From Syntrophus aciditrophicus (GTDB taxonomy: Bacteria > Desulfobacterota > Syntrophia > Syntrophales > UBA5619), in assembly GCA_020726025.1 (NCBI GenBank), contig DYTH01000006.1:1-51080 (forward strand): a stretch of 51,080 bases of DNA, read 5' to 3'. Below are positions 1-51,080 of the stretch, piece by piece. A program made the translations under genes and the position numbers. Position 1 is the first letter of the stretch; every line of letters begins with the position of its first letter. Under the pieces are notes generated by a model, which ran no database searches, was not told the DNA's origin, and saw only the letters and a program-made list of their open reading frames with translations.

Positions 1-13
1 CAAAAATTTCTGG

Positions 14-33
14 ATTCCCGTTTGCACGGGAAT
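14..33. repeat. dRS3-like palindromic repeat
   Basis: A 20-bp palindrome reads ATTCCC, eight bases, GGGAAT, and can fold into a 7-bp stem with a 4-base loop. It has the form of the ATTCCC-N8-GGGAAT (dRS3) element described in Neisseria; similar short palindromes are scattered in many proteobacterial genomes. It lies just past the 3' end of the minus-strand CBM9-like gene, where it could also act as a 3' transcript hairpin. No second copy was noticed in the window. Confidence 0.6.
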
Positions 34-71
34 GACGACTTTTGCAATTGGCTCTTACGGATCTTTTTTAC

Positions 72-737
72 TCATGATTCCAGAAACGTGATTACGCCAA
101 AAAAGTGCGGCAGATGGAAGTCTGGTTTTGGATAATCAATCGGCGACCAGCAGAGCCAGTGCGGATGGGAGGTGTTGTCTGCACATTTATAAAAGTTGCC
201 CCGCCACAGGACATGGCGCGCCGGGCGTATCACCGGGCAGTATCTCTCCAGAAGGGAAAAGGGGAGTGAGTATGCAACACTCCAGGTGACGGTCTTTCTG
301 ATTTCCGGGTACACCATGCGCGGAAGCTGGTGCGTCGTTACAATACTTTCGCAGTCGATCCGGGAGATTTCCACCCCTTCTTTCCTTCCCTCCGGGTGGA
401 AATGGAAGAGCATTGTGCCGCCGCAATTCATCTCGAGGTTAAAATAGCCGGGAGAGATTTCGGGGCCCGGCGTAAAAAAGAACTCAACGCAGCTATCTTT
501 GCAGACGCTGTCCTGGTGATCTTTGGCGACGGCGCAAACATATCTGTCCTCGACGCGAAACATCACGCTGATAGAGTCGTTATCCCAGGCGATTTTTACC
601 TCCGTTTTGGGAAAATGGTCAGGCCTGGTTCCCATCCAGTGGCGCAGCAGGAGCGGCGCCGCGTCCTTCCAGGGCGGCTCGTCCCAGGCGGCGCCGATAA
701 CCGGGGGGCTGCCCATTTTCTTGACTTCGGCCATCAT
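72..737 (-). CDS. CBM9-like carbohydrate-binding domain protein
   Basis: Encodes 221 residues resembling the stand-alone carbohydrate-binding family 9-like proteins (DOMON/CBM9 beta-sandwich). Supporting features are an early WDEPPW segment, the AWDNDSISVMFRVED strand pair, the DSVCKDSCVEFFF motif, the YFNLEMNCGG strand and a late HWLCWSPI segment. There is no signal peptide, so it is probably cytoplasmic. The ligand is unknown: family membership rests on fold-level motifs, and such proteins may bind sugars or heme-like ligands. Two consecutive ATG codons are possible starts and no strong Shine-Dalgarno is seen. It is the last minus-strand gene at this edge, downstream of tRNA-Glu but probably a separate unit. 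Confidence 0.75.
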   Translation of the reverse strand: MMAEVKKMGSPPVIGAAWDEPPWKDAAPLLLRHWMGTRPDHFPKTEVKIAWDNDSISVMFRVEDRYVCAVAKDHQDSVCKDSCVEFFFTPGPEISPGYFNLEMNCGGTMLFHFHPEGRKEGVEISRIDCESIVTTHQLPRMVYPEIRKTVTWSVAYSLPFSLLERYCPVIRPARHVLWRGNFYKCADNTSHPHWLCWSPIDYPKPDFHLPHFFGVITFLES

Positions 738-1039
738 CGGGCGCCGAAAACCTTTTTCAGCAGGGCGGTGGTTTGTTTGAGCGGGTCTTTGCGCGTGGCG
801 GCCTCCTCAAAAGACCAACAGGGCGAAACAAATTAAATGGCTGTATTTCTTAATAATATCCTCAATTTTGATCCATTTTCGGGTTTATTTGCTGATTAGT
901 GCCAAAAAGGGATTCCGTGTTGCAACGCCTTTTTTGCCTGATTTGTCTCTGTGAGTGCCTCAAGAGGAGAATTTGCCTGGGAATTTATGTTCCTGATGGA
1001 AGAGGAGGGGTTATTGATGCGTAACCCCTCCTTATTGAT
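738..1039. other. intergenic region, CBM9-like gene to tRNA-Glu
   Basis: About 300 bases without a convincing gene. It holds a GGAGGGGTTA/TAACCCCTCC hairpin (separate entry), a looser A-rich/T-rich inverted pair at 904-910 and 928-934, and a GAGGAGG sequence on the minus strand near 807-813 that has no start codon at a usable distance. A short minus-strand open frame ending at the CBM9-like start lacks any start codon. Confidence 0.6.
1004..1031 (-). terminator. hairpin downstream of tRNA-Glu, possible terminator
   Basis: A perfect 10-bp inverted repeat (GGAGGGGTTA / TAACCCCTCC) encloses an 8-base loop and starts 8 bases past the tRNA 3' end. The following minus-strand bases (TCTTCC) are only modestly U-rich, so termination is plausible but not certain; it could instead be a 3' processing signal. 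Confidence 0.5.
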
Positions 1040-1115
1040 TGGCGTCCCCACGGGGATTCGAACCCCGGTTACCGGCGTGAAAGGCTGATGTCCTGGGCCT
1101 CTAGACGATGGGGAC
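1040..1115 (-). tRNA. tRNA-Glu (anticodon UUC)
   Basis: The minus strand folds as a 76-nt tRNA with an encoded CCA end. The acceptor stem is GTCCCCA pairing with TGGGGAC, the anticodon loop is CTTTCAC giving UUC, the T-loop is GGTTCGAATCC, and the D-arm contains CTAGAGG. The overall layout closely follows other bacterial tRNA-Glu genes. It stands alone, with its own promoter upstream and a hairpin downstream. Confidence 0.97.
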
Positions 1116-1146
1116 TTAATCCGAAACCGTCATCCGGAAAGCGGGG

Positions 1147-1175
1147 CTTATACAATGACATCCGGGGGATGTCAA
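1147..1175 (-). promoter_or_regulatory. sigma70-type promoter of tRNA-Glu
   Basis: On the minus strand a perfect -35 box TTGACA (1170-1175) is followed by exactly 17 bases and the -10 box TATAAG (1147-1152). Transcription would start near 1140, leaving a leader of about 25 nt before the mature tRNA 5' end at 1115. Confidence 0.8.
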
Positions 1176-1348
1176 GCGACAAATGATGGAATTATGACTG
1201 TAGAAGATTATGTTAAATGAAATCGTTAAAAATAAAGGATATATTGCCATGACCACATGGGTTAAATCCGGAGGGAAGATTTTTCTGATATCTCAACGAG
1301 CCCTTCTGTCTGAAAAACGAGGGAAAGGGCTGCCGAAAGACACGCTTG

Positions 1349-3454
1349 TCAATTTTTAAAAACGACCGGCTCGCGCAGGAGCGCCTCCCTGGCCGCTGCC
1401 GCGAGCGCCGCGATCTCCGGATGTGTGTCGCGCAGCGACATCAATTGCCGGAGGTTGTCGGCTGTGCGCAGGATGAGCATCGCCATGTCCCCATCGGCTA
1501 TTCCCATCTTCTTGATCATTCCATCCCAGTCGCCGCCCTTTGCCCATTCATAAATGAGAACGGCCGGCCAGAGCATAAGCGGGGGAACATGAAAATCGCG
1601 ATCATGCAGACGTCCCGAGAGGGGAGAAACGGCTTTGATTGCCCGGTTGCAGGCGCGGGTCAGCCGCAGGGGGATTTCCTTTTTTCCCAGCTCCACCTCC
1701 TGATCGCCGTCATAGACAAACGGGGCGATGACCGCGGCAAAGAGTTTTTCGTCGTTTTTCGGCAACACGCCGCGTCTCAGGCATTCGGCGATCAAAAGAG
1801 GCTGATCCATCCGCAGTTTGGAGGCCCATACGCCATTTTCCGTCAGTCGCTCGTCGGCGCCGACGAATCCCTCATCCTTGAGCATCCGGAGGTGACGCTG
1901 GAAATCTTCCCAGAGATCCCTCCGGCTTTCTTCCGGTAAGTCGGCTTTTCCCCCGTTATTTCTCTGGTATGTTGCAAATGACAAAGAAAAGATAGTGCGG
2001 ATGTCTTCCGGCGTCTGGGAGAGCAGGAGATTCAGAACCATGGAAAAATCGCTGCGGATTTGACTGACAATGGATTCGGGCTCGCGGGTGAGCAGTCTGC
2101 GGAGATGGACTAAATCCATGAAGCGGCCGGGAATGGTCAACAGAAAGCCGATGCGATCCTGTCCCCTTCTTCCGGCCCTGCCGGTCATCTGGTGAAATTC
2201 GGTGCCGTTCAGCGGGGAGAACTCGCTGCCGTTGAACAGATCCGAGTTGAGAAGGACGATTGTCCGCGCCGGGAAATTGACCCCGGCGGCCACGGTTGAC
2301 GTTGCAAAAATCGCCCGCAGACGCCCCTTTTTCATCATCGTTTCGACCAGAAATTTCCAGGCCGGAAGCTGTCCTCCATGGTGCGCGGCGACGCGCGCTG
2401 TTGCCAGTTCGTGCAGTTGCCGGTGGTTCTGCAGATAGGGGTAGTTTTCGATGGTCTCTCTCAAATCTTCTTCAAAATGATCGGGTGCATGATCTACGGG
2501 CGGGCACATCTTCAGGGCTGCGTCGCACTCCGAGCGTGATTTAAGGAAAAAAATCGCCGGCAGAAGATGATGGTGTTCGAGTACCTCGAGGATTTCACCG
2601 AATCGTGGAAGTCCCCGTTCCATACGACCGTGGCGCTGGTTGACGAACTCGTCGATCTTTCCAAAGAGGCGGTTTCCTTCGACAAGCGGCATGAGGCGGC
2701 CGGAGGGATGCAGAAAAAGGGGAAACAGCGGAACGGGCCGTTTTGTTTCCCTGATGACCCGGCACGGTTTTTTTCTGATGCGGGAGAGCCATCCGGCAAT
2801 TTCTTCGGCGTTTCCGATCGTTGCCGAAAGGAGCAGCAGGTTTATGCGCGCGGGGAGGTAAATCATGATTTCCTCCCAGACGACCCCCCGGTCGCGGTCT
2901 CCGAGAAAATGGGCCTCATCGAGGATGACCAGATCGAAATGAAGGCGTCCTCCGCTGTTCATCGTGTCGTAAAGCTGGTTGCGCAGGATTTCGGTAGTCC
3001 CGACCATGATCGGGGCGGCGGTGTTTTCCTTTGTGTCGCCGGTTACGATGCCGACATTTTCAGGCTTGAATATTTCCTGAAATTCCACCCATTTGGAATT
3101 GCTCAGCGCCTTCAGGGGAGAGGCGTACCAGGAGCGCCCCCCGTCGGCGAGAACCGATCGAATCGCCTCCTCGGCGATCCACGTCTTTCCGGCGCCTGTA
3201 GGGGCACAGACAAGGCAGTCGGAATCTTTGACTGCCTCTATTGCCTCACGTTGAAAAGGGTCGGGTTTGAATTCAGCGGCCGGCGGTTTTCCGATTCTGG
3301 CAAAGACAGGTTTCAGAAGCGGGTCGGTCTCCGGTTTCATCCGGAGGTGCGTCCGTTCATGACTCGCGCGCCGATGCTCTTTATGTCTAAGGTTTTCTTT
3401 GTAAATAGTGGACCTGCCCTGTGACGTTCTCTGGTTATGTGCTTTTTGCGGCAT
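1349..3454 (-). CDS. Ski2-like DEAD/DEAH-box helicase
   Basis: A superfamily 2 helicase of the Ski2-like group, predicted to unwind RNA or DNA with ATP. Visible motifs: Q-motif-like FQREAI (about residue 68), Walker A APTGAGKT (84-91), DEAH box LDEAHFLGD (about 178), motif III LLLSATIG, and motif VI HQMTGRAGRRGQD, whose QMxGRAGR pattern is typical of the Ski2 family. The C-terminal ~250 residues would be the winged-helix/ratchet region. The first ~38 residues are highly basic and unlike the family, so the ATG at residue 39 (position 3340) may be the true start; neither start has a good Shine-Dalgarno. It lies 27 bp downstream of the DUF484-like gene and is probably co-transcribed with it. The cellular role is unknown. 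Confidence 0.88.
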   Translation of the reverse strand: MPQKAHNQRTSQGRSTIYKENLRHKEHRRASHERTHLRMKPETDPLLKPVFARIGKPPAAEFKPDPFQREAIEAVKDSDCLVCAPTGAGKTWIAEEAIRSVLADGGRSWYASPLKALSNSKWVEFQEIFKPENVGIVTGDTKENTAAPIMVGTTEILRNQLYDTMNSGGRLHFDLVILDEAHFLGDRDRGVVWEEIMIYLPARINLLLLSATIGNAEEIAGWLSRIRKKPCRVIRETKRPVPLFPLFLHPSGRLMPLVEGNRLFGKIDEFVNQRHGRMERGLPRFGEILEVLEHHHLLPAIFFLKSRSECDAALKMCPPVDHAPDHFEEDLRETIENYPYLQNHRQLHELATARVAAHHGGQLPAWKFLVETMMKKGRLRAIFATSTVAAGVNFPARTIVLLNSDLFNGSEFSPLNGTEFHQMTGRAGRRGQDRIGFLLTIPGRFMDLVHLRRLLTREPESIVSQIRSDFSMVLNLLLSQTPEDIRTIFSLSFATYQRNNGGKADLPEESRRDLWEDFQRHLRMLKDEGFVGADERLTENGVWASKLRMDQPLLIAECLRRGVLPKNDEKLFAAVIAPFVYDGDQEVELGKKEIPLRLTRACNRAIKAVSPLSGRLHDRDFHVPPLMLWPAVLIYEWAKGGDWDGMIKKMGIADGDMAMLILRTADNLRQLMSLRDTHPEIAALAAAAREALLREPVVFKN

Positions 3455-3480
3455 GAATGATCGATTCTTTTTAAAGGCGG

Positions 3481-3996
3481 TTATCTTGCCAGAAGGTCTG
3501 AAAGCCGTTGTGAAAAGGCGGCCATAAGATGTTCGAGCATGGTGGTATCCATTCCCGGGCGGTAGCGTTCAGGAGAGGGATCTCCGTGGTTTATACTTCC
3601 TATGATGAAGCCGTGAAGATTGATCGGCGCTACAGCAATGGAACGGATGATGAACTTGAGTTTGGGCGGCATCAGGCGATAGAACTGTTTTATTTCCGTG
3701 GAGGCAAGCAGGGGCGCTGTTTGTTCCGAACAGACCTCCTCGAAAGAGTTTTTTTCGATGACGTTCAGCCTGTCTTTCAGAGATGGTTCGCTGTTAAGTG
3801 CGTAGACAATCGGCCAGGTCTCCGGTATGCGCACCAGCGATATCCAGACGGAGGGGATTCCAAATGCCTCGGCGCTGTCAAAAATTAATTTGGAGAAAAG
3901 CTCCGGGATATTTTCACAGTCAACAATATCCATCTCCAGTTTATTGAACTTTATGGCTATTTCGTTGTTCATGTTCAGGATATCAAATCTGTCCAT
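3481..3996 (-). CDS. DUF484/GAF-like protein
   Basis: A 171-residue soluble protein with a GAF-like fold. The C-terminal segment [18 protein letters not shown] followed by a helix ending QRLSDLL matches the pattern of the DUF484 family. Family members are GAF-related and of unknown function. The ATG overlaps the end of the exonuclease III gene by 14 bp, indicating translational coupling. It is shorter than typical DUF484 proteins (~220 residues). No catalytic residues are apparent; a small-molecule sensing role would be speculation. Confidence 0.7.
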
Positions 3997-4789
3997 CGGT
4001 CTTACCTCTGTCGAATTCGGCCATGAGTATCGTATGGTCGGAAGTCTTTTCGGCGGCGCGGGGAGCGAGATCTATCTCGCAGGCAATAGAACGGGACGCC
4101 AGGAAAGACGTTGCGAGGATGTGATCAATCCGCCACCCCAGACCACGCTCAAGTGCATGGGGGACGCGGTAATCGAAAAACGTGTAGCGTCCCGGCTCCT
4201 CGGGATGGTGCCGCCGGTAGATATCTTCCAGGCCCCACGAGGTCGTGTTTTTGTATGCTTCCCAGACTTCGGGGTTGAAGCAGACGTGGCCGAGGAGTCT
4301 TTTGGGGTCGTGCACGTCGATGTTCTTTGGGGCTACGTTCAGATCGCCGCACCAGATTAGCGGGGCGTCCGCACTCCAGTGGCTGTCGAAAAAATGTTTC
4401 AGCCTCTCAAACCAGCCAAGCTTGTAGCGAAAGTGGTCTGATTCTCTGTCCCGGCCCTGGGGAACGTAGGAATTCACGATAACGATTCCCGGGAAACTGA
4501 CCGTGATGAGTCGGTCGTCATCGGGGGGGCCGTCGTCTTCGAGCCCGTGAATGACCCCGGTCGGCGCATTTCGGGATGCGATGGCCACACCGTTGTATCT
4601 CTTCGCCCCCCGAAAGGTTACCCGGTATCCGGCCTCTTCAAAGGCGGAAACGGGAAACTGGCTGTCTTCCACCTTTGTTTCCTGCATGCACAAGACGTCG
4701 GGAGAATTTTCCCGGAGCCAGGGAATGACGATGTGAAGGCGGCTTCGTATCGAGTTGACATTGTATGTGGCGACCTTGAATGATTCCAT
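3983..4789 (-). CDS. xthA: exodeoxyribonuclease III
   Basis: A 268-residue member of the exonuclease III / AP endonuclease family, which cleaves 5' to abasic sites and degrades duplex DNA 3' to 5' in base-excision repair. Family residues are all visible: N in ATYNVNSIR, the metal-binding Glu in [15 protein letters not shown], the GWRIDHIL motif and the C-terminal SDH. Length is normal and it should be cytoplasmic. It overlaps the downstream DUF484-like gene by 14 bp and follows the Cys-tailed protein gene by 15 bp, so it lies within a minus-strand operon. Confidence 0.96.
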
Positions 4790-4804
4790 GACGGTCTTGT
4801 TTTC

Positions 4805-5632
4805 CTATTTCAGCCAGGCGGGGAGATTTTCATCTTCCATGCCCGCAAAACTGCACCGTGCCGAACAATCCCGACAGGCGCCCTTGATGGCCTTGAGCGG
4901 CGGCTCGCCCTTGATCCCCCGGATGAATTCCAGGCATTCGTTCACGTCGTCGTCTTTTCCATCGACAACCATTGTCACGGCGCCCTCCGAACCTCCCCAT
5001 CCGCCTGCGGCAAAAGGTACGGCTTCGATTCCGAAGAGCGTTTCAATCGCCTCGATTTCGGTGAATATGCGGCCATCGGAGACGCAGGCCATCCCTGTCA
5101 CGGCGCCGATGGATGTGTTCAGGCTGAGTGTACCGCCATATCGGGCGGCGTCGGTTACGGAGGGAATCATTTTTTCGAGGCCGACCGGATAGATCGTTTC
5201 CACCCCTGCGGCCTTGAGGGCCATGTAAAATTGTCCCATAGTCCCTCCACCGGCGCCGGCCATGGCCACCCCCGCGTTCCCGTAAGGGTCGATGGCGTTT
5301 GCCCCCTTGAGCAGTAAATCTCCGGGGTTCATTTTGTCGATAACGGCGCCCGGTTCCACGTTGAGAACCTCTCCCTTATGAAAAACAACGGGTCTGGTTC
5401 TCATGGTCTGAGCCATGATGCAGAAAACCCCTTTGATGACCATCCCCGCCACGTAGCGCTCTTTTTCTATTGTTTCTCCGAGCAGTTCCTCCAGAATAAA
5501 GGCGTTTGTTGAGCCGCGAGAGATGACAAGATAGCCGTTATTCTTCGCCTGCTGGATCTCCGGCAGGGCTGCCACTGCTTTGCCTATCAGTCTTTTGGAT
5601 TCCGATGATGTCAATGTAAAAAGTGACTGCAT
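4805..5632 (-). CDS. uncharacterised protein with C-terminal CX2CX3C
   Basis: A 275-residue soluble protein that I do not recognise. The ATG at 5632 is chosen because a strong AGGAGG lies eight bases upstream; an open frame continues to 5689 but starts with TTG and has no ribosome site. The sequence is rich in Gly/Ala turns (AMAGAGGGTMGQF, FAAGGWGGSEGAVTM), and near the C-terminus has CRDCSARC, a CX2CX3C cluster that could hold a metal or an Fe-S cluster. No signal peptide or membrane segment is seen. It sits between the EamA transporter and exonuclease III genes in the same orientation. Function unknown. Confidence 0.75.
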   Translation of the reverse strand: MQSLFTLTSSESKRLIGKAVAALPEIQQAKNNGYLVISRGSTNAFILEELLGETIEKERYVAGMVIKGVFCIMAQTMRTRPVVFHKGEVLNVEPGAVIDKMNPGDLLLKGANAIDPYGNAGVAMAGAGGGTMGQFYMALKAAGVETIYPVGLEKMIPSVTDAARYGGTLSLNTSIGAVTGMACVSDGRIFTEIEAIETLFGIEAVPFAAGGWGGSEGAVTMVVDGKDDDVNECLEFIRGIKGEPPLKAIKGACRDCSARCSFAGMEDENLPAWLK

Positions 5633-5746
5633 TTTTTGTTCCTCCTGCATGATGGAAAGCGCTCCGGTTTCTCGGGCGGGGGTGTTCAAGGCTGATTTCT
5701 ATACGTCTTGCCGCGTCATGTCAATAAAATTTGCCAGGCGCAGTCG

Positions 5747-6628
5747 CTATGCATGGCTGCGGGGCGCGTTCGTCAGATAGACTCCCCCCACAACCAGCAG
5801 CGCCCCTGCGATGATGGAAAGATTGACCGGTTCCCTGAGCAGCAGCCATCCGAGAAATACGCCGCTTACCGGAACGAGGTTTATGAATACGGAGGCGCGT
5901 GCGGCGCCGATCGCCGCGATTCCTTCATAGTACCAGAAAAAGCCGATAACTGTGCCGAAAAAGGCGAGGTAGAGAAGAGACGTCCAGTCGATAAAGTTGA
6001 AGGCGCCTATTCTGCCTGCCATGTTTTCCATGAGCGCCAGTGGAAACAGTGCGGCCGCTCCGATTGCGCAGGAGTAGAAAACCGCGGCAAACGGCGTCAG
6101 GTCCCTCATGATGGATTTTCCAATCAGCGAGTAGGTTACCCAACTGACGACGCACCCCAGGATGAATAACTCCCCCCGACCGATCCCGCCGGAAAACAGG
6201 GAAAGGGGATTGCCCCGGGAAATGACCAGAATCACCCCAAAGAGGCAGAGAGCCGCCCCGATGATTTTGGCGGAATGAAGCTTCTCGTGGAAAAAAAAGT
6301 CTGACAAAAGGGAGATAAGCACCGGGTTTATCGCCACGATCAGCGACGCCCTGCCGGCGGTGATCGTCTGAAGGCCGCTGAAGAAAAAGACATTGTAGGC
6401 GAAAACACCTGTCATTCCAAGGAGTATTGCCGGAACAACCTGATGTTTTGCCATGCAGTGGAGGCGCCCCTCCTTGAATGTTGCGATTGCGGCCAGAAGA
6501 ATGGAAGCTGCGGCAAAGCGGATGAAGGAACCGGTAAAGGGGCCTATGTGATCGGAAACGGCCCTTGCCGCGACGAAGGTGCCCCCCCAGAAGATGGCGG
6601 TCAGGACAAGTTTGAAGTAGATGATCAT
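5747..6628 (-). CDS. EamA/DMT-family transporter
   Basis: A 293-residue inner-membrane protein with about ten predicted helices arranged as two EamA repeats, as in the drug/metabolite transporter superfamily (RhaT/YdcZ-like exporters). Recognisable features are AIFWGGTFVAARAV in the first helix and the second-repeat sequence beginning FILGCVVSWVTYSLIGK. An AAGGA ribosome site precedes the ATG. The substrate cannot be read from sequence. It is the first gene of the minus-strand run, divergent from the YitT-family gene, with about 140 bp between their starts. Confidence 0.9.
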   Translation of the reverse strand: MIIYFKLVLTAIFWGGTFVAARAVSDHIGPFTGSFIRFAAASILLAAIATFKEGRLHCMAKHQVVPAILLGMTGVFAYNVFFFSGLQTITAGRASLIVAINPVLISLLSDFFFHEKLHSAKIIGAALCLFGVILVISRGNPLSLFSGGIGRGELFILGCVVSWVTYSLIGKSIMRDLTPFAAVFYSCAIGAAALFPLALMENMAGRIGAFNFIDWTSLLYLAFFGTVIGFFWYYEGIAAIGAARASVFINLVPVSGVFLGWLLLREPVNLSIIAGALLVVGGVYLTNAPRSHA

Positions 6629-6769
6629 GAAGTTCCTTTACAATTCAACGTCGTTGCGTTTTTTGGTACAGCGCTCGCCGCATAAGGATGGCGGCGGGGC
6701 GGTTTATGGGTTCTTTATGAAAACCCGGTTGTTGTCAAGGAAAACCTCGTCTTTGGTTAGGGTATTCCA

Positions 6770-7777
6770 TTGAAAAAGAGTGCGCCTGATGTTAATACAA
6801 CGACAAGCCAGTATCACCTCTTCCATGCGGCGCCCGGAAAGATGGAGGAAGATGTCCATGGACGAACTTTTGCGCGGGGAAAACAGGATGTCTCATTGAA
6901 AGCGAAGCTTAATGTTCATAAAGCAAAGCTTGATGTTCATAAAACGGCTGCCTCGAATTTACTGCTGATGACGCTCGGCAGCATTCTTTGCGGGATTTCC
7001 ATCAACGGGATTCTCATTCCCCGGGGGTTTGTCAGCGGCGGCGTAGTCGGGGTTTCCATTCTACTCCATTACACTCTGCCGTTTCTGTCGGTGGCCGTCA
7101 TCTATTTTCTGCTCAACGTTCCGCTGTTCATGGCCGGCTGGTTCTTTGTGAACCACCGTTTTTTTCTTTACAGCATCGTCGGGGCGATCATATTTACCGC
7201 AACCGTTTCCCTCGTACAAATTTCTGTTCCTGTTTATGACAAACTGCTGGCGGCCCTGCTTGCCGGGCTTATTCAGGGGCTCGGCTCCGGCATCATTTTA
7301 AAATCACAGGGTTCTGCCGGAGGAACGGACATTCTGTCGGTGATTCTCTACAACCGGTTTTCCGTGCGCCTGGGGACGACCATTCTGGGCTTTAACACGC
7401 TGGTGCTCGCCGCCGCCGCATTTTTCTTCTCGCTGGAGGATGCTCTTTACACGATGATTTATCTGTACGTTGCGACAAAAGTCGTTGATCTGGTCGTGAC
7501 AGGATTGAGCCAGCGAAAGGCGGTTTTTATCGTCTCTCCGGTATGGGAAAAGATTTCTTCCCGGATTATGAAGGAGATAGGCCGGGGAGTCACCATCATG
7601 CATGGACAGGGCGCTTATTCGGAGGGGGAAAAGAGAATACTCTACACCGTTGTCACCTTTCAAGAGATATCCGATCTCAAGGTCATTGTCCGAAACGAAG
7701 ACCCGAGCGCCTTTGTCGTCATTTCCGACACCGCAGAGGTCATGGGAAACCGCATCGGCAACCAGGCGCACTGGTGA
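6770..7777 (+). CDS. YitT-family membrane protein (DUF161 + DUF2179)
   Basis: Encodes up to 335 residues. After a polar N-terminus of about 60 residues come five or six membrane helices (from LLLMTLGSILCGISINGIL), including the family motif GSAGGTDILS, then a soluble C-terminal DUF2179 domain of about 80 residues beginning near KAVFIVSP. Family members are bacterial membrane proteins without an established transport substrate. The start is uncertain: TTG at 6770 gives the longest form; ATG at 6842 and TTG near 6896 are alternatives. The N-terminal extension contains a tandem 21-bp repeat. The gene converges on the lipoprotein gene, with 13 bp between the stops. Confidence 0.82.
   Translation: MKKSAPDVNTTTSQYHLFHAAPGKMEEDVHGRTFARGKQDVSLKAKLNVHKAKLDVHKTAASNLLLMTLGSILCGISINGILIPRGFVSGGVVGVSILLHYTLPFLSVAVIYFLLNVPLFMAGWFFVNHRFFLYSIVGAIIFTATVSLVQISVPVYDKLLAALLAGLIQGLGSGIILKSQGSAGGTDILSVILYNRFSVRLGTTILGFNTLVLAAAAFFFSLEDALYTMIYLYVATKVVDLVVTGLSQRKAVFIVSPVWEKISSRIMKEIGRGVTIMHGQGAYSEGEKRILYTVVTFQEISDLKVIVRNEDPSAFVVISDTAEVMGNRIGNQAHW
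6899..6940 (+). repeat. two-copy 21-bp in-frame tandem repeat
   Basis: Two adjacent 21-bp units (6899-6919 and 6920-6940) differ at two positions and encode KAKLNVH and KAKLDVH in the N-terminal extension of the YitT-family protein. Each unit contains a HindIII-like AAGCTT. Being in frame, copy number change would lengthen the tail without disrupting the gene. Confidence 0.85.
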
Positions 7778-7790
7778 CAAGCCGGTGTCT

Positions 7791-8483
7791 TTAATGAACA
7801 GCTTCCCGGATTCGCCGGGCCGTTTCCTTTCCCTCGAATATCTTTTCCATGGCCTCTGCAAGGACGCCGTTTATCTGGTCTTCCAGCTTTTCTTCAGAAA
7901 AGACGACATGTTCAAGGGATGAGCTGCTTTCCGAACTCACCCGGTAGAAGATCTTTTTTTTCTGAACGTCGGCAAAGACAAGGGTGATGCGGGCCCTTGC
8001 GGAATATTTTTTGATCGGGATGTTGTCTAAACAGGTCACATCCAGCTCGTCGATCGAGCCGCCGACAAGAATCGTTCCCCAGCCCGGAAGGATGGTTTTT
8101 TCCTGTTGATCCCATACGGCCTTTTCCAGGGAAACATGAAAGCCTGACTGTACAAGGAGTTTGCGCAGGGCGTCCGCCACCGCATCCGGCGCCTTGACAT
8201 ACCTCGGCAGAACCGGCGTGGATGTTCCCCCGGAGGTGATGACCCGGCCCAGAAGCAGTGTGTCGTCCATCTTTCTGAGGTCTGAAAAACGTGCAACGGT
8301 GACGGTGAATTTCCGCCCGTCCGCAAATGCGGGGGCGATTTTCTTCGTTGGCTGGTAACGCAAATCAACATTGTAGATTTTTGGGGTACAGCCGACAAGC
8401 GCCGTAATGACGCAAATAAGCAAGAACAGGACAGCCGCATGCACTACTTTTGAGGATAGACTCTGAAGCTTATTCTTGATCAT
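7791..8483 (-). CDS. predicted outer-membrane-type lipoprotein
   Basis: A 230-residue protein with a signal peptide (hydrophobic stretch around residues 16-30) ending in a lipobox ALVGC, so Cys at about residue 32 should be lipidated. The mature part begins TPKIYNVDLRYQP and contains a central region on setting a 'portal' of basic and Ser-rich strands; its layout resembles YajG-like or ABC-type-auxiliary lipoproteins, but I do not assign a family. A GGAGG ribosome site precedes the ATG. It follows the UPF0182 gene by 38 bp on the same strand and may be the last gene of the long dcw-derived transcript. Function unknown. Confidence 0.8.
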   Translation of the reverse strand: MIKNKLQSLSSKVVHAAVLFLLICVITALVGCTPKIYNVDLRYQPTKKIAPAFADGRKFTVTVARFSDLRKMDDTLLLGRVITSGGTSTPVLPRYVKAPDAVADALRKLLVQSGFHVSLEKAVWDQQEKTILPGWGTILVGGSIDELDVTCLDNIPIKKYSARARITLVFADVQKKKIFYRVSSESSSSLEHVVFSEEKLEDQINGVLAEAMEKIFEGKETARRIREAVH

Positions 8484-8521
8484 TTTTTAAACCTCCGGAT
8501 GCCATGATGAAAACAGGCGGT

Positions 8522-11263
8522 TTATCGTTTGGGTTTTTGATTTCTTTTCTCAAGGGCGCCAAGAAGATCGCCCGTCCGTTTCAGCTCCTCCCCGAAAGCG
8601 GCCCAGTTTCCCTGACGCAGAAGCTCCTGCGCCTTCCGGTAATGGCCGAGCGCCTCGATTGCCATCTGCCGGTCTGTCTGGTCGCCGGTTGTCTCGGGCT
8701 GTTTTGTTTCCGGCGCTTTGTCTTTTGTTGAGCCTCCTCCGAAAATCCTGCGCAGCGCCGCCTCGAGGGTCTCCTCCATGGCGATGTTGTTGCCGTTGGC
8801 GACGATGACCCTCTTGAGCTCCGGAAGCTGGCCGTTTTCGGCCGCGAGATAGAGCGATTCAACGTACAGGATCGATTTTTCGAGGGGGATGGCAAGCAGA
8901 CTGCCCCGGATGACGTTTGATCCCCGCTGATGCCAGAGGGAGAGCTGCTGAGAGATGACCGCATCCTGGTCGATACGCGCCTCGATCTGGCTGGGGCCGT
9001 AAACCAGCTTCTGTTTCGGGAATTTATAGACGATAATCTTTCCATAATTTTCCCCGTCACAGCGGGCGGCCATCCAGGCGGACATGTTGTCTTTCATGCT
9101 CGGGGTGAATGGGGAAAGCAGAACAAACTCCTCTTTTTCGGACCCCGGAAGTTTCATGATCGTGTAGTAGGGGTCCATCGCCGTGGGGTTTCCGGCCTTC
9201 TGCTTGCCGGGGATAGCCCAGAGATCCTCCTTGTTGTAGAAAACCCGCGCATCCTGCATGTGGTAGACCCGGTACATCCGCGCCTGCATGGACATAAGCC
9301 CCGCCGGATAGCGGACATGGCTTCTCAGCTCGGCGGGCATCTCCCGCAGGGGCTTGAAGACGCCGGGGAAGATGCGTCCGTAAGTTTTGATTATCGGGTC
9401 TGCGTCGTCGCTTACGTAGAGGTTTACCGTGCCGTCATAGGCATCGATTGTGGCCTTCAGCGCGTTGCGGATGTAATTTCCGATGCCGGGGGTTGGTTCC
9501 GAATAGGGGAATCGGTTCGTCGCCGTGTAGCCGTCGATGAACCAGAAGAGACGTCCCCCGGGGGAGATGACCAGATAGGGGTCGTCGTCAAAACGGGCAA
9601 ACGGCGCGATCATGGAAACCCTGTCGAGGACGTTTCTGTGGTAGAGAATACGGCTTTCGGATGTGATGTCGTCGGATAAAAGCATTGTTGCCGAGCCGAA
9701 ACGGATGGCAAACAGCGCCTTTTTGATAAAGGAGAGGGGAACGCCCCCCTTGCCTTCGTAACGGTTGTAAACATTTTTGTCTCCAACCGGGTAGTCGAAT
9801 TCGGGCGCCTTGCCCTTGACAAAAACAAAATCGTTCGAATTTTCGCCGAAATAAATCTCCGGACGGGTAATGGTTATGGGCGTGATTGCGACCGGAGGGA
9901 TGTCCTTGATGAAAAATTCGGGGAGTCCCTCAGGGGAGATGCTGTTCACCGGTCCCATGACCGCGCCGTAGCCGTGGGTGTAGGTGAGGTGTTCGTTCAC
10001 CCAGGTGCGGGAGGGAAGGGCCTTGTATGAAATCTCGCGCGGGGAGAGCATCACCTGCCGGTACTCGCCGTTTAGGGTGTAGCGGTCGTTGTCAACCCCG
10101 GTAAATTTGTAATAGGTGCGCATTTCCTGAAGCTGGCTGTAGGTTTGAAGCAGCGGGGCATGGTCCCAGAGACGGATGTTCTTGATGGTCAGATTATTTT
10201 TCGCGATTTCCCCCGCCGTCAGGCTGTCTTCCGCAGGAAACTCCTTTTCTTCAATGCTGTCCAGTCCATAGGCGAAGCGGGTGAACCGGATGTTGTTTTC
10301 AATGTACGGCGTTTCAAGCGCCACCTCGTTGGGGATGACCTGAAATTTCTGCACCATGGACGGGTAGATGCCCCGTCCGACAAAGGAAACCAGCGCCAGC
10401 AGGGCAATTGCCCCGGCAGGAGCCCGCCAGTCCGGGCGAATGGAGTAGTACAGCAGGGAAATGCCGGAGAAACCGTAGAGAAGCATCATCAGTTTCAGTA
10501 TCCAGACCTGTGTTTTTATATCGGTATAGCCGGGGCCGAATACCACCCCGCGTTTGACGAAGAGCAGTTCGTTGAGATCAAGCCATGCCCCGAATATTCC
10601 ACAGAAAAAGAATGCGGCAGCAAGAAGCGAAAGATGGGTGCGGGCGGCCGGAGAGACCCTCCAGAGGCGCGGCGGTATGAAGAGAAACGATCGGCGCAGC
10701 AGGTAGATCAAGGTGCTTGCCAATGCCGTTACAATGATGACGAAATTGAGCCAGCCGATGAGGTAGGACAGCAGGGGGAGTTGAAATACGTAAAAGCTGA
10801 TGTCTTTTTTCAATAGCGGATCGGGAAGGCCGAACGGAGAGGCATTCAAAAACAGCAGCAGATTTTCCGACTGGGCGGCGCCGTTGAGGGCGGCAAAAAC
10901 CGTTAGAAGCAGGGATGCTGAAAGGACGAGCGCTTTCATGGCGCCTGGTTCAATCTCCCGAAAGGGGAGGGGAAAGGCGCCTGCGGGGTCGGCAAAGAGG
11001 GGATGTTCCGAAAAACGCAGTGCGATCAGAGAGTTTGCGTAAAGAATGAAAAAGAATAAAACGCCAAATAGCGCGCCCGTTTTTAGTTTTGCGAACATGG
11101 TTACATTGAAGACCGTCTGATAGCCGACTTCCTGAAACCAGAACCAGTCGGTGAGCATGGCGACCGCCTTGGTCAGGAGCAGCATGAGGAACAGTGCGGC
11201 GATAAAGAACACCATGCCGAGTTTTTGACCTGGCTTTGGGGAAGACGTTTTCATATAAGTCAT
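8522..11263 (-). CDS. UPF0182 family membrane protein
   Basis: A 913-residue protein of the UPF0182 (COG1615) family. The N-terminal third holds about seven membrane helices (first at roughly residues 17-40, then through residue ~310), followed by a large predicted extracytoplasmic domain starting near the QVIPNEVALETPYIENNI segment, which is the most conserved part of the family. The last ~80 residues are polar and low in complexity (GGGSTKDKAPETK onward) and probably helical. The function of the family is unknown. GGAG lies eight bases before the ATG, and its start overlaps the radical SAM stop by four bases, so the two are coupled. Confidence 0.93.
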   Translation of the reverse strand: MTYMKTSSPKPGQKLGMVFFIAALFLMLLLTKAVAMLTDWFWFQEVGYQTVFNVTMFAKLKTGALFGVLFFFILYANSLIALRFSEHPLFADPAGAFPLPFREIEPGAMKALVLSASLLLTVFAALNGAAQSENLLLFLNASPFGLPDPLLKKDISFYVFQLPLLSYLIGWLNFVIIVTALASTLIYLLRRSFLFIPPRLWRVSPAARTHLSLLAAAFFFCGIFGAWLDLNELLFVKRGVVFGPGYTDIKTQVWILKLMMLLYGFSGISLLYYSIRPDWRAPAGAIALLALVSFVGRGIYPSMVQKFQVIPNEVALETPYIENNIRFTRFAYGLDSIEEKEFPAEDSLTAGEIAKNNLTIKNIRLWDHAPLLQTYSQLQEMRTYYKFTGVDNDRYTLNGEYRQVMLSPREISYKALPSRTWVNEHLTYTHGYGAVMGPVNSISPEGLPEFFIKDIPPVAITPITITRPEIYFGENSNDFVFVKGKAPEFDYPVGDKNVYNRYEGKGGVPLSFIKKALFAIRFGSATMLLSDDITSESRILYHRNVLDRVSMIAPFARFDDDPYLVISPGGRLFWFIDGYTATNRFPYSEPTPGIGNYIRNALKATIDAYDGTVNLYVSDDADPIIKTYGRIFPGVFKPLREMPAELRSHVRYPAGLMSMQARMYRVYHMQDARVFYNKEDLWAIPGKQKAGNPTAMDPYYTIMKLPGSEKEEFVLLSPFTPSMKDNMSAWMAARCDGENYGKIIVYKFPKQKLVYGPSQIEARIDQDAVISQQLSLWHQRGSNVIRGSLLAIPLEKSILYVESLYLAAENGQLPELKRVIVANGNNIAMEETLEAALRRIFGGGSTKDKAPETKQPETTGDQTDRQMAIEALGHYRKAQELLRQGNWAAFGEELKRTGDLLGALEKRNQKPKR

Positions 11264-13029
11264 GGGGTGTTCTCCTTTTCCGGGATTTCCCCCGGGGTTT
11301 GACTGAAGGTTGCGAATTTATCTGATTCCCTGACTAAAAATGACCGGGGAACATCATGTTCGATGAAATCCCAAGGGAGGATTTCGTCGCTTGATTTATC
11401 CCGGTACACGTAAAAGTCCGGATCGATGGGCGCCTCACGAAAAGCCTGCGCCCAGTTTCCGTTGAGCTTGTGGGCGGCAAAGAGCAATCTGCCCACCTGC
11501 CTGTCGCCCAAGGCAAGCAGCGCTTGAATGTAATTCCATTTGGGCAGGTCGTGATTGACCCGGACTGCTTTTTCGCCGTGCAGACCTTGTTCTATACGGC
11601 GAATCCGTTTTCGGACGATGGCAGTATCTTCAAGCGGGCGCCACTGGAAGGGGGTCGCGGCCTTCGGGATAAACTGGTTGATGCTGAGCGTGATGGATCG
11701 GAACCCTTTTTTTCTTTTTGGCGCCTGGCGGGCCCGATCCTGAATTTTTCTTACCAGATCGATGATTGCCTCGATGTCGGCGTCTGTTTCACCGGGCAGA
11801 CCCACCATGAAGTAAAGTTTCACCTTCTCTATAGCATATTCCGTCAGGATATCAACCGCAGAAAGAATATCTTCTTCATCGATTCCCTTGTTGATTGCGT
11901 CACGAAGCCCCTGGGAGCCGGCTTCCGGGCCGAACGTCGCCGTTTCAACCCCCGCTTCCTTAAGGATTGCGGCCATGTCGCGGCTGAGACGATCCAGACG
12001 AAGCGAACCCAGCGCGACTTTTCCGCCTCTGTCCATAATAAAACGGCACAGACGGGCAAGTTCCGGATGGTCGGAAACCGCCGTGCCGAGCAGACCGACC
12101 GTTTTTCCCAGCGCCAGGGCCCTTTCAAAGGAAGGCTGGAGCGTCTCGAAGCTGCGGAAGCGAACCGGCCGACAGACAAATCCCGCCGCGCAGAAACGGC
12201 ATCCCCGGCCGCAGCCCCGGCTTACCTCCACGAGGTACATGCCCCCCAGCTCCGTGTCGTCGGTAATGATTGTCTGTTCGGTGGCAAATGCATCAATGGC
12301 CAGAGGGCGCTGACGGGTTATCGTTTTCGGGAATTTCGCATCAGCGGGCTCCCAGGAGACGATTTTTCCGTCTTTATCCGTCCCGACCTGGTAAAAATGG
12401 GGGACATAGGCGCCTGCGATTTTTTCCTGAATTTCCGCCAGCAACGCCTGTCTTCCCGGTTTTTCAGATGTATACGCGTCATTATTTCCATTTGCTGCGG
12501 TCTTTTGACGGGATGATGCGACGAGGTCAAGAAACTGGGGAAGGATTGCCTCTCCCTCCCCGATCAGAAAAAGGTCAAAAAAACCGGCGAGAGGCTCCGG
12601 ATTGAGCGTAACGGCAATGCCCCCGCCGACAATCAGCGGATCGTTGTCCTGTCTGTCTTTAGTTTCCAGCGGAATTTTCCCCATGTCGAGCATCGTGAGG
12701 ATGTGGGGGTAGTCGTTTTCGAAGGAAAGAGAGAAGGCGACAATATCGAATTCGGCAATCGGGCGCTGCGATTCCATGCTGAACAGGGAAAATGCTTCCG
12801 CCGATTCCTTCAGCTCTTCATCGTCAGGATAAAAAACCCTTTCACACAGACAGTCCGGATGGTTGTTGATCAGCCTGTAAATGGTCTGAAAGCCGAGGTT
12901 CGACATCCCGGTATGGTAACGGTTGGGGTAGGCGATGCATATCTTCAGGGAATCGCCCCAGAGTTTCCTCGTCCAGCCCTCTTCCGCTTCCAGAAGGTCG
13001 AGGCGTCTTTTTTTCTGCTTCCAGGACAT
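11260..13029 (-). CDS. radical SAM protein with B12-binding-like N-domain
   Basis: A 589-residue radical SAM enzyme. The N-terminal ~200 residues resemble the cobalamin-binding domain found in such proteins (ICIAYPNRYHTGMSNLG, DIVAFSLSFENDYPHIL, PLIVGGGIAVTLNPEP, LIGEGE). The catalytic core begins VEVSRGCGRGCRFCAAG, giving a CX3CX2C ligand set for the 4Fe-4S cluster, followed by the glycine-rich SAM-binding region and FMVGLPGETDADI. It is similar in layout to the uncharacterised TIGR03960-type group; the substrate is unknown. A GGAGG site precedes the ATG. It sits 51 bp after ftsZ and overlaps the UPF0182 start by 4 bp. Confidence 0.93.
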   Translation of the reverse strand: MSWKQKKRRLDLLEAEEGWTRKLWGDSLKICIAYPNRYHTGMSNLGFQTIYRLINNHPDCLCERVFYPDDEELKESAEAFSLFSMESQRPIAEFDIVAFSLSFENDYPHILTMLDMGKIPLETKDRQDNDPLIVGGGIAVTLNPEPLAGFFDLFLIGEGEAILPQFLDLVASSRQKTAANGNNDAYTSEKPGRQALLAEIQEKIAGAYVPHFYQVGTDKDGKIVSWEPADAKFPKTITRQRPLAIDAFATEQTIITDDTELGGMYLVEVSRGCGRGCRFCAAGFVCRPVRFRSFETLQPSFERALALGKTVGLLGTAVSDHPELARLCRFIMDRGGKVALGSLRLDRLSRDMAAILKEAGVETATFGPEAGSQGLRDAINKGIDEEDILSAVDILTEYAIEKVKLYFMVGLPGETDADIEAIIDLVRKIQDRARQAPKRKKGFRSITLSINQFIPKAATPFQWRPLEDTAIVRKRIRRIEQGLHGEKAVRVNHDLPKWNYIQALLALGDRQVGRLLFAAHKLNGNWAQAFREAPIDPDFYVYRDKSSDEILPWDFIEHDVPRSFLVRESDKFATFSQTPGEIPEKENTP

Positions 13030-13080
13030 TACTGCTGCCTCCGGCCTTCTGCGAAGCGGTTGCCATTTGATCTTCGGAGG

Positions 13081-14226
13081 CTAATCAGCCTGACGTCTCA
13101 AGAAGGTGGGAATCTCCAGATCGTCGCCCTCTTCGGATTCCGCCCGTTCATCCCTGTCGGGGAAAACGTCGGCGGACTTTTCATCCCGGATGAAGGTCGG
13201 GATGGCGATATTGTTGTTGCGCTTGTATCCGGAGAGCTGGGTTATGTTGTTTCGGGCCTTGCTTTCGTTCGTTTCAAATCCTGTGGCGATGACCGTGATC
13301 CGGATGGCATCGCCCATCTTCTCATCAACCACCGTTCCGAAGATGATGTTGGCGTCTTCATGCGCCTCCTGCTGGATCATTAACGACGCCTCGTGAATTT
13401 CGTTCATGGTCATTCCCGGACCGCCGGTGATGTTCAACAGAATGCCGCGGGCGCCCTGGATGGTGTTGTCTTCGAGAAGGGGCGAGGAGATGGCCTTCTG
13501 GGCGGCCTCGATTGCCCTGTTCTCCCCTTCGGCGGCGCCGGTCCCCATCAGGGCGATTCCCATCTGCGACATGATTGTTTTCACATCGGCGAAGTCAAGG
13601 TTGATGATGCCCTGCACCATGATCAGATCGGAGATGCCTTTGACGGCGTGGTAGAGTATGTCGTCCGCCTTGCGGAAGGCGTCTATGAAAGAGAGGTCTT
13701 TTCCCCCGACGCTCAGTAGTCTCTGGTTGGGCACAACGATCAGAGAATCGACTGTCTTGCGAAGATCGGCAATGCCGGCCAATGCCTGGTCGTTTCGTCT
13801 CTTGCCTTCAAACTGGAAGGGTTTAGTCACGACCGCGATGGTAAGCGCCCCGATTTCCCTGGATATTTCAGCGACGATTGGCGCTCCTCCGGTTCCTGTA
13901 CCGCCGCCCAGGCCGGTGGCAATGAAAACCATGTCGGCCCCTTCCAGACTTTTCTTCACCTGTTCACGGGTTTCAATGGCCGCCTGTCTTCCCACCTCCG
14001 GGTCGGCGCCGGCGCCCAGTCCCCGGGTGAGTTCCACCCCAAGCTGTATCTTCAGGGGGGAGTAGGATGCCGCAAGCGCCTGGGCATCGGTGTTGGCGGT
14101 TATAAAATCAACCCCCTGCAGATTGTCGGATATCATGGTGTTGACCGCGTTTCCACCCGCGCCGCCAATTCCGATCACCTTTATTTTCGCAGTCTTTATG
14201 AAATTTTGTTCCGCTAACTGAAACAT
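13081..14226 (-). CDS. ftsZ: cell division protein FtsZ
   Basis: The tubulin-like GTPase that polymerises into the cytokinetic Z ring. It has 381 residues, normal for the family. N-terminal IGIGGAGGNAVNTMI, the tubulin signature GGGTGTGGAP (about residues 103-112), the T7-loop NLDFADVKTIM, and a conserved C-terminal peptide DDLEIPTFLRRQAD that would bind FtsA are all visible, separated from the globular domain by a short linker. GGGGGAG lies a few bases before the ATG. It is the last recognised division gene of the dcw cluster, 18 bp after ftsA. Confidence 0.99.
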   Translation of the reverse strand: MFQLAEQNFIKTAKIKVIGIGGAGGNAVNTMISDNLQGVDFITANTDAQALAASYSPLKIQLGVELTRGLGAGADPEVGRQAAIETREQVKKSLEGADMVFIATGLGGGTGTGGAPIVAEISREIGALTIAVVTKPFQFEGKRRNDQALAGIADLRKTVDSLIVVPNQRLLSVGGKDLSFIDAFRKADDILYHAVKGISDLIMVQGIINLDFADVKTIMSQMGIALMGTGAAEGENRAIEAAQKAISSPLLEDNTIQGARGILLNITGGPGMTMNEIHEASLMIQQEAHEDANIIFGTVVDEKMGDAIRITVIATGFETNESKARNNITQLSGYKRNNNIAIPTFIRDEKSADVFPDRDERAESEEGDDLEIPTFLRRQAD

Positions 14227-14244
14227 AATTTTCTCCCCCGAACC

Positions 14245-15471
14245 CTAAAAAAAATCAAGAATCCACTGTCGAAACCGTCTGAAAAGGCGGTTTATAAAAT
14301 TGCCTTCCATTCTGATCAGATTTTCTCTTGCTATATTTCGGCTGGCGTACAAAATCAAGCCGACTCCCGTTGCAAAAACAGGACTTTCAATAATTGCCGT
14401 CAACCCGCCAACCCCGATCGGAAGCCCCCTGCGGACAGGGACATTGAATATCTGCTCGGCCAGCTCCGGGACCCCTTCGAGAATGGCGCCCCCGCCGGTA
14501 AGGACGATCCCGGCGGCAAGGATATCTTCGCAGCCCGATCGGTTGATCTCCTTTTGCACCATGGTCAGTATCTCGTCCATCCTCGGTTCGATGATTCTGC
14601 CGAGGATATGGCGGGAAACCTCCCGGGGTTCTCTGCCCCCCACGCTGGGGACTTCGATCATTTCGTCCTTGGGGATAAGGGGCATGAAGGCGCAGCCGTA
14701 TTTTATCTTTATTTTTTCAGCCTCCGCAAGCGGGGTTCGGAGGCCTGTCGCGATGTCGCTGGTCACATAATTTCCCCCCACGGGAAGAACCGCCGTGTGT
14801 TTCAGGCTTCCCTCAGAGAAAACGGCAATATCGGTTGTCCCGCCGCCAATGTCAACGAGGGCGACCCCCAATGCCTTCTCATCGGCGCTCAGCACGGCTT
14901 CGCTTGCGGCAAGCTGCTCCAGCACCAGGTCTTTTGCCTCCAGCCCGACCTTGTTTACCGATTTTACAACATTCTGGATGGATGTAACGGCGCCTGTCAC
15001 CACATGCGCCTTAGCCTCAAGGCGCACCCCGGCCATTCCAACCGGATCGACAATGCCATCCTGTTCGTCAACGACGTAGTACTGGGGAATGGTGTGGATA
15101 ATCTGACGATCGAGCGGGATGGCGATGGCCCTGGCAGCTTCGATTGCCAGCTCCACATCTTCTTCTCTGACCTCCCGGCCTTTGACGGGAACGATGCCGA
15201 GACTGTTCTGGCCGCGTATGTGAGAGCCCGCGATTCCAACATAAACCGCGCCTATCTCCAGCCCTGCGGATTGTTCTGCTTTTTCCAGCGCACCCTTAAT
15301 CGATTCGACAGTGCTTTCGATATTTACGACAACACCCTTTCTGAGGCCATCAGAGGGGTGGGTTCCGACACCCAGTATCTCTATCCCGGTTTCGCGCAGT
15401 TCCGCCACCACCACGCAGGTCTTTGTCGTTCCAATGTCCAGCCCGACAATAACATTTTCTTTTTTACCCAT
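14245..15471 (-). CDS. ftsA: cell division protein FtsA
   Basis: Actin-like membrane tether for FtsZ, 408 residues. The phosphate-1 loop VGLDIGTTKTCVVVAEL, the SHS2 (1C) domain around residues 85-165, the phosphate-2 motif VDIGGGTTDIAVF and the adenosine motif LTGGGAILEG are present. The C-terminus ends in a basic/hydrophobic stretch (INRLFRRFRQWILDFF), the expected amphipathic membrane-targeting helix. It lies between ftsQ (41 bp) and ftsZ (18 bp) on the same strand. Confidence 0.98.
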   Translation of the reverse strand: MGKKENVIVGLDIGTTKTCVVVAELRETGIEILGVGTHPSDGLRKGVVVNIESTVESIKGALEKAEQSAGLEIGAVYVGIAGSHIRGQNSLGIVPVKGREVREEDVELAIEAARAIAIPLDRQIIHTIPQYYVVDEQDGIVDPVGMAGVRLEAKAHVVTGAVTSIQNVVKSVNKVGLEAKDLVLEQLAASEAVLSADEKALGVALVDIGGGTTDIAVFSEGSLKHTAVLPVGGNYVTSDIATGLRTPLAEAEKIKIKYGCAFMPLIPKDEMIEVPSVGGREPREVSRHILGRIIEPRMDEILTMVQKEINRSGCEDILAAGIVLTGGGAILEGVPELAEQIFNVPVRRGLPIGVGGLTAIIESPVFATGVGLILYASRNIARENLIRMEGNFINRLFRRFRQWILDFF

Positions 15472-15512
15472 TTATAGCCACACTCCCGTTCTTGTGGATC
15501 CTTGTCAGTGCA

Positions 15513-16430
15513 TTATATTCTCAGTTTCTTGCCCCTTGACGCCGGAATGGATGACCCGTCAGGGTGAAGCACGGCTCCGGGTTGAACATTAATTTTATCG
15601 GGATTACTCAAATCGATAAGCAGGAACCCCGTTTTTAAATTTTTTTGTTCCATGTCTTCAAGTACGGGCGCCAGGCTTTTGAGTTTTGCATCATACCCTT
15701 CAAAGCCAAGCTGCAGACAGAGTCCTTTGTCTGTAAATACTGAAAAACCAAAGTTTTCATTCCCGTGAATTTCGGAAACAACGCCTATATCGGGCGTCAT
15801 TCCGGGGGTCTTCAACTGGTTCAGGAGGGCAATTGATTTGCCGACCAGGCTGCTGTTTAAGATATTTTCGGAAAAAAATCCAGTGAGGACAGGAAGGTCC
15901 GCCTTTTCGTCCGCCTCCAGTTTTTTGAATATTTCCCCTTTGCCGTCAACGAGATAAAGCAGGTTATCCTTTTCGATAAGCGCTGCTGCGGTTCTTTCCT
16001 GAACCCAGATAACCAGACGGTTGGGGAATTCCCGTCCCACAAATACATTTTTTACCCATTCATTGGCGCTGATCCTCTTTACGATTGCCTTTTTGTTGAC
16101 GGTAAGCAGGTTGGCGCCCGGTCTGATTGCCGCCAGCGAAAGGACGTCTTTTTCGGTGATCTCGCCGCACCCTTTGACAACGGTTTCCCTGATTGAAAAG
16201 AGGTGAGAATGGATCATCCGGTCACAACCGACGAGCAGCGAGGCGGTGAGGATCATGATCAAAACGACCAGCAGGGCGCTTGTGCCGATTTCCCGCGCGA
16301 TATCGCCGGAGTGGCGTTTAAGGCGGTTTGTCTTGACCTCCATCTGCCGCCGCAGGGATTTACTGCCCGGATTTAACCTGGTTTTGGAGGCGCTGTATTT
16401 TGTTTTGACGGCATGGAAGTTCGTTTTCAT
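15513..16430 (-). CDS. ftsQ: cell division protein FtsQ
   Basis: A bitopic division protein of 305 residues. A basic cytoplasmic tail of ~50 residues precedes one membrane helix (SALLVVLIMILTASLLVG), then a POTRA domain (TVVKGCGEITEKDVLSLA through the VQERTAAALI strand) and a beta domain. It links early and late divisome proteins at the inner membrane. Its start overlaps the murB stop by 4 bp (ATGA). No ddl gene separates murB and ftsQ. Confidence 0.95.
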   Translation of the reverse strand: MKTNFHAVKTKYSASKTRLNPGSKSLRRQMEVKTNRLKRHSGDIAREIGTSALLVVLIMILTASLLVGCDRMIHSHLFSIRETVVKGCGEITEKDVLSLAAIRPGANLLTVNKKAIVKRISANEWVKNVFVGREFPNRLVIWVQERTAAALIEKDNLLYLVDGKGEIFKKLEADEKADLPVLTGFFSENILNSSLVGKSIALLNQLKTPGMTPDIGVVSEIHGNENFGFSVFTDKGLCLQLGFEGYDAKLKSLAPVLEDMEQKNLKTGFLLIDLSNPDKINVQPGAVLHPDGSSIPASRGKKLRI

Positions 16431-17350
16431 GATTCTCCAACGACCTTGATCTCGGGCTCGAGGGTGCGCCCCGTTTTTTCAAAAACTGATTGAACAATAA
16501 AATCCATTAATTTCATAATATCTGTGGCGGATGCCTTCCCCCTGTTCACGATGAAATTTGCGTGTTTTTCAGAAATCTGGGCATCGCCGACGCGCAGTCC
16601 CTTGAGGCCGGATTCTTCTATAAGCCTGCCGGCCGGACAATCCGGGGGATTTCTAAAAATCGAGCCGGCGTTCGGCAAATCCAACGGGTGTTTATCTTTC
16701 CTTTTTCGGATGATTTCCGCCATTTGGGCAGTTATCTCTTTCTTGCGGCCGCCATGAAGCCGAAGAGTGCCGGTGATGATAATCGAATCTGCCGGTAAGT
16801 CAAGATTTCTGTAAGCAAAATGTAACTCTTTTTGCGCCACCGCCGTTTCCTCTCCATTATTATTAATAATTACAATATTTTCGACGATGTCCTTGATTTC
16901 GCCTCCGTAGGCCCCGGCATTCATCCGGATGGCCCCCCCGACGCTTCCGGGGATGCCTGCGCAGAATTCCGAGCCTGTCAGTGATTCTTCCGCAGCGGTT
17001 TTAACCAACTGTGCCAGTGGACAGCCGGCCTCGGCGGTTATGAGGGCCGTTCCATCGGCCTGATGCCTGACGAGGAGTTTTTGCAGTCTTGACAAGGAGA
17101 TGACAATTCCCCTGAACCCTCCGTCACGGACGATCAGGTTGGTCCAGTTGCCAACGGGCACAAAAGGCAGGGCATGCCGGTGTGTAAACGCGATAACAGA
17201 AGACAATTCCTCGTTGTTTGCCGGAAAAACCAGGGCGTCCATTTTCCCTCCGACACGCAGCGACGTGTACGCCGCCGCCGGTTCATCAAAGAGAATTTTC
17301 CCGCTGAACGTGTCTGTCAGTTCTCCCCGGAGGGTTTGATTCCAGCCCAT
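16427..17350 (-). CDS. murB: UDP-N-acetylenolpyruvoylglucosamine reductase
   Basis: FAD-dependent reductase that converts UDP-GlcNAc-enolpyruvate to UDP-MurNAc in the cytoplasm. At 307 residues it is of the shorter (type II) length. The FAD-binding N-terminal domain has PVGNWTNLIVRDGGFRG, the GIPGSVGGAIRMNAGAYGGE loop is clear, and the C-terminal substrate domain has GSIFRNP and an AGRLIEESGLKG segment. It is immediately after murC, overlapping by one base, and overlaps ftsQ by four bases. Confidence 0.98.
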   Translation of the reverse strand: MGWNQTLRGELTDTFSGKILFDEPAAAYTSLRVGGKMDALVFPANNEELSSVIAFTHRHALPFVPVGNWTNLIVRDGGFRGIVISLSRLQKLLVRHQADGTALITAEAGCPLAQLVKTAAEESLTGSEFCAGIPGSVGGAIRMNAGAYGGEIKDIVENIVIINNNGEETAVAQKELHFAYRNLDLPADSIIITGTLRLHGGRKKEITAQMAEIIRKRKDKHPLDLPNAGSIFRNPPDCPAGRLIEESGLKGLRVGDAQISEKHANFIVNRGKASATDIMKLMDFIVQSVFEKTGRTLEPEIKVVGES

Positions 17351-18789
17351 TATCTGTTTTTCTCCGCTTTCCTTTTCAAAAAGGCGTCGCCCACCTTCCA
17401 GATGCTTCCCGCTCCCTGGGTAAGGATAACGTCGGAGGGGCGGGCAATTTCCAGCAGGCGCTCCACAATCTGGTCAAAACCGGAAATATGGCGCGCCTCT
17501 TTCAATCCTTTTTCCCGGATCGCCATGCACAGGTTTTCCGCTGTAATGCCGGGGATCGGTTCTTCGCTTGCCGCGTAGATGTCTGTGACGATTAAGACAT
17601 CCGCAGCGTCAAAAGCGGTTGTAAATTCGTCGAAGAGGGCCTTTGTGCGGGTGTAACGGTGGGGCTGAAACACCACGATCAGCCTTTCCTTCCAGACTTG
17701 CCTTGCCGCGGAAAGCGTCGCCCGGATCTCCGTCGGGTGATGGCCGTAGTCGTCAATGACCGTCACGCCGCCTTCTGTTCCCCTCAACTCAAGCCTGCGG
17801 TGCACGCCCCTGAAACTTTCCAGACCCTGCTTGATGATCGGAAAGGCGAGGTCCATTTCCCGGGCTACGGCAACAGCGGCAAGGGAATTATAGACGTTAA
17901 AGGCGCCTGGTACATGCAGTTTTACCGTTCCCAGCAGGACATTTTTTTCGTAGAGGGAATAGACCGTGGTTTCCGTGGAAAAAGCAATTCCCTCTGCCCG
18001 GTAATTGGCATCGGGCGACATCCCGTAGGAGATGATCCGTCTTTTGATCATCGGGGCGATCTGTCGTACGTTCGGGTCGTCCATGCACAGGATGGTAGCG
18101 CCGTAGAAGGGAACGATGTTCGCGAACTGCAGGAAGGCCGCCCTGATTTCTTCGATGTCCCTGTAGTGATCGAGGTGCTCTCTGTCTATATTGGTGATCA
18201 CGGCCAGGCAGGGGCTCAATTTCAGAAAAGAGCCGTCGCTTTCATCGGCTTCCGCGACGATTGTCTCCCCGTCGCCGAGACGGGCGTTGCTGCCGATGCT
18301 TGCGAGCTTTCCTCCGATGACCATTGTCGGATCCAGAGAGCCCTGGGCCAGGACGGTTGCCACCATGGAGGTGGTGGTTGTTTTTCCGTGACTGCCGGAG
18401 ACGGCAATGGAAAATTTCATCTTGAGCAGTTCGGCAAGCATCTCGGCGCGGGGGATCACCGGAATGTTTCGGGAGTGGGCCGAAATGACCTCCGGATTGT
18501 CGGGCCGTACCGCCGTCGAGGTGACAACCACATCGGCATTTCCCAGGTTGGCCTCCGCGTGTCCGATATGAACGGCGGCGCCGAGATCGTCAAGACGAGC
18601 CGTTGTGTCGGAAGATGCCATGTCCGAGCCGCTCACTTCATATCCGAGATTCAGAAGCACCTCGGCGATGCCGCTCATCCCGATACCGCCGATACCGACA
18701 AAATGGATGCGCCGGATATTGCGCCCCATGCCGAGTGCTTTATAGCGGTTGTTTTTTGTGTGCAGGTCCGGTTGTTCCTTCATTGTCAT
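17350..18789 (-). CDS. murC: UDP-N-acetylmuramate--L-alanine ligase
   Basis: ATP-dependent ligase adding L-Ala to UDP-MurNAc. The N-terminal Rossmann domain begins IHFVGIGGIGMSGIAEVL, the ATP site is GSHGKTTTTSMVA, the central domain has DREHLDHY, and a C-terminal DYGHHPTEI motif is present. A Shine-Dalgarno AGAGGA lies seven bases before the third-codon ATG (18783), which is therefore a likelier start than the ATG at 18789. It is part of the dcw operon, 21 bp downstream of murG. Confidence 0.98.
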   Translation of the reverse strand: MTMKEQPDLHTKNNRYKALGMGRNIRRIHFVGIGGIGMSGIAEVLLNLGYEVSGSDMASSDTTARLDDLGAAVHIGHAEANLGNADVVVTSTAVRPDNPEVISAHSRNIPVIPRAEMLAELLKMKFSIAVSGSHGKTTTTSMVATVLAQGSLDPTMVIGGKLASIGSNARLGDGETIVAEADESDGSFLKLSPCLAVITNIDREHLDHYRDIEEIRAAFLQFANIVPFYGATILCMDDPNVRQIAPMIKRRIISYGMSPDANYRAEGIAFSTETTVYSLYEKNVLLGTVKLHVPGAFNVYNSLAAVAVAREMDLAFPIIKQGLESFRGVHRRLELRGTEGGVTVIDDYGHHPTEIRATLSAARQVWKERLIVVFQPHRYTRTKALFDEFTTAFDAADVLIVTDIYAASEEPIPGITAENLCMAIREKGLKEARHISGFDQIVERLLEIARPSDVILTQGAGSIWKVGDAFLKRKAEKNR

Positions 18790-18810
18790 TTCCTCTGCAA
18801 TTTGATGGGA

Positions 18811-19908
18811 TTAGCGTAATGTCAGGATCATGTCCACGATGGTTGCGGCGGCGTCTTTTCTGCCGAGGGATGCCGATGCCGCTTCCATTGTTTCAATTGT
18901 TTCCCGTTTTCTGTAAAGCCGTTCTATTTCCTGCGCAAGTTTTGGACCGTCCAGTGATTTCTCCGGGATCATCACCGACGCCCCGGCCTTTTCCATCAGG
19001 AGGGCGTTTTTTGTCTGGTGATCCCCTGCCGCCGAGGGCAGAGGTATCAAAATCGATGCCTTGCCAACGGCTGTTATCTCGGCGAGGGAGGTGGCCCCGG
19101 CGCGACACAAAAGCAGATCGGCCCTGCTGCAGGTCTCTGCCATGTCGATAATGAAAGGGTAAACCTCAGCGGAAAATCCCCTTTTTTGATACGCATCTTC
19201 AACAGACTGCCGGTCGCTTTCGCCTGTCTGGTGGATGAAATGGATATCCCCTTTCAGGCTTACAAGGCTGTCGAGCGACTCCACGACCTTCTGGTTAATT
19301 GCCCTTGCCCCCTGGGAGCCCCCGAAAATCAGAATGGTGAAGGGCCGATTGCGCAGCGGCAATTCATGAGTTGTCCCTGCCTTTGCCTCCTTCAGGAAAG
19401 AGATGCGCACCGGGTTTCCGGTAACCTCTGTTTTTCCTTTCGGGAGGTAGTGTTGCGAGTCGGGAAAGGTCACGAATACGCGGTGAACAAAATGTCCGAG
19501 GATCCGGTTGGTGAGACCGGGAACGGCGTTTTGTTCGGCGATGACCGTCTTGATTCCCATCATTCTGGCGGTGAGAACCGCCGGCCCGGAGGCATACCCG
19601 CCTACCCCTGCGACGACATCCGGTCTGAATGAGCGGATGATCCTGTACGATTCCAGAAGACTCCCCGGTATTTTCATGAGCGAGTTGACAACCTTCAGAA
19701 TGCCTCGCCCTTTCAATCCTTCCACGTTGATGGTTTTTAACGCAAAGCCCATCCTTCCGAGAACCTTTTTTTCAAGCCCCCGGTTTGTTCCGATAAAAAG
19801 CACGCGGTTATCGGGATTTCTCTTCAGCAGTTCCTCTGCTATGGCAATGCCCGGAAAAAGGTGTCCGCCTGTTCCCCCGCCGGCAATGATGATGGCCATG
19901 TTTTCCAT
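18811..19908 (-). CDS. murG: MurG lipid II-forming GlcNAc transferase
   Basis: Peripheral inner-membrane GT28 glycosyltransferase that adds GlcNAc to lipid I to make lipid II. It has the N-terminal glycine loop IIIAGGGTGGHLFPG, the second loop GVGGYASGP, the C-domain loop FGGSQGARAIN and the donor-site region CRAGATSLAEI. The start at 19908 is preferred because GGAG lies upstream and the protein then begins close to the glycine loop; the frame remains open to 19947, overlapping the ftsW stop by 4 bp. Confidence 0.96.
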   Translation of the reverse strand: MENMAIIIAGGGTGGHLFPGIAIAEELLKRNPDNRVLFIGTNRGLEKKVLGRMGFALKTINVEGLKGRGILKVVNSLMKIPGSLLESYRIIRSFRPDVVAGVGGYASGPAVLTARMMGIKTVIAEQNAVPGLTNRILGHFVHRVFVTFPDSQHYLPKGKTEVTGNPVRISFLKEAKAGTTHELPLRNRPFTILIFGGSQGARAINQKVVESLDSLVSLKGDIHFIHQTGESDRQSVEDAYQKRGFSAEVYPFIIDMAETCSRADLLLCRAGATSLAEITAVGKASILIPLPSAAGDHQTKNALLMEKAGASVMIPEKSLDGPKLAQEIERLYRKRETIETMEAASASLGRKDAAATIVDMILTLR

Positions 19909-19943
19909 GGTAAAGTTATCTCCGGTAATCGTTAACCGTCTTT

Positions 19944-21050
19944 TCAATCCTCGTAGGACGAGATGTTGAGGAGTATCCCGACAAGGATAAAGGACATGAT
20001 CAGCGAGGTTCCTCCGTAGCTGAGAAAGGGAAGGGCGAGTCCCTTCAGTGGGATGATTCCCATCACGCCGGCAATGTTGATGAATGCCTCCAGTGCAATC
20101 AGCATCGTCAAGCCGGACGCCAGAAGATTTCCAAAGCTGTCAGGCGCCTTCAGGGCTATTTTGAAACCGCGTATAATCACTATGATGTAGAGCAGGAGGA
20201 TTGCGCCTACCCCAAGAAAGCCGCTTTCTTCCGCGATGACCGACAGGATGAAGTCGGTGTGTGGTTCGGGGAGGTAAAAGAGTTTCTGCATGCTGTCGCC
20301 GATTCCCACGCCGAAAAATCCGCCCGCCCCGAACGAGATCATCGACTGGATGATCTGGAAACCTGATCCCCGGGGATCATTCCAGGGGTTTAAGAAGGCC
20401 GTCAGACGGGCGATCCGGTATTTCTGGTTCATGAGCGCCCAGACGGCAACGGGAACAAACAGGGAGACAATGCCGACAAGATGAAGGATGCGCGCCCCGC
20501 CTAAGTAAATCATGATGAAGGCGATCGCGGCGAGGATTGCCGATGACCCGAAATCGGGCTGGAGCAGGATGAGTCCGATCAGGGCGCCGGTTACAGCCAG
20601 CGGGAACAGGATACCCTTTTTGAATTCCCGGACATGCCCGGTGTTTTCGGTAAGATAACTGGCAAGAAAAATAATCAGGGCTATTTTTACCATCTCCGAA
20701 ACCTGAAAGGAAAAGACGCCGAGATTCAGCCAGCGTACGGCGCCGCCGGCCTTGATCCCCAGATGGGGAATCTTGATCAGGACAAGCAGAAACGCCGAGA
20801 AAACGATGCCCGGCCATGCCAGCTTGCGGAGTTTGTAATAGGGTATTCTCGTTGACAAAGCCATGCCGGCCAGACCCAGGGCGAGAAAGAAAAGCTGTTT
20901 TTTCAGAAAAAACTGGCCGTCGTGAAACCTGTCCATGGCCAGTATGGAACTTGCGCTGTAGATCATGACCGTGCCGATGGTGGCCAAAAGCAGCGTCGCC
21001 AGAAGGAGCAGGAGATCGGGTTTTTTTTCTGCGGCATTCCTTGTTTTCAT
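19944..21050 (-). CDS. ftsW: FtsW septal peptidoglycan polymerase
   Basis: A 368-residue SEDS-family polytopic membrane protein that polymerises lipid II at the septum with FtsI. About ten membrane helices are predicted; family motifs include the GGAVRWLNLG segment in the large loop, LLQPDFGSS and the C-terminal GGTSLIMSFILVGIL. The position between murD and murG favours FtsW over RodA. The spacing to murD is one base. Confidence 0.97.
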   Translation of the reverse strand: MKTRNAAEKKPDLLLLLATLLLATIGTVMIYSASSILAMDRFHDGQFFLKKQLFFLALGLAGMALSTRIPYYKLRKLAWPGIVFSAFLLVLIKIPHLGIKAGGAVRWLNLGVFSFQVSEMVKIALIIFLASYLTENTGHVREFKKGILFPLAVTGALIGLILLQPDFGSSAILAAIAFIMIYLGGARILHLVGIVSLFVPVAVWALMNQKYRIARLTAFLNPWNDPRGSGFQIIQSMISFGAGGFFGVGIGDSMQKLFYLPEPHTDFILSVIAEESGFLGVGAILLLYIIVIIRGFKIALKAPDSFGNLLASGLTMLIALEAFINIAGVMGIIPLKGLALPFLSYGGTSLIMSFILVGILLNISSYED

Positions 21051-21051
21051 A

Positions 21052-22392
21052 TCAGAGTTGTTTTACCCATTCCTGAAAGCGATCCCCGCGATCCTTGTAG
21101 TTTTTGAATTCGTCAAAGCTGGAACAGCCGGGCGAAAGAAGCACCGCATCACCGGGAGATGCCATCCGGTAAGCCGTCTGGAGGGCATCTTTGAGGGTTG
21201 TGCAGACGGTGGTTTTTACCTCTTTTCCGATCAGGCTGTTTATTTTCTCCCGTGCCTCGCCAAAAATAACCGTCTCCTTTACCATTTTCTTTATGGCGGG
21301 GATCAGCGAGTCAAAGTCCCCCTCCTTGTCCCTTCCCCCGAGGAGGAGTACGAGCGGTTCGGTGAAGCTCTCCACGGCCCGCAGCACTGCCCCGACATTG
21401 GTGCCCTTGGAGTCGTCATAGAATCGGACTCCGTTTATCTCGGACACGAATTCAATGCGGTGGGGAAGTCCCCGGAATTCCGCGACGGCCGCCGCTATTC
21501 CGGCGGGAGCACAGCCGCAGCCGCGGGCGGCCATGATTGCCGCCATGACGTTTTCCATGTTGTGCTTTCCGGGAAGATTCATTATCTCCAGTGGATACTC
21601 GTCGCGGTTTCCGTCGGGCAGGATGTGAACGAGGTTCTTTCCCTCTCTGAACATGCCGGACAAGACAGGACGGGAGGAACTGAAAAACTCCGCCCTGGCG
21701 GGCAAGCGTTCGGCAAGAGAGAAAGAGTCGTTTTCGTCGCCGCTTAGAATCGCCAGATCGTCTGGAGTCTGGCAGGCAAAGATTCGCTCCTTCATTTCCC
21801 GGTAAGCCTCCATGCTGCCGTGGTAGTCGATATGATCGGGCGTGACGTTCAAGAGAAGCGCAATCTTCGGATGAAAATTCTTTGCCCACTGCAACTGGAA
21901 ACTGCTGACCTCGATGATGGCCCACTCGGCATCCTGCGGGCCGTCGGTATAGCCGATGAGGGGCTCGCCGATATTTCCGCCGACAAACACCTTTTTACCG
22001 GCGTTGCGCAGGATTTCTCCGATGAGCGATGTGGTCGTCGTCTTTCCGTTGGTGCCGGTAATGGCGACCATGGGGGTTTTCAGGAACCGGCTGGCAAGTT
22101 CAAGTTCGCTCAAAACCTCAATTTCACGGCGGACGGCTTCCCGCAGGATCGCATTTGCAGGGTAAATGCCCGGCGAGGGAACGACCAGATCGACCCCGGT
22201 AAGGATTTCCGGGCCATAGGGGGCTATGGCGATTTCCGTGGGGAGATTTTTCAGAAAGGTGAGAGCTTCCCCCCACTGTGCAGGGGGTTTTTCGTCCGTA
22301 ACCAGAACATGAATGCCTCTTTTCGACAGGAAGGCGGCTGTTGCCAGTCCTGTCTTTCCGATGCCGATGACCGCCGCCTTTTTTATGTTCAT
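21052..22392 (-). CDS. murD: UDP-MurNAc-L-alanine--D-glutamate ligase
   Basis: Cytoplasmic ligase that adds D-Glu to UDP-MurNAc-L-Ala, 446 residues. The N-domain starts AAVIGIGKTGLATAAFL, the ATP site is GTNGKTTTTSLIG, NVTPDHIDYH marks the central domain, and the C-domain contains YDDSKGTNVGAV and LLLGGRDKEG. It is five bases downstream of mraY. Confidence 0.98.
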   Translation of the reverse strand: MNIKKAAVIGIGKTGLATAAFLSKRGIHVLVTDEKPPAQWGEALTFLKNLPTEIAIAPYGPEILTGVDLVVPSPGIYPANAILREAVRREIEVLSELELASRFLKTPMVAITGTNGKTTTTSLIGEILRNAGKKVFVGGNIGEPLIGYTDGPQDAEWAIIEVSSFQLQWAKNFHPKIALLLNVTPDHIDYHGSMEAYREMKERIFACQTPDDLAILSGDENDSFSLAERLPARAEFFSSSRPVLSGMFREGKNLVHILPDGNRDEYPLEIMNLPGKHNMENVMAAIMAARGCGCAPAGIAAAVAEFRGLPHRIEFVSEINGVRFYDDSKGTNVGAVLRAVESFTEPLVLLLGGRDKEGDFDSLIPAIKKMVKETVIFGEAREKINSLIGKEVKTTVCTTLKDALQTAYRMASPGDAVLLSPGCSSFDEFKNYKDRGDRFQEWVKQL

Positions 22393-22396
22393 GTCT

Positions 22397-23476
22397 CTAC
22401 CTTAATTTCAGGGTGCTGACGGCAACAAGCGCCAGTAGAATCGATATAATCCAGAAACGGACGATGACCTTGGGTTCCGCCCATCCCTTCAGTTCAAAAT
22501 GGTGATGGATGGGGGCCATCCGGAATATTCTCTTCCCGCCGGAGAGCTTGAACCAGCCGACCTGGAATATTACGGAAAAGGTCTCCAGGACGAAAATTCC
22601 GCCGACGATTGCCAGCAGTATTTCCTGCTTGGTCATGACGGCGGTGACGCCGAGCGCCCCTCCCAGTGAAAGGGAGCCGACGTCTCCCATGAATACCTGC
22701 GCGGGATAGGTGTTGTACCAGAGAAACCCCAGTCCGGCGCCGACTGCCGCCCCGCAGAAGATGGACAGTTCCCCCACGCCCGCCACGTAAGGTATTTGCA
22801 GATACGAAGAGATCTTGATATTGCCGGTGAAGTAGGCAAACATCAGGTAGGTCATGAAGCAGGTGATGACCGGGCTGATCGCGAGGCCGTCAAGGCCGTC
22901 GGTCAGGTTGACCGCATTGGCGGCGCCGACGATGATGAAGGTCGATAGCGCTATGTATCCCCACCCCAGATCGGGAAGGGCGGTCTTGAGGAAAGGGATG
23001 GTCACGTTTGTGCTGAAACCGGTTTTGAAATACATGACCGTGCTGACGAAAAGGGCGATGGCTATCTCCGCAGCCAGACGCACCTTTCCCGATACCCCCC
23101 GGCTGTTTTTCCGGGATATTTTTTTGTAGTCGTCGGCAAATCCGATCAGGCCGAATCCCACAGTGACCATCACCGCAATCCAGATGCAGATGACGGTCAA
23201 ATTTGCCCACAGAAGGGTCGAGATGATGACGGAAAAAATAATCAGGAGCCCCCCCATCGTTGGGGTTCCCTGCTTGACGAGGTGGGAGTCTGGTCCATCC
23301 TCCCGGATTGTCTGTCCAATCTGCAGTTCCTGGAGCTTCCGGATCATCCACGGCCCCAGGATAAAGCTGATCAGAAGCGCCGTGATCGCCGCGTAGATCG
23401 TCCGAAAGGTGATGTAACGAAAGACGTTGAAATAGGAATAGGTTGTATGCAGCGGATATAAAAGATGAAATAACAT
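22397..23476 (-). CDS. mraY: MraY phospho-MurNAc-pentapeptide transferase
   Basis: Integral membrane enzyme that transfers phospho-MurNAc-pentapeptide to undecaprenyl phosphate, making lipid I. It has 359 residues, about ten helices, the conserved GFADDYKK aspartate pair, [10 protein letters not shown] and the C-terminal [13 protein letters not shown] loop. The N-terminal [20 protein letters not shown] is the usual start. An AAGGA ribosome site lies eight bases before the ATG. A 137-bp gap containing a hairpin separates it from murF. Confidence 0.98.
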
Positions 23477-23577
23477 GTGCCGTTCCTTGTGTTAAAAACT
23501 GTCGCTGGATTTGCGACGTCATGTATCTGGACAATCAACGTGACGGCGAATGGTTGAAACATTCCTTGCGCGGGCAG

Positions 23578-23610
23578 GCATCGGAATCGCCGTTCGGTTT
23601 TCGCCGATGC
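23578..23610 (-). other. intra-operon stem-loop between murF and mraY
   Basis: A perfect GCATCGG/CCGATGC inverted repeat begins three bases past the murF stop codon; the loop itself contains further CG/CG pairing. No U-tract follows on the minus strand, so it is not a classical terminator and may stabilise or process the mRNA. Confidence 0.55.
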
Positions 23611-23613
23611 ATA

Positions 23614-25029
23614 TCAGCGGTTGACCGCATGGACAATCCCTTCCGCGACAGTTTCCATTTTCATCTTCCGTGATCCCTTGACAAGCACCCAGTCATCTTT
23701 TTGCAGCATGGCCCCGAGTCGGGGAACTATCTCATTGGGGTCATCAAAGAAAATAATGTTATCTTTTGAAAATCCATGTGTTACGGCCTCATCGGCGAGA
23801 TGTTGCACGAGATTTCCCTTGAGAAAAAGGAAATCGAATGTTCCCACGGCAACGATCTTTCCCGTCTCCCTATGCCATTTTTCAGCGGTTTTGCCAAGCT
23901 CCAGCATGTCGCCCAGCACGGCGATGGCTTTTCCCTTGCCCCGCAATTCCAGCAAGGTTTTCAGCGCTTCCGCAACCGAATAGGGATTCGCGTTGTACGT
24001 GTCGATCATTAGATGGGCGCCGCTTGCAAGCTCGCGCACCTCGGATCTTCCCGGCGCCGTATGGAACGAGGCAAGCCCGTCGGCAATCTCTTCACGGGAA
24101 AACCCTGCCGCCCAGGTTGCCGCCGCCGCCGCCAGGGCGTTTTTTATGTTGTGAGTTCCCACTGTGGAAAGAAAGACGCGACAGGAAATTCCTGCAATGA
24201 CGAGATCGAAGTGGACCCCTTTTTCGCCGGCGGTTTTTATGTTGCGGGCGGCGACATCCGCTTTTTCTTCTGTCCCGAAGGTGACGCGTTTCCCCGTCCA
24301 GCGGTTGCCGAAGGGCGCCAGTTGCGGGTCGTCCTGGTTGATTATGGCCGTGCCCCGTTTGTCCATAACCTCCCAGAGCGAGGCCTTTTCGGCGGCCACC
24401 GCCTCAAGCGATCCCAGCCCCTCGAGATGTGCCGGTCCGACATTGGTGATAAGCCCGATGTCGGGTTTGGCGATTGCCGCAAGTCTGGCTATTTCTCCGG
24501 GGCTGTTTGTCCCCATCTCCAGGATTGCCATCCGGTGGTCTTTGCGAAGTTTGAACAGGGTGAGCGGCAGGCCGATCTGGTTGTTGAAATTTCCCTCCGT
24601 TTTTAAGACGCGCATGTTGCGGGAGGCGATAGCGGCAACCATCTCTTTGGTTGTTGTCTTGCCGGAGCTGCCTGTAATGGCGATAACGGGTATGGCAAAG
24701 CTGTCACGCCAGCGGGCGGCAAGGGCCCCATAGGCCAAAAGTGTGTCTGTCACGCCGACTGCAGGCAGATTTTTGGGGAGCGATGCCAGTCTTTCCTGGC
24801 GTTCCATGGGGAGAATGACGCCTGAAGCGCCCCGATCGGCCGCCGTTTGCAGATAGTCGCTGCCGTCAAAGTTTTCCCCCTGAAGAGCCACAAAGAGATT
24901 TCCCTTCTCCAGCGTGCGGGTGTCGGTCGAGATGCCCAGACAGCGGCCGTTTTTGTCTCCCCTGAGCAGTCTCCCCCGGGTGGCGGCAACTATGTCAGAG
25001 ATTGAAAAATGGGGGGGGTTTTCACTCAT
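23614..25029 (-). CDS. murF: UDP-MurNAc-tripeptide D-Ala-D-Ala ligase
   Basis: Adds D-Ala-D-Ala to the muramoyl tripeptide in the cytoplasm; 471 residues. The ATP site GSSGKTTTKEMVA, the EMGTNSPGEI segment, NVGPAHLEGLG and the C-terminal DTYNANPYSV motif are diagnostic. Its ATG overlaps the murE stop by four bases. Confidence 0.98.
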   Translation of the reverse strand: MSENPPHFSISDIVAATRGRLLRGDKNGRCLGISTDTRTLEKGNLFVALQGENFDGSDYLQTAADRGASGVILPMERQERLASLPKNLPAVGVTDTLLAYGALAARWRDSFAIPVIAITGSSGKTTTKEMVAAIASRNMRVLKTEGNFNNQIGLPLTLFKLRKDHRMAILEMGTNSPGEIARLAAIAKPDIGLITNVGPAHLEGLGSLEAVAAEKASLWEVMDKRGTAIINQDDPQLAPFGNRWTGKRVTFGTEEKADVAARNIKTAGEKGVHFDLVIAGISCRVFLSTVGTHNIKNALAAAAATWAAGFSREEIADGLASFHTAPGRSEVRELASGAHLMIDTYNANPYSVAEALKTLLELRGKGKAIAVLGDMLELGKTAEKWHRETGKIVAVGTFDFLFLKGNLVQHLADEAVTHGFSKDNIIFFDDPNEIVPRLGAMLQKDDWVLVKGSRKMKMETVAEGIVHAVNR

Positions 25030-26573
25030 GGTTCGTTCCTTCTTTTCCGGGAATCTGCCAGCACTTTTCGGGCGACCCGGCGGTCGTCGAAGGGATGCTT
25101 CACGTTGCCGATGATCTGGTAGTCCTCATGGCCTTTTCCCGCGATCAGGACGATGTCGTCTTCGCAAGCCAGGGCTATGGCCGCGAAAATCGCCCTGGTT
25201 CGATCGGGAATGACGGTATAGAACTTCCCGGAGCTGGTTTTGGCTTTTGAAATATCTGTTTTATTTGCGATATTTAACTCAATTCTGGGGATATGTATCC
25301 CCTGCACGATCTCCTTTATTATTTCCAGAGGATTTTCGTTGCGCGGGTTGTCCGAGGTAACGATTGTCACATCACTGTACCTGGTGGCCGCCTCTCCCAT
25401 CAGCGGCCTTTTTCCCCTGTCCCTGTCGCCCCCGCATCCGAAGACGGTGATGATCTTCTTTCTGCGGAAGGCTGCCAGGTTTTCCAGGACGCGCCTCAAG
25501 GCGTCGTCCGTATGGGCGTAGTCAACAAACACGAAAGGCTGGCCCGGTTCGCTCACCTTTTCCAGCCGTCCAGGCACCTGGGGAAGAGAGGCGAGCCCTT
25601 TTTTAATGGCTTCGACGGGAACGCCCAACTCCAGGGACGCGGAAATCGCCGCGAGCATGTTGTAAAGATTGAACTTCCCCATGAGTCCCGCGGACACTGT
25701 AAACGCGTTATTTTTCGATGCAATGTCGGCAGATATGCCGTCCAGTGAAAGATGATGCGTTCGGGCTGTTACGTCGCTGGTTTTATCGAGACCGTATGTC
25801 GTGCATTTTCCGGCTGTCTCCCTGATGATTCTCTGCCCCCAGGGGTCATCGCCATTGATGATCATGGATGCGGGTTTTTTTCCGCCTGCCGGCAGCACCT
25901 CTGAAAAGAATCTCTGCTTGGCGTGAAAATAATTTTCCATGGTTTTGTGGTAGTCGAGGTGATCCTGTGTCAGGTTTGTGAAAATACCCGCGTCGAAGGC
26001 GCAGTCGTCGACACGCTGAAGGGCGATGGCGTGCGAAGAGACCTCGGCGATGCAGTGGGTGACTCCGTGATCCGCCATTTCCCGGAGAATGCGCTGCATC
26101 TCAAATGACTCCGGCGTGGTATTCGGTGCAGGGACTGCTATTGTCCCATACCGGTAATTTACCGTGCCGAGAACACCGACGGCGTGTCCGGCATTTTTCA
26201 GGATGGATTCCAGCAGATACGTGGTCGTTGTTTTGCCATTGGTGCCGGTTACGGCAATCAGGCACAGTGCGGACGACGGATCATCAAAAAAGTTGCGCGC
26301 CATCTTTCCGAGAGTCCTGCGGCTGTCCCTGACCCGGATTGCGGTTACACCGGCTGGTGGGATGAAGTCGTGTTCATGGATGATAAAACGGGCGCCTTTT
26401 TTTATCGCGTCTTCGACAAAAAGATGGCCATCCGTCTTCAGGCCGGAGATGGCCACGAAAAGGCTGCCTTTTTCGCATTTTCCCGAATTGTAGCACAAAG
26501 AGACGACGTCTCCATCTTCAGGACCCTGCCATTCGAGCCATGGGACTCCCTTTAATGTCTCAAAAAGCTTCAT
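25026..26573 (-). CDS. murE: UDP-MurNAc-dipeptide meso-DAP ligase
   Basis: Adds the third residue of the stem peptide; 515 residues. The ATP site GTNGKTTTTYLLE, the SSHAIALQR segment, and FTNLTQDHLDYH are present. The C-terminal DNPR motif (TSDNPRNENP) is the one associated with meso-diaminopimelate rather than lysine specificity, pointing to Gram-negative-type peptidoglycan. It overlaps murF by four bases and is nine bases after ftsI. Confidence 0.98.
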   Translation of the reverse strand: MKLFETLKGVPWLEWQGPEDGDVVSLCYNSGKCEKGSLFVAISGLKTDGHLFVEDAIKKGARFIIHEHDFIPPAGVTAIRVRDSRRTLGKMARNFFDDPSSALCLIAVTGTNGKTTTTYLLESILKNAGHAVGVLGTVNYRYGTIAVPAPNTTPESFEMQRILREMADHGVTHCIAEVSSHAIALQRVDDCAFDAGIFTNLTQDHLDYHKTMENYFHAKQRFFSEVLPAGGKKPASMIINGDDPWGQRIIRETAGKCTTYGLDKTSDVTARTHHLSLDGISADIASKNNAFTVSAGLMGKFNLYNMLAAISASLELGVPVEAIKKGLASLPQVPGRLEKVSEPGQPFVFVDYAHTDDALRRVLENLAAFRRKKIITVFGCGGDRDRGKRPLMGEAATRYSDVTIVTSDNPRNENPLEIIKEIVQGIHIPRIELNIANKTDISKAKTSSGKFYTVIPDRTRAIFAAIALACEDDIVLIAGKGHEDYQIIGNVKHPFDDRRVARKVLADSRKRRNEP

Positions 26574-26582
26574 TCCAAACCC

Positions 26583-28568
26583 TCATGAGCCTGTCCTGAA
26601 GGTGACGGTGCATACGCCGCTTTCCGGCAATGGCATACCCGCTGAAGGCGCCTGCTCCTTTGCCCAGCCGCTGCCTACGACACGGATATCAATACCCCGT
26701 TCCCTCGATTTTTTGAGCGCCTCCCGAATTGTCAACCCTCTGAAGTCGGGCATCGCTGTTTCGTCCACCTGCGTTTCGGTGATGTCGGCAAGGGCTGCCG
26801 GAGCGGAAACGAACTGAAGACCAATCTTGTTCCGGGGGATATCCATTTCCGGTTCAGGATTTCTGCGGATATCTGTTTTAAAGCGGTTGAGCAACTGTTC
26901 CCCGATATTTTTGAAAACGGGCGCCGCGGCCACTCCTCCCCAGCGGTCCCGCTGAGGTTCGTCAAGGAGGATCAGCATGGCAATCTGGGGCGCCTCAGCC
27001 GGGAAAAACCCCATGAAGGCTGTCCGGACCTTCTGCGAGGAGTAGGCTCGCGCTGCAAAGTCGAACTTCTGAGCGGTCCCGGTTTTTCCTGCCACGGATA
27101 TGTTTACGATGCGTGCATTTTTCCCGGTGCCGTCTTCCATGCCGACCACATCGGTCAGGATGGAGGTCATCATGTCGGCTGTCTTTTGGGAGATGACCCG
27201 ACGCACCCGGGTGGGATGGAAGCTCTCCACTACTTTTCCGTTTTTATCCATAATTCCACGGACTATGAATGGCTTCATCAGGATTCCGCCGTTGGCTATA
27301 CTGGAGAGAGCGGTTACAAGCTGGATTCCAGTCACCGATATCCCCTGGCCGAAGGCGATTGTCGTTGCATCTACCCTGGTCCACTGCTCGACGGGTCTAA
27401 GAAGCCCCTTTGCCTCGCCGGGAAGGTCGATCCCGGTCTTTTCGCCGAATCCGAATTTTTTGATGTATTCATAAAATTTTTCTTTACCAAGCTTTTCGGC
27501 GATCTTCGCGGAGCCGATGTTGCTTGAATATTTGATGATGTCGTGAAGCGACAGCATGCCGTGCCGCTTGCGGTTTGCCTCGTGTATCACGCGATTGGCG
27601 ACCGCGTAATGGCCGTTTTCGCAGTAAAACATGTCTGTTTCCCTGGCGACTCCCTCTTCGATGGCAGCGGCTGCCATGAACGGTTTGAAGGTTGAGCCGG
27701 GGTCATAGGCATCAGCAATGGCTTTATTTTTACGCATATCCGGAGAAATAGCCCTGAAATTGTTGGGATCGAAGGAGGATTCGTTGGCCAGCGCCACGAT
27801 TTCTCCTGTGCGGGGGTCCATGGCTATCGCGTAGCCCCCTTTGGCGCCCTTGTCGATGACGGCGTTTTTCAGATGCGATTCAACAAGATGCTGAATGCGC
27901 TTGTCTATCGTGAGCATGAGGCTGTACTGGTTGTCGTTCGTGGATTTGGGTGTTTCCATCCGCGGATACATTTTTTTCCCTTTGGCGTCTCTGCCCCAGG
28001 TCAGTTTCTGCGGCTTCCCCAACAGGTATTTTTCATACTGCAGCTCCAGCCCCTCGAGCCCTCTGGCATCCATTCCGACAAAACCCACAAGGTGCCCCGC
28101 GAGCTCGCCTCCGGGGTAGTAGCGCATGGGTTCCTTAACGGTGAACACCCCTTCCATTTTCAAATTTTGTACGGTGTTCGCCTGTTCAGGGGGTATTTTC
28201 CGGGCAAGCCAGCAGAAATTTTTTCCTGTTGAGAGCCTTTTCAGCAGCAGTTTTTTGTCAACCTGGAGAATAGCGGAAAGTTTTGCGGCTGCTTCCTGCG
28301 TGTTTGCTATCTTGGAGGGGTCGGCGCAGATCGAGTCGGTCATGATCGTTGCTGCAAGTTTTTCCCCGTTTCTATCCAGAATGATTCCCCTGTCCGGCTG
28401 CAGCGTAAGCGTCTGGGTGTGCTGCCTGCGGGCCAGTTCGTTTAACTTCTTTGCCGAGATGATCTGCAGCTGGAAGGCGCGCGAAAACAGGGCGATAAAA
28501 AGCACCAGGGACAATGCCAGTAAAGTGGAAATCCTGAACTTCAGCCATTTTTTAGATTCTGACGTCAT
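26583..28568 (-). CDS. ftsI: FtsI/PBP3-like septal transpeptidase with PASTA domain
   Basis: Monofunctional class B penicillin-binding protein for septal cross-linking, 661 residues. One N-terminal membrane helix (about residues 12-30) is followed by the pedestal domain and the transpeptidase domain with active-site STFK, the SSN motif and KTGT. The C-terminal ~70 residues beginning MPDFRGLTIREALKK form one PASTA-type domain, a feature commoner in Gram-positive and some deltaproteobacterial PBPs than in E. coli FtsI. It overlaps ftsL by four bases. Confidence 0.97.
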   Translation of the reverse strand: MTSESKKWLKFRISTLLALSLVLFIALFSRAFQLQIISAKKLNELARRQHTQTLTLQPDRGIILDRNGEKLAATIMTDSICADPSKIANTQEAAAKLSAILQVDKKLLLKRLSTGKNFCWLARKIPPEQANTVQNLKMEGVFTVKEPMRYYPGGELAGHLVGFVGMDARGLEGLELQYEKYLLGKPQKLTWGRDAKGKKMYPRMETPKSTNDNQYSLMLTIDKRIQHLVESHLKNAVIDKGAKGGYAIAMDPRTGEIVALANESSFDPNNFRAISPDMRKNKAIADAYDPGSTFKPFMAAAAIEEGVARETDMFYCENGHYAVANRVIHEANRKRHGMLSLHDIIKYSSNIGSAKIAEKLGKEKFYEYIKKFGFGEKTGIDLPGEAKGLLRPVEQWTRVDATTIAFGQGISVTGIQLVTALSSIANGGILMKPFIVRGIMDKNGKVVESFHPTRVRRVISQKTADMMTSILTDVVGMEDGTGKNARIVNISVAGKTGTAQKFDFAARAYSSQKVRTAFMGFFPAEAPQIAMLILLDEPQRDRWGGVAAAPVFKNIGEQLLNRFKTDIRRNPEPEMDIPRNKIGLQFVSAPAALADITETQVDETAMPDFRGLTIREALKKSRERGIDIRVVGSGWAKEQAPSAGMPLPESGVCTVTFRTGS

Positions 28569-28888
28569 TTCAGCAGGATGACCTGTTCTCTTTCGGGATA
28601 GGTCATCTGCAGTTTTTCCCTGGCGATGGACTCTATCCTCTGGGGTGATTTCAACGTCGCAAGCTCCATTTTAAGTCTTTTCTGTTCCTCAATGAGCTTT
28701 TCCTGTTCGGATAATTCCCGGGCGATCCGGTATTCGAGTTCCGTCATGTGGATGTGACTCCAGACGTGGACGAGGGCAATTGCCATGATCACGAAGGCAA
28801 CAAACACCCAGGTGGAATATCCTGTTCGTGCCGGGGAGTCTTCCTCCTTCCTGACGGAATGTCTCAATACCTCTACAGCCTGCATCAT
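28565..28888 (-). CDS. ftsL: FtsL-like division protein
   Basis: A 107-residue bitopic protein: a basic N-terminal tail, one membrane helix (WVFVAFVIMAIALVHVWSH), and a heptad-rich coiled-coil region (IARELSEQEKLIEEQKRLK), then a short tail. FtsL sequences diverge strongly, so the call depends on architecture and on the position between rsmH and ftsI. The start has two consecutive ATG codons and overlaps the rsmH end. Confidence 0.88.
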   Translation of the reverse strand: MMQAVEVLRHSVRKEEDSPARTGYSTWVFVAFVIMAIALVHVWSHIHMTELEYRIARELSEQEKLIEEQKRLKMELATLKSPQRIESIAREKLQMTYPEREQVILLK

Positions 28889-29832
28889 CAGATTTTCTCC
28901 GCCACCCTCAATTTGGCGCTTCGCGCCCTCGGGTTTTCATGAATTTCCGCCTCGCGGGGTACGAGGGGTTTTTTCGTCACGATTTTAAGCCTGGGCTTTC
29001 TGCCGCAGACGCAAAGAGGCAGATCAGGCGGGCAGATACAGCCCTTTTCGTTTTCGCTGAAGCTGTTTTTGACGATCCTGTCTTCAAGAGAATGAAATGA
29101 TATGACGCAGAAGCGTCCTTCGCTCTCGAGAATGTCGATGCCTTCTTCCAGGGCTTTTTGCAGGTTGGCGAGTTCATCGTTCACGGCTATGCGGATAGCC
29201 TGAAAAGTACGGGTGGCCGGATGGATTCTGCCGTAACGTCTCTCTTTGGGAAAGGCGCCGGCGACGATGCCTGCAAGCTCTTTTGTAGTACAAATACGGG
29301 TAATTTCTCTTTTTCTTGTTATTGCCGCGGCGATTCTTCTGGCCATTTTTTCTTCACCATACTTTCGGATGATGATCTCCAGCTCTTCCTGCGGCAGGGT
29401 GTTGACCAGATCACAGGCGCTTTCTGTCAAGCTGCTGTTCATCCGCATGTCCAGGGGGGCATCCAGCGTGAAGCTGAAGCCCCTGACGGCGCTGTCGAGT
29501 TGGTGAGAGGAAACCCCCAGATCAAGCAGTATCCCGTCCACCTTGTTTATCCCCAGAGAGGTCAGTACGGCTCGCATCGCGGAAAAATTCTCATGGACGA
29601 CAACCGCCCTGCTTCCAAAGTGTTCCAGCCTCTTTGATGTTTCTTTGATGGCTTCCCCATCGGTATCCATCGCGACAAGCCGACCATCCGGTGATGAATC
29701 CTCAAGTATTTTGAAGGCGTGACCCCCGCCCCCCGCCGTGCCGTCTATGTAAATTCCGCCGGGGCGGCATCGCAGCGCCGCGAGAGCCTCATCACGCATT
29801 ACCGGTATATGGAAAATGTCTGCATTTTTCAC
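28888..29832 (-). CDS. rsmH: 16S rRNA m4C1402 methyltransferase RsmH
   Basis: SAM-dependent methyltransferase modifying C1402 of 16S rRNA, 314 residues. The SAM-binding motif DGTAGGGGHAFKIL, the LLDLGVSSHQLD motif and the C-terminal CVISFHSLEDRIVK are characteristic. A CX..C-rich segment (KGCICPPDLPLCVCGRKP) near the C-terminus is also common in the family. The start codon is GTG. It follows mraZ by 33 bp. Confidence 0.98.
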   Translation of the reverse strand: MKNADIFHIPVMRDEALAALRCRPGGIYIDGTAGGGGHAFKILEDSSPDGRLVAMDTDGEAIKETSKRLEHFGSRAVVVHENFSAMRAVLTSLGINKVDGILLDLGVSSHQLDSAVRGFSFTLDAPLDMRMNSSLTESACDLVNTLPQEELEIIIRKYGEEKMARRIAAAITRKREITRICTTKELAGIVAGAFPKERRYGRIHPATRTFQAIRIAVNDELANLQKALEEGIDILESEGRFCVISFHSLEDRIVKNSFSENEKGCICPPDLPLCVCGRKPRLKIVTKKPLVPREAEIHENPRARSAKLRVAEKI

Positions 29833-29865
29833 TTCGATGCCTTCCCATCCGGTTGATTTGTTGTT

Positions 29866-30312
29866 TTAGATACCCAGATCAGCCATATAGCTGCTGAAGT
29901 CGGTTATTTCCTCAGCAGATTTTTTCATTTCAGCCTCGAACCTGTCTTTGCTCCATATCTCGATACTTTTAATCATTCCGGCCATGACAATTTCTTTTTC
30001 CAGCTTCGCGTATTCTCTTAAAGAGGGGGGGATGAGCATGCGACCGTGCGAGTCAATCGAGCAATCCACCGCGCCGGACATGAAAAAGCGCTGGAAAGAA
30101 CGGACCTCCCTGCGCAGCAGGGACTGGTGGGAAACCTTTTCTTCTATGATGCGCCACTCGTCGAAGGGAAAGACCATCAGGTAACCGTCCCAGTTGGTTA
30201 TCACCAGGCGGTTGTCGTTTTTTTCGGAAAAGACTTCACGGAGCCGGGACGGGAAAATGATCCGTCCTTTGTCATCGATCGTATGGTAATATTGGCCCCT
30301 GAAGACAGACAT
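29866..30312 (-). CDS. mraZ: MraZ transcriptional regulator
   Basis: A 148-residue DNA-binding regulator of the dcw operon made of two AbrB-like halves, each with the DxxxR signature ([13 protein letters not shown] and [14 protein letters not shown]). The ATG at 30312 is chosen because a GGAGGAG ribosome site (30322-30328) lies nine bases upstream; the longer frame from 30330 would bury that site in coding sequence. It is the first gene of the cluster, directly below a strong promoter and three MraZ-type boxes. Confidence 0.96.
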
Positions 30313-30326
30313 TTTGGGAAACTCCT

Positions 30327-30351
30327 CCACTATAAACCACTTTGTCCCACT
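30327..30351 (-). promoter_or_regulatory. three phased MraZ-box repeats
   Basis: AGTGG occurs three times on the minus strand (at 30347-30351, 30337-30341 and 30327-30331), exactly 10 bases apart. MraZ is known to bind direct GTGG/TGGG-type repeats separated by about five bases in front of its own gene. The array starts at the predicted transcription start, and its last box overlaps the mraZ Shine-Dalgarno, so autoregulation is likely. Confidence 0.8.
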
Positions 30352-30359
30352 TTTGGGCG

Positions 30360-30388
30360 ACCATAGAGGGGTTTTTTATTTTTGTCAA
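30360..30388 (-). promoter_or_regulatory. promoter of the dcw operon (PmraZ)
   Basis: On the minus strand TTGACA (30383-30388) is followed by exactly 17 bases and TATGGT (30360-30365). Transcription would start near 30353, at the edge of the MraZ boxes, giving a ~40-nt leader to mraZ. It is the only strong promoter noticed for the 15-gene cluster. Confidence 0.75.
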
Positions 30389-30532
30389 GAAAAATTTTCA
30401 GTTATTTTACGTTTAAGTTTAACGTGTTGGGCACAAGAGATGCGTAAGAAGAAAGCGGCTTGGCCGACAATTGTCAGGATGGCGAATGATCCGCCATTGG
30501 AGATAGTTTTTTATCGGAAGGCTTTTTTCGGA

Positions 30533-31534
30533 TTAATGGCTGTTGCTGCGGTATTTTGCGGTGGCATGGATGTGCTCCGCAAGGTTTTTTGAAAAATGAT
30601 GGGTCCCGTCGTTTCTGGAAACAAAGTAGAGGTAATTTACATTTGCCGGATTCAAGGCGGCTTTTATGGAGTCAATTCCGGGATTGGCAATAGGGCCGGG
30701 GGGCAGGCCATTGATGCGGTAGGTGTTGTATGGGTTGTCAAGTTTCAGATGTTTGGAGAGGATGGTTTTCACTTCATCTTTAAGACCGTAGATGGCCGTC
30801 GGGTCGCTCTGAAGCTTCATTCCGTTTTTCATTCGGTTATGAAAAACTGCTGAAATCAGAGGTTTTTCTGAGTTTGTTCCGGACTCTTTCCCGATGATTG
30901 AGGCAAGGGTGAGCAGTTGGTTGATGGTCAATTTCTTTTTTTCAGCCTGCCGGCTTATTTCGGGTGTTATCTCTTTCCAGAATTTGTTGACCATCATACG
31001 CATGATTTCCCGGGTTGTCATTGAGCGGTCCAGACGGTACGTGGAAGGGAAAAGATATCCTTCAAGGCTGTCCGCATGGACGCCAAGGGAGAGGATAAAG
31101 CTCTGATCGTTGAGCAGTTTCAGAAAATCGTCCGCATTGATGAGTTTGTAAAACATCAGGCGCTGCGCGATTTCCCTGGCATTAAGGTCTTCCGGGATCA
31201 GTACGTTGTAATATTTTTTTTCCCCTCTCACCAATTTGCTTATTATTTCCGAAGGAGACAGTCTGGGGGAAAACTCGTATTCGCCGGCCTTGATATTCCT
31301 TGCCGCACCTTTCCCAATGACAAGCGCCCAGAAGAAGGGGCGATTGTGCACAAGCCCGGCGTCCCTCAATGTTTCGGTTATCTCGAACAGGCTTGAGCCG
31401 CTGGGAATATCTACCGTTCTGGCAGTGTCGTCGCCCCCGGTCGGTTGCGTTGCATACCCAAAAAAGGTGAAGACCAGCAAAAGAACGATGAAGGCCGATA
31501 TCAATAATCTTCTTGAACTGTACAAAGAAGCCAT
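30533..31534 (-). CDS. mltG: endolytic murein transglycosylase MltG
   Basis: YceG/MltG-family lytic transglycosylase, 333 residues, which cleaves nascent glycan strands at the inner membrane. One N-terminal membrane anchor (LLISAFIVLLLVFTFFGYA) precedes the LysM-like region (IPSGSSLFEITETLRDAGLV) and the catalytic domain, with the active-site Glu in LASIIGKESG and the C-terminal DNPYNTYRINGLPPGPI motif. It lies 22 bp after ruvX and 220 bp before mraZ, with no clear terminator, so read-through into dcw is possible. Confidence 0.96.
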   Translation of the reverse strand: MASLYSSRRLLISAFIVLLLVFTFFGYATQPTGGDDTARTVDIPSGSSLFEITETLRDAGLVHNRPFFWALVIGKGAARNIKAGEYEFSPRLSPSEIISKLVRGEKKYYNVLIPEDLNAREIAQRLMFYKLINADDFLKLLNDQSFILSLGVHADSLEGYLFPSTYRLDRSMTTREIMRMMVNKFWKEITPEISRQAEKKKLTINQLLTLASIIGKESGTNSEKPLISAVFHNRMKNGMKLQSDPTAIYGLKDEVKTILSKHLKLDNPYNTYRINGLPPGPIANPGIDSIKAALNPANVNYLYFVSRNDGTHHFSKNLAEHIHATAKYRSNSH

Positions 31535-31556
31535 ATTTATTCAATCACCGATTGTT

Positions 31557-31982
31557 TCAGGATTTATCCCGTGAACTCGCATCAAGATAGCTTTGCAGGA
31601 TAATGCCGGCGGCAACCCGGTCCACCGCCAATTTGTTTTTTTTGCTTTTTTGGGGCCTGTCGTTTCTTAAGATATCTTCAGCCTCTTTTGTCGAAAATGT
31701 CTCGTCCCAGCGAATGACCGGCACGTGCAAACGGTTTTCGAGTCGATGGGCAAATCTGTTGACTTTTTCACACTGTATCCCTTCGCTTCCGTCAATTCTC
31801 CTGGGATAGCCGATAACAATTGTGTCGATTCCCCACTCTTTTACGAGAGACGACAGGACTTCCATATCCGCCTCGCGGTTTTTTCTGACGATCGTCGTAA
31901 GACCATGGGCGGCAACCCCCAGTTCATCGCTGATGGCCGCGCCGATTCTTCTGTCTCCGTAATCGAGCGAAAGTATCCTCAA
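31557..31982 (-). CDS. ruvX: RuvX/YqgF RNase H-like nuclease
   Basis: A 141-residue RNase H-fold protein, known as the putative Holliday-junction resolvase YqgF and implicated in 16S rRNA 5' processing. LSLDYGDRRIGAAISD carries the first catalytic Asp, DTIVIGYPRRIDGSEG the loop, and VIRWDETFSTKEAE and AVDRVAAGIILQSYLD the later acidic residues. The start is TTG, with AAGGA about ten bases upstream. It pairs with mltG, a frequent neighbour. Confidence 0.95.
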   Translation of the reverse strand: MRILSLDYGDRRIGAAISDELGVAAHGLTTIVRKNREADMEVLSSLVKEWGIDTIVIGYPRRIDGSEGIQCEKVNRFAHRLENRLHVPVIRWDETFSTKEAEDILRNDRPQKSKKNKLAVDRVAAGIILQSYLDASSRDKS

Positions 31983-32487
31983 AACGTCTTTTCCTTTCTG
32001 AAATCCCCTTCAGAATAATGCATTCTTTCTGAAAAATCCACATGAAAAGAAGCAACTGTCACTAAAAATATATTCTAAGTATTTGATTTTCAGATATTTA
32101 ATACAGATATGCCATGCAGTTTTGAAACAGCGTGAAACAAAGCCAGCCCGAGATATCCAATAGGACAGGATTGTTCAATTATCAGCTTGACAAAAAGTAT
32201 GGATTTCGTGTATCGGTCAGCCAGATAATCAAATTCGGCTTTGAAAAATAATGGCAAGTTGAGTCAGTTGCAATAACGATTCGCATGCCGTTTAAAAGAG
32301 TCTTGAAATATCCGCTGTAAAAGAAACTGGAATCCTGCTTTTGTATCCTGCAATGGGTTTTTACTGTTTTGAATTCAGCGTGATGTATCGCCCGGTGACG
32401 GCGGCGTTCAGCGGGGGGATATAAGAATGATCGGGGTGAACGGAATGTTGCGCGCATGATGACACAACTCAAGGAGAGGGCGGCTTT
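31983..32487. other. 505-bp divergent intergenic region, ruvX / 19-heme cytochrome
   Basis: AT-rich region without a convincing gene. It contains a TTCTGAA-N6-TTCAGAA inverted repeat at 31996-32015 near the ruvX start with another TTCTGAA at 32026-32032, a probable sigma70 promoter at 32187-32216 reading toward the cytochrome, and a long (~265 nt) leader. An AAGGAGAG ribosome site lies just before the cytochrome ATG. A sigma54-like pair near 32254 has wrong spacing and was rejected. Confidence 0.6.
32187..32216 (+). promoter_or_regulatory. candidate promoter of the 19-heme cytochrome
   Basis: A perfect -35 TTGACA (32187-32192) is followed by an 18-base spacer and TATCGG (32211-32216). The -10 is weak, so an activator may be needed. 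The start would be near 32223, leaving about 265 nt of untranslated leader. Confidence 0.45.
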
Positions 32488-35292
32488 ATGATGAACTCAC
32501 AGGGGCACTGGATGAAAAAGGCGGGGGGCTGGATTGTTTTGATTTTGTTGCTGTTTGCGCTTTTCCCGTTGGCACACGCAGCTTCGGACGAGGACTGCAT
32601 GGAATGCCACTCCGACAGACAGTTGACTACAAAACGCGACGGCAAGGCCGTCTCGCTTTTTGTGGATTTGCAGAAATACTCCAATTCGGTTCACGGTAAG
32701 GTGGGGTGCGTCGAGTGTCACCAGGATGCCAATGTCAGCGAGTTTCCCCATCCGGAAAAACTGAAGCCGGTGAATTGCGGAAGCTGCCATGGCGATGCGG
32801 ACAAGGAGTTCAAGGCCAGCATCCATGGAAAGGCGCTTGCCAAAAAGGAGCCGTATGCCCCGACCTGCGTTGAGTGTCATGGCAACCACTACATCTACTC
32901 CAGTAAGGATCCCCGTTCCCTCACCTACAAAACGAATATCCCCGCCCTCTGCGGCACATGTCACAAGGAAGGGGCGCCGGTCGCCCGCATGTATAACATC
33001 CACGAAAAGAATATTCTGGATAATTATTCCGAAAGCATTCATGGCGTGGGCCTTTTGAAAAAAGGGCTTCTGGTGACCGCCGCCTGCAGCGACTGTCATG
33101 GAAATCACCTGATTCTTCCCCATACCGATCCCAAATCCCCAACATCGCCGAAGAATATTGCCAACACGTGCATGGTCTGTCATTCCAGCATCGAGAAGGT
33201 GCATGCCAAGGTTATTCAGGGAGAGTTGTGGGAGAAGAAGCCGGGCGCCATCCCCGCCTGTACCGATTGTCACCGCTCGCATAAGATCAAGGCCGATGCA
33301 CTGACGACAGGTCTTGCCGACAGCGACTGTCTGAAATGCCATGCAAAGGAATCGCTGCATAAGACGGTTGATGGCAAAAATTATTCCCTGCATGTCAAGG
33401 TACAGGAGTTGCAGGATTCCGCCCACAAAAACATTCCCTGCGTCAAGTGCCACGCAGACGTAAGTCCGACGCATAAACGGCCCTGTGATACGGTGGGAAA
33501 GGTCAACTGCGCGAGCTGTCATGCCGAGATAGGCAAAGAGTACGTTGAGAGCGCCCACGGAAAGGCCCATGCCCTCAATAAAAAAGACGCGCCTTCCTGT
33601 GCCGATTGTCACGGATCCCATCACGTATTGCCGTCCAAGAACGTGAAATCAGCGACGTACAGAGGCAATATTCCCCAGTTGTGCGGCGAATGCCATAACG
33701 ATAAGGGAAAGGCCGCAGGGGTCTCCATCGTGCAGGATACCAATGTTGTGGTTGATTACTCGACAAGCGTTCACGGCGCCGCGCTGAAAAAGAAGGGCCT
33801 TCTGCTTACGGCGGTATGTACGGATTGTCATGCCAAACACATGATCCTGCCGCATAAGGACGAGCGTTCTTCGATCAATCCGAAGAACATCTCGAATACC
33901 TGCGGAGTCTGCCATGTGGGAATTTATAAACAATTTGTCAACAGTGTTCATAGCCCGACCGTTAGCAAGTCCGGCAAGGAACTTCCAACCTGCGAGGATT
34001 GCCATTCCTCGCATAAAATAAAACGGGTGGAGCAGGACAAGTTCATGACGGAGGTGACCGACCAGTGCGGAAGGTGCCACCAGGACCTGGCCAAGACGTA
34101 TTTTGACACAGCCCACGGCAAGTCGTACCTGCTGGGCAACAAAAAAGCGGCCAAGTGTTCCGATTGTCACGGCGCGCACGCCATCCTTCCCGTCAACAAT
34201 CCCAATTCGACCGTCGGATTCAAAAACGTGGTGCAGACCTGTCGGCAGTGCCATCCAGGCGCCAACCGTCGTTTTACCGACTACCTCAGCCATGCCACGC
34301 ATCACGACAGGGTGAAGTTCCCGGTGCTCTACTACACCTTTATGTTCATGAGCGCGCTGCTCATCGGCACCTTCGGTTTCTTCGGCCTCCACACATTGCT
34401 CTGGATTCCCCGTTCCTTTGTCCGCATGCGGGAAAAGAGGAGAAATTTTGAGGCCGAAGCGCACAAGAGTCACCGCTACGTGGAACGTTTTAATAACTAC
34501 CACCGTATTTCGCACATCATTCTGATTATCAGTTTTATAGGTCTGGCGGTAACAGGCATGGCCCTGAAATTCTCCGACATGGCCTGGGCCCGCTTCATCG
34601 CCAACATGCTGGGCGGCGCCGTGGCAGCGGGAATTATTCACCGTATTTCGGCCGTTGTCATGTGGGGGCTGCTGTTCTCCCATGTTTACTATCTGGTAAG
34701 AATGAAGATCAGAAATAAAACGCCGGTGAAGGAATTCATGTTCGGGAAGGGCTCCATGCTGCCCAATGTCCAGGATGGAAAGGATTTTATCGCCACGCTG
34801 AAATGGTTTGCGGGAAAGGGGCCCCGACCCCAGTACGGTCGCTGGACCTATTGGGAAAAATTTGACTACCTGGCGGTGTTCTGGGGGGTTCCGGTGATCG
34901 GACTGTCGGGCATGATCCTCTGGTTCCCGGAAATATCCAGCCTTGTTTTCCCGGGGTGGCTTGTCAATGTCGCCGCTATTATTCACAGCGACGAAGCCCT
35001 CCTGGCGACAGGTTTTATCTTTACCGTTCATTTTTTCAATACCCATCTGCGGCCGGAAGCCTTCCCGATGGATCCTGTCATATTTACAGGCGTCGTGCCG
35101 GAGGAAGAGTGCCACGAAGAAAGGCCGCGCAGCTACCAGGAGTCCAAAACTGAAGGAAAACTGGAGGAAAAACTCGTTTCCAAGGATCTGACGCCCGGAT
35201 TCATGAAGTTTGTCTATACATTCGGGTTCCTGTTCCTTTTCATAGGACTGTCGATTGTCGTTTTGATCATCTACACGGTTCTGTTCGGGTAG
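32488..35292 (+). CDS. 19-heme cytochrome c fused to b-type membrane domain
   Basis: A 934-residue protein. A signal sequence or anchor (residues ~14-31) precedes a periplasmic region with 19 CXXCH heme-c motifs between residues 37 and 589, then a polytopic membrane domain (about residues 611-930, 5-6 helices) with paired His resembling cytochrome b561/HydC-type diheme b domains (YHRISHIILII, IIHRISAVVMW, FSHVYYL). The architecture recalls CbcL-type inner-membrane quinol-oxidising cytochromes of Geobacter but has about twice as many hemes. The likely role is moving electrons between the quinone pool and periplasmic or outer carriers; direction is unknown. The heme region is two exact 244-residue repeats plus a partial third (separate entries). 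A strong AAGGAGAG site precedes the ATG. Two sensor kinases follow. Confidence 0.92.
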   Translation: MMNSQGHWMKKAGGWIVLILLLFALFPLAHAASDEDCMECHSDRQLTTKRDGKAVSLFVDLQKYSNSVHGKVGCVECHQDANVSEFPHPEKLKPVNCGSCHGDADKEFKASIHGKALAKKEPYAPTCVECHGNHYIYSSKDPRSLTYKTNIPALCGTCHKEGAPVARMYNIHEKNILDNYSESIHGVGLLKKGLLVTAACSDCHGNHLILPHTDPKSPTSPKNIANTCMVCHSSIEKVHAKVIQGELWEKKPGAIPACTDCHRSHKIKADALTTGLADSDCLKCHAKESLHKTVDGKNYSLHVKVQELQDSAHKNIPCVKCHADVSPTHKRPCDTVGKVNCASCHAEIGKEYVESAHGKAHALNKKDAPSCADCHGSHHVLPSKNVKSATYRGNIPQLCGECHNDKGKAAGVSIVQDTNVVVDYSTSVHGAALKKKGLLLTAVCTDCHAKHMILPHKDERSSINPKNISNTCGVCHVGIYKQFVNSVHSPTVSKSGKELPTCEDCHSSHKIKRVEQDKFMTEVTDQCGRCHQDLAKTYFDTAHGKSYLLGNKKAAKCSDCHGAHAILPVNNPNSTVGFKNVVQTCRQCHPGANRRFTDYLSHATHHDRVKFPVLYYTFMFMSALLIGTFGFFGLHTLLWIPRSFVRMREKRRNFEAEAHKSHRYVERFNNYHRISHIILIISFIGLAVTGMALKFSDMAWARFIANMLGGAVAAGIIHRISAVVMWGLLFSHVYYLVRMKIRNKTPVKEFMFGKGSMLPNVQDGKDFIATLKWFAGKGPRPQYGRWTYWEKFDYLAVFWGVPVIGLSGMILWFPEISSLVFPGWLVNVAAIIHSDEALLATGFIFTVHFFNTHLRPEAFPMDPVIFTGVVPEEECHEERPRSYQESKTEGKLEEKLVSKDLTPGFMKFVYTFGFLFLFIGLSIVVLIIYTVLFG
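32596..33327 (+). repeat. heme module A (8 CXXCH, residues 37-280)
   Basis: First of two aligned octaheme units. Its eight CXXCH cysteines start at residues 37, 74, 97, 127, 155, 200, 228 and 258, each exactly 244 residues before its counterpart in module B. Sequence similarity is plain, for example KKGLLVTAACSDCHG against KKGLLLTAVCTDCHA. Confidence 0.85.
33328..34059 (+). repeat. heme module B (8 CXXCH, residues 281-524)
   Basis: Second octaheme unit, with cysteines at residues 281, 318, 341, 371, 399, 444, 472 and 502. No insertion or deletion shifts any of the eight motifs relative to module A, which indicates tandem duplication with strong length constraint. Confidence 0.85.
34060..34257 (+). 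repeat. partial heme module C (3 CXXCH, residues 525-590)
   Basis: Three motifs at residues 527, 557 and 585 align with hemes 3, 4 and 5 of module B at a constant offset of 186 residues (CGRCHQDLAKTYFDTAHGK against CASCHAEIGKEYVESAHGK). Hemes 1-2 and 6-8 are missing, and the membrane domain follows directly. Confidence 0.75.
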
Positions 35293-35305
35293 ATGATTCG
35301 TTCGG

Positions 35306-35346
35306 TTATTATCCCCCCGGCGATGGTTTCGGCGGGGGGATAATAA
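35306..35346. terminator. 14-bp perfect hairpin after the cytochrome gene
   Basis: TTATTATCCCCCCG (35306-35319) pairs perfectly with CGGGGGGATAATAA (35333-35346) around a 13-base loop, 14 bases past the stop codon. The stem is very stable but lacks a following T-run, so it may be a partial terminator or an mRNA-stabilising 3' end. The next gene starts only 36 bases later. Confidence 0.5.
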
Positions 35347-35382
35347 GACATATTCGAATGATAACAATTGAGATTCGTTAAA

Positions 35383-36990
35383 ATGTTCCCAACGGCGCAG
35401 CGCATTGCAAGTTCCATTGGCGCAAAGTTTTTTGTGATACTCGTCTTTTTATTGATAGTTTCCTTTGGCGTTATCATCTATCTGAATGTCTATTTCCTGA
35501 CCAATTTTTGCCGCGAGGCCGGTGTCCATAACGCCATCAAGGTGAGCAACCTCATAAAAAGAGCCACGTATCACAGCATGCTGGAGAATTGCCGTTCCGA
35601 TTTGACCAATACGATTGCAAGTATCGGGAAGGAAGAGGAGTTTCAGGGGATAAGGATATACAATAAGTTAGGCGTCATCGCCTTTTCGGACAAACCGGAA
35701 GAGGTTGGCAAGGTCGCGGACAAGAGGGCGGAGCAGTGCTATATCTGCCATGCGGAAGAGCCGGCGAAGGGTCTTGTGCCTACAAAAGATTTAACGCGGA
35801 TATTTACTTCCAGCGACGGAACACGCGTTCTGGGACTCATCAGCCCGATTGAAAACTCGCCGGAGTGCTTTAACGCCGCCTGCCACGCCCATTCATCGAA
35901 GGACAGCCTGCTGGGAATTCTTGATGTAAAATTGTCGCTTAAGGATGGCGACCGGCGGATTGCATTAACGCGTAACCGTATGATATTCTATTCAGCCCTT
36001 TTGATATTGATAACCGTTCTGGTTAAGGGGTACTTTATTCGGAGGATGATCCATAACCCGATAAAAAAACTGAACGATGCCACGGACGAAGTCGCCAATC
36101 TCAATCTTGATCACAAGGTCGATGTAAAATCAAATGATGAATTTGGTAAGCTTTCAAAATCGTTTAATAAAATGACGACGGAACTCAAGGAGGCCAATCA
36201 GGCGGTTAAAAACTGGTACACCCAACTGGAGGACAGGGTTCGTGAAAAGACACTGGAGCTGGAGAAGGCCGAAGCCCAGTTGATTATGGCTGAAAAGATG
36301 GCTTCGATGGGGGAGCTGTCGGCGATGGTTGCCCATGAAATAAATAACCCCCTTTCAGGGATTCTCTCCTATGCAAAGGTTTCATCCCGCTATCTCGAGC
36401 GCGGCGACAATGACCCTGAGGCGCTGGAGGCGGTGCGTAAGAACCTTGCCTTTATCAGCGAGGAAACGAAGCGCTGCGGCAATATCGTAAAAAGCCTGCT
36501 GATATTTTCCAGAAGGGGGTCCGGAGATTTTAAGGAAGAGCATCTTGCCGAAATAATTGAGAACAGCATCATGGTGATAGACCACGCTATCATGATGAAG
36601 GAACTTAAATTTGTCAAGGAGATGGATTGTGATCATGATTTTATCCGTTGTGATGCGGGTGGCATCCAGCAGGTTTTTGTGGCGCTGATCGTCAATGCCA
36701 TTGAGGCTACCCCCAAAGGAGGGACAATCACTGTAAAGGTGGAATGCGCAGCTCAGAGTGAGATTTTGATTGCCGAGGTGTCTGATACAGGCCGGGGAAT
36801 TCCCGATCAGATATTACCCCACATCTTTGAGCCGTTTGTATCAACCAAAACGAAGGGAACCGGTTTAGGGCTTGCCATGGTCTATGGGATTGTGCAGCAG
36901 CATAGCGGTTCTATTGATGTCAAGACAGTTGAGGATGAGGGCGCCATTTTCACAGTCAGGCTGCCGAGAAATCCACCCCCCAAAAACTGA
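35383..36990 (+). CDS. sensor histidine kinase with periplasmic heme-c motifs (1)
   Basis: A 535-residue membrane kinase. Helix 1 (~17-40) and helix 2 (~200-220) bracket a periplasmic sensor of ~160 residues that holds CYICH (119-123, canonical heme-c motif) and CFNAACH (162-168, CX4CH as in cytochrome c3). A HAMP domain, a coiled-coil linker, HisKA with phosphorylatable His318 in AHEINNPLSG, and a C-terminal ATPase domain (VNAIEAT, DTGRGIP, GTGLGLAMV) follow. The sensor should bind one or two c-type hemes and report redox state or a gas ligand; this is inferred. The ATG at 35383 is preferred over a TTG at 35368 because it aligns exactly with the start of the paralogue downstream; its ribosome site is weak. 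It may be co-transcribed with the cytochrome. A terminator-like hairpin follows the gene. Confidence 0.93.
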   Translation: MFPTAQRIASSIGAKFFVILVFLLIVSFGVIIYLNVYFLTNFCREAGVHNAIKVSNLIKRATYHSMLENCRSDLTNTIASIGKEEEFQGIRIYNKLGVIAFSDKPEEVGKVADKRAEQCYICHAEEPAKGLVPTKDLTRIFTSSDGTRVLGLISPIENSPECFNAACHAHSSKDSLLGILDVKLSLKDGDRRIALTRNRMIFYSALLILITVLVKGYFIRRMIHNPIKKLNDATDEVANLNLDHKVDVKSNDEFGKLSKSFNKMTTELKEANQAVKNWYTQLEDRVREKTLELEKAEAQLIMAEKMASMGELSAMVAHEINNPLSGILSYAKVSSRYLERGDNDPEALEAVRKNLAFISEETKRCGNIVKSLLIFSRRGSGDFKEEHLAEIIENSIMVIDHAIMMKELKFVKEMDCDHDFIRCDAGGIQQVFVALIVNAIEATPKGGTITVKVECAAQSEILIAEVSDTGRGIPDQILPHIFEPFVSTKTKGTGLGLAMVYGIVQQHSGSIDVKTVEDEGAIFTVRLPRNPPPKN

Positions 36991-37016
36991 TTCAGCCGTG
37001 AGAGGCTGAAAATTTT
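36991..37016 (+). terminator. intrinsic terminator-like hairpin after kinase 1
   Basis: TTCAGCC pairs with GGCTGAA around a 6-base loop immediately after the kinase stop codon, followed by AATTTTG. A short stem with a moderate T-run; partial termination is likely. Confidence 0.6.
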
Positions 37017-37036
37017 GATCCATGTTCAAATACCCC

Positions 37037-37065
37037 TTGCAAAAGAGGAATCTCTGCTCTATAGA
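37037..37065 (+). promoter_or_regulatory. candidate promoter in the inter-kinase spacer
   Basis: TTGCAA (37037-37042), a 17-base spacer, and TATAGA (37060-37065). Transcription would start near 37072, leading either to a ~110-nt RNA ending at the terminator at 37184 or, on read-through, to kinase 2. Confidence 0.5.
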
Positions 37066-37071
37066 CACTGG

Positions 37072-37184
37072 ACAGTTGGCCAGGGCTTTATTAAAATTAT
37101 ATGTTGGGCCTGATGGTAATTTTGATGAGAGAATTTTACGACACCAACCCGCAACCATTGAAAATGGATGTGGGTTTTTTGTTT
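37072..37184 (+). ncRNA. candidate small RNA or attenuated leader
   Basis: Defined only by the promoter-like sequence upstream and the strong intrinsic terminator at its end. The ~113-nt transcript would fold into an AT-rich stem-loop followed by the terminator hairpin. No match to a riboswitch class was recognised. It could be an independent sRNA or the 5' leader controlling kinase 2. Confidence 0.35.
37147..37184 (+). terminator. strong intrinsic terminator inside the inter-kinase spacer
   Basis: The 29-nt segment 37147-37175 folds with 12 of 13 positions paired (one A-A mismatch, one G-T) around a GAA loop and is followed by TTTTT, G, TTT. It lies ~110 bases before kinase 2, with no protein gene ending there. 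Confidence 0.75.
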
Positions 37185-37293
37185 CTGGATGGATGCAAAG
37201 AACCTTCTTTCCAATGGATCTTTTCGTTTGAAGGTACGTCATTCTCCCTGAATGATTTCCGGCAAAGGATTTTTCTTCACGAAGGGCTTGCCC

Positions 37294-38862
37294 ATGCTTC
37301 AAAGGATTAAGCGTATCGCCAATTCCATAGGCATGAAGTTTTTTATCATACTCGTGTCACTTTTGGCGGTTGCGTTTGGTGTTATCATATACACGAACGT
37401 CTATTTTCTTACCGACCATTTTCGGAAAGATGCTGTCCGCAATGCGGTAAAAGTCAGCAACCTGATAAAAAGGGCCACCTATTACAGCATGCTGGAGAAT
37501 CGCCGGTGCGATTTGACAAATACCATTGCCAACATAGGCAAAGAACCGGAATTCCGGGGGGTGAGGATATACAATAAGCTGGGCGTCATTGCCTTTTCCG
37601 ACAAGCCTGAGGAAGTGGGCAAGGTGGCGGATAAAAGGGCCGAGCAGTGTTATGTGTGTCACACGGAGGAGCCCGCGAAGGGTGTCGTTCCGACAAAGGA
37701 TTTGACGCGTACATTCAGGGTGGATGATGGGTACCGTGTTATGGGGCTCATCAGTCCCATCGAGAATTCACCGGAATGTTTCAATGCCGCCTGTCACGCC
37801 CATTCTTCCCAGGGGAGTCTGCTGGGAATTCTGGATGTAAAGCTCTCCCTCCAGGATGGAGACGAGAGGATCATTGCGACACGCAACAAGATGATCCTCT
37901 ATTCCGTTTTTCTCATCCTGATTACCGTTCTGGTCAAAGGTTATTTCATATACAGGATGATTCACAATCCTATAAAAAAACTGAACGACGCCACAAAAGA
38001 GGTTGCCAATCTCAATCTTGACTACAAGGTGGACATAAAATCAAACGACGAGCTGGGAAATCTGGCCAAATCCTTCAATGCCATGACTGCCCATATACGC
38101 CAGGAGGCCAGTGAGCTCGAAAAGGCGCAGTCCCAGTTGATCATGGCCGAGAAAATGGCTTCAATGGGAGAGCTTTCGGCGATGGTTGCCCATGAGATAA
38201 ACAACCCGCTGTCCGGGATTCTTTCCTATGCCAGGGTTTCTTCCCGTTATCTTGAACGGGGCAGTGGCGATCCTGAAGCACTGGAATCTGTTCGGAAAAA
38301 CCTCGCCTTTATCAGCGAGGAGACGAAACGGTGTGGAAATATTGTTAAGAGCCTGCTAATATTTTCCAGAAGAGGGTCTGGTGATTTCAAGAATGAGCAT
38401 CTTAACGCAATTGTCGAAAACAGCATCATGGTCATCGACCACAGCGTCAAAATGAAGGAGCTTCATTTGACCCAGGAGTTCAATTGCGATAATGATCTTA
38501 TCCGCTGTGACCCCGGGGGGATCCAGCAGGTTTTTGTGGCGCTTATCGTCAATGCCATGGAGGCGACTCCTCAGGGAGGAACGGTAGGGATAACGACCGA
38601 ATGCGACGGGCAGAATGAAAACATCACGATCAAGGTTTCAGATACCGGCAGGGGAATCCCGGATCATATTCTGCCCCATATCTTTGAGCCATTCGTATCA
38701 ACGAAGACGAAGGGTACAGGCCTTGGATTGTCCGTTGTATATGGGATTGTAAAGCAGCATGGAGGTTCCATTGAAGTCACGACCACGGAGGGTAAGGGCA
38801 CGGTTTTTATTATTATTCTTCCCCGGATTCCGCTCGTGAGTCAAAACAGTGAAACGATGTAA
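37294..38862 (+). CDS. sensor histidine kinase with periplasmic heme-c motifs (2)
   Basis: A 522-residue paralogue of the preceding kinase. The N-terminal ~240 residues align without gaps, with CYVCH at 119-123 and CFNAACH at 162-168. Two membrane helices, HAMP, HisKA (AHEINNPLSG) and an ATPase domain (DTGRGIP, GTGLGLSVV) are all present. The linker between HAMP and HisKA is about 13 residues shorter than in kinase 1, which could alter signal coupling. The ATG at 37294 with GAAGGG upstream is chosen; the frame is open to 37252. The response regulator begins 12 bp downstream. Two sensors feeding one regulator would allow two thresholds or two ligands, but partner specificity cannot be read from sequence. 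Confidence 0.93.
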   Translation: MLQRIKRIANSIGMKFFIILVSLLAVAFGVIIYTNVYFLTDHFRKDAVRNAVKVSNLIKRATYYSMLENRRCDLTNTIANIGKEPEFRGVRIYNKLGVIAFSDKPEEVGKVADKRAEQCYVCHTEEPAKGVVPTKDLTRTFRVDDGYRVMGLISPIENSPECFNAACHAHSSQGSLLGILDVKLSLQDGDERIIATRNKMILYSVFLILITVLVKGYFIYRMIHNPIKKLNDATKEVANLNLDYKVDIKSNDELGNLAKSFNAMTAHIRQEASELEKAQSQLIMAEKMASMGELSAMVAHEINNPLSGILSYARVSSRYLERGSGDPEALESVRKNLAFISEETKRCGNIVKSLLIFSRRGSGDFKNEHLNAIVENSIMVIDHSVKMKELHLTQEFNCDNDLIRCDPGGIQQVFVALIVNAMEATPQGGTVGITTECDGQNENITIKVSDTGRGIPDHILPHIFEPFVSTKTKGTGLGLSVVYGIVKQHGGSIEVTTTEGKGTVFIIILPRIPLVSQNSETM

Positions 38863-38874
38863 AGGAGATTGTCT

Positions 38875-40242
38875 GTGAAACCTGAAGAAATAGGAATATT
38901 GATCGTTGACGATGAGGCATCTGTAAGGGACTCACTGTACCAGTGGTTCAAGGCTGACGGTTATCGTGTGGATACCGCGGATGAGGGGACCAGAGCGCTG
39001 AAAAAGCTGCAGGAAAACGCGTGGGATATTGTTCTGCTTGATATAAAAATGCCCGGCATGGACGGGATTGAGCTTCAAAAAAGAATCAAGGGGATCGATA
39101 ACAATATCGTGACGATCATTATGACTGCCTATGCCTCCGTCGATACGGCGATCCAGGGCCTCAAGGACGGCGCTTTCGACTACATTACCAAACCCATCGA
39201 CCCTGATGATCTGAGCCGTCTGATCAGAAATGCGGTAGAAAAACGAAGACTCGTTACGGAAAATATACAACTGCGCCAGCACATTGAAGAGCTGCTGCTC
39301 CCCGAAGAGGTTGTGGGCGAGAGCCCGGCCATCAAGAGGGTGATGGACATGGTTGATACCGTTGCCCGCACCGACGCCACGGTCATGGTTCTCGGGGAAA
39401 GCGGGACAGGGAAGGAACTGATTGCACGGGCAATACACAGCAGAAGCTCCCGCAGGTACTTTCCGATCATCGCCATCAACTGCGGCGCCTATACCGAAGG
39501 ACTGCTGGAAAGCGAACTGTTCGGCCACGAAAAGGGTTCCTTTACCGGGGCGATGTACCGAAGAAAAGGGAAGCTCGAAATGGCCGATAAAGGCACCCTG
39601 TTTCTGGACGAGATCGGTAATATCAGCGAAAAAATGCAGATGGATCTTCTGCGCGTGATAGAAACCAAAAAATTTACCAGGCTGGGAGGCGACAAGACCA
39701 TTGATGTCGATTTCCGGATTATCTGCGCGACCAATAAAAACCTGGAGAAGGCGATTAAAGATGGGAGTTTCCGTGAGGATCTCTATTATCGTCTGAATGT
39801 TTTTTCCATTGTTTTGCCGACTTTGAAGGAACGGCGGGAAGATATCCCGCTGATTGCGAGATATTTTCTGAAACAGTATGCCCAGTCGATGAATAAGGAT
39901 GTCATTGATTTTTCACCCCAGGCCAGGGAGGCGTTCACTGGTTACGACTGGCCCGGAAATATAAGGGAGTTGAGAAATGCGGTCGAAAGGGCGGTCGTTG
40001 TGGCAAAGGGGAAATATATCCAGATCGACGATATTGCTTTTCCCTTTCCCTCCGTTTCCGCTGCCGAAGGGGTGGAATCACTCGAAGAGATGGAAAAGAG
40101 GCATATACTGAAAATACTGAACCAGACCAAAGGCAATATCGCCCAGGCCTCCGAAATTCTCGGGATAAGCCGTCTTACCCTGTACAACAAAATTGAAAAA
40201 TACAACTTCCGTAAAGACGAGTTAAACAAACAGTATCTGTGA
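38875..40242 (+). CDS. NtrC-family sigma54-dependent response regulator
   Basis: A three-domain regulator of ~455 residues. The receiver domain (ILIVDDEASVRD, phosphoacceptor Asp in LLDIKMPGMDG, Lys in TKPID) is followed by an AAA+ domain with Walker A GESGTGKE, the sigma54-contact loop as GSFTGA rather than the commoner GAFTGA, Walker B GTLFLDEIG, and a C-terminal Fis-type helix-turn-helix (GNIAQASEILGISRLTLYNKI). It should activate RNA polymerase with sigma54 when phosphorylated by one or both upstream kinases. GTG at 38875 is preferred over TTG at 38869 since AGGAG lies seven bases before it. No sigma54 promoter was found within the window, so its targets may be elsewhere. The stop overlaps the next gene's start. 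Confidence 0.96.
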   Translation: MKPEEIGILIVDDEASVRDSLYQWFKADGYRVDTADEGTRALKKLQENAWDIVLLDIKMPGMDGIELQKRIKGIDNNIVTIIMTAYASVDTAIQGLKDGAFDYITKPIDPDDLSRLIRNAVEKRRLVTENIQLRQHIEELLLPEEVVGESPAIKRVMDMVDTVARTDATVMVLGESGTGKELIARAIHSRSSRRYFPIIAINCGAYTEGLLESELFGHEKGSFTGAMYRRKGKLEMADKGTLFLDEIGNISEKMQMDLLRVIETKKFTRLGGDKTIDVDFRIICATNKNLEKAIKDGSFREDLYYRLNVFSIVLPTLKERREDIPLIARYFLKQYAQSMNKDVIDFSPQAREAFTGYDWPGNIRELRNAVERAVVVAKGKYIQIDDIAFPFPSVSAAEGVESLEEMEKRHILKILNQTKGNIAQASEILGISRLTLYNKIEKYNFRKDELNKQYL

Positions 40243-40826
40243 TGTCTTTTATTTATATTGTCCCGATTGAACTGGAAGACCATCTTTTCCTCGAAACTCT
40301 CGAAGGGTTGATCTCCGATATTTTTCAGATGAAAACCAGGAGGGCCGAGTTTAAGATAAACCTGCAGGAAGTATTTGATGGCAGGCGGTCGCAATACAAC
40401 TCTTCCATGGTGCTTCAGCAGTTGATTGCCAATCCTCCCCGCGATGCGGAAAAGATATTGGGCGTCCTTGACGTGGATCTGTTTATCCCCATACTCACAT
40501 TTGTTTTTGGCGAGGCGCAACTCGGTGGGACAGGATCTGTGGTGTCCATGCACCGTCTTCATAATCGATTTTATGGAATGGATGAAGACAGGGATTTAAC
40601 ATCCAGACGTCTGTTGAAAGAGTCTGTGCACGAATTGGGGCACACGTTTGGCCTGATTCACTGCTCGCATCCCGGATGCGTGATGAATTCGTCAACCTAT
40701 GTTGAAAATATTGATCAGAAATCGTCCGAGTTCTGTCCGCTTTGTCTCAAAGGGATAAGAAAGAGTGACGTGGACACCGCCCCTCGCAGGCTGTTCACGT
40801 TCCCCTGGCACAGCAGGAAAGGCTGA
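40242..40826 (+). CDS. amzA: archaemetzincin-type zinc metalloprotease
   Basis: A 194-residue cytoplasmic metzincin. The zinc site HELGHTFGLIH is followed by C-X4-C (CSHPGC), the Met-turn VM and, 16 residues later, CPLC, matching the archaemetzincin pattern HEXXHXXGX3CX4CXM...CXXC that adds a second structural zinc. Physiological substrates of bacterial archaemetzincins are not established. The ATG shares a base with the response regulator's TGA, so translation is coupled. Such tight linkage to a two-component system is unusual and suggests the protease belongs to the same response. It converges on the cytochrome b gene with 41 bp between. Confidence 0.93.
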   Translation: MSFIYIVPIELEDHLFLETLEGLISDIFQMKTRRAEFKINLQEVFDGRRSQYNSSMVLQQLIANPPRDAEKILGVLDVDLFIPILTFVFGEAQLGGTGSVVSMHRLHNRFYGMDEDRDLTSRRLLKESVHELGHTFGLIHCSHPGCVMNSSTYVENIDQKSSEFCPLCLKGIRKSDVDTAPRRLFTFPWHSRKG

Positions 40827-40867
40827 AAAAACGAAACTACTTTGCGGAAGGGCTGTTGTGTCCGGCG

Positions 40868-41524
40868 TTATGCGGTTCTTCCTTCCTCTTCGGATTCCTC
40901 TTCATAACCGACGATCATGGATTTGATATGGTCAAGCAGGTGATGTCCCATGGTTGTCATGTAGAGATGCACCATAAAGTTGAGAAGGCACAGGTAGGCG
41001 GCAATGACATGCACAGCATCGAGCATTCTTACGCCGCCGAAACGCTCTATTGAATCCCGAAAATAGAAGATATCACTGAAGAGTATCCCGGTTATGATAA
41101 GAGCAAGCAACACGACCGGCATGACGATGCCGTATGTCAGCTTTTGCAGGGGATTGAATTTTCCCGTGGGCGTAGCCGTGAAGGGATTCTTTTCCCCATT
41201 GAACACGCCGATGACATAGTAACGCGCCTGTTTTCCCATGAGTGCAATGTCGGAGATGCGAAACAGGTAATGCCTTATGAAACTTCCACTGACGATGATA
41301 TATGCCAGCCAGAACATAAAGGATGCCGCCAGCGCAAAACCGGCGTACTTATGGATTAAAACAGCGGTGGTGTAATCTGGAAACCATACCCCGATACTCC
41401 TGGGGATTGCCTCCGTGCCGGGCGCCCTGAGTTGTATGCCGGTAATTGTCAGCGCTATGACAATGGATGCATTGATCCAGTGCCATAGACGAATTGTCAG
41501 TGTATGAAGGTAAATTCTTTTCAT
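40868..41524 (-). CDS. cytochrome b561-like membrane subunit
   Basis: A 218-residue integral membrane protein with four predicted helices and His placed as in b-type cytochromes of the FdnI/PhsC type: LWHWIN in helix 1, IHKYAGF at the start of helix 2, and DAVHVIAAYL and FMVHLYM in the last helix. It probably ligates two b hemes and exchanges electrons with quinones. The ATG overlaps the stop of the 13-heme cytochrome by four bases, so the two are made together and probably form one complex. Confidence 0.88.
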   Translation of the reverse strand: MKRIYLHTLTIRLWHWINASIVIALTITGIQLRAPGTEAIPRSIGVWFPDYTTAVLIHKYAGFALAASFMFWLAYIIVSGSFIRHYLFRISDIALMGKQARYYVIGVFNGEKNPFTATPTGKFNPLQKLTYGIVMPVVLLALIITGILFSDIFYFRDSIERFGGVRMLDAVHVIAAYLCLLNFMVHLYMTTMGHHLLDHIKSMIVGYEEESEEEGRTA

Positions 41525-43185
41525 CTTTTTATCACCAGTATTCTTAAAACGGCATGAACCATGCAGCCGAGAAATGCCAGGATAAGCATAGTAATCCCGG
41601 CCAGATCAATGAGCTTGAAGCCCAAATTCCTGATATAGGATGTCCAGTCCTGGGGGGCCTTGTGGATAAGTTTGTCGAGATCGGCCCGGGTGATCTTTTC
41701 TTCACCGAGTACGTAAATATCGAGGGCCAGAGCCAGCGGGTAGGTTGACAGCAGCGTGCCTTTCACCGGCGTGTAAATATGTTCCTCTTTCCCGGGCAGG
41801 TTCAAGTACATCGAGTTGTAGAAGCATGCCTGCGGCGAGTGGCAGACAACGCAGTTTCTCTCCTTCAGCCTGGTGACGGAGTAATCATGGTGGACTCTGG
41901 TAACCACGATCTCCGCATCAATGGAAACGCTGATGTTCATTTTCCTGTTCAGGTCTTTCAGCAGATTGCCGATGTCATTTCCCTTTAAAATGTCTTCACT
42001 GTATTTGTCGATGACCGATCGTACCGTTATGTCGTGGCCGAAGGCGGTTTTAAAATCCTTGTAGGTCAGCGGGGCTTTTTTCTCGCCGTCCTTTTTTTCA
42101 AAAAAGAATACCATGCTTTTTTCAGACCCGGGGCTGTGGCAGGTGGTACATTCCAGATACTTGAAATGCAGAGCCGTGTTGGGCAGCCATTTATGCCGGG
42201 CCATGTAATCCTTATGGCAGCTCGAACAGACGGCGACTCTTTCCTGGGCGTTGTATTCCTTGTAGGGTTTTATCAGATGGGGGTTGTGACAGTCCGTACA
42301 GGCGGCTGAATTATTTCTGCCGTGGATGGAACTCTTATACGTATTGTAAACATTCTGATGACATTGCGAACAGACGCTATCGGAAATTTTATCCTGGGAT
42401 GTGTGACAATCGATGCATTTGACCCCGTTTTTCCCGTGGACTGTTTTTGCGAAATCCCGTATCGACGGAAATTCCGGGATGAAAATCCCTGGATCTATCT
42501 GGATGCTGTAACCCGACTCACCGTTGATTTTTGCCGTAGCGGTTGCGAACCTTGTCCGTTTGTCGTGACATTCACTGCAGTCGGCGGGTTTCGGCATGAT
42601 GCTGTGCACGTTCCCGTAGGACCAGTACTGCCGGTCGGCGCTTGCCCCCTGGAATTTATGCTCGAGCTGATATTCAAGGGCATGCCATTCGGTTTTATCA
42701 ACAAAACCGTTGCCGTCGTGGTCAACATCCTTTTTTCCCAGAATAGACGCCCCGGGAAGCTTGACGGTCACCGTTATGCCGCTTTTTTCAGGCATGCCGT
42801 GACAGGAAATGCAATTTAACGACGCAAGGTGTTTGGCGCGGGAGGGAAGTTTTTCATGGGACGCCTTTGCATGACACGATGTGCAGGTGGCTGTTTTTTC
42901 TTTACTGTGTACATTGTGACAGTCAATGCAGGCCATTTTTTTGTTTTGATGAACGCTTTTACTGAAGCTTTCCGATGCCTTGCTGTGGCATTTCTGGCAG
43001 GTGGGCTGTGAATGCTTGTGTGTGTGGGGAAAACCCGTAATCTCCGTGTGGCAGTCATTACAGGAAACCCCCTGGTGAGAAGCTGTTTTTTTGAACGATC
43101 CGTGACAATCCGTACATTGTTCGTGGGTGGGATATGCCCACAGTGGCGAGGCGAGAAAAAGAACGATCAGCACAGCAAAATGCAT
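41521..43185 (-). CDS. 13-heme membrane-anchored cytochrome c with EF-hand loop
   Basis: A 554-residue protein with a signal peptide (HFAVLIVLFLASPLWAYP), 13 CXXCH heme-c motifs, and a single C-terminal membrane helix (GITMLILAFLGCMVHAVL), so the hemes face the periplasm. A perfect EF-hand calcium loop DHDGNGFVDKTE lies at about residues 155-166 between hemes 6 and 7. A ~100-residue stretch without hemes (about 375-450) precedes the last motif, CVVCH. The start at 43185 is chosen because a G-rich ribosome site precedes it and it gives a clean signal peptide; the frame is open to 43209. It probably passes electrons to or from the b-type partner encoded by the next gene. No close named family was recognised. 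Confidence 0.9.
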   Translation of the reverse strand: MHFAVLIVLFLASPLWAYPTHEQCTDCHGSFKKTASHQGVSCNDCHTEITGFPHTHKHSQPTCQKCHSKASESFSKSVHQNKKMACIDCHNVHSKEKTATCTSCHAKASHEKLPSRAKHLASLNCISCHGMPEKSGITVTVKLPGASILGKKDVDHDGNGFVDKTEWHALEYQLEHKFQGASADRQYWSYGNVHSIMPKPADCSECHDKRTRFATATAKINGESGYSIQIDPGIFIPEFPSIRDFAKTVHGKNGVKCIDCHTSQDKISDSVCSQCHQNVYNTYKSSIHGRNNSAACTDCHNPHLIKPYKEYNAQERVAVCSSCHKDYMARHKWLPNTALHFKYLECTTCHSPGSEKSMVFFFEKKDGEKKAPLTYKDFKTAFGHDITVRSVIDKYSEDILKGNDIGNLLKDLNRKMNISVSIDAEIVVTRVHHDYSVTRLKERNCVVCHSPQACFYNSMYLNLPGKEEHIYTPVKGTLLSTYPLALALDIYVLGEEKITRADLDKLIHKAPQDWTSYIRNLGFKLIDLAGITMLILAFLGCMVHAVLRILVIKR

Positions 43186-43227
43186 ATGTCCCCCAGTCAA
43201 AACATCCAAAGGCTGACAGCACGCCGC

Positions 43228-43255
43228 ATAGTAAATGCATCCAGCTTTTTGTCAA
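43228..43255 (-). promoter_or_regulatory. promoter of the 13-heme cytochrome operon
   Basis: On the minus strand TTGACA (43250-43255) is followed by a 16-base spacer and TACTAT (43228-43233), giving a start near 43221 and a leader of about 35 nt. It appears to be sigma70-type, not sigma54. Confidence 0.65.
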
Positions 43256-43389
43256 GGATAATTTTGAACGAATTTACTTTTATATTTTAAAACGAATGGT
43301 TATGGTGAAGGGAACATGCAGGAAAAACAATCGAACAGCAGAGCCTGAAGTCTCTGTGTTTTGACGCTAAAGTTAAATTATTCAATAAG

Positions 43390-43938
43390 TTAGTCTTCAT
43401 GGTCGACAACAGATTTTTTTGCCCTGCCCGTTTCAATAAGCTCTCTGGTCCTGGCGGCGGCATCTGCCTCGCGTTTTTCTATTTCGGCCTTCTGCTTGAG
43501 GAAGGCCTGAAATACCGTTGTAGCTGACTGGAATAAGGCGGGATTCTCCTCCTTGACAGTGTAGAGACGATTGGTGTCAAAGAGACGGTCTTCCCCGAAA
43601 TATTCGGAAAAAAGTTTCTTGAACAGTTCCCGGGCGTCCTCTTCTTCTGCCGGCGCCATTTCGAGGAGAAGGCGGAAGTCCTCTCTCCTCGATTTTCGCT
43701 GTTCAGACAGTTGCAAGGCCTGAAAGTTCGCTGCCCCGATACAGGAGGATGCCGAGGGGCACCACTTGGCGCATCCCAGATCCATCCGGTCGTTAAAGAC
43801 CATTTCACCGCACGTTTTGCACTTGCGCCTTACCTCATCACGGAAGAACTCGACAGGGTTTGAACATTTCGGGCAGGGCACATCATGAATGGCATCAAAC
43901 CCCCAGTACTGCGTGTTTTGCCCCGGGCACTTGGACAT
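43390..43938 (-). CDS. zinc-ribbon protein linked to CooC
   Basis: A 182-residue soluble protein of no recognised family. The N-terminal ~70 residues are Cys-rich: CPGQNTQYWGFD with an early Cys, then PCPKC and CKTC forming a zinc-ribbon pair, then GCAKWCPSASSC. The remainder is a charged helix-rich region. A GAGGT site lies before the ATG. It is 44 bp downstream of the cooC-like gene, last in the cassette. A role in metal or cluster delivery for CO dehydrogenase is inferred only from its neighbour. Confidence 0.78.
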   Translation of the reverse strand: MSKCPGQNTQYWGFDAIHDVPCPKCSNPVEFFRDEVRRKCKTCGEMVFNDRMDLGCAKWCPSASSCIGAANFQALQLSEQRKSRREDFRLLLEMAPAEEEDARELFKKLFSEYFGEDRLFDTNRLYTVKEENPALFQSATTVFQAFLKQKAEIEKREADAAARTRELIETGRAKKSVVDHED

Positions 43939-43982
43939 GGCTTACCTCTTTTAAAATCAGCAGTCTTTCATTACGCTTACGT

Positions 43983-44738
43983 TCAAGGTTTCGCTGTGTT
44001 TTTCTTCAGTGTCGCAATAATTTCAGCCGCAACCTTGTCCAGTTCCTCTTTTTCGGCAAGATCAAGCACCGAGGATGACTCAAGCTGTCGCGAGGCGAGG
44101 GAGGGAAGAACCGGAATCGTCGCGGCAAGAGAAGGAAGACCAGGCAGGTCGGGGAGTTTGAAATCAACCGGCGCCCGGTTTATGATAAGGAGCTGTCTGT
44201 CCAGACCAATCTGTCTGGCCAGAACGCTGATCCTGGCCGCGGTCTGCAGTCCTCTCATGCTGGGCTCGCTGACGACGATCAGGCCATCCACGTATTCAAT
44301 CGTTCCCCGTCCCAAGTGTTCCACTCCGGCTTCCAGATCCACGATGATCCACTGATTTTTTTCAACGAAAAGGTGGGCAAGAAGCGCCTTTACCAGTGCG
44401 TTGGGAGAGCAGGCGCAACCGCTTCCCGCGTCGGAGATGGTTCCCATGACCATGAACTTCAAGTTTCCAACCTGTTTCGAAATCTTGTCCGGTAAATCGT
44501 CAACCCTGGGGTTTATCTGGAAAAATCCCTCGCCGACGCGTTCCTGTATCAGTTTTTTGTCCTGGATGAGCGGTGTGGGTATGTCATTTTCCTTGAGCCC
44601 CAGAGCCTGTCCGAGCGACAGGGCTGTATCCGCGTCGAGCAGCATAACCTCTTCCCCCTGCCGGGAAAGATAGTCCCCAAGCCAGACAGTTAACGATGTT
44701 TTTCCCACGCCGCCTTTACCCGCTATCGCAAGCTTCAT
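43983..44738 (-). CDS. cooC: CooC-like nickel-insertion ATPase
   Basis: A 251-residue MinD/Mrp-type P-loop ATPase. It has the deviant Walker A GKGGVGKT at residues 8-15, the switch region LLDADTALSLG, and the CXC motif GSGCACSPN that distinguishes CooC, where it binds a metal at the dimer interface. CooC proteins mature the Ni-Fe-S C-cluster of CO dehydrogenase. A probable CODH catalytic subunit gene enters the window ~6 kb away. AAGGAG precedes the ATG. It is flanked by two Cys-rich small proteins on the same strand. Confidence 0.92.
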   Translation of the reverse strand: MKLAIAGKGGVGKTSLTVWLGDYLSRQGEEVMLLDADTALSLGQALGLKENDIPTPLIQDKKLIQERVGEGFFQINPRVDDLPDKISKQVGNLKFMVMGTISDAGSGCACSPNALVKALLAHLFVEKNQWIIVDLEAGVEHLGRGTIEYVDGLIVVSEPSMRGLQTAARISVLARQIGLDRQLLIINRAPVDFKLPDLPGLPSLAATIPVLPSLASRQLESSSVLDLAEKEELDKVAAEIIATLKKNTAKP

Positions 44739-44778
44739 TTTAGCTCCTTTATTTTTCGTCTTTTGACGGTTTCACATT

Positions 44779-44994
44779 TTATGGTTCCGTGTTTTTTGCG
44801 GCGGCCTTTCGTCTTTCCCGCGACATCTCCCAGATCAAACACTGCGTTCTATACTGGCAGTACAGTTTGGGATCAAGGCAGTTGCAGCAGTAATTGGAGT
44901 TATTGCAATCGCAGCATTCCGCACAGAATCCGGTCTTGTGTTTCATGCAGATGGCAATCGCATCCCGATCCGGATGATTTTTGCATCTTATCAT
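44779..44994 (-). CDS. Cys-rich B-box-like mini-protein
   Basis: A 71-residue protein, about one fifth Cys/His. CKNHPDRDAIAICMKHKTGFCAEC has the CX2H...CX..C layout of a B-box-type zinc finger, followed by CDCNNSNYCCNC and a further YCQYRTQC segment. The ATG at 44994 is preferred; a TTG start at 45000 adds two residues. A G-rich ribosome site lies upstream. It is 40 bp ahead of the cooC-like gene, first in the cassette. Function unknown; metal binding is likely. Confidence 0.72.
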   Translation of the reverse strand: MIRCKNHPDRDAIAICMKHKTGFCAECCDCNNSNYCCNCLDPKLYCQYRTQCLIWEMSRERRKAAAKNTEP

Positions 44995-45331
44995 AAACAA
45001 CGCCCCACGAAAAAAAGCTTTCCATTCAATGCATAATCAAAGAAAAAATACATAATAAATTAAAACTATTAAGACTTTACTTAACTCAAACGGCACTCTC
45101 GATAGCACGATTTACGCTGCCAGTAAACTAAAAATATTTGTCCAGACTTCGGCTGCCGGGTATGTTCACGTTCAAACATGGGTGCAAATTTTATCTTGAC
45201 ACCCAATCAGCACTTTGGTATGCATCAAACCATGCTTATCAAGATGCTGTTTTCGCGCGTGACGGCCAATTTTATCCAACAGAAATCATTTGGTCAAAAA
45301 TAGTGTTGTATTAACTGGTGGAGGTGAAATC
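44995..45331. other. 337-bp divergent region, Cys-rich gene / liv operon
   Basis: AT-rich in its first ~130 bases, with no convincing gene. A candidate plus-strand promoter (45196-45224) leads to the liv operon, and a GGAGG ribosome site stands just before its first ATG. No clear minus-strand promoter for the Cys-rich/cooC cassette was identified. Confidence 0.6.
45196..45224 (+). promoter_or_regulatory. candidate promoter of the liv operon
   Basis: A perfect TTGACA (45196-45201), a 17-base spacer, and TATGCA (45219-45224). The -10 is poor, so activity may depend on a regulator. It would leave a leader of ~100 nt. Confidence 0.45.
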
Positions 45332-46528
45332 ATGAGCAAGAGTTATTACCGTTTGTTTACTGCATTTTTGTTTGTGGTCTTTGTTTTTGCAGGCGTTTCT
45401 CAAGCCCTTGCCGTCAAGGTGGGGATCGTCCTGCCCCTGACGGGCGCAGAGGCCAAGTTTGGCGAGATAGAGAAAAGATCGTTTGAAATGGCGCTGGATG
45501 AAATCAACAAGGCGGGCGGCATAAAGGGTGAAAAGCTTGAACTGGTCATAGAGGATGATACGGGACGACCGGATGTGGGTCGTTCGGTTGTCGAAAAGCT
45601 GATAACGAAAGACAATGTGGTTATGGTAGGCGGCGGTTACAGCAGTTCGGTCACCTATGCCGTGGCCGGCGTCTGCCAGCAGAACAGGATGCCGTTTCTT
45701 GTCAATACCGGAGCCGCCGATAACATCACCTCTTCCAACTGGGACTATGTCTTTCGTCTCAATCCTCCGGTGAGTGAGTACGCGGGCGCGATTCAGTCGC
45801 TTCTGACCGAGGTGATAAAGCCGAAGTCGGTAGCCATTCTCTATGAAAACACTCTGTTTGGCACATCGGGCGCCAAATCATTTGAAAAAACATGCGCCAA
45901 ACTGGGATTGAACGTTGTTCTCAAAGAAGGTTATGAATCGGGGGGGATAGATTTCAAGCCTGTCCTGTCCAAGGTTAAACAGCTCAATCCGGATGTTGTA
46001 TATATGATTTCCTACATCATGGATGCCTCTCTGCTTATGAACCAGGCCAAGGAACTGAAGCTTACGCCCAAGATGTTCATTGGCGGGGCGGCTGGTTTTA
46101 CAATGCCGGAATTCCAGAAGAATTCAGGCGTTGCCTCTGACAAGGTCATTTCCGCGACACTCTGGCATCAGGTGCTCAAATATCCCGGTGCGATGGATTA
46201 TTTCAATAAGTTCAAAGCCAAATACAATGCAGCCACCGAGTACCACGGGGCGGAGGCCTACGCCGCGGCATACGTCATTGCCGATGTTCTGAAACGCGCA
46301 AAATCATACAAGAATGACGACATTAAAGACGCGCTTGCCGCCACGGACATGATGACCGTGTTCGGGCCGGTAAAATTCATTTCCTACGGCGCGATGAAGA
46401 ATCAAAACAAGGTGCCCACCTACGTTGTGCAGTGGATTGACGGGAAGCTTGAACTTGTCTGGCCCGCCAATATCGCGACCAAAAAGTTTGCCTATCCGGT
46501 GGACTGGCTTAAGACCTGGAAATATTAA
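45332..46528 (+). CDS. livK: branched-chain amino-acid-type ABC substrate-binding protein
   Basis: A 398-residue periplasmic binding protein of the LivJ/LivK (type I fold) family. A signal peptide (LFTAFLFVVFVFAGVSQALA) is followed by KVGIVLPLTGAEAKFGE, the DDTGRP segment and GGGYSSSVTYAVAG, which are typical of the family. The ATG at 45332 has GGAGG eight bases upstream. The true ligand (leucine-type, aromatic acid or another organic acid) cannot be read from sequence. It is the first gene of a five-gene operon. A hairpin separates it from the permease genes. Confidence 0.93.
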   Translation: MSKSYYRLFTAFLFVVFVFAGVSQALAVKVGIVLPLTGAEAKFGEIEKRSFEMALDEINKAGGIKGEKLELVIEDDTGRPDVGRSVVEKLITKDNVVMVGGGYSSSVTYAVAGVCQQNRMPFLVNTGAADNITSSNWDYVFRLNPPVSEYAGAIQSLLTEVIKPKSVAILYENTLFGTSGAKSFEKTCAKLGLNVVLKEGYESGGIDFKPVLSKVKQLNPDVVYMISYIMDASLLMNQAKELKLTPKMFIGGAAGFTMPEFQKNSGVASDKVISATLWHQVLKYPGAMDYFNKFKAKYNAATEYHGAEAYAAAYVIADVLKRAKSYKNDDIKDALAATDMMTVFGPVKFISYGAMKNQNKVPTYVVQWIDGKLELVWPANIATKKFAYPVDWLKTWKY

Positions 46529-46551
46529 TGTTTATATCGGATCATGCGGAC

Positions 46552-46597
46552 GTGGAATGGCTGCCCTTGTATCCATATTCGGGTGCAGCCATTCACC
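46552..46597 (+). other. stem-loop between livK and livH
   Basis: GAATGGCTGC (46555-46564) pairs perfectly with GCAGCCATTC (46585-46594), and the stem can be extended by three pairs with one bulged base. No T-run follows. Such structures after a binding-protein gene usually raise its mRNA level over the permease genes. Confidence 0.6.
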
Positions 46598-46657
46598 GTT
46601 TGCCATGATTTAAGTGATACTGACACAGCTTTTATTGCCTGCGGAAAGGAATGCCGG

Positions 46658-47533
46658 ATGGACGTTTTTCTTCAGACACTTGTCGCCGGGGTGCTGATCG
46701 GCGGGGTTTACAGCCTGATCGGAATCGGGATGACTCTGATCATGGGGGTCATGGGGATCATCAACCTTGCCCATGGGCAGTTGATGATGGTAGCCATGTA
46801 CATAACCTTTGTGCTGGCGGAGTTCTTTAAAATCGACCCCTATCTCTCACTGCTTGTCACAATGCCGGCGCTTTTTCTGCTGGGTGCTTTTCTACAGCAG
46901 TACCTTCTCAATCCCCTGATGAAGATTGAGTCCATTCTTCCAGAGAATCAGGTCCTTATGACAGTCGGAATCGGGATGGTGCTGACGGAAATCGCCCGCT
47001 TCCTCTTTTCCTCCGATTACAAGACAGTCAAGACGGTTTACAGTTCGAAGGCCTTTTTTCTTGGGGATATCTCTTTCAATTTCCCGATGTCTGTCGCATT
47101 TCTCATTTCCGTCTTCTTTACGGGTCTGCTCTTCTGGTTTCTCCTGAAAACGGATATTGGCCGCTCCATACGGGCTACCGCGCAGGACAAGGAGGCCGCG
47201 GTGCTCATGGGGGTAAACAGCCAGAGAATAACGGTTATTACTTTCGGAATAGGGTCATCGCTGGTGGCCGCCGCGGGAAGCCTCCTGATTCCGATATTCT
47301 ACCTGTTTCCGGATATTGGCGGGCCGTTTACACTGAAGGCCTTTGTGATAACCATTCTGGGGGGGCTGGGGAGTACAGTCGGGGCTATTCTCGGCGGACT
47401 TGTTCTCGGTATCGCCGAATCCATGGGGGCAACGTACATCGGTATGGGTTATAAAGACATGGTGGGACTTGTCATATTTGTCCTGGTTCTTGTTTTTCTG
47501 CCCGGCGGCTTGAAACGCTTGACAAAGGTGTAG
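46658..47533 (+). CDS. livH: LivH-type ABC permease
   Basis: A 291-residue inner-membrane permease with about eight helices. [26 protein letters not shown] is the family's N-terminal signature and [21 protein letters not shown] the conserved C-terminal one. The start at 46658 is chosen because GGAAAGGA lies upstream and the signature then falls close to the N-terminus. It is separated from livM by three bases. Confidence 0.94.
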
Positions 47534-47536
47534 AAT

Positions 47537-48493
47537 ATGAAAACAAAAAATATCGCCATAACCACCGCCCTTGCCTTTTTCATCATTTTCCCTCTTGCCG
47601 TCCGGTCGGATTATTACCAGCACATCATGATCATTGCCCTGATGTGGGTGCTGATCGGTTCATCCTGGAATCTGCTTGCCGGTTACACGGGGCAGGTCTC
47701 TTTTGGACACGCCATATTTTTTGGCGTGGGCGCCTATACCGCCGGATTATTTGCGACAAAACTGGGGATATCGGCATGGTGGGGTATGATCGGGGGAGGG
47801 CTTGCCGCCATGCTCGTCGGTCTTTTTGTCGGCTGGGTCTGTTTTCGGCTCCGGGGACCCTACTTTGCCCTGGCCACCCTTGCCGGTGGAGAAATTTTCC
47901 GGCTTATCGCCACCAACTGGGAGAGCCTGACAGAGGGGATGGTTGGAATCCTTCTGATACAGACGTTCCGGAGTAAGCTGCCGTATTATTACATAGTGCT
48001 TGGATTGGCCGGGTTGTGCATCCTGACCATCCATCTCGTGATGAAATCAAAAATCGGGTATTACTTCGTTTCCATCCGGGAAGATCAGGACGCGGCGGAA
48101 TCGCTGGGAATCAATACGACTCTCTACAAAAATATTTCATTGCTGATAAGCTCCTTTTTTACAGGCATTGCGGGGGCTTTTTATATGAACTATATGGCCT
48201 TCATAGACCCGCATATCGTCTTTTCCCTCCATTACATCTCCATTATGGCAATACTCGTCGGTATTGTGGGGGGGGTTGCCACGATCATGGGACCGGCTGT
48301 CGGGGCGTTTATCATGGTTGGTTTGCAGGAGACCTTCAGAAGCGCTTTTTTTGGTTTGGCCCCGCGCTGGACAAGTGAAGCGCATGCCCTCGTTTTCGGG
48401 TTGCTGGTAATTTTTGTTATCATGTTTCTTGCTAACGGCGTTGTCGGAGACTGGGCGAAAATTAAACGGAAAGTCTTCAGAATCAAGGCCTGA
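47537..48493 (+). CDS. livM: LivM-type ABC permease
   Basis: A 318-residue polytopic permease, partner of LivH. The motif WNLLAGYTGQVSFGHAIFFG and the later GAVGGVAT-like segment GIVGGVATIMGPAVGA are diagnostic. About nine helices are predicted. It follows livH directly and precedes livG by 28 bases. Confidence 0.94.
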   Translation: MKTKNIAITTALAFFIIFPLAVRSDYYQHIMIIALMWVLIGSSWNLLAGYTGQVSFGHAIFFGVGAYTAGLFATKLGISAWWGMIGGGLAAMLVGLFVGWVCFRLRGPYFALATLAGGEIFRLIATNWESLTEGMVGILLIQTFRSKLPYYYIVLGLAGLCILTIHLVMKSKIGYYFVSIREDQDAAESLGINTTLYKNISLLISSFFTGIAGAFYMNYMAFIDPHIVFSLHYISIMAILVGIVGGVATIMGPAVGAFIMVGLQETFRSAFFGLAPRWTSEAHALVFGLLVIFVIMFLANGVVGDWAKIKRKVFRIKA

Positions 48494-48521
48494 AGATCTA
48501 TCATTGTCACGGGAGCTTACG

Positions 48522-49247
48522 ATGGCTTTGCTCGAGTTGAAAAATCTCACGAAGAGCTTTGGGGGACTCAGGGCGGTTGACGACGTCAGCCTGAGCGTTG
48601 AAAAAGGTGAAATATTTGGATTGATAGGACCTAACGGCTCCGGGAAGACGACTATCTTCAACTGCATAAGCAGCTTCTACCCGATAACATCGGGAGACGT
48701 CGTTTTCAATGGGAGCAGTATCAAGGGACTGAAAACCCACAAGATATGCAAGCTTGGAGTGGGCCGCACATTCCAGGTGGTGAAGCCGCTGTCGCGGATG
48801 ACCGTGCTTGAAAATATAACTGCCGCGGCCTTCAGCAGGGTTAATACCATCAATGATGCAAAGGATGCGGCCCTGCAGATTCTGGAGTTTACCCATTTGG
48901 TGGATCACAAAGACAAGCTTGCCAGGAGCTTGCCAATCGGTGGAAGAAAACGGCTGGAGATTGCCCGTGCGCTTGCCACCAGGCCGCAACTGCTTCTCCT
49001 CGACGAGACGGCGGCAGGCCTGACCCCTTCCGAGCTGGATGAGGCAATCCTGCTGATCAACAAGATACGGGAAAGCGGGATCACAATTCTTATCGTGGAG
49101 CATATCATGAAGGTCATCATGACCATTTCGGATCGTATCCACGCGATCAATTTCGGGCGCAGCATTGCCGAGGGAACACCCCGCGAGGTTGCAAACAACC
49201 CCGAAGTCATCAAAGCATATCTGGGAGATTCCTATGCTCAAGGTTAA
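48522..49247 (+). CDS. livG: LivG-type ABC ATPase
   Basis: A 241-residue ATP-binding subunit. Walker A is GPNGSGKT, the ABC signature region reads LPIGGRKRLEIARAL, typical of LivG rather than LSGGQ, and Walker B is LLLLDETAAGLTP, with Thr where Pro is commoner. GGGAG lies before the ATG at 48522. It overlaps livF by 14 bases. Confidence 0.94.
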   Translation: MALLELKNLTKSFGGLRAVDDVSLSVEKGEIFGLIGPNGSGKTTIFNCISSFYPITSGDVVFNGSSIKGLKTHKICKLGVGRTFQVVKPLSRMTVLENITAAAFSRVNTINDAKDAALQILEFTHLVDHKDKLARSLPIGGRKRLEIARALATRPQLLLLDETAAGLTPSELDEAILLINKIRESGITILIVEHIMKVIMTISDRIHAINFGRSIAEGTPREVANNPEVIKAYLGDSYAQG

Positions 49248-49938
49248 AGGGCTGAATGTCGGTTATGGTGATTTGCAGGTTCTCTGGGATGTGAACTTTG
49301 AAGTCAATGAGGGAGAGATCGTTGTTCTGGTCGGCGCCAATGGTGCGGGTAAATCCACCACGATCAAAACAATTTCAGCGCTGGTCAAACCGATTTCAGG
49401 GACTATTGAATTTGATGGAGTAAGGATAGACACGCTCGATCCCTATCGCATTATCGATTACGGTATCGTTCATGTACCTGAAGGAAGACGTCTTTTCCCG
49501 ACAATGAATGTCGAGGAGAACCTGCTCATGGGCGCCCTTAAAGGCGAGGCGAAGGCGAAGCGGGCCGGTACGCTGGGGGAGGTTTACGATATTTTCCCGA
49601 GGCTCAAGGAGCGCAGGAAACAGATGGCGGGAACCATGTCCGGTGGGGAGCAGCAGATGCTTGCCGTCGGGCGCGGTCTCATGTCGCTTCCCAGGTTTAT
49701 GATGTTTGATGAGCCATCCCTGGGGCTGGCGCCGATTCTTGTTCAGGAAATATTCACGATTGTAAAAAACATCAACGACAAGAAGGTGACGATTCTGCTG
49801 GTGGAACAGAATGTCAACCAGACGCTGGCGCTGTGCGACAGGGCCTACGCGCTGGAAAACGGAAGGATCGTCATGCAGGGGACCGGTACGGAACTTTTGA
49901 ATGATCAGACATTCAAGGAGTGCTTTCTCGGCATCTAA
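49234..49938 (+). CDS. livF: LivF-type ABC ATPase
   Basis: A 234-residue ATP-binding subunit. It starts MLKVKGLNVGYGDLQVL, has Walker A GANGAGKST, signature MSGGEQQMLAVGRGLM and Walker B MMFDEPSLGLAP. GGGAG precedes the ATG at 49234, inside the end of livG. It is the last gene of the operon, converging on the peroxiredoxin gene. Confidence 0.95.
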   Translation: MLKVKGLNVGYGDLQVLWDVNFEVNEGEIVVLVGANGAGKSTTIKTISALVKPISGTIEFDGVRIDTLDPYRIIDYGIVHVPEGRRLFPTMNVEENLLMGALKGEAKAKRAGTLGEVYDIFPRLKERRKQMAGTMSGGEQQMLAVGRGLMSLPRFMMFDEPSLGLAPILVQEIFTIVKNINDKKVTILLVEQNVNQTLALCDRAYALENGRIVMQGTGTELLNDQTFKECFLGI

Positions 49939-49992
49939 TCCCTGGATTCACCCCCTCGATTCACCCGAAAGCATCACGCTGCATGTTCATAA

Positions 49993-50044
49993 AAAGGGAG
50001 CAGCGCCCCGCCCCTTGAAAAAACAGCGGTGCAATGCTCCCTTT
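49993..50044. terminator. bidirectional terminator between livF and peroxiredoxin
   Basis: AAAGGGAGCA (49993-50002) pairs perfectly with TGCTCCCTTT (50035-50044), with a second inner stem GCGCC/GGTGC. On the minus strand it ends in TTTTT, good for the peroxiredoxin transcript; on the plus strand the T-run is only three bases. Confidence 0.75.
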
Positions 50045-50066
50045 GTGAATCAATGTCCAGATCTGG

Positions 50067-50780
50067 CTACTGCTTCTGGATCGTACTCAAAACCTTTTCC
50101 TTGTCAAGTTTTCTGGTGCAGAAAAACCAGTCGTAGCATTTCATGTCCTCTTTTCCGTCCATCCGCTCTTTGGCTGTGCCGCAGGAGCCGGCCGGCGGGA
50201 CGATCAGGTCGTCTCCGGGCTGCCAGTCGGCGGGGGTTGCCACTGAAAAGGCGTCGGCCGTCTGCAGGGCGATAACGACCCGGAGCAGCTCGTCAAAATT
50301 GCGTCCCAGACTTAAAGGGTAGTAGATGATGGTTCTGATGATCCCCTTAGGATCGATAACGAAGACCGCACGGACAGCCTTCGTGCTGCTTTCGCCGGGC
50401 TGGATCATTCCGTACTTGTGGGCCACCTCCATCGTGATGTCCTCGATAAGTGGAAACTTCACCTCGACATTCTTCATTCCCCTGTATTCGATTTTATCCT
50501 TGATTGTTCTCAACCAGGCGATGTGGCTGTAGAGACCATCCACAGACAGGCCGACCAGTTTGCAGTTTACCCTGGCGAACTCTTCTTCCCGTGAGGCAAA
50601 GGTCATGAACTCCGAGGTGCATACCGGCGTAAAATCGGCCGGGTGGCTGAAAAGGATGACCCAGCTTCCCGAGTACTGCTCGGGGAAATTGATCTCTCCC
50701 TGGGTTGTCACCGCCTTGAAAGCCGGGGCCTTGTCCCCTATACGGGGCATTGAAACACTCTGCATGCCGTCATTTTCCAC
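50067..50780 (-). CDS. Prx6-like peroxiredoxin
   Basis: A 237-residue thiol peroxidase. The peroxidatic Cys lies in HPADFTPVCTSEF, and the C-terminal arm has CYDWFFC, a CX5C pair like the resolving cysteines of archaeal Prx6-type enzymes, so a two-Cys mechanism is likely. It reduces H2O2 and organic peroxides with thiol electrons. The start is GTG, with AAGGAGA upstream. It is 52 bp downstream of the probable CODH gene on the same strand, suggesting protection of an oxygen-sensitive enzyme. Confidence 0.93.
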   Translation of the reverse strand: MENDGMQSVSMPRIGDKAPAFKAVTTQGEINFPEQYSGSWVILFSHPADFTPVCTSEFMTFASREEEFARVNCKLVGLSVDGLYSHIAWLRTIKDKIEYRGMKNVEVKFPLIEDITMEVAHKYGMIQPGESSTKAVRAVFVIDPKGIIRTIIYYPLSLGRNFDELLRVVIALQTADAFSVATPADWQPGDDLIVPPAGSCGTAKERMDGKEDMKCYDWFFCTRKLDKEKVLSTIQKQ

Positions 50781-50832
50781 TTCTTCATCTCCTTTTTATA
50801 GTTTATTTTGATACTTCTTCCTTTTTAAAGTC

Positions 50833-51080
50833 TTACGCCGCATCCAGATCACGGCGTTTTGCCATGTCGAAGAGCACTCTCTCGCGCGCCTTGTCGATTC
50901 CAAGCGCCGCGCGCTTCTTGTCGATATGCGCGATCATCAAATGGGCAGCCTTGATGGCGTCAGGCTCGAAGCCCCACATCCCCTTCAGGATATCCTCGTA
51001 CTCTTCGAAGAGGAACTTCGTCACCTCCTGGGAGCCCGTCGTCGGCCAGGTCGTACCGAACACCGTGTAAACTCCCGATG
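50833..51080 (-). CDS. cooS: 3' end of probable Ni-CO dehydrogenase catalytic subunit
   Basis: Only the last ~82 residues are in the window; the frame stays open to the edge. The segment ending AAHLMIAHIDKKRAALGI resembles the C-terminus of CooS/AcsA-type carbon monoxide dehydrogenases, which oxidise CO or reduce CO2 at a Ni-Fe-S cluster. The cooC-like gene nearby supports the call. No catalytic ligand lies in the visible part, so the identification is provisional. Confidence 0.6.
   Translation of the reverse strand, partial: SGVYTVFGTTWPTTGSQEVTKFLFEEYEDILKGMWGFEPDAIKAAHLMIAHIDKKRAALGIDKARERVLFDMAKRRDLDAA

Follow-up and report, generated by a model that had tools for sequence, protein, structure and literature searches.

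How cytochrome-respiring bacteria sense their own redox state and choose between quinol dehydrogenases (CbcL, CbcBA) is poorly understood; in Geobacter, the regulator BccR governs cbcBA. The closest described sensors also come from Geobacter. In GSU0935, Cys140, Cys143 and His144 are the heme residues and Met60 is the documented axial ligand (PMC8396549), while GSU0591 (CbcD) and GSU0599 are signalling proteins with two c-heme motifs (PMC8396549, PMC3831638). The Geobacter Cbc5 system consists of CbcA with seven hemes, the b561-type CbcB, CbcC with 12 hemes, and the HAMP-containing CbcD with two hemes (PMC7894505, PMC7726332). The authors of PMC12889525 place GSU0582 and GSU0935 within the sCache_heme family. 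Here we analyse two tandem kinases, K1 and K2, in a window (the whole stretch of DNA that was analysed, 51,080 nucleotides) from a draft genome of 2.16 Mb in 149 contigs. Overall, we consider it probable that K1 and K2 are two-heme Cache kinases that read the redox poise of the cytochrome/menaquinol chain and signal to one sigma54 regulator.

Organization of the locus in the window and in relatives

Both kinases are full length with the domain order TM1-sensor-TM2-HAMP-HisKA-HATPase, and possess the HAMP domain, the HisKA domain with its phosphoacceptor His, and the HATPase_c domain with N and G boxes that define sensor histidine kinases. The protein encoded downstream of K2 combines a receiver, a sigma54 AAA+ domain and an HTH, which identifies it as a sigma54-dependent regulator; sigma54 itself and a cytochrome c assembly protein are also encoded in the genome. 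The quinone-linked multiheme cytochrome that the original prediction placed beside the kinases is real (Table 1), and this CbcL-like protein is a possible target or electron donor of the kinases. Since hairpins precede and follow K1, its transcription may be separate from that of the K2-regulator-archaemetzincin unit.

Table 1. Features of the twin-kinase locus (positions in the window)
Feature	Coordinates	Strand	Basis
CbcL-like inner-membrane cytochrome, 19 CXXCH + b561-type domain	32488..35292	+	Pfam; motif count
Very stable hairpin between CbcL-like cytochrome and K1	35306..35346		RNA fold z -5.2
K1, diheme-motif Cache sensor histidine kinase, 535 aa; alternative TTG start 35368	35383..36990	+	ORF; Pfam HAMP/HisKA/HATPase_c; 75% identity to K2
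K1 Met66, aligns with axial Met60 of GSU0935	35578..35580	+	82/82 sensors; profile alignment to 3b42
K1 CXXCH (CYICH), residues 119-123, additional predicted c-heme site	35737..35751	+	75/82 sensors
K1 CX4CH (CFNAACH), residues 162-168, equivalent to GSU0935 Cys140/Cys143/His144	35866..35886	+	82/82 sensors; 3b42 alignment
18 HAMP-HisKA linker residues in K1 (268-285, LKEANQAVKNWYTQLEDR), absent from K2	36184..36237	+	K1/K2 alignment
K1 phosphoacceptor His (AHEINNP)	36334..36336	+	HisKA match; sequence
Terminator-like hairpin with U-tract, between K1 and K2	37146..37176	+	RNA fold z -2.6
K2, second kinase, 522 aa, short linker; alternative ATG start 37252	37294..38862	+	ORF; Pfam HAMP/HisKA/HATPase
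K2 Met66 equivalent	37489..37491	+	Sensor alignment
K2 CXXCH (CYVCH)	37648..37662	+	Sequence; sensor alignment
K2 CX4CH (CFNAACH)	37777..37797	+	Sequence; sensor alignment
sigma54-dependent response regulator: receiver, AAA+, Fis-type HTH	38869..40242	+	Pfam
Archaemetzincin-family metalloprotease, cassette gene 3	40239..40826	+	NCBIfam NF033823 above cut-off
b561-type cytochrome	40868..41524	-	Pfam; b561/13-heme region 40868..43209
13-heme cytochrome	41521..43209	-	Pfam

The sigma54 regulator is 83-84% identical to the regulator adjoining single-kinase orthologs, and in G007 and G011 the b561-type and 13-heme cytochrome genes are likewise retained next to the single-kinase orthologs. The order kinase-regulator-archaemetzincin occurs at 21 of the 49 kinase loci and marks a 19-row clade that contains K1/K2 (support 100/100), with members from Syntrophia, Kryptoniota/Bacteroidota MAGs, Acidobacteria and Planctomycetota. 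In more distant relatives, the genes ahead of the cassette form operons that encode GcvH-like proteins, an HmcB-like Fe-S protein and an HmcC/NrfD-like membrane subunit. At these Hmc-like NrfD/FeS/GcvH loci in other phyla, multiheme cytochromes are absent from the stretch seen, so the cassette does not fix a specific electron donor. The NrfD/FeS/GcvH module was not found in the incomplete genome of K1/K2, in which only one ordinary GcvH and a fragment were detected.

Another branch of the family adjoins clusters of a cytochrome b561 with 7-heme and 12-heme cytochromes (e.g., L072), a content that matches the published Geobacter Cbc5 subunits (PMC7894505, PMC7726332), while in the cluster at L093 and similar loci a 12-heme cytochrome is instead accompanied by a 5-heme cytochrome and an Fe-S protein. 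Multiheme cytochromes or multi-cluster Fe-S proteins are encoded at 23 of 29 long family loci compared with 7 of 40 random stretches (p 4e-7, indicative only, with the background drawn from one phylum and the family loci related and not independent). The family was present in 83 of the 247 sampled genomes of the phylum, about one third.

Predicted heme sites and fold of the periplasmic sensor

As originally predicted, CXXCH and CX4CH lie between two hydrophobic helices in both K1 and K2, and the two sensor domains align without gaps. Both kinases therefore carry two CX2-4CH motifs in one extracytoplasmic domain, the definition of a two-c-heme sensor (PMC8396549). To place these motifs, we aligned 82 sensor domains (80 from 71 relative loci, together with K1 and K2). 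Met66, Cys162, Cys167 and His168 are retained in all 82 sensors, down to 24% identity, and His170 in 81. Since CX4CH is invariant and CXXCH is complete in 75 of the 82 sensors, the motif pair does not arise by chance. In the other seven, CXXCH has decayed with CX4CHxH and Met66 intact; these sensors belong to kinases of Desulfuromonadales-type loci, at which a short sensor with both motifs is encoded as well. The loss of CXXCH with retention of CX4CH suggests two separate cofactor sites and argues against a joint metal site. His170 was considered as the distal ligand of heme 1 (CXXCH) and rejected as a simple idea, because it is kept in all seven relatives devoid of CXXCH.

A profile of the 82 sensor domains matches the sensor domain of GSU0935 (PDB 3b42) with an E value of 7e-5, and that of GSU0582 (3b47) weakly; a single-sequence search of the PDB returned only designed proteins, which have no bearing, and the 3b42 match needed the profile. 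In the profile alignment, the CQSCH motif of GSU0935 falls on CX4CH (chain residue 106 = Cys140, offset 34), and the invariant Met66 falls on chain residue 26 of 3b42 (Met60). The sensors thus show the arrangement of the GSU0582/GSU0935 type, with a c-heme motif in the C-terminal half and an axial Met in the first helix. Because the heme Cys/Cys/His and the axial Met60 of GSU0935 align with CX4CH and Met66, CX4CH is the ancestral motif, that of predicted heme 2 with His168/Met66, and CXXCH is a later addition. The original prediction had weighted the two motifs equally.

Family searches gave weak matches to Mcp40H-20_sensor (Pfam PF21563) in 67 of the 82 members at E <= 0.1 (best 5e-7; K1 itself reaches 14.3 bits where the cut-off is 27). 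For sCache_heme (PF11845), neither K1 nor K2 matched at E <= 1, and two of the 82 members matched weakly (best E 0.068), a result that speaks against the two-heme reading. The AF2 model of the sensor (pLDDT 80.6) displays a single Cache fold between two TM helices, which places it in the Cache superfamily. Its nearest structure is WalK (Z 14.7, rmsd 2.4 over 137 residues), and it also matches KinD, CitA and DctB. GSU0935 (3b42) appears at Foldseek rank 5 (E 2e-5) with a poor rmsd to the model, possibly because the crystal form of GSU0935 is a swapped dimer.

The predicted assignment of the domain as a c-type-heme redox or gas sensor is well supported by the homology to GSU0935 with its axial-ligand positions, the strict conservation, the cytochrome c assembly protein and the electron-transfer neighbours. 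NO sensing is the main rival: NO would bind to the c-heme Cache domain at heme 2, on the side of Met66, heme 1 would keep heme 2 reduced, and redox poise would not be the primary signal. GSU0582 and GSU0935 bind NO and CO with displacement of the Met (PMC8396549), and tight NO binding, but no stable oxy complex, is reported for a signalling-associated sCache_heme protein (PMC12889525). However, the neighbours of K1/K2 are quinol/cytochrome complexes, and Pfam and NCBIfam searches recognised no nitrogen-oxide reductase in the neighbouring window genes that were examined. In addition, the conserved Met differs from the NO sensor of PMC12889525, which is reported without an axial Cys and whose sixth position is thought to be water. 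We therefore regard a mainly NO-sensing function as unlikely.

Divergence of the twin kinases

Comparison of K1 and K2, which are 75% identical overall, revealed that identity differs strongly between domains: it is highest in the DHp (95%), lower in the periplasmic domain (81%) and lowest in the catalytic (CA) domain (68%). In two-component systems, the DHp carries the contacts that choose the cognate regulator. The near-identity of the DHp, together with the single adjacent sigma54 regulator, supports the predicted convergence on one regulator, and it is very likely that K1 and K2 feed the same sigma54 regulator. The linker between HAMP and HisKA differs by 18 residues; the difference of ~13 residues given in the original prediction is only that of the total lengths. 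The long linker is present in the single-kinase orthologs of relatives; the long form is thus ancestral, and the segment was lost from K2. Eighteen residues correspond to 5.0 alpha-helical turns (3.6 residues per turn), so the K2 helix would be shortened but not rotated, with its phase kept.

In the tree, K1 and K2 group as sisters (support 100/99) within the single-kinase orthologs, and both branches have a length of 0.19. Their synonymous sites are saturated (pS 0.72) at a dN of 0.15, which indicates that both copies are old and constrained; the saturation also led us to reject an assembly artefact as the source of the twin genes. No other adjacent same-strand kinase pair of the family was seen in the 247 sampled phylum genomes and 60 relatives, and annotated plasmids, searched for the pair, yielded no match. 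Judged from these sequences, the kinase duplication is lineage-specific. One of the copies (K2 or K1) could be redundant or decaying and have no distinct role, as adjacent same-strand twins occur only in this genome and the orthologs manage with one kinase. This seems doubtful, given that catalytic and heme residues are kept in both copies and that the low dN, the saturated synonymous sites and the equal branch lengths all speak against decay.

Proposed signalling and comparison with known systems

In the preferred reading, redox sensing by two-heme kinases, the periplasmic domain of K1 and K2 would be a single Cache fold with two predicted c-type hemes. That the Cys/His motifs instead build a single metal site (zinc or Fe-S) is very improbable: although Cys/His-rich motifs can bind metals and the hemes of K1/K2 are predicted from sequence, CX4CH is homologous to a crystallographic c-heme site, it stays intact in the seven relatives that lose CXXCH, and the periplasmic location and CX2-4CH form are typical of c-heme. 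At heme 2, with His168, Met66 is probably the labile distal ligand, by analogy with GSU0935. Oxidation, or the binding of NO or CO, at heme 2 would release Met66 and move the membrane-proximal helix. Heme 1 would most simply admit electrons from periplasmic multiheme cytochromes and hand them to heme 2, and the sensor would thereby read how reduced or oxidised the cytochrome/menaquinol chain is. From TM1/TM2, the signal would be relayed by HAMP and the signalling helix to the phosphoacceptor His of the DHp, and from there to the sigma54 regulator. The kinase gene was duplicated in the lineage, and K2 has lost 18 helix residues. The two kinases may be expressed separately, as a terminator-like hairpin lies between them, and different set-points of K1 and K2 are an assumption on our part.

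A scan for sigma54 -24/-12 promoters in the window and in upstream regions, including those of the cytochrome genes, found nothing above background. Of the original prediction, the two settings and the tuning of electron flow are left as conjecture; no sigma54 promoter was recognised upstream of the cytochromes. We hold it improbable that the twin kinases form a two-threshold comparator, in which different potentials and helix lengths would act through one sigma54 regulator to switch quinol-oxidising cytochrome complexes, with the archaemetzincin in the same response. Literature searches on archaemetzincin with two-component systems, and on BccR/CbcBA regulation, yielded nothing usable. The locus ties a two-heme sensor kinase to quinol-linked complexes and points to the ancestral heme motif and its likely Met ligand, and K1/K2 provide a natural paralog pair for studying the effect of heme potential and linker length on the threshold of a kinase.

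Comparison with known systems indicated that the sensor class is less new than the original prediction implied, since GSU0591 and GSU0599 with two heme motifs are already published (PMC8396549, PMC3831638). Likened by description, the two-component protein GSU0599 and the HAMP protein GSU0591/CbcD, annotated as a Cbc5 subunit, contain two CX2-4CH motifs like K1/K2 (PMC8396549, PMC3831638, PMC7894505). Geobacter-type relatives hold a kinase and a short HAMP sensor, a pair of the both-motif type, around cbc-type clusters. This pair consists of a kinase and a kinase-less sensor, whereas K1/K2 are two full tandem kinases followed by one regulator and an archaemetzincin. The chemoreceptor sensors of GSU0582 and GSU0935 (3b47, 3b42) have in common with K1/K2 a homologous heme site, the axial Met position and a Cache/PAS-like fold, but they have one heme, CXXCH spacing and a chemoreceptor output, in contrast to CX4CH and a second heme motif in K1/K2. 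The sCache_heme domain (PF11845, DUF3365/Tll0287) is likewise a single extracytoplasmic Cache domain that carries a c-heme, with kinases among its fusion partners (PMC12889525); K1/K2 differ from it by having two motifs and no PF11845 match. The AtoS/ZraS-AtoC/ZraR sigma54 systems are the best NCBIfam matches of the kinase core and regulator, but these matches are below the equivalog cut-offs and the sensor domain is different. The sensor kind is thus known from Geobacter, and what is new, as far as the searches reach, is the combination of tandem twin kinases, one with a shortened signalling helix, and the archaemetzincin cassette.

Internally duplicated cytochrome and hairpin 5' of the kinases

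The heme part of the CbcL-like cytochrome consists of a roughly nine-heme unit in tandem internal duplication (42% identity, E 3e-70), and a b561-type domain is fused to this duplicated part. The protein contains 19 CXXCH motifs, whereas the CbcL-like neighbours of two related kinase loci (L036 and L042) contain nine. A perfect, very stable hairpin lies between the cytochrome gene and K1, the first of the twin kinases.

Coordinates of the features discussed
Feature	Contig	Position	Context
CbcL-like cytochrome gene	window	32488-35292	
Perfect hairpin	window	35306-35346	about -38 kcal/mol, z -5.2
Archaemetzincin-family protease gene	window	40239-40826	immediately 3' of the regulator
Short sensor	L072	7986-8822	CbcD position

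Kinase-regulator-archaemetzincin cassette

Archaemetzincin is the third gene of the cassette and is kept in several phyla. At the related loci L049-L062, the same cassette follows an operon encoding GcvH-like proteins, an HmcB-like Fe-S protein, and an HmcC/NrfD-like membrane protein, the products of which possibly form a quinone-linked complex with lipoyl-type proteins.

Short sensors and CbcD

The family kinases of seven loci (L064, L066, L073, L079, L081, L083, and L086) have lost the first heme motif (CXXCH) and kept the second (CX4CH). A few kb from the kinase, each of these loci also encodes a short sensor of the HAMP type that has no kinase part and carries the two motifs. In Cbc5-type clusters, short sensors at the CbcD position (L072 and similar cases) are homologs of the sensor domain of K1 and its twin K2. 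CbcD has been counted among the electron-transfer subunits (PMC7894505); because the CbcD-position genes share this homology, the sequences suggest that CbcD may be a signalling protein.
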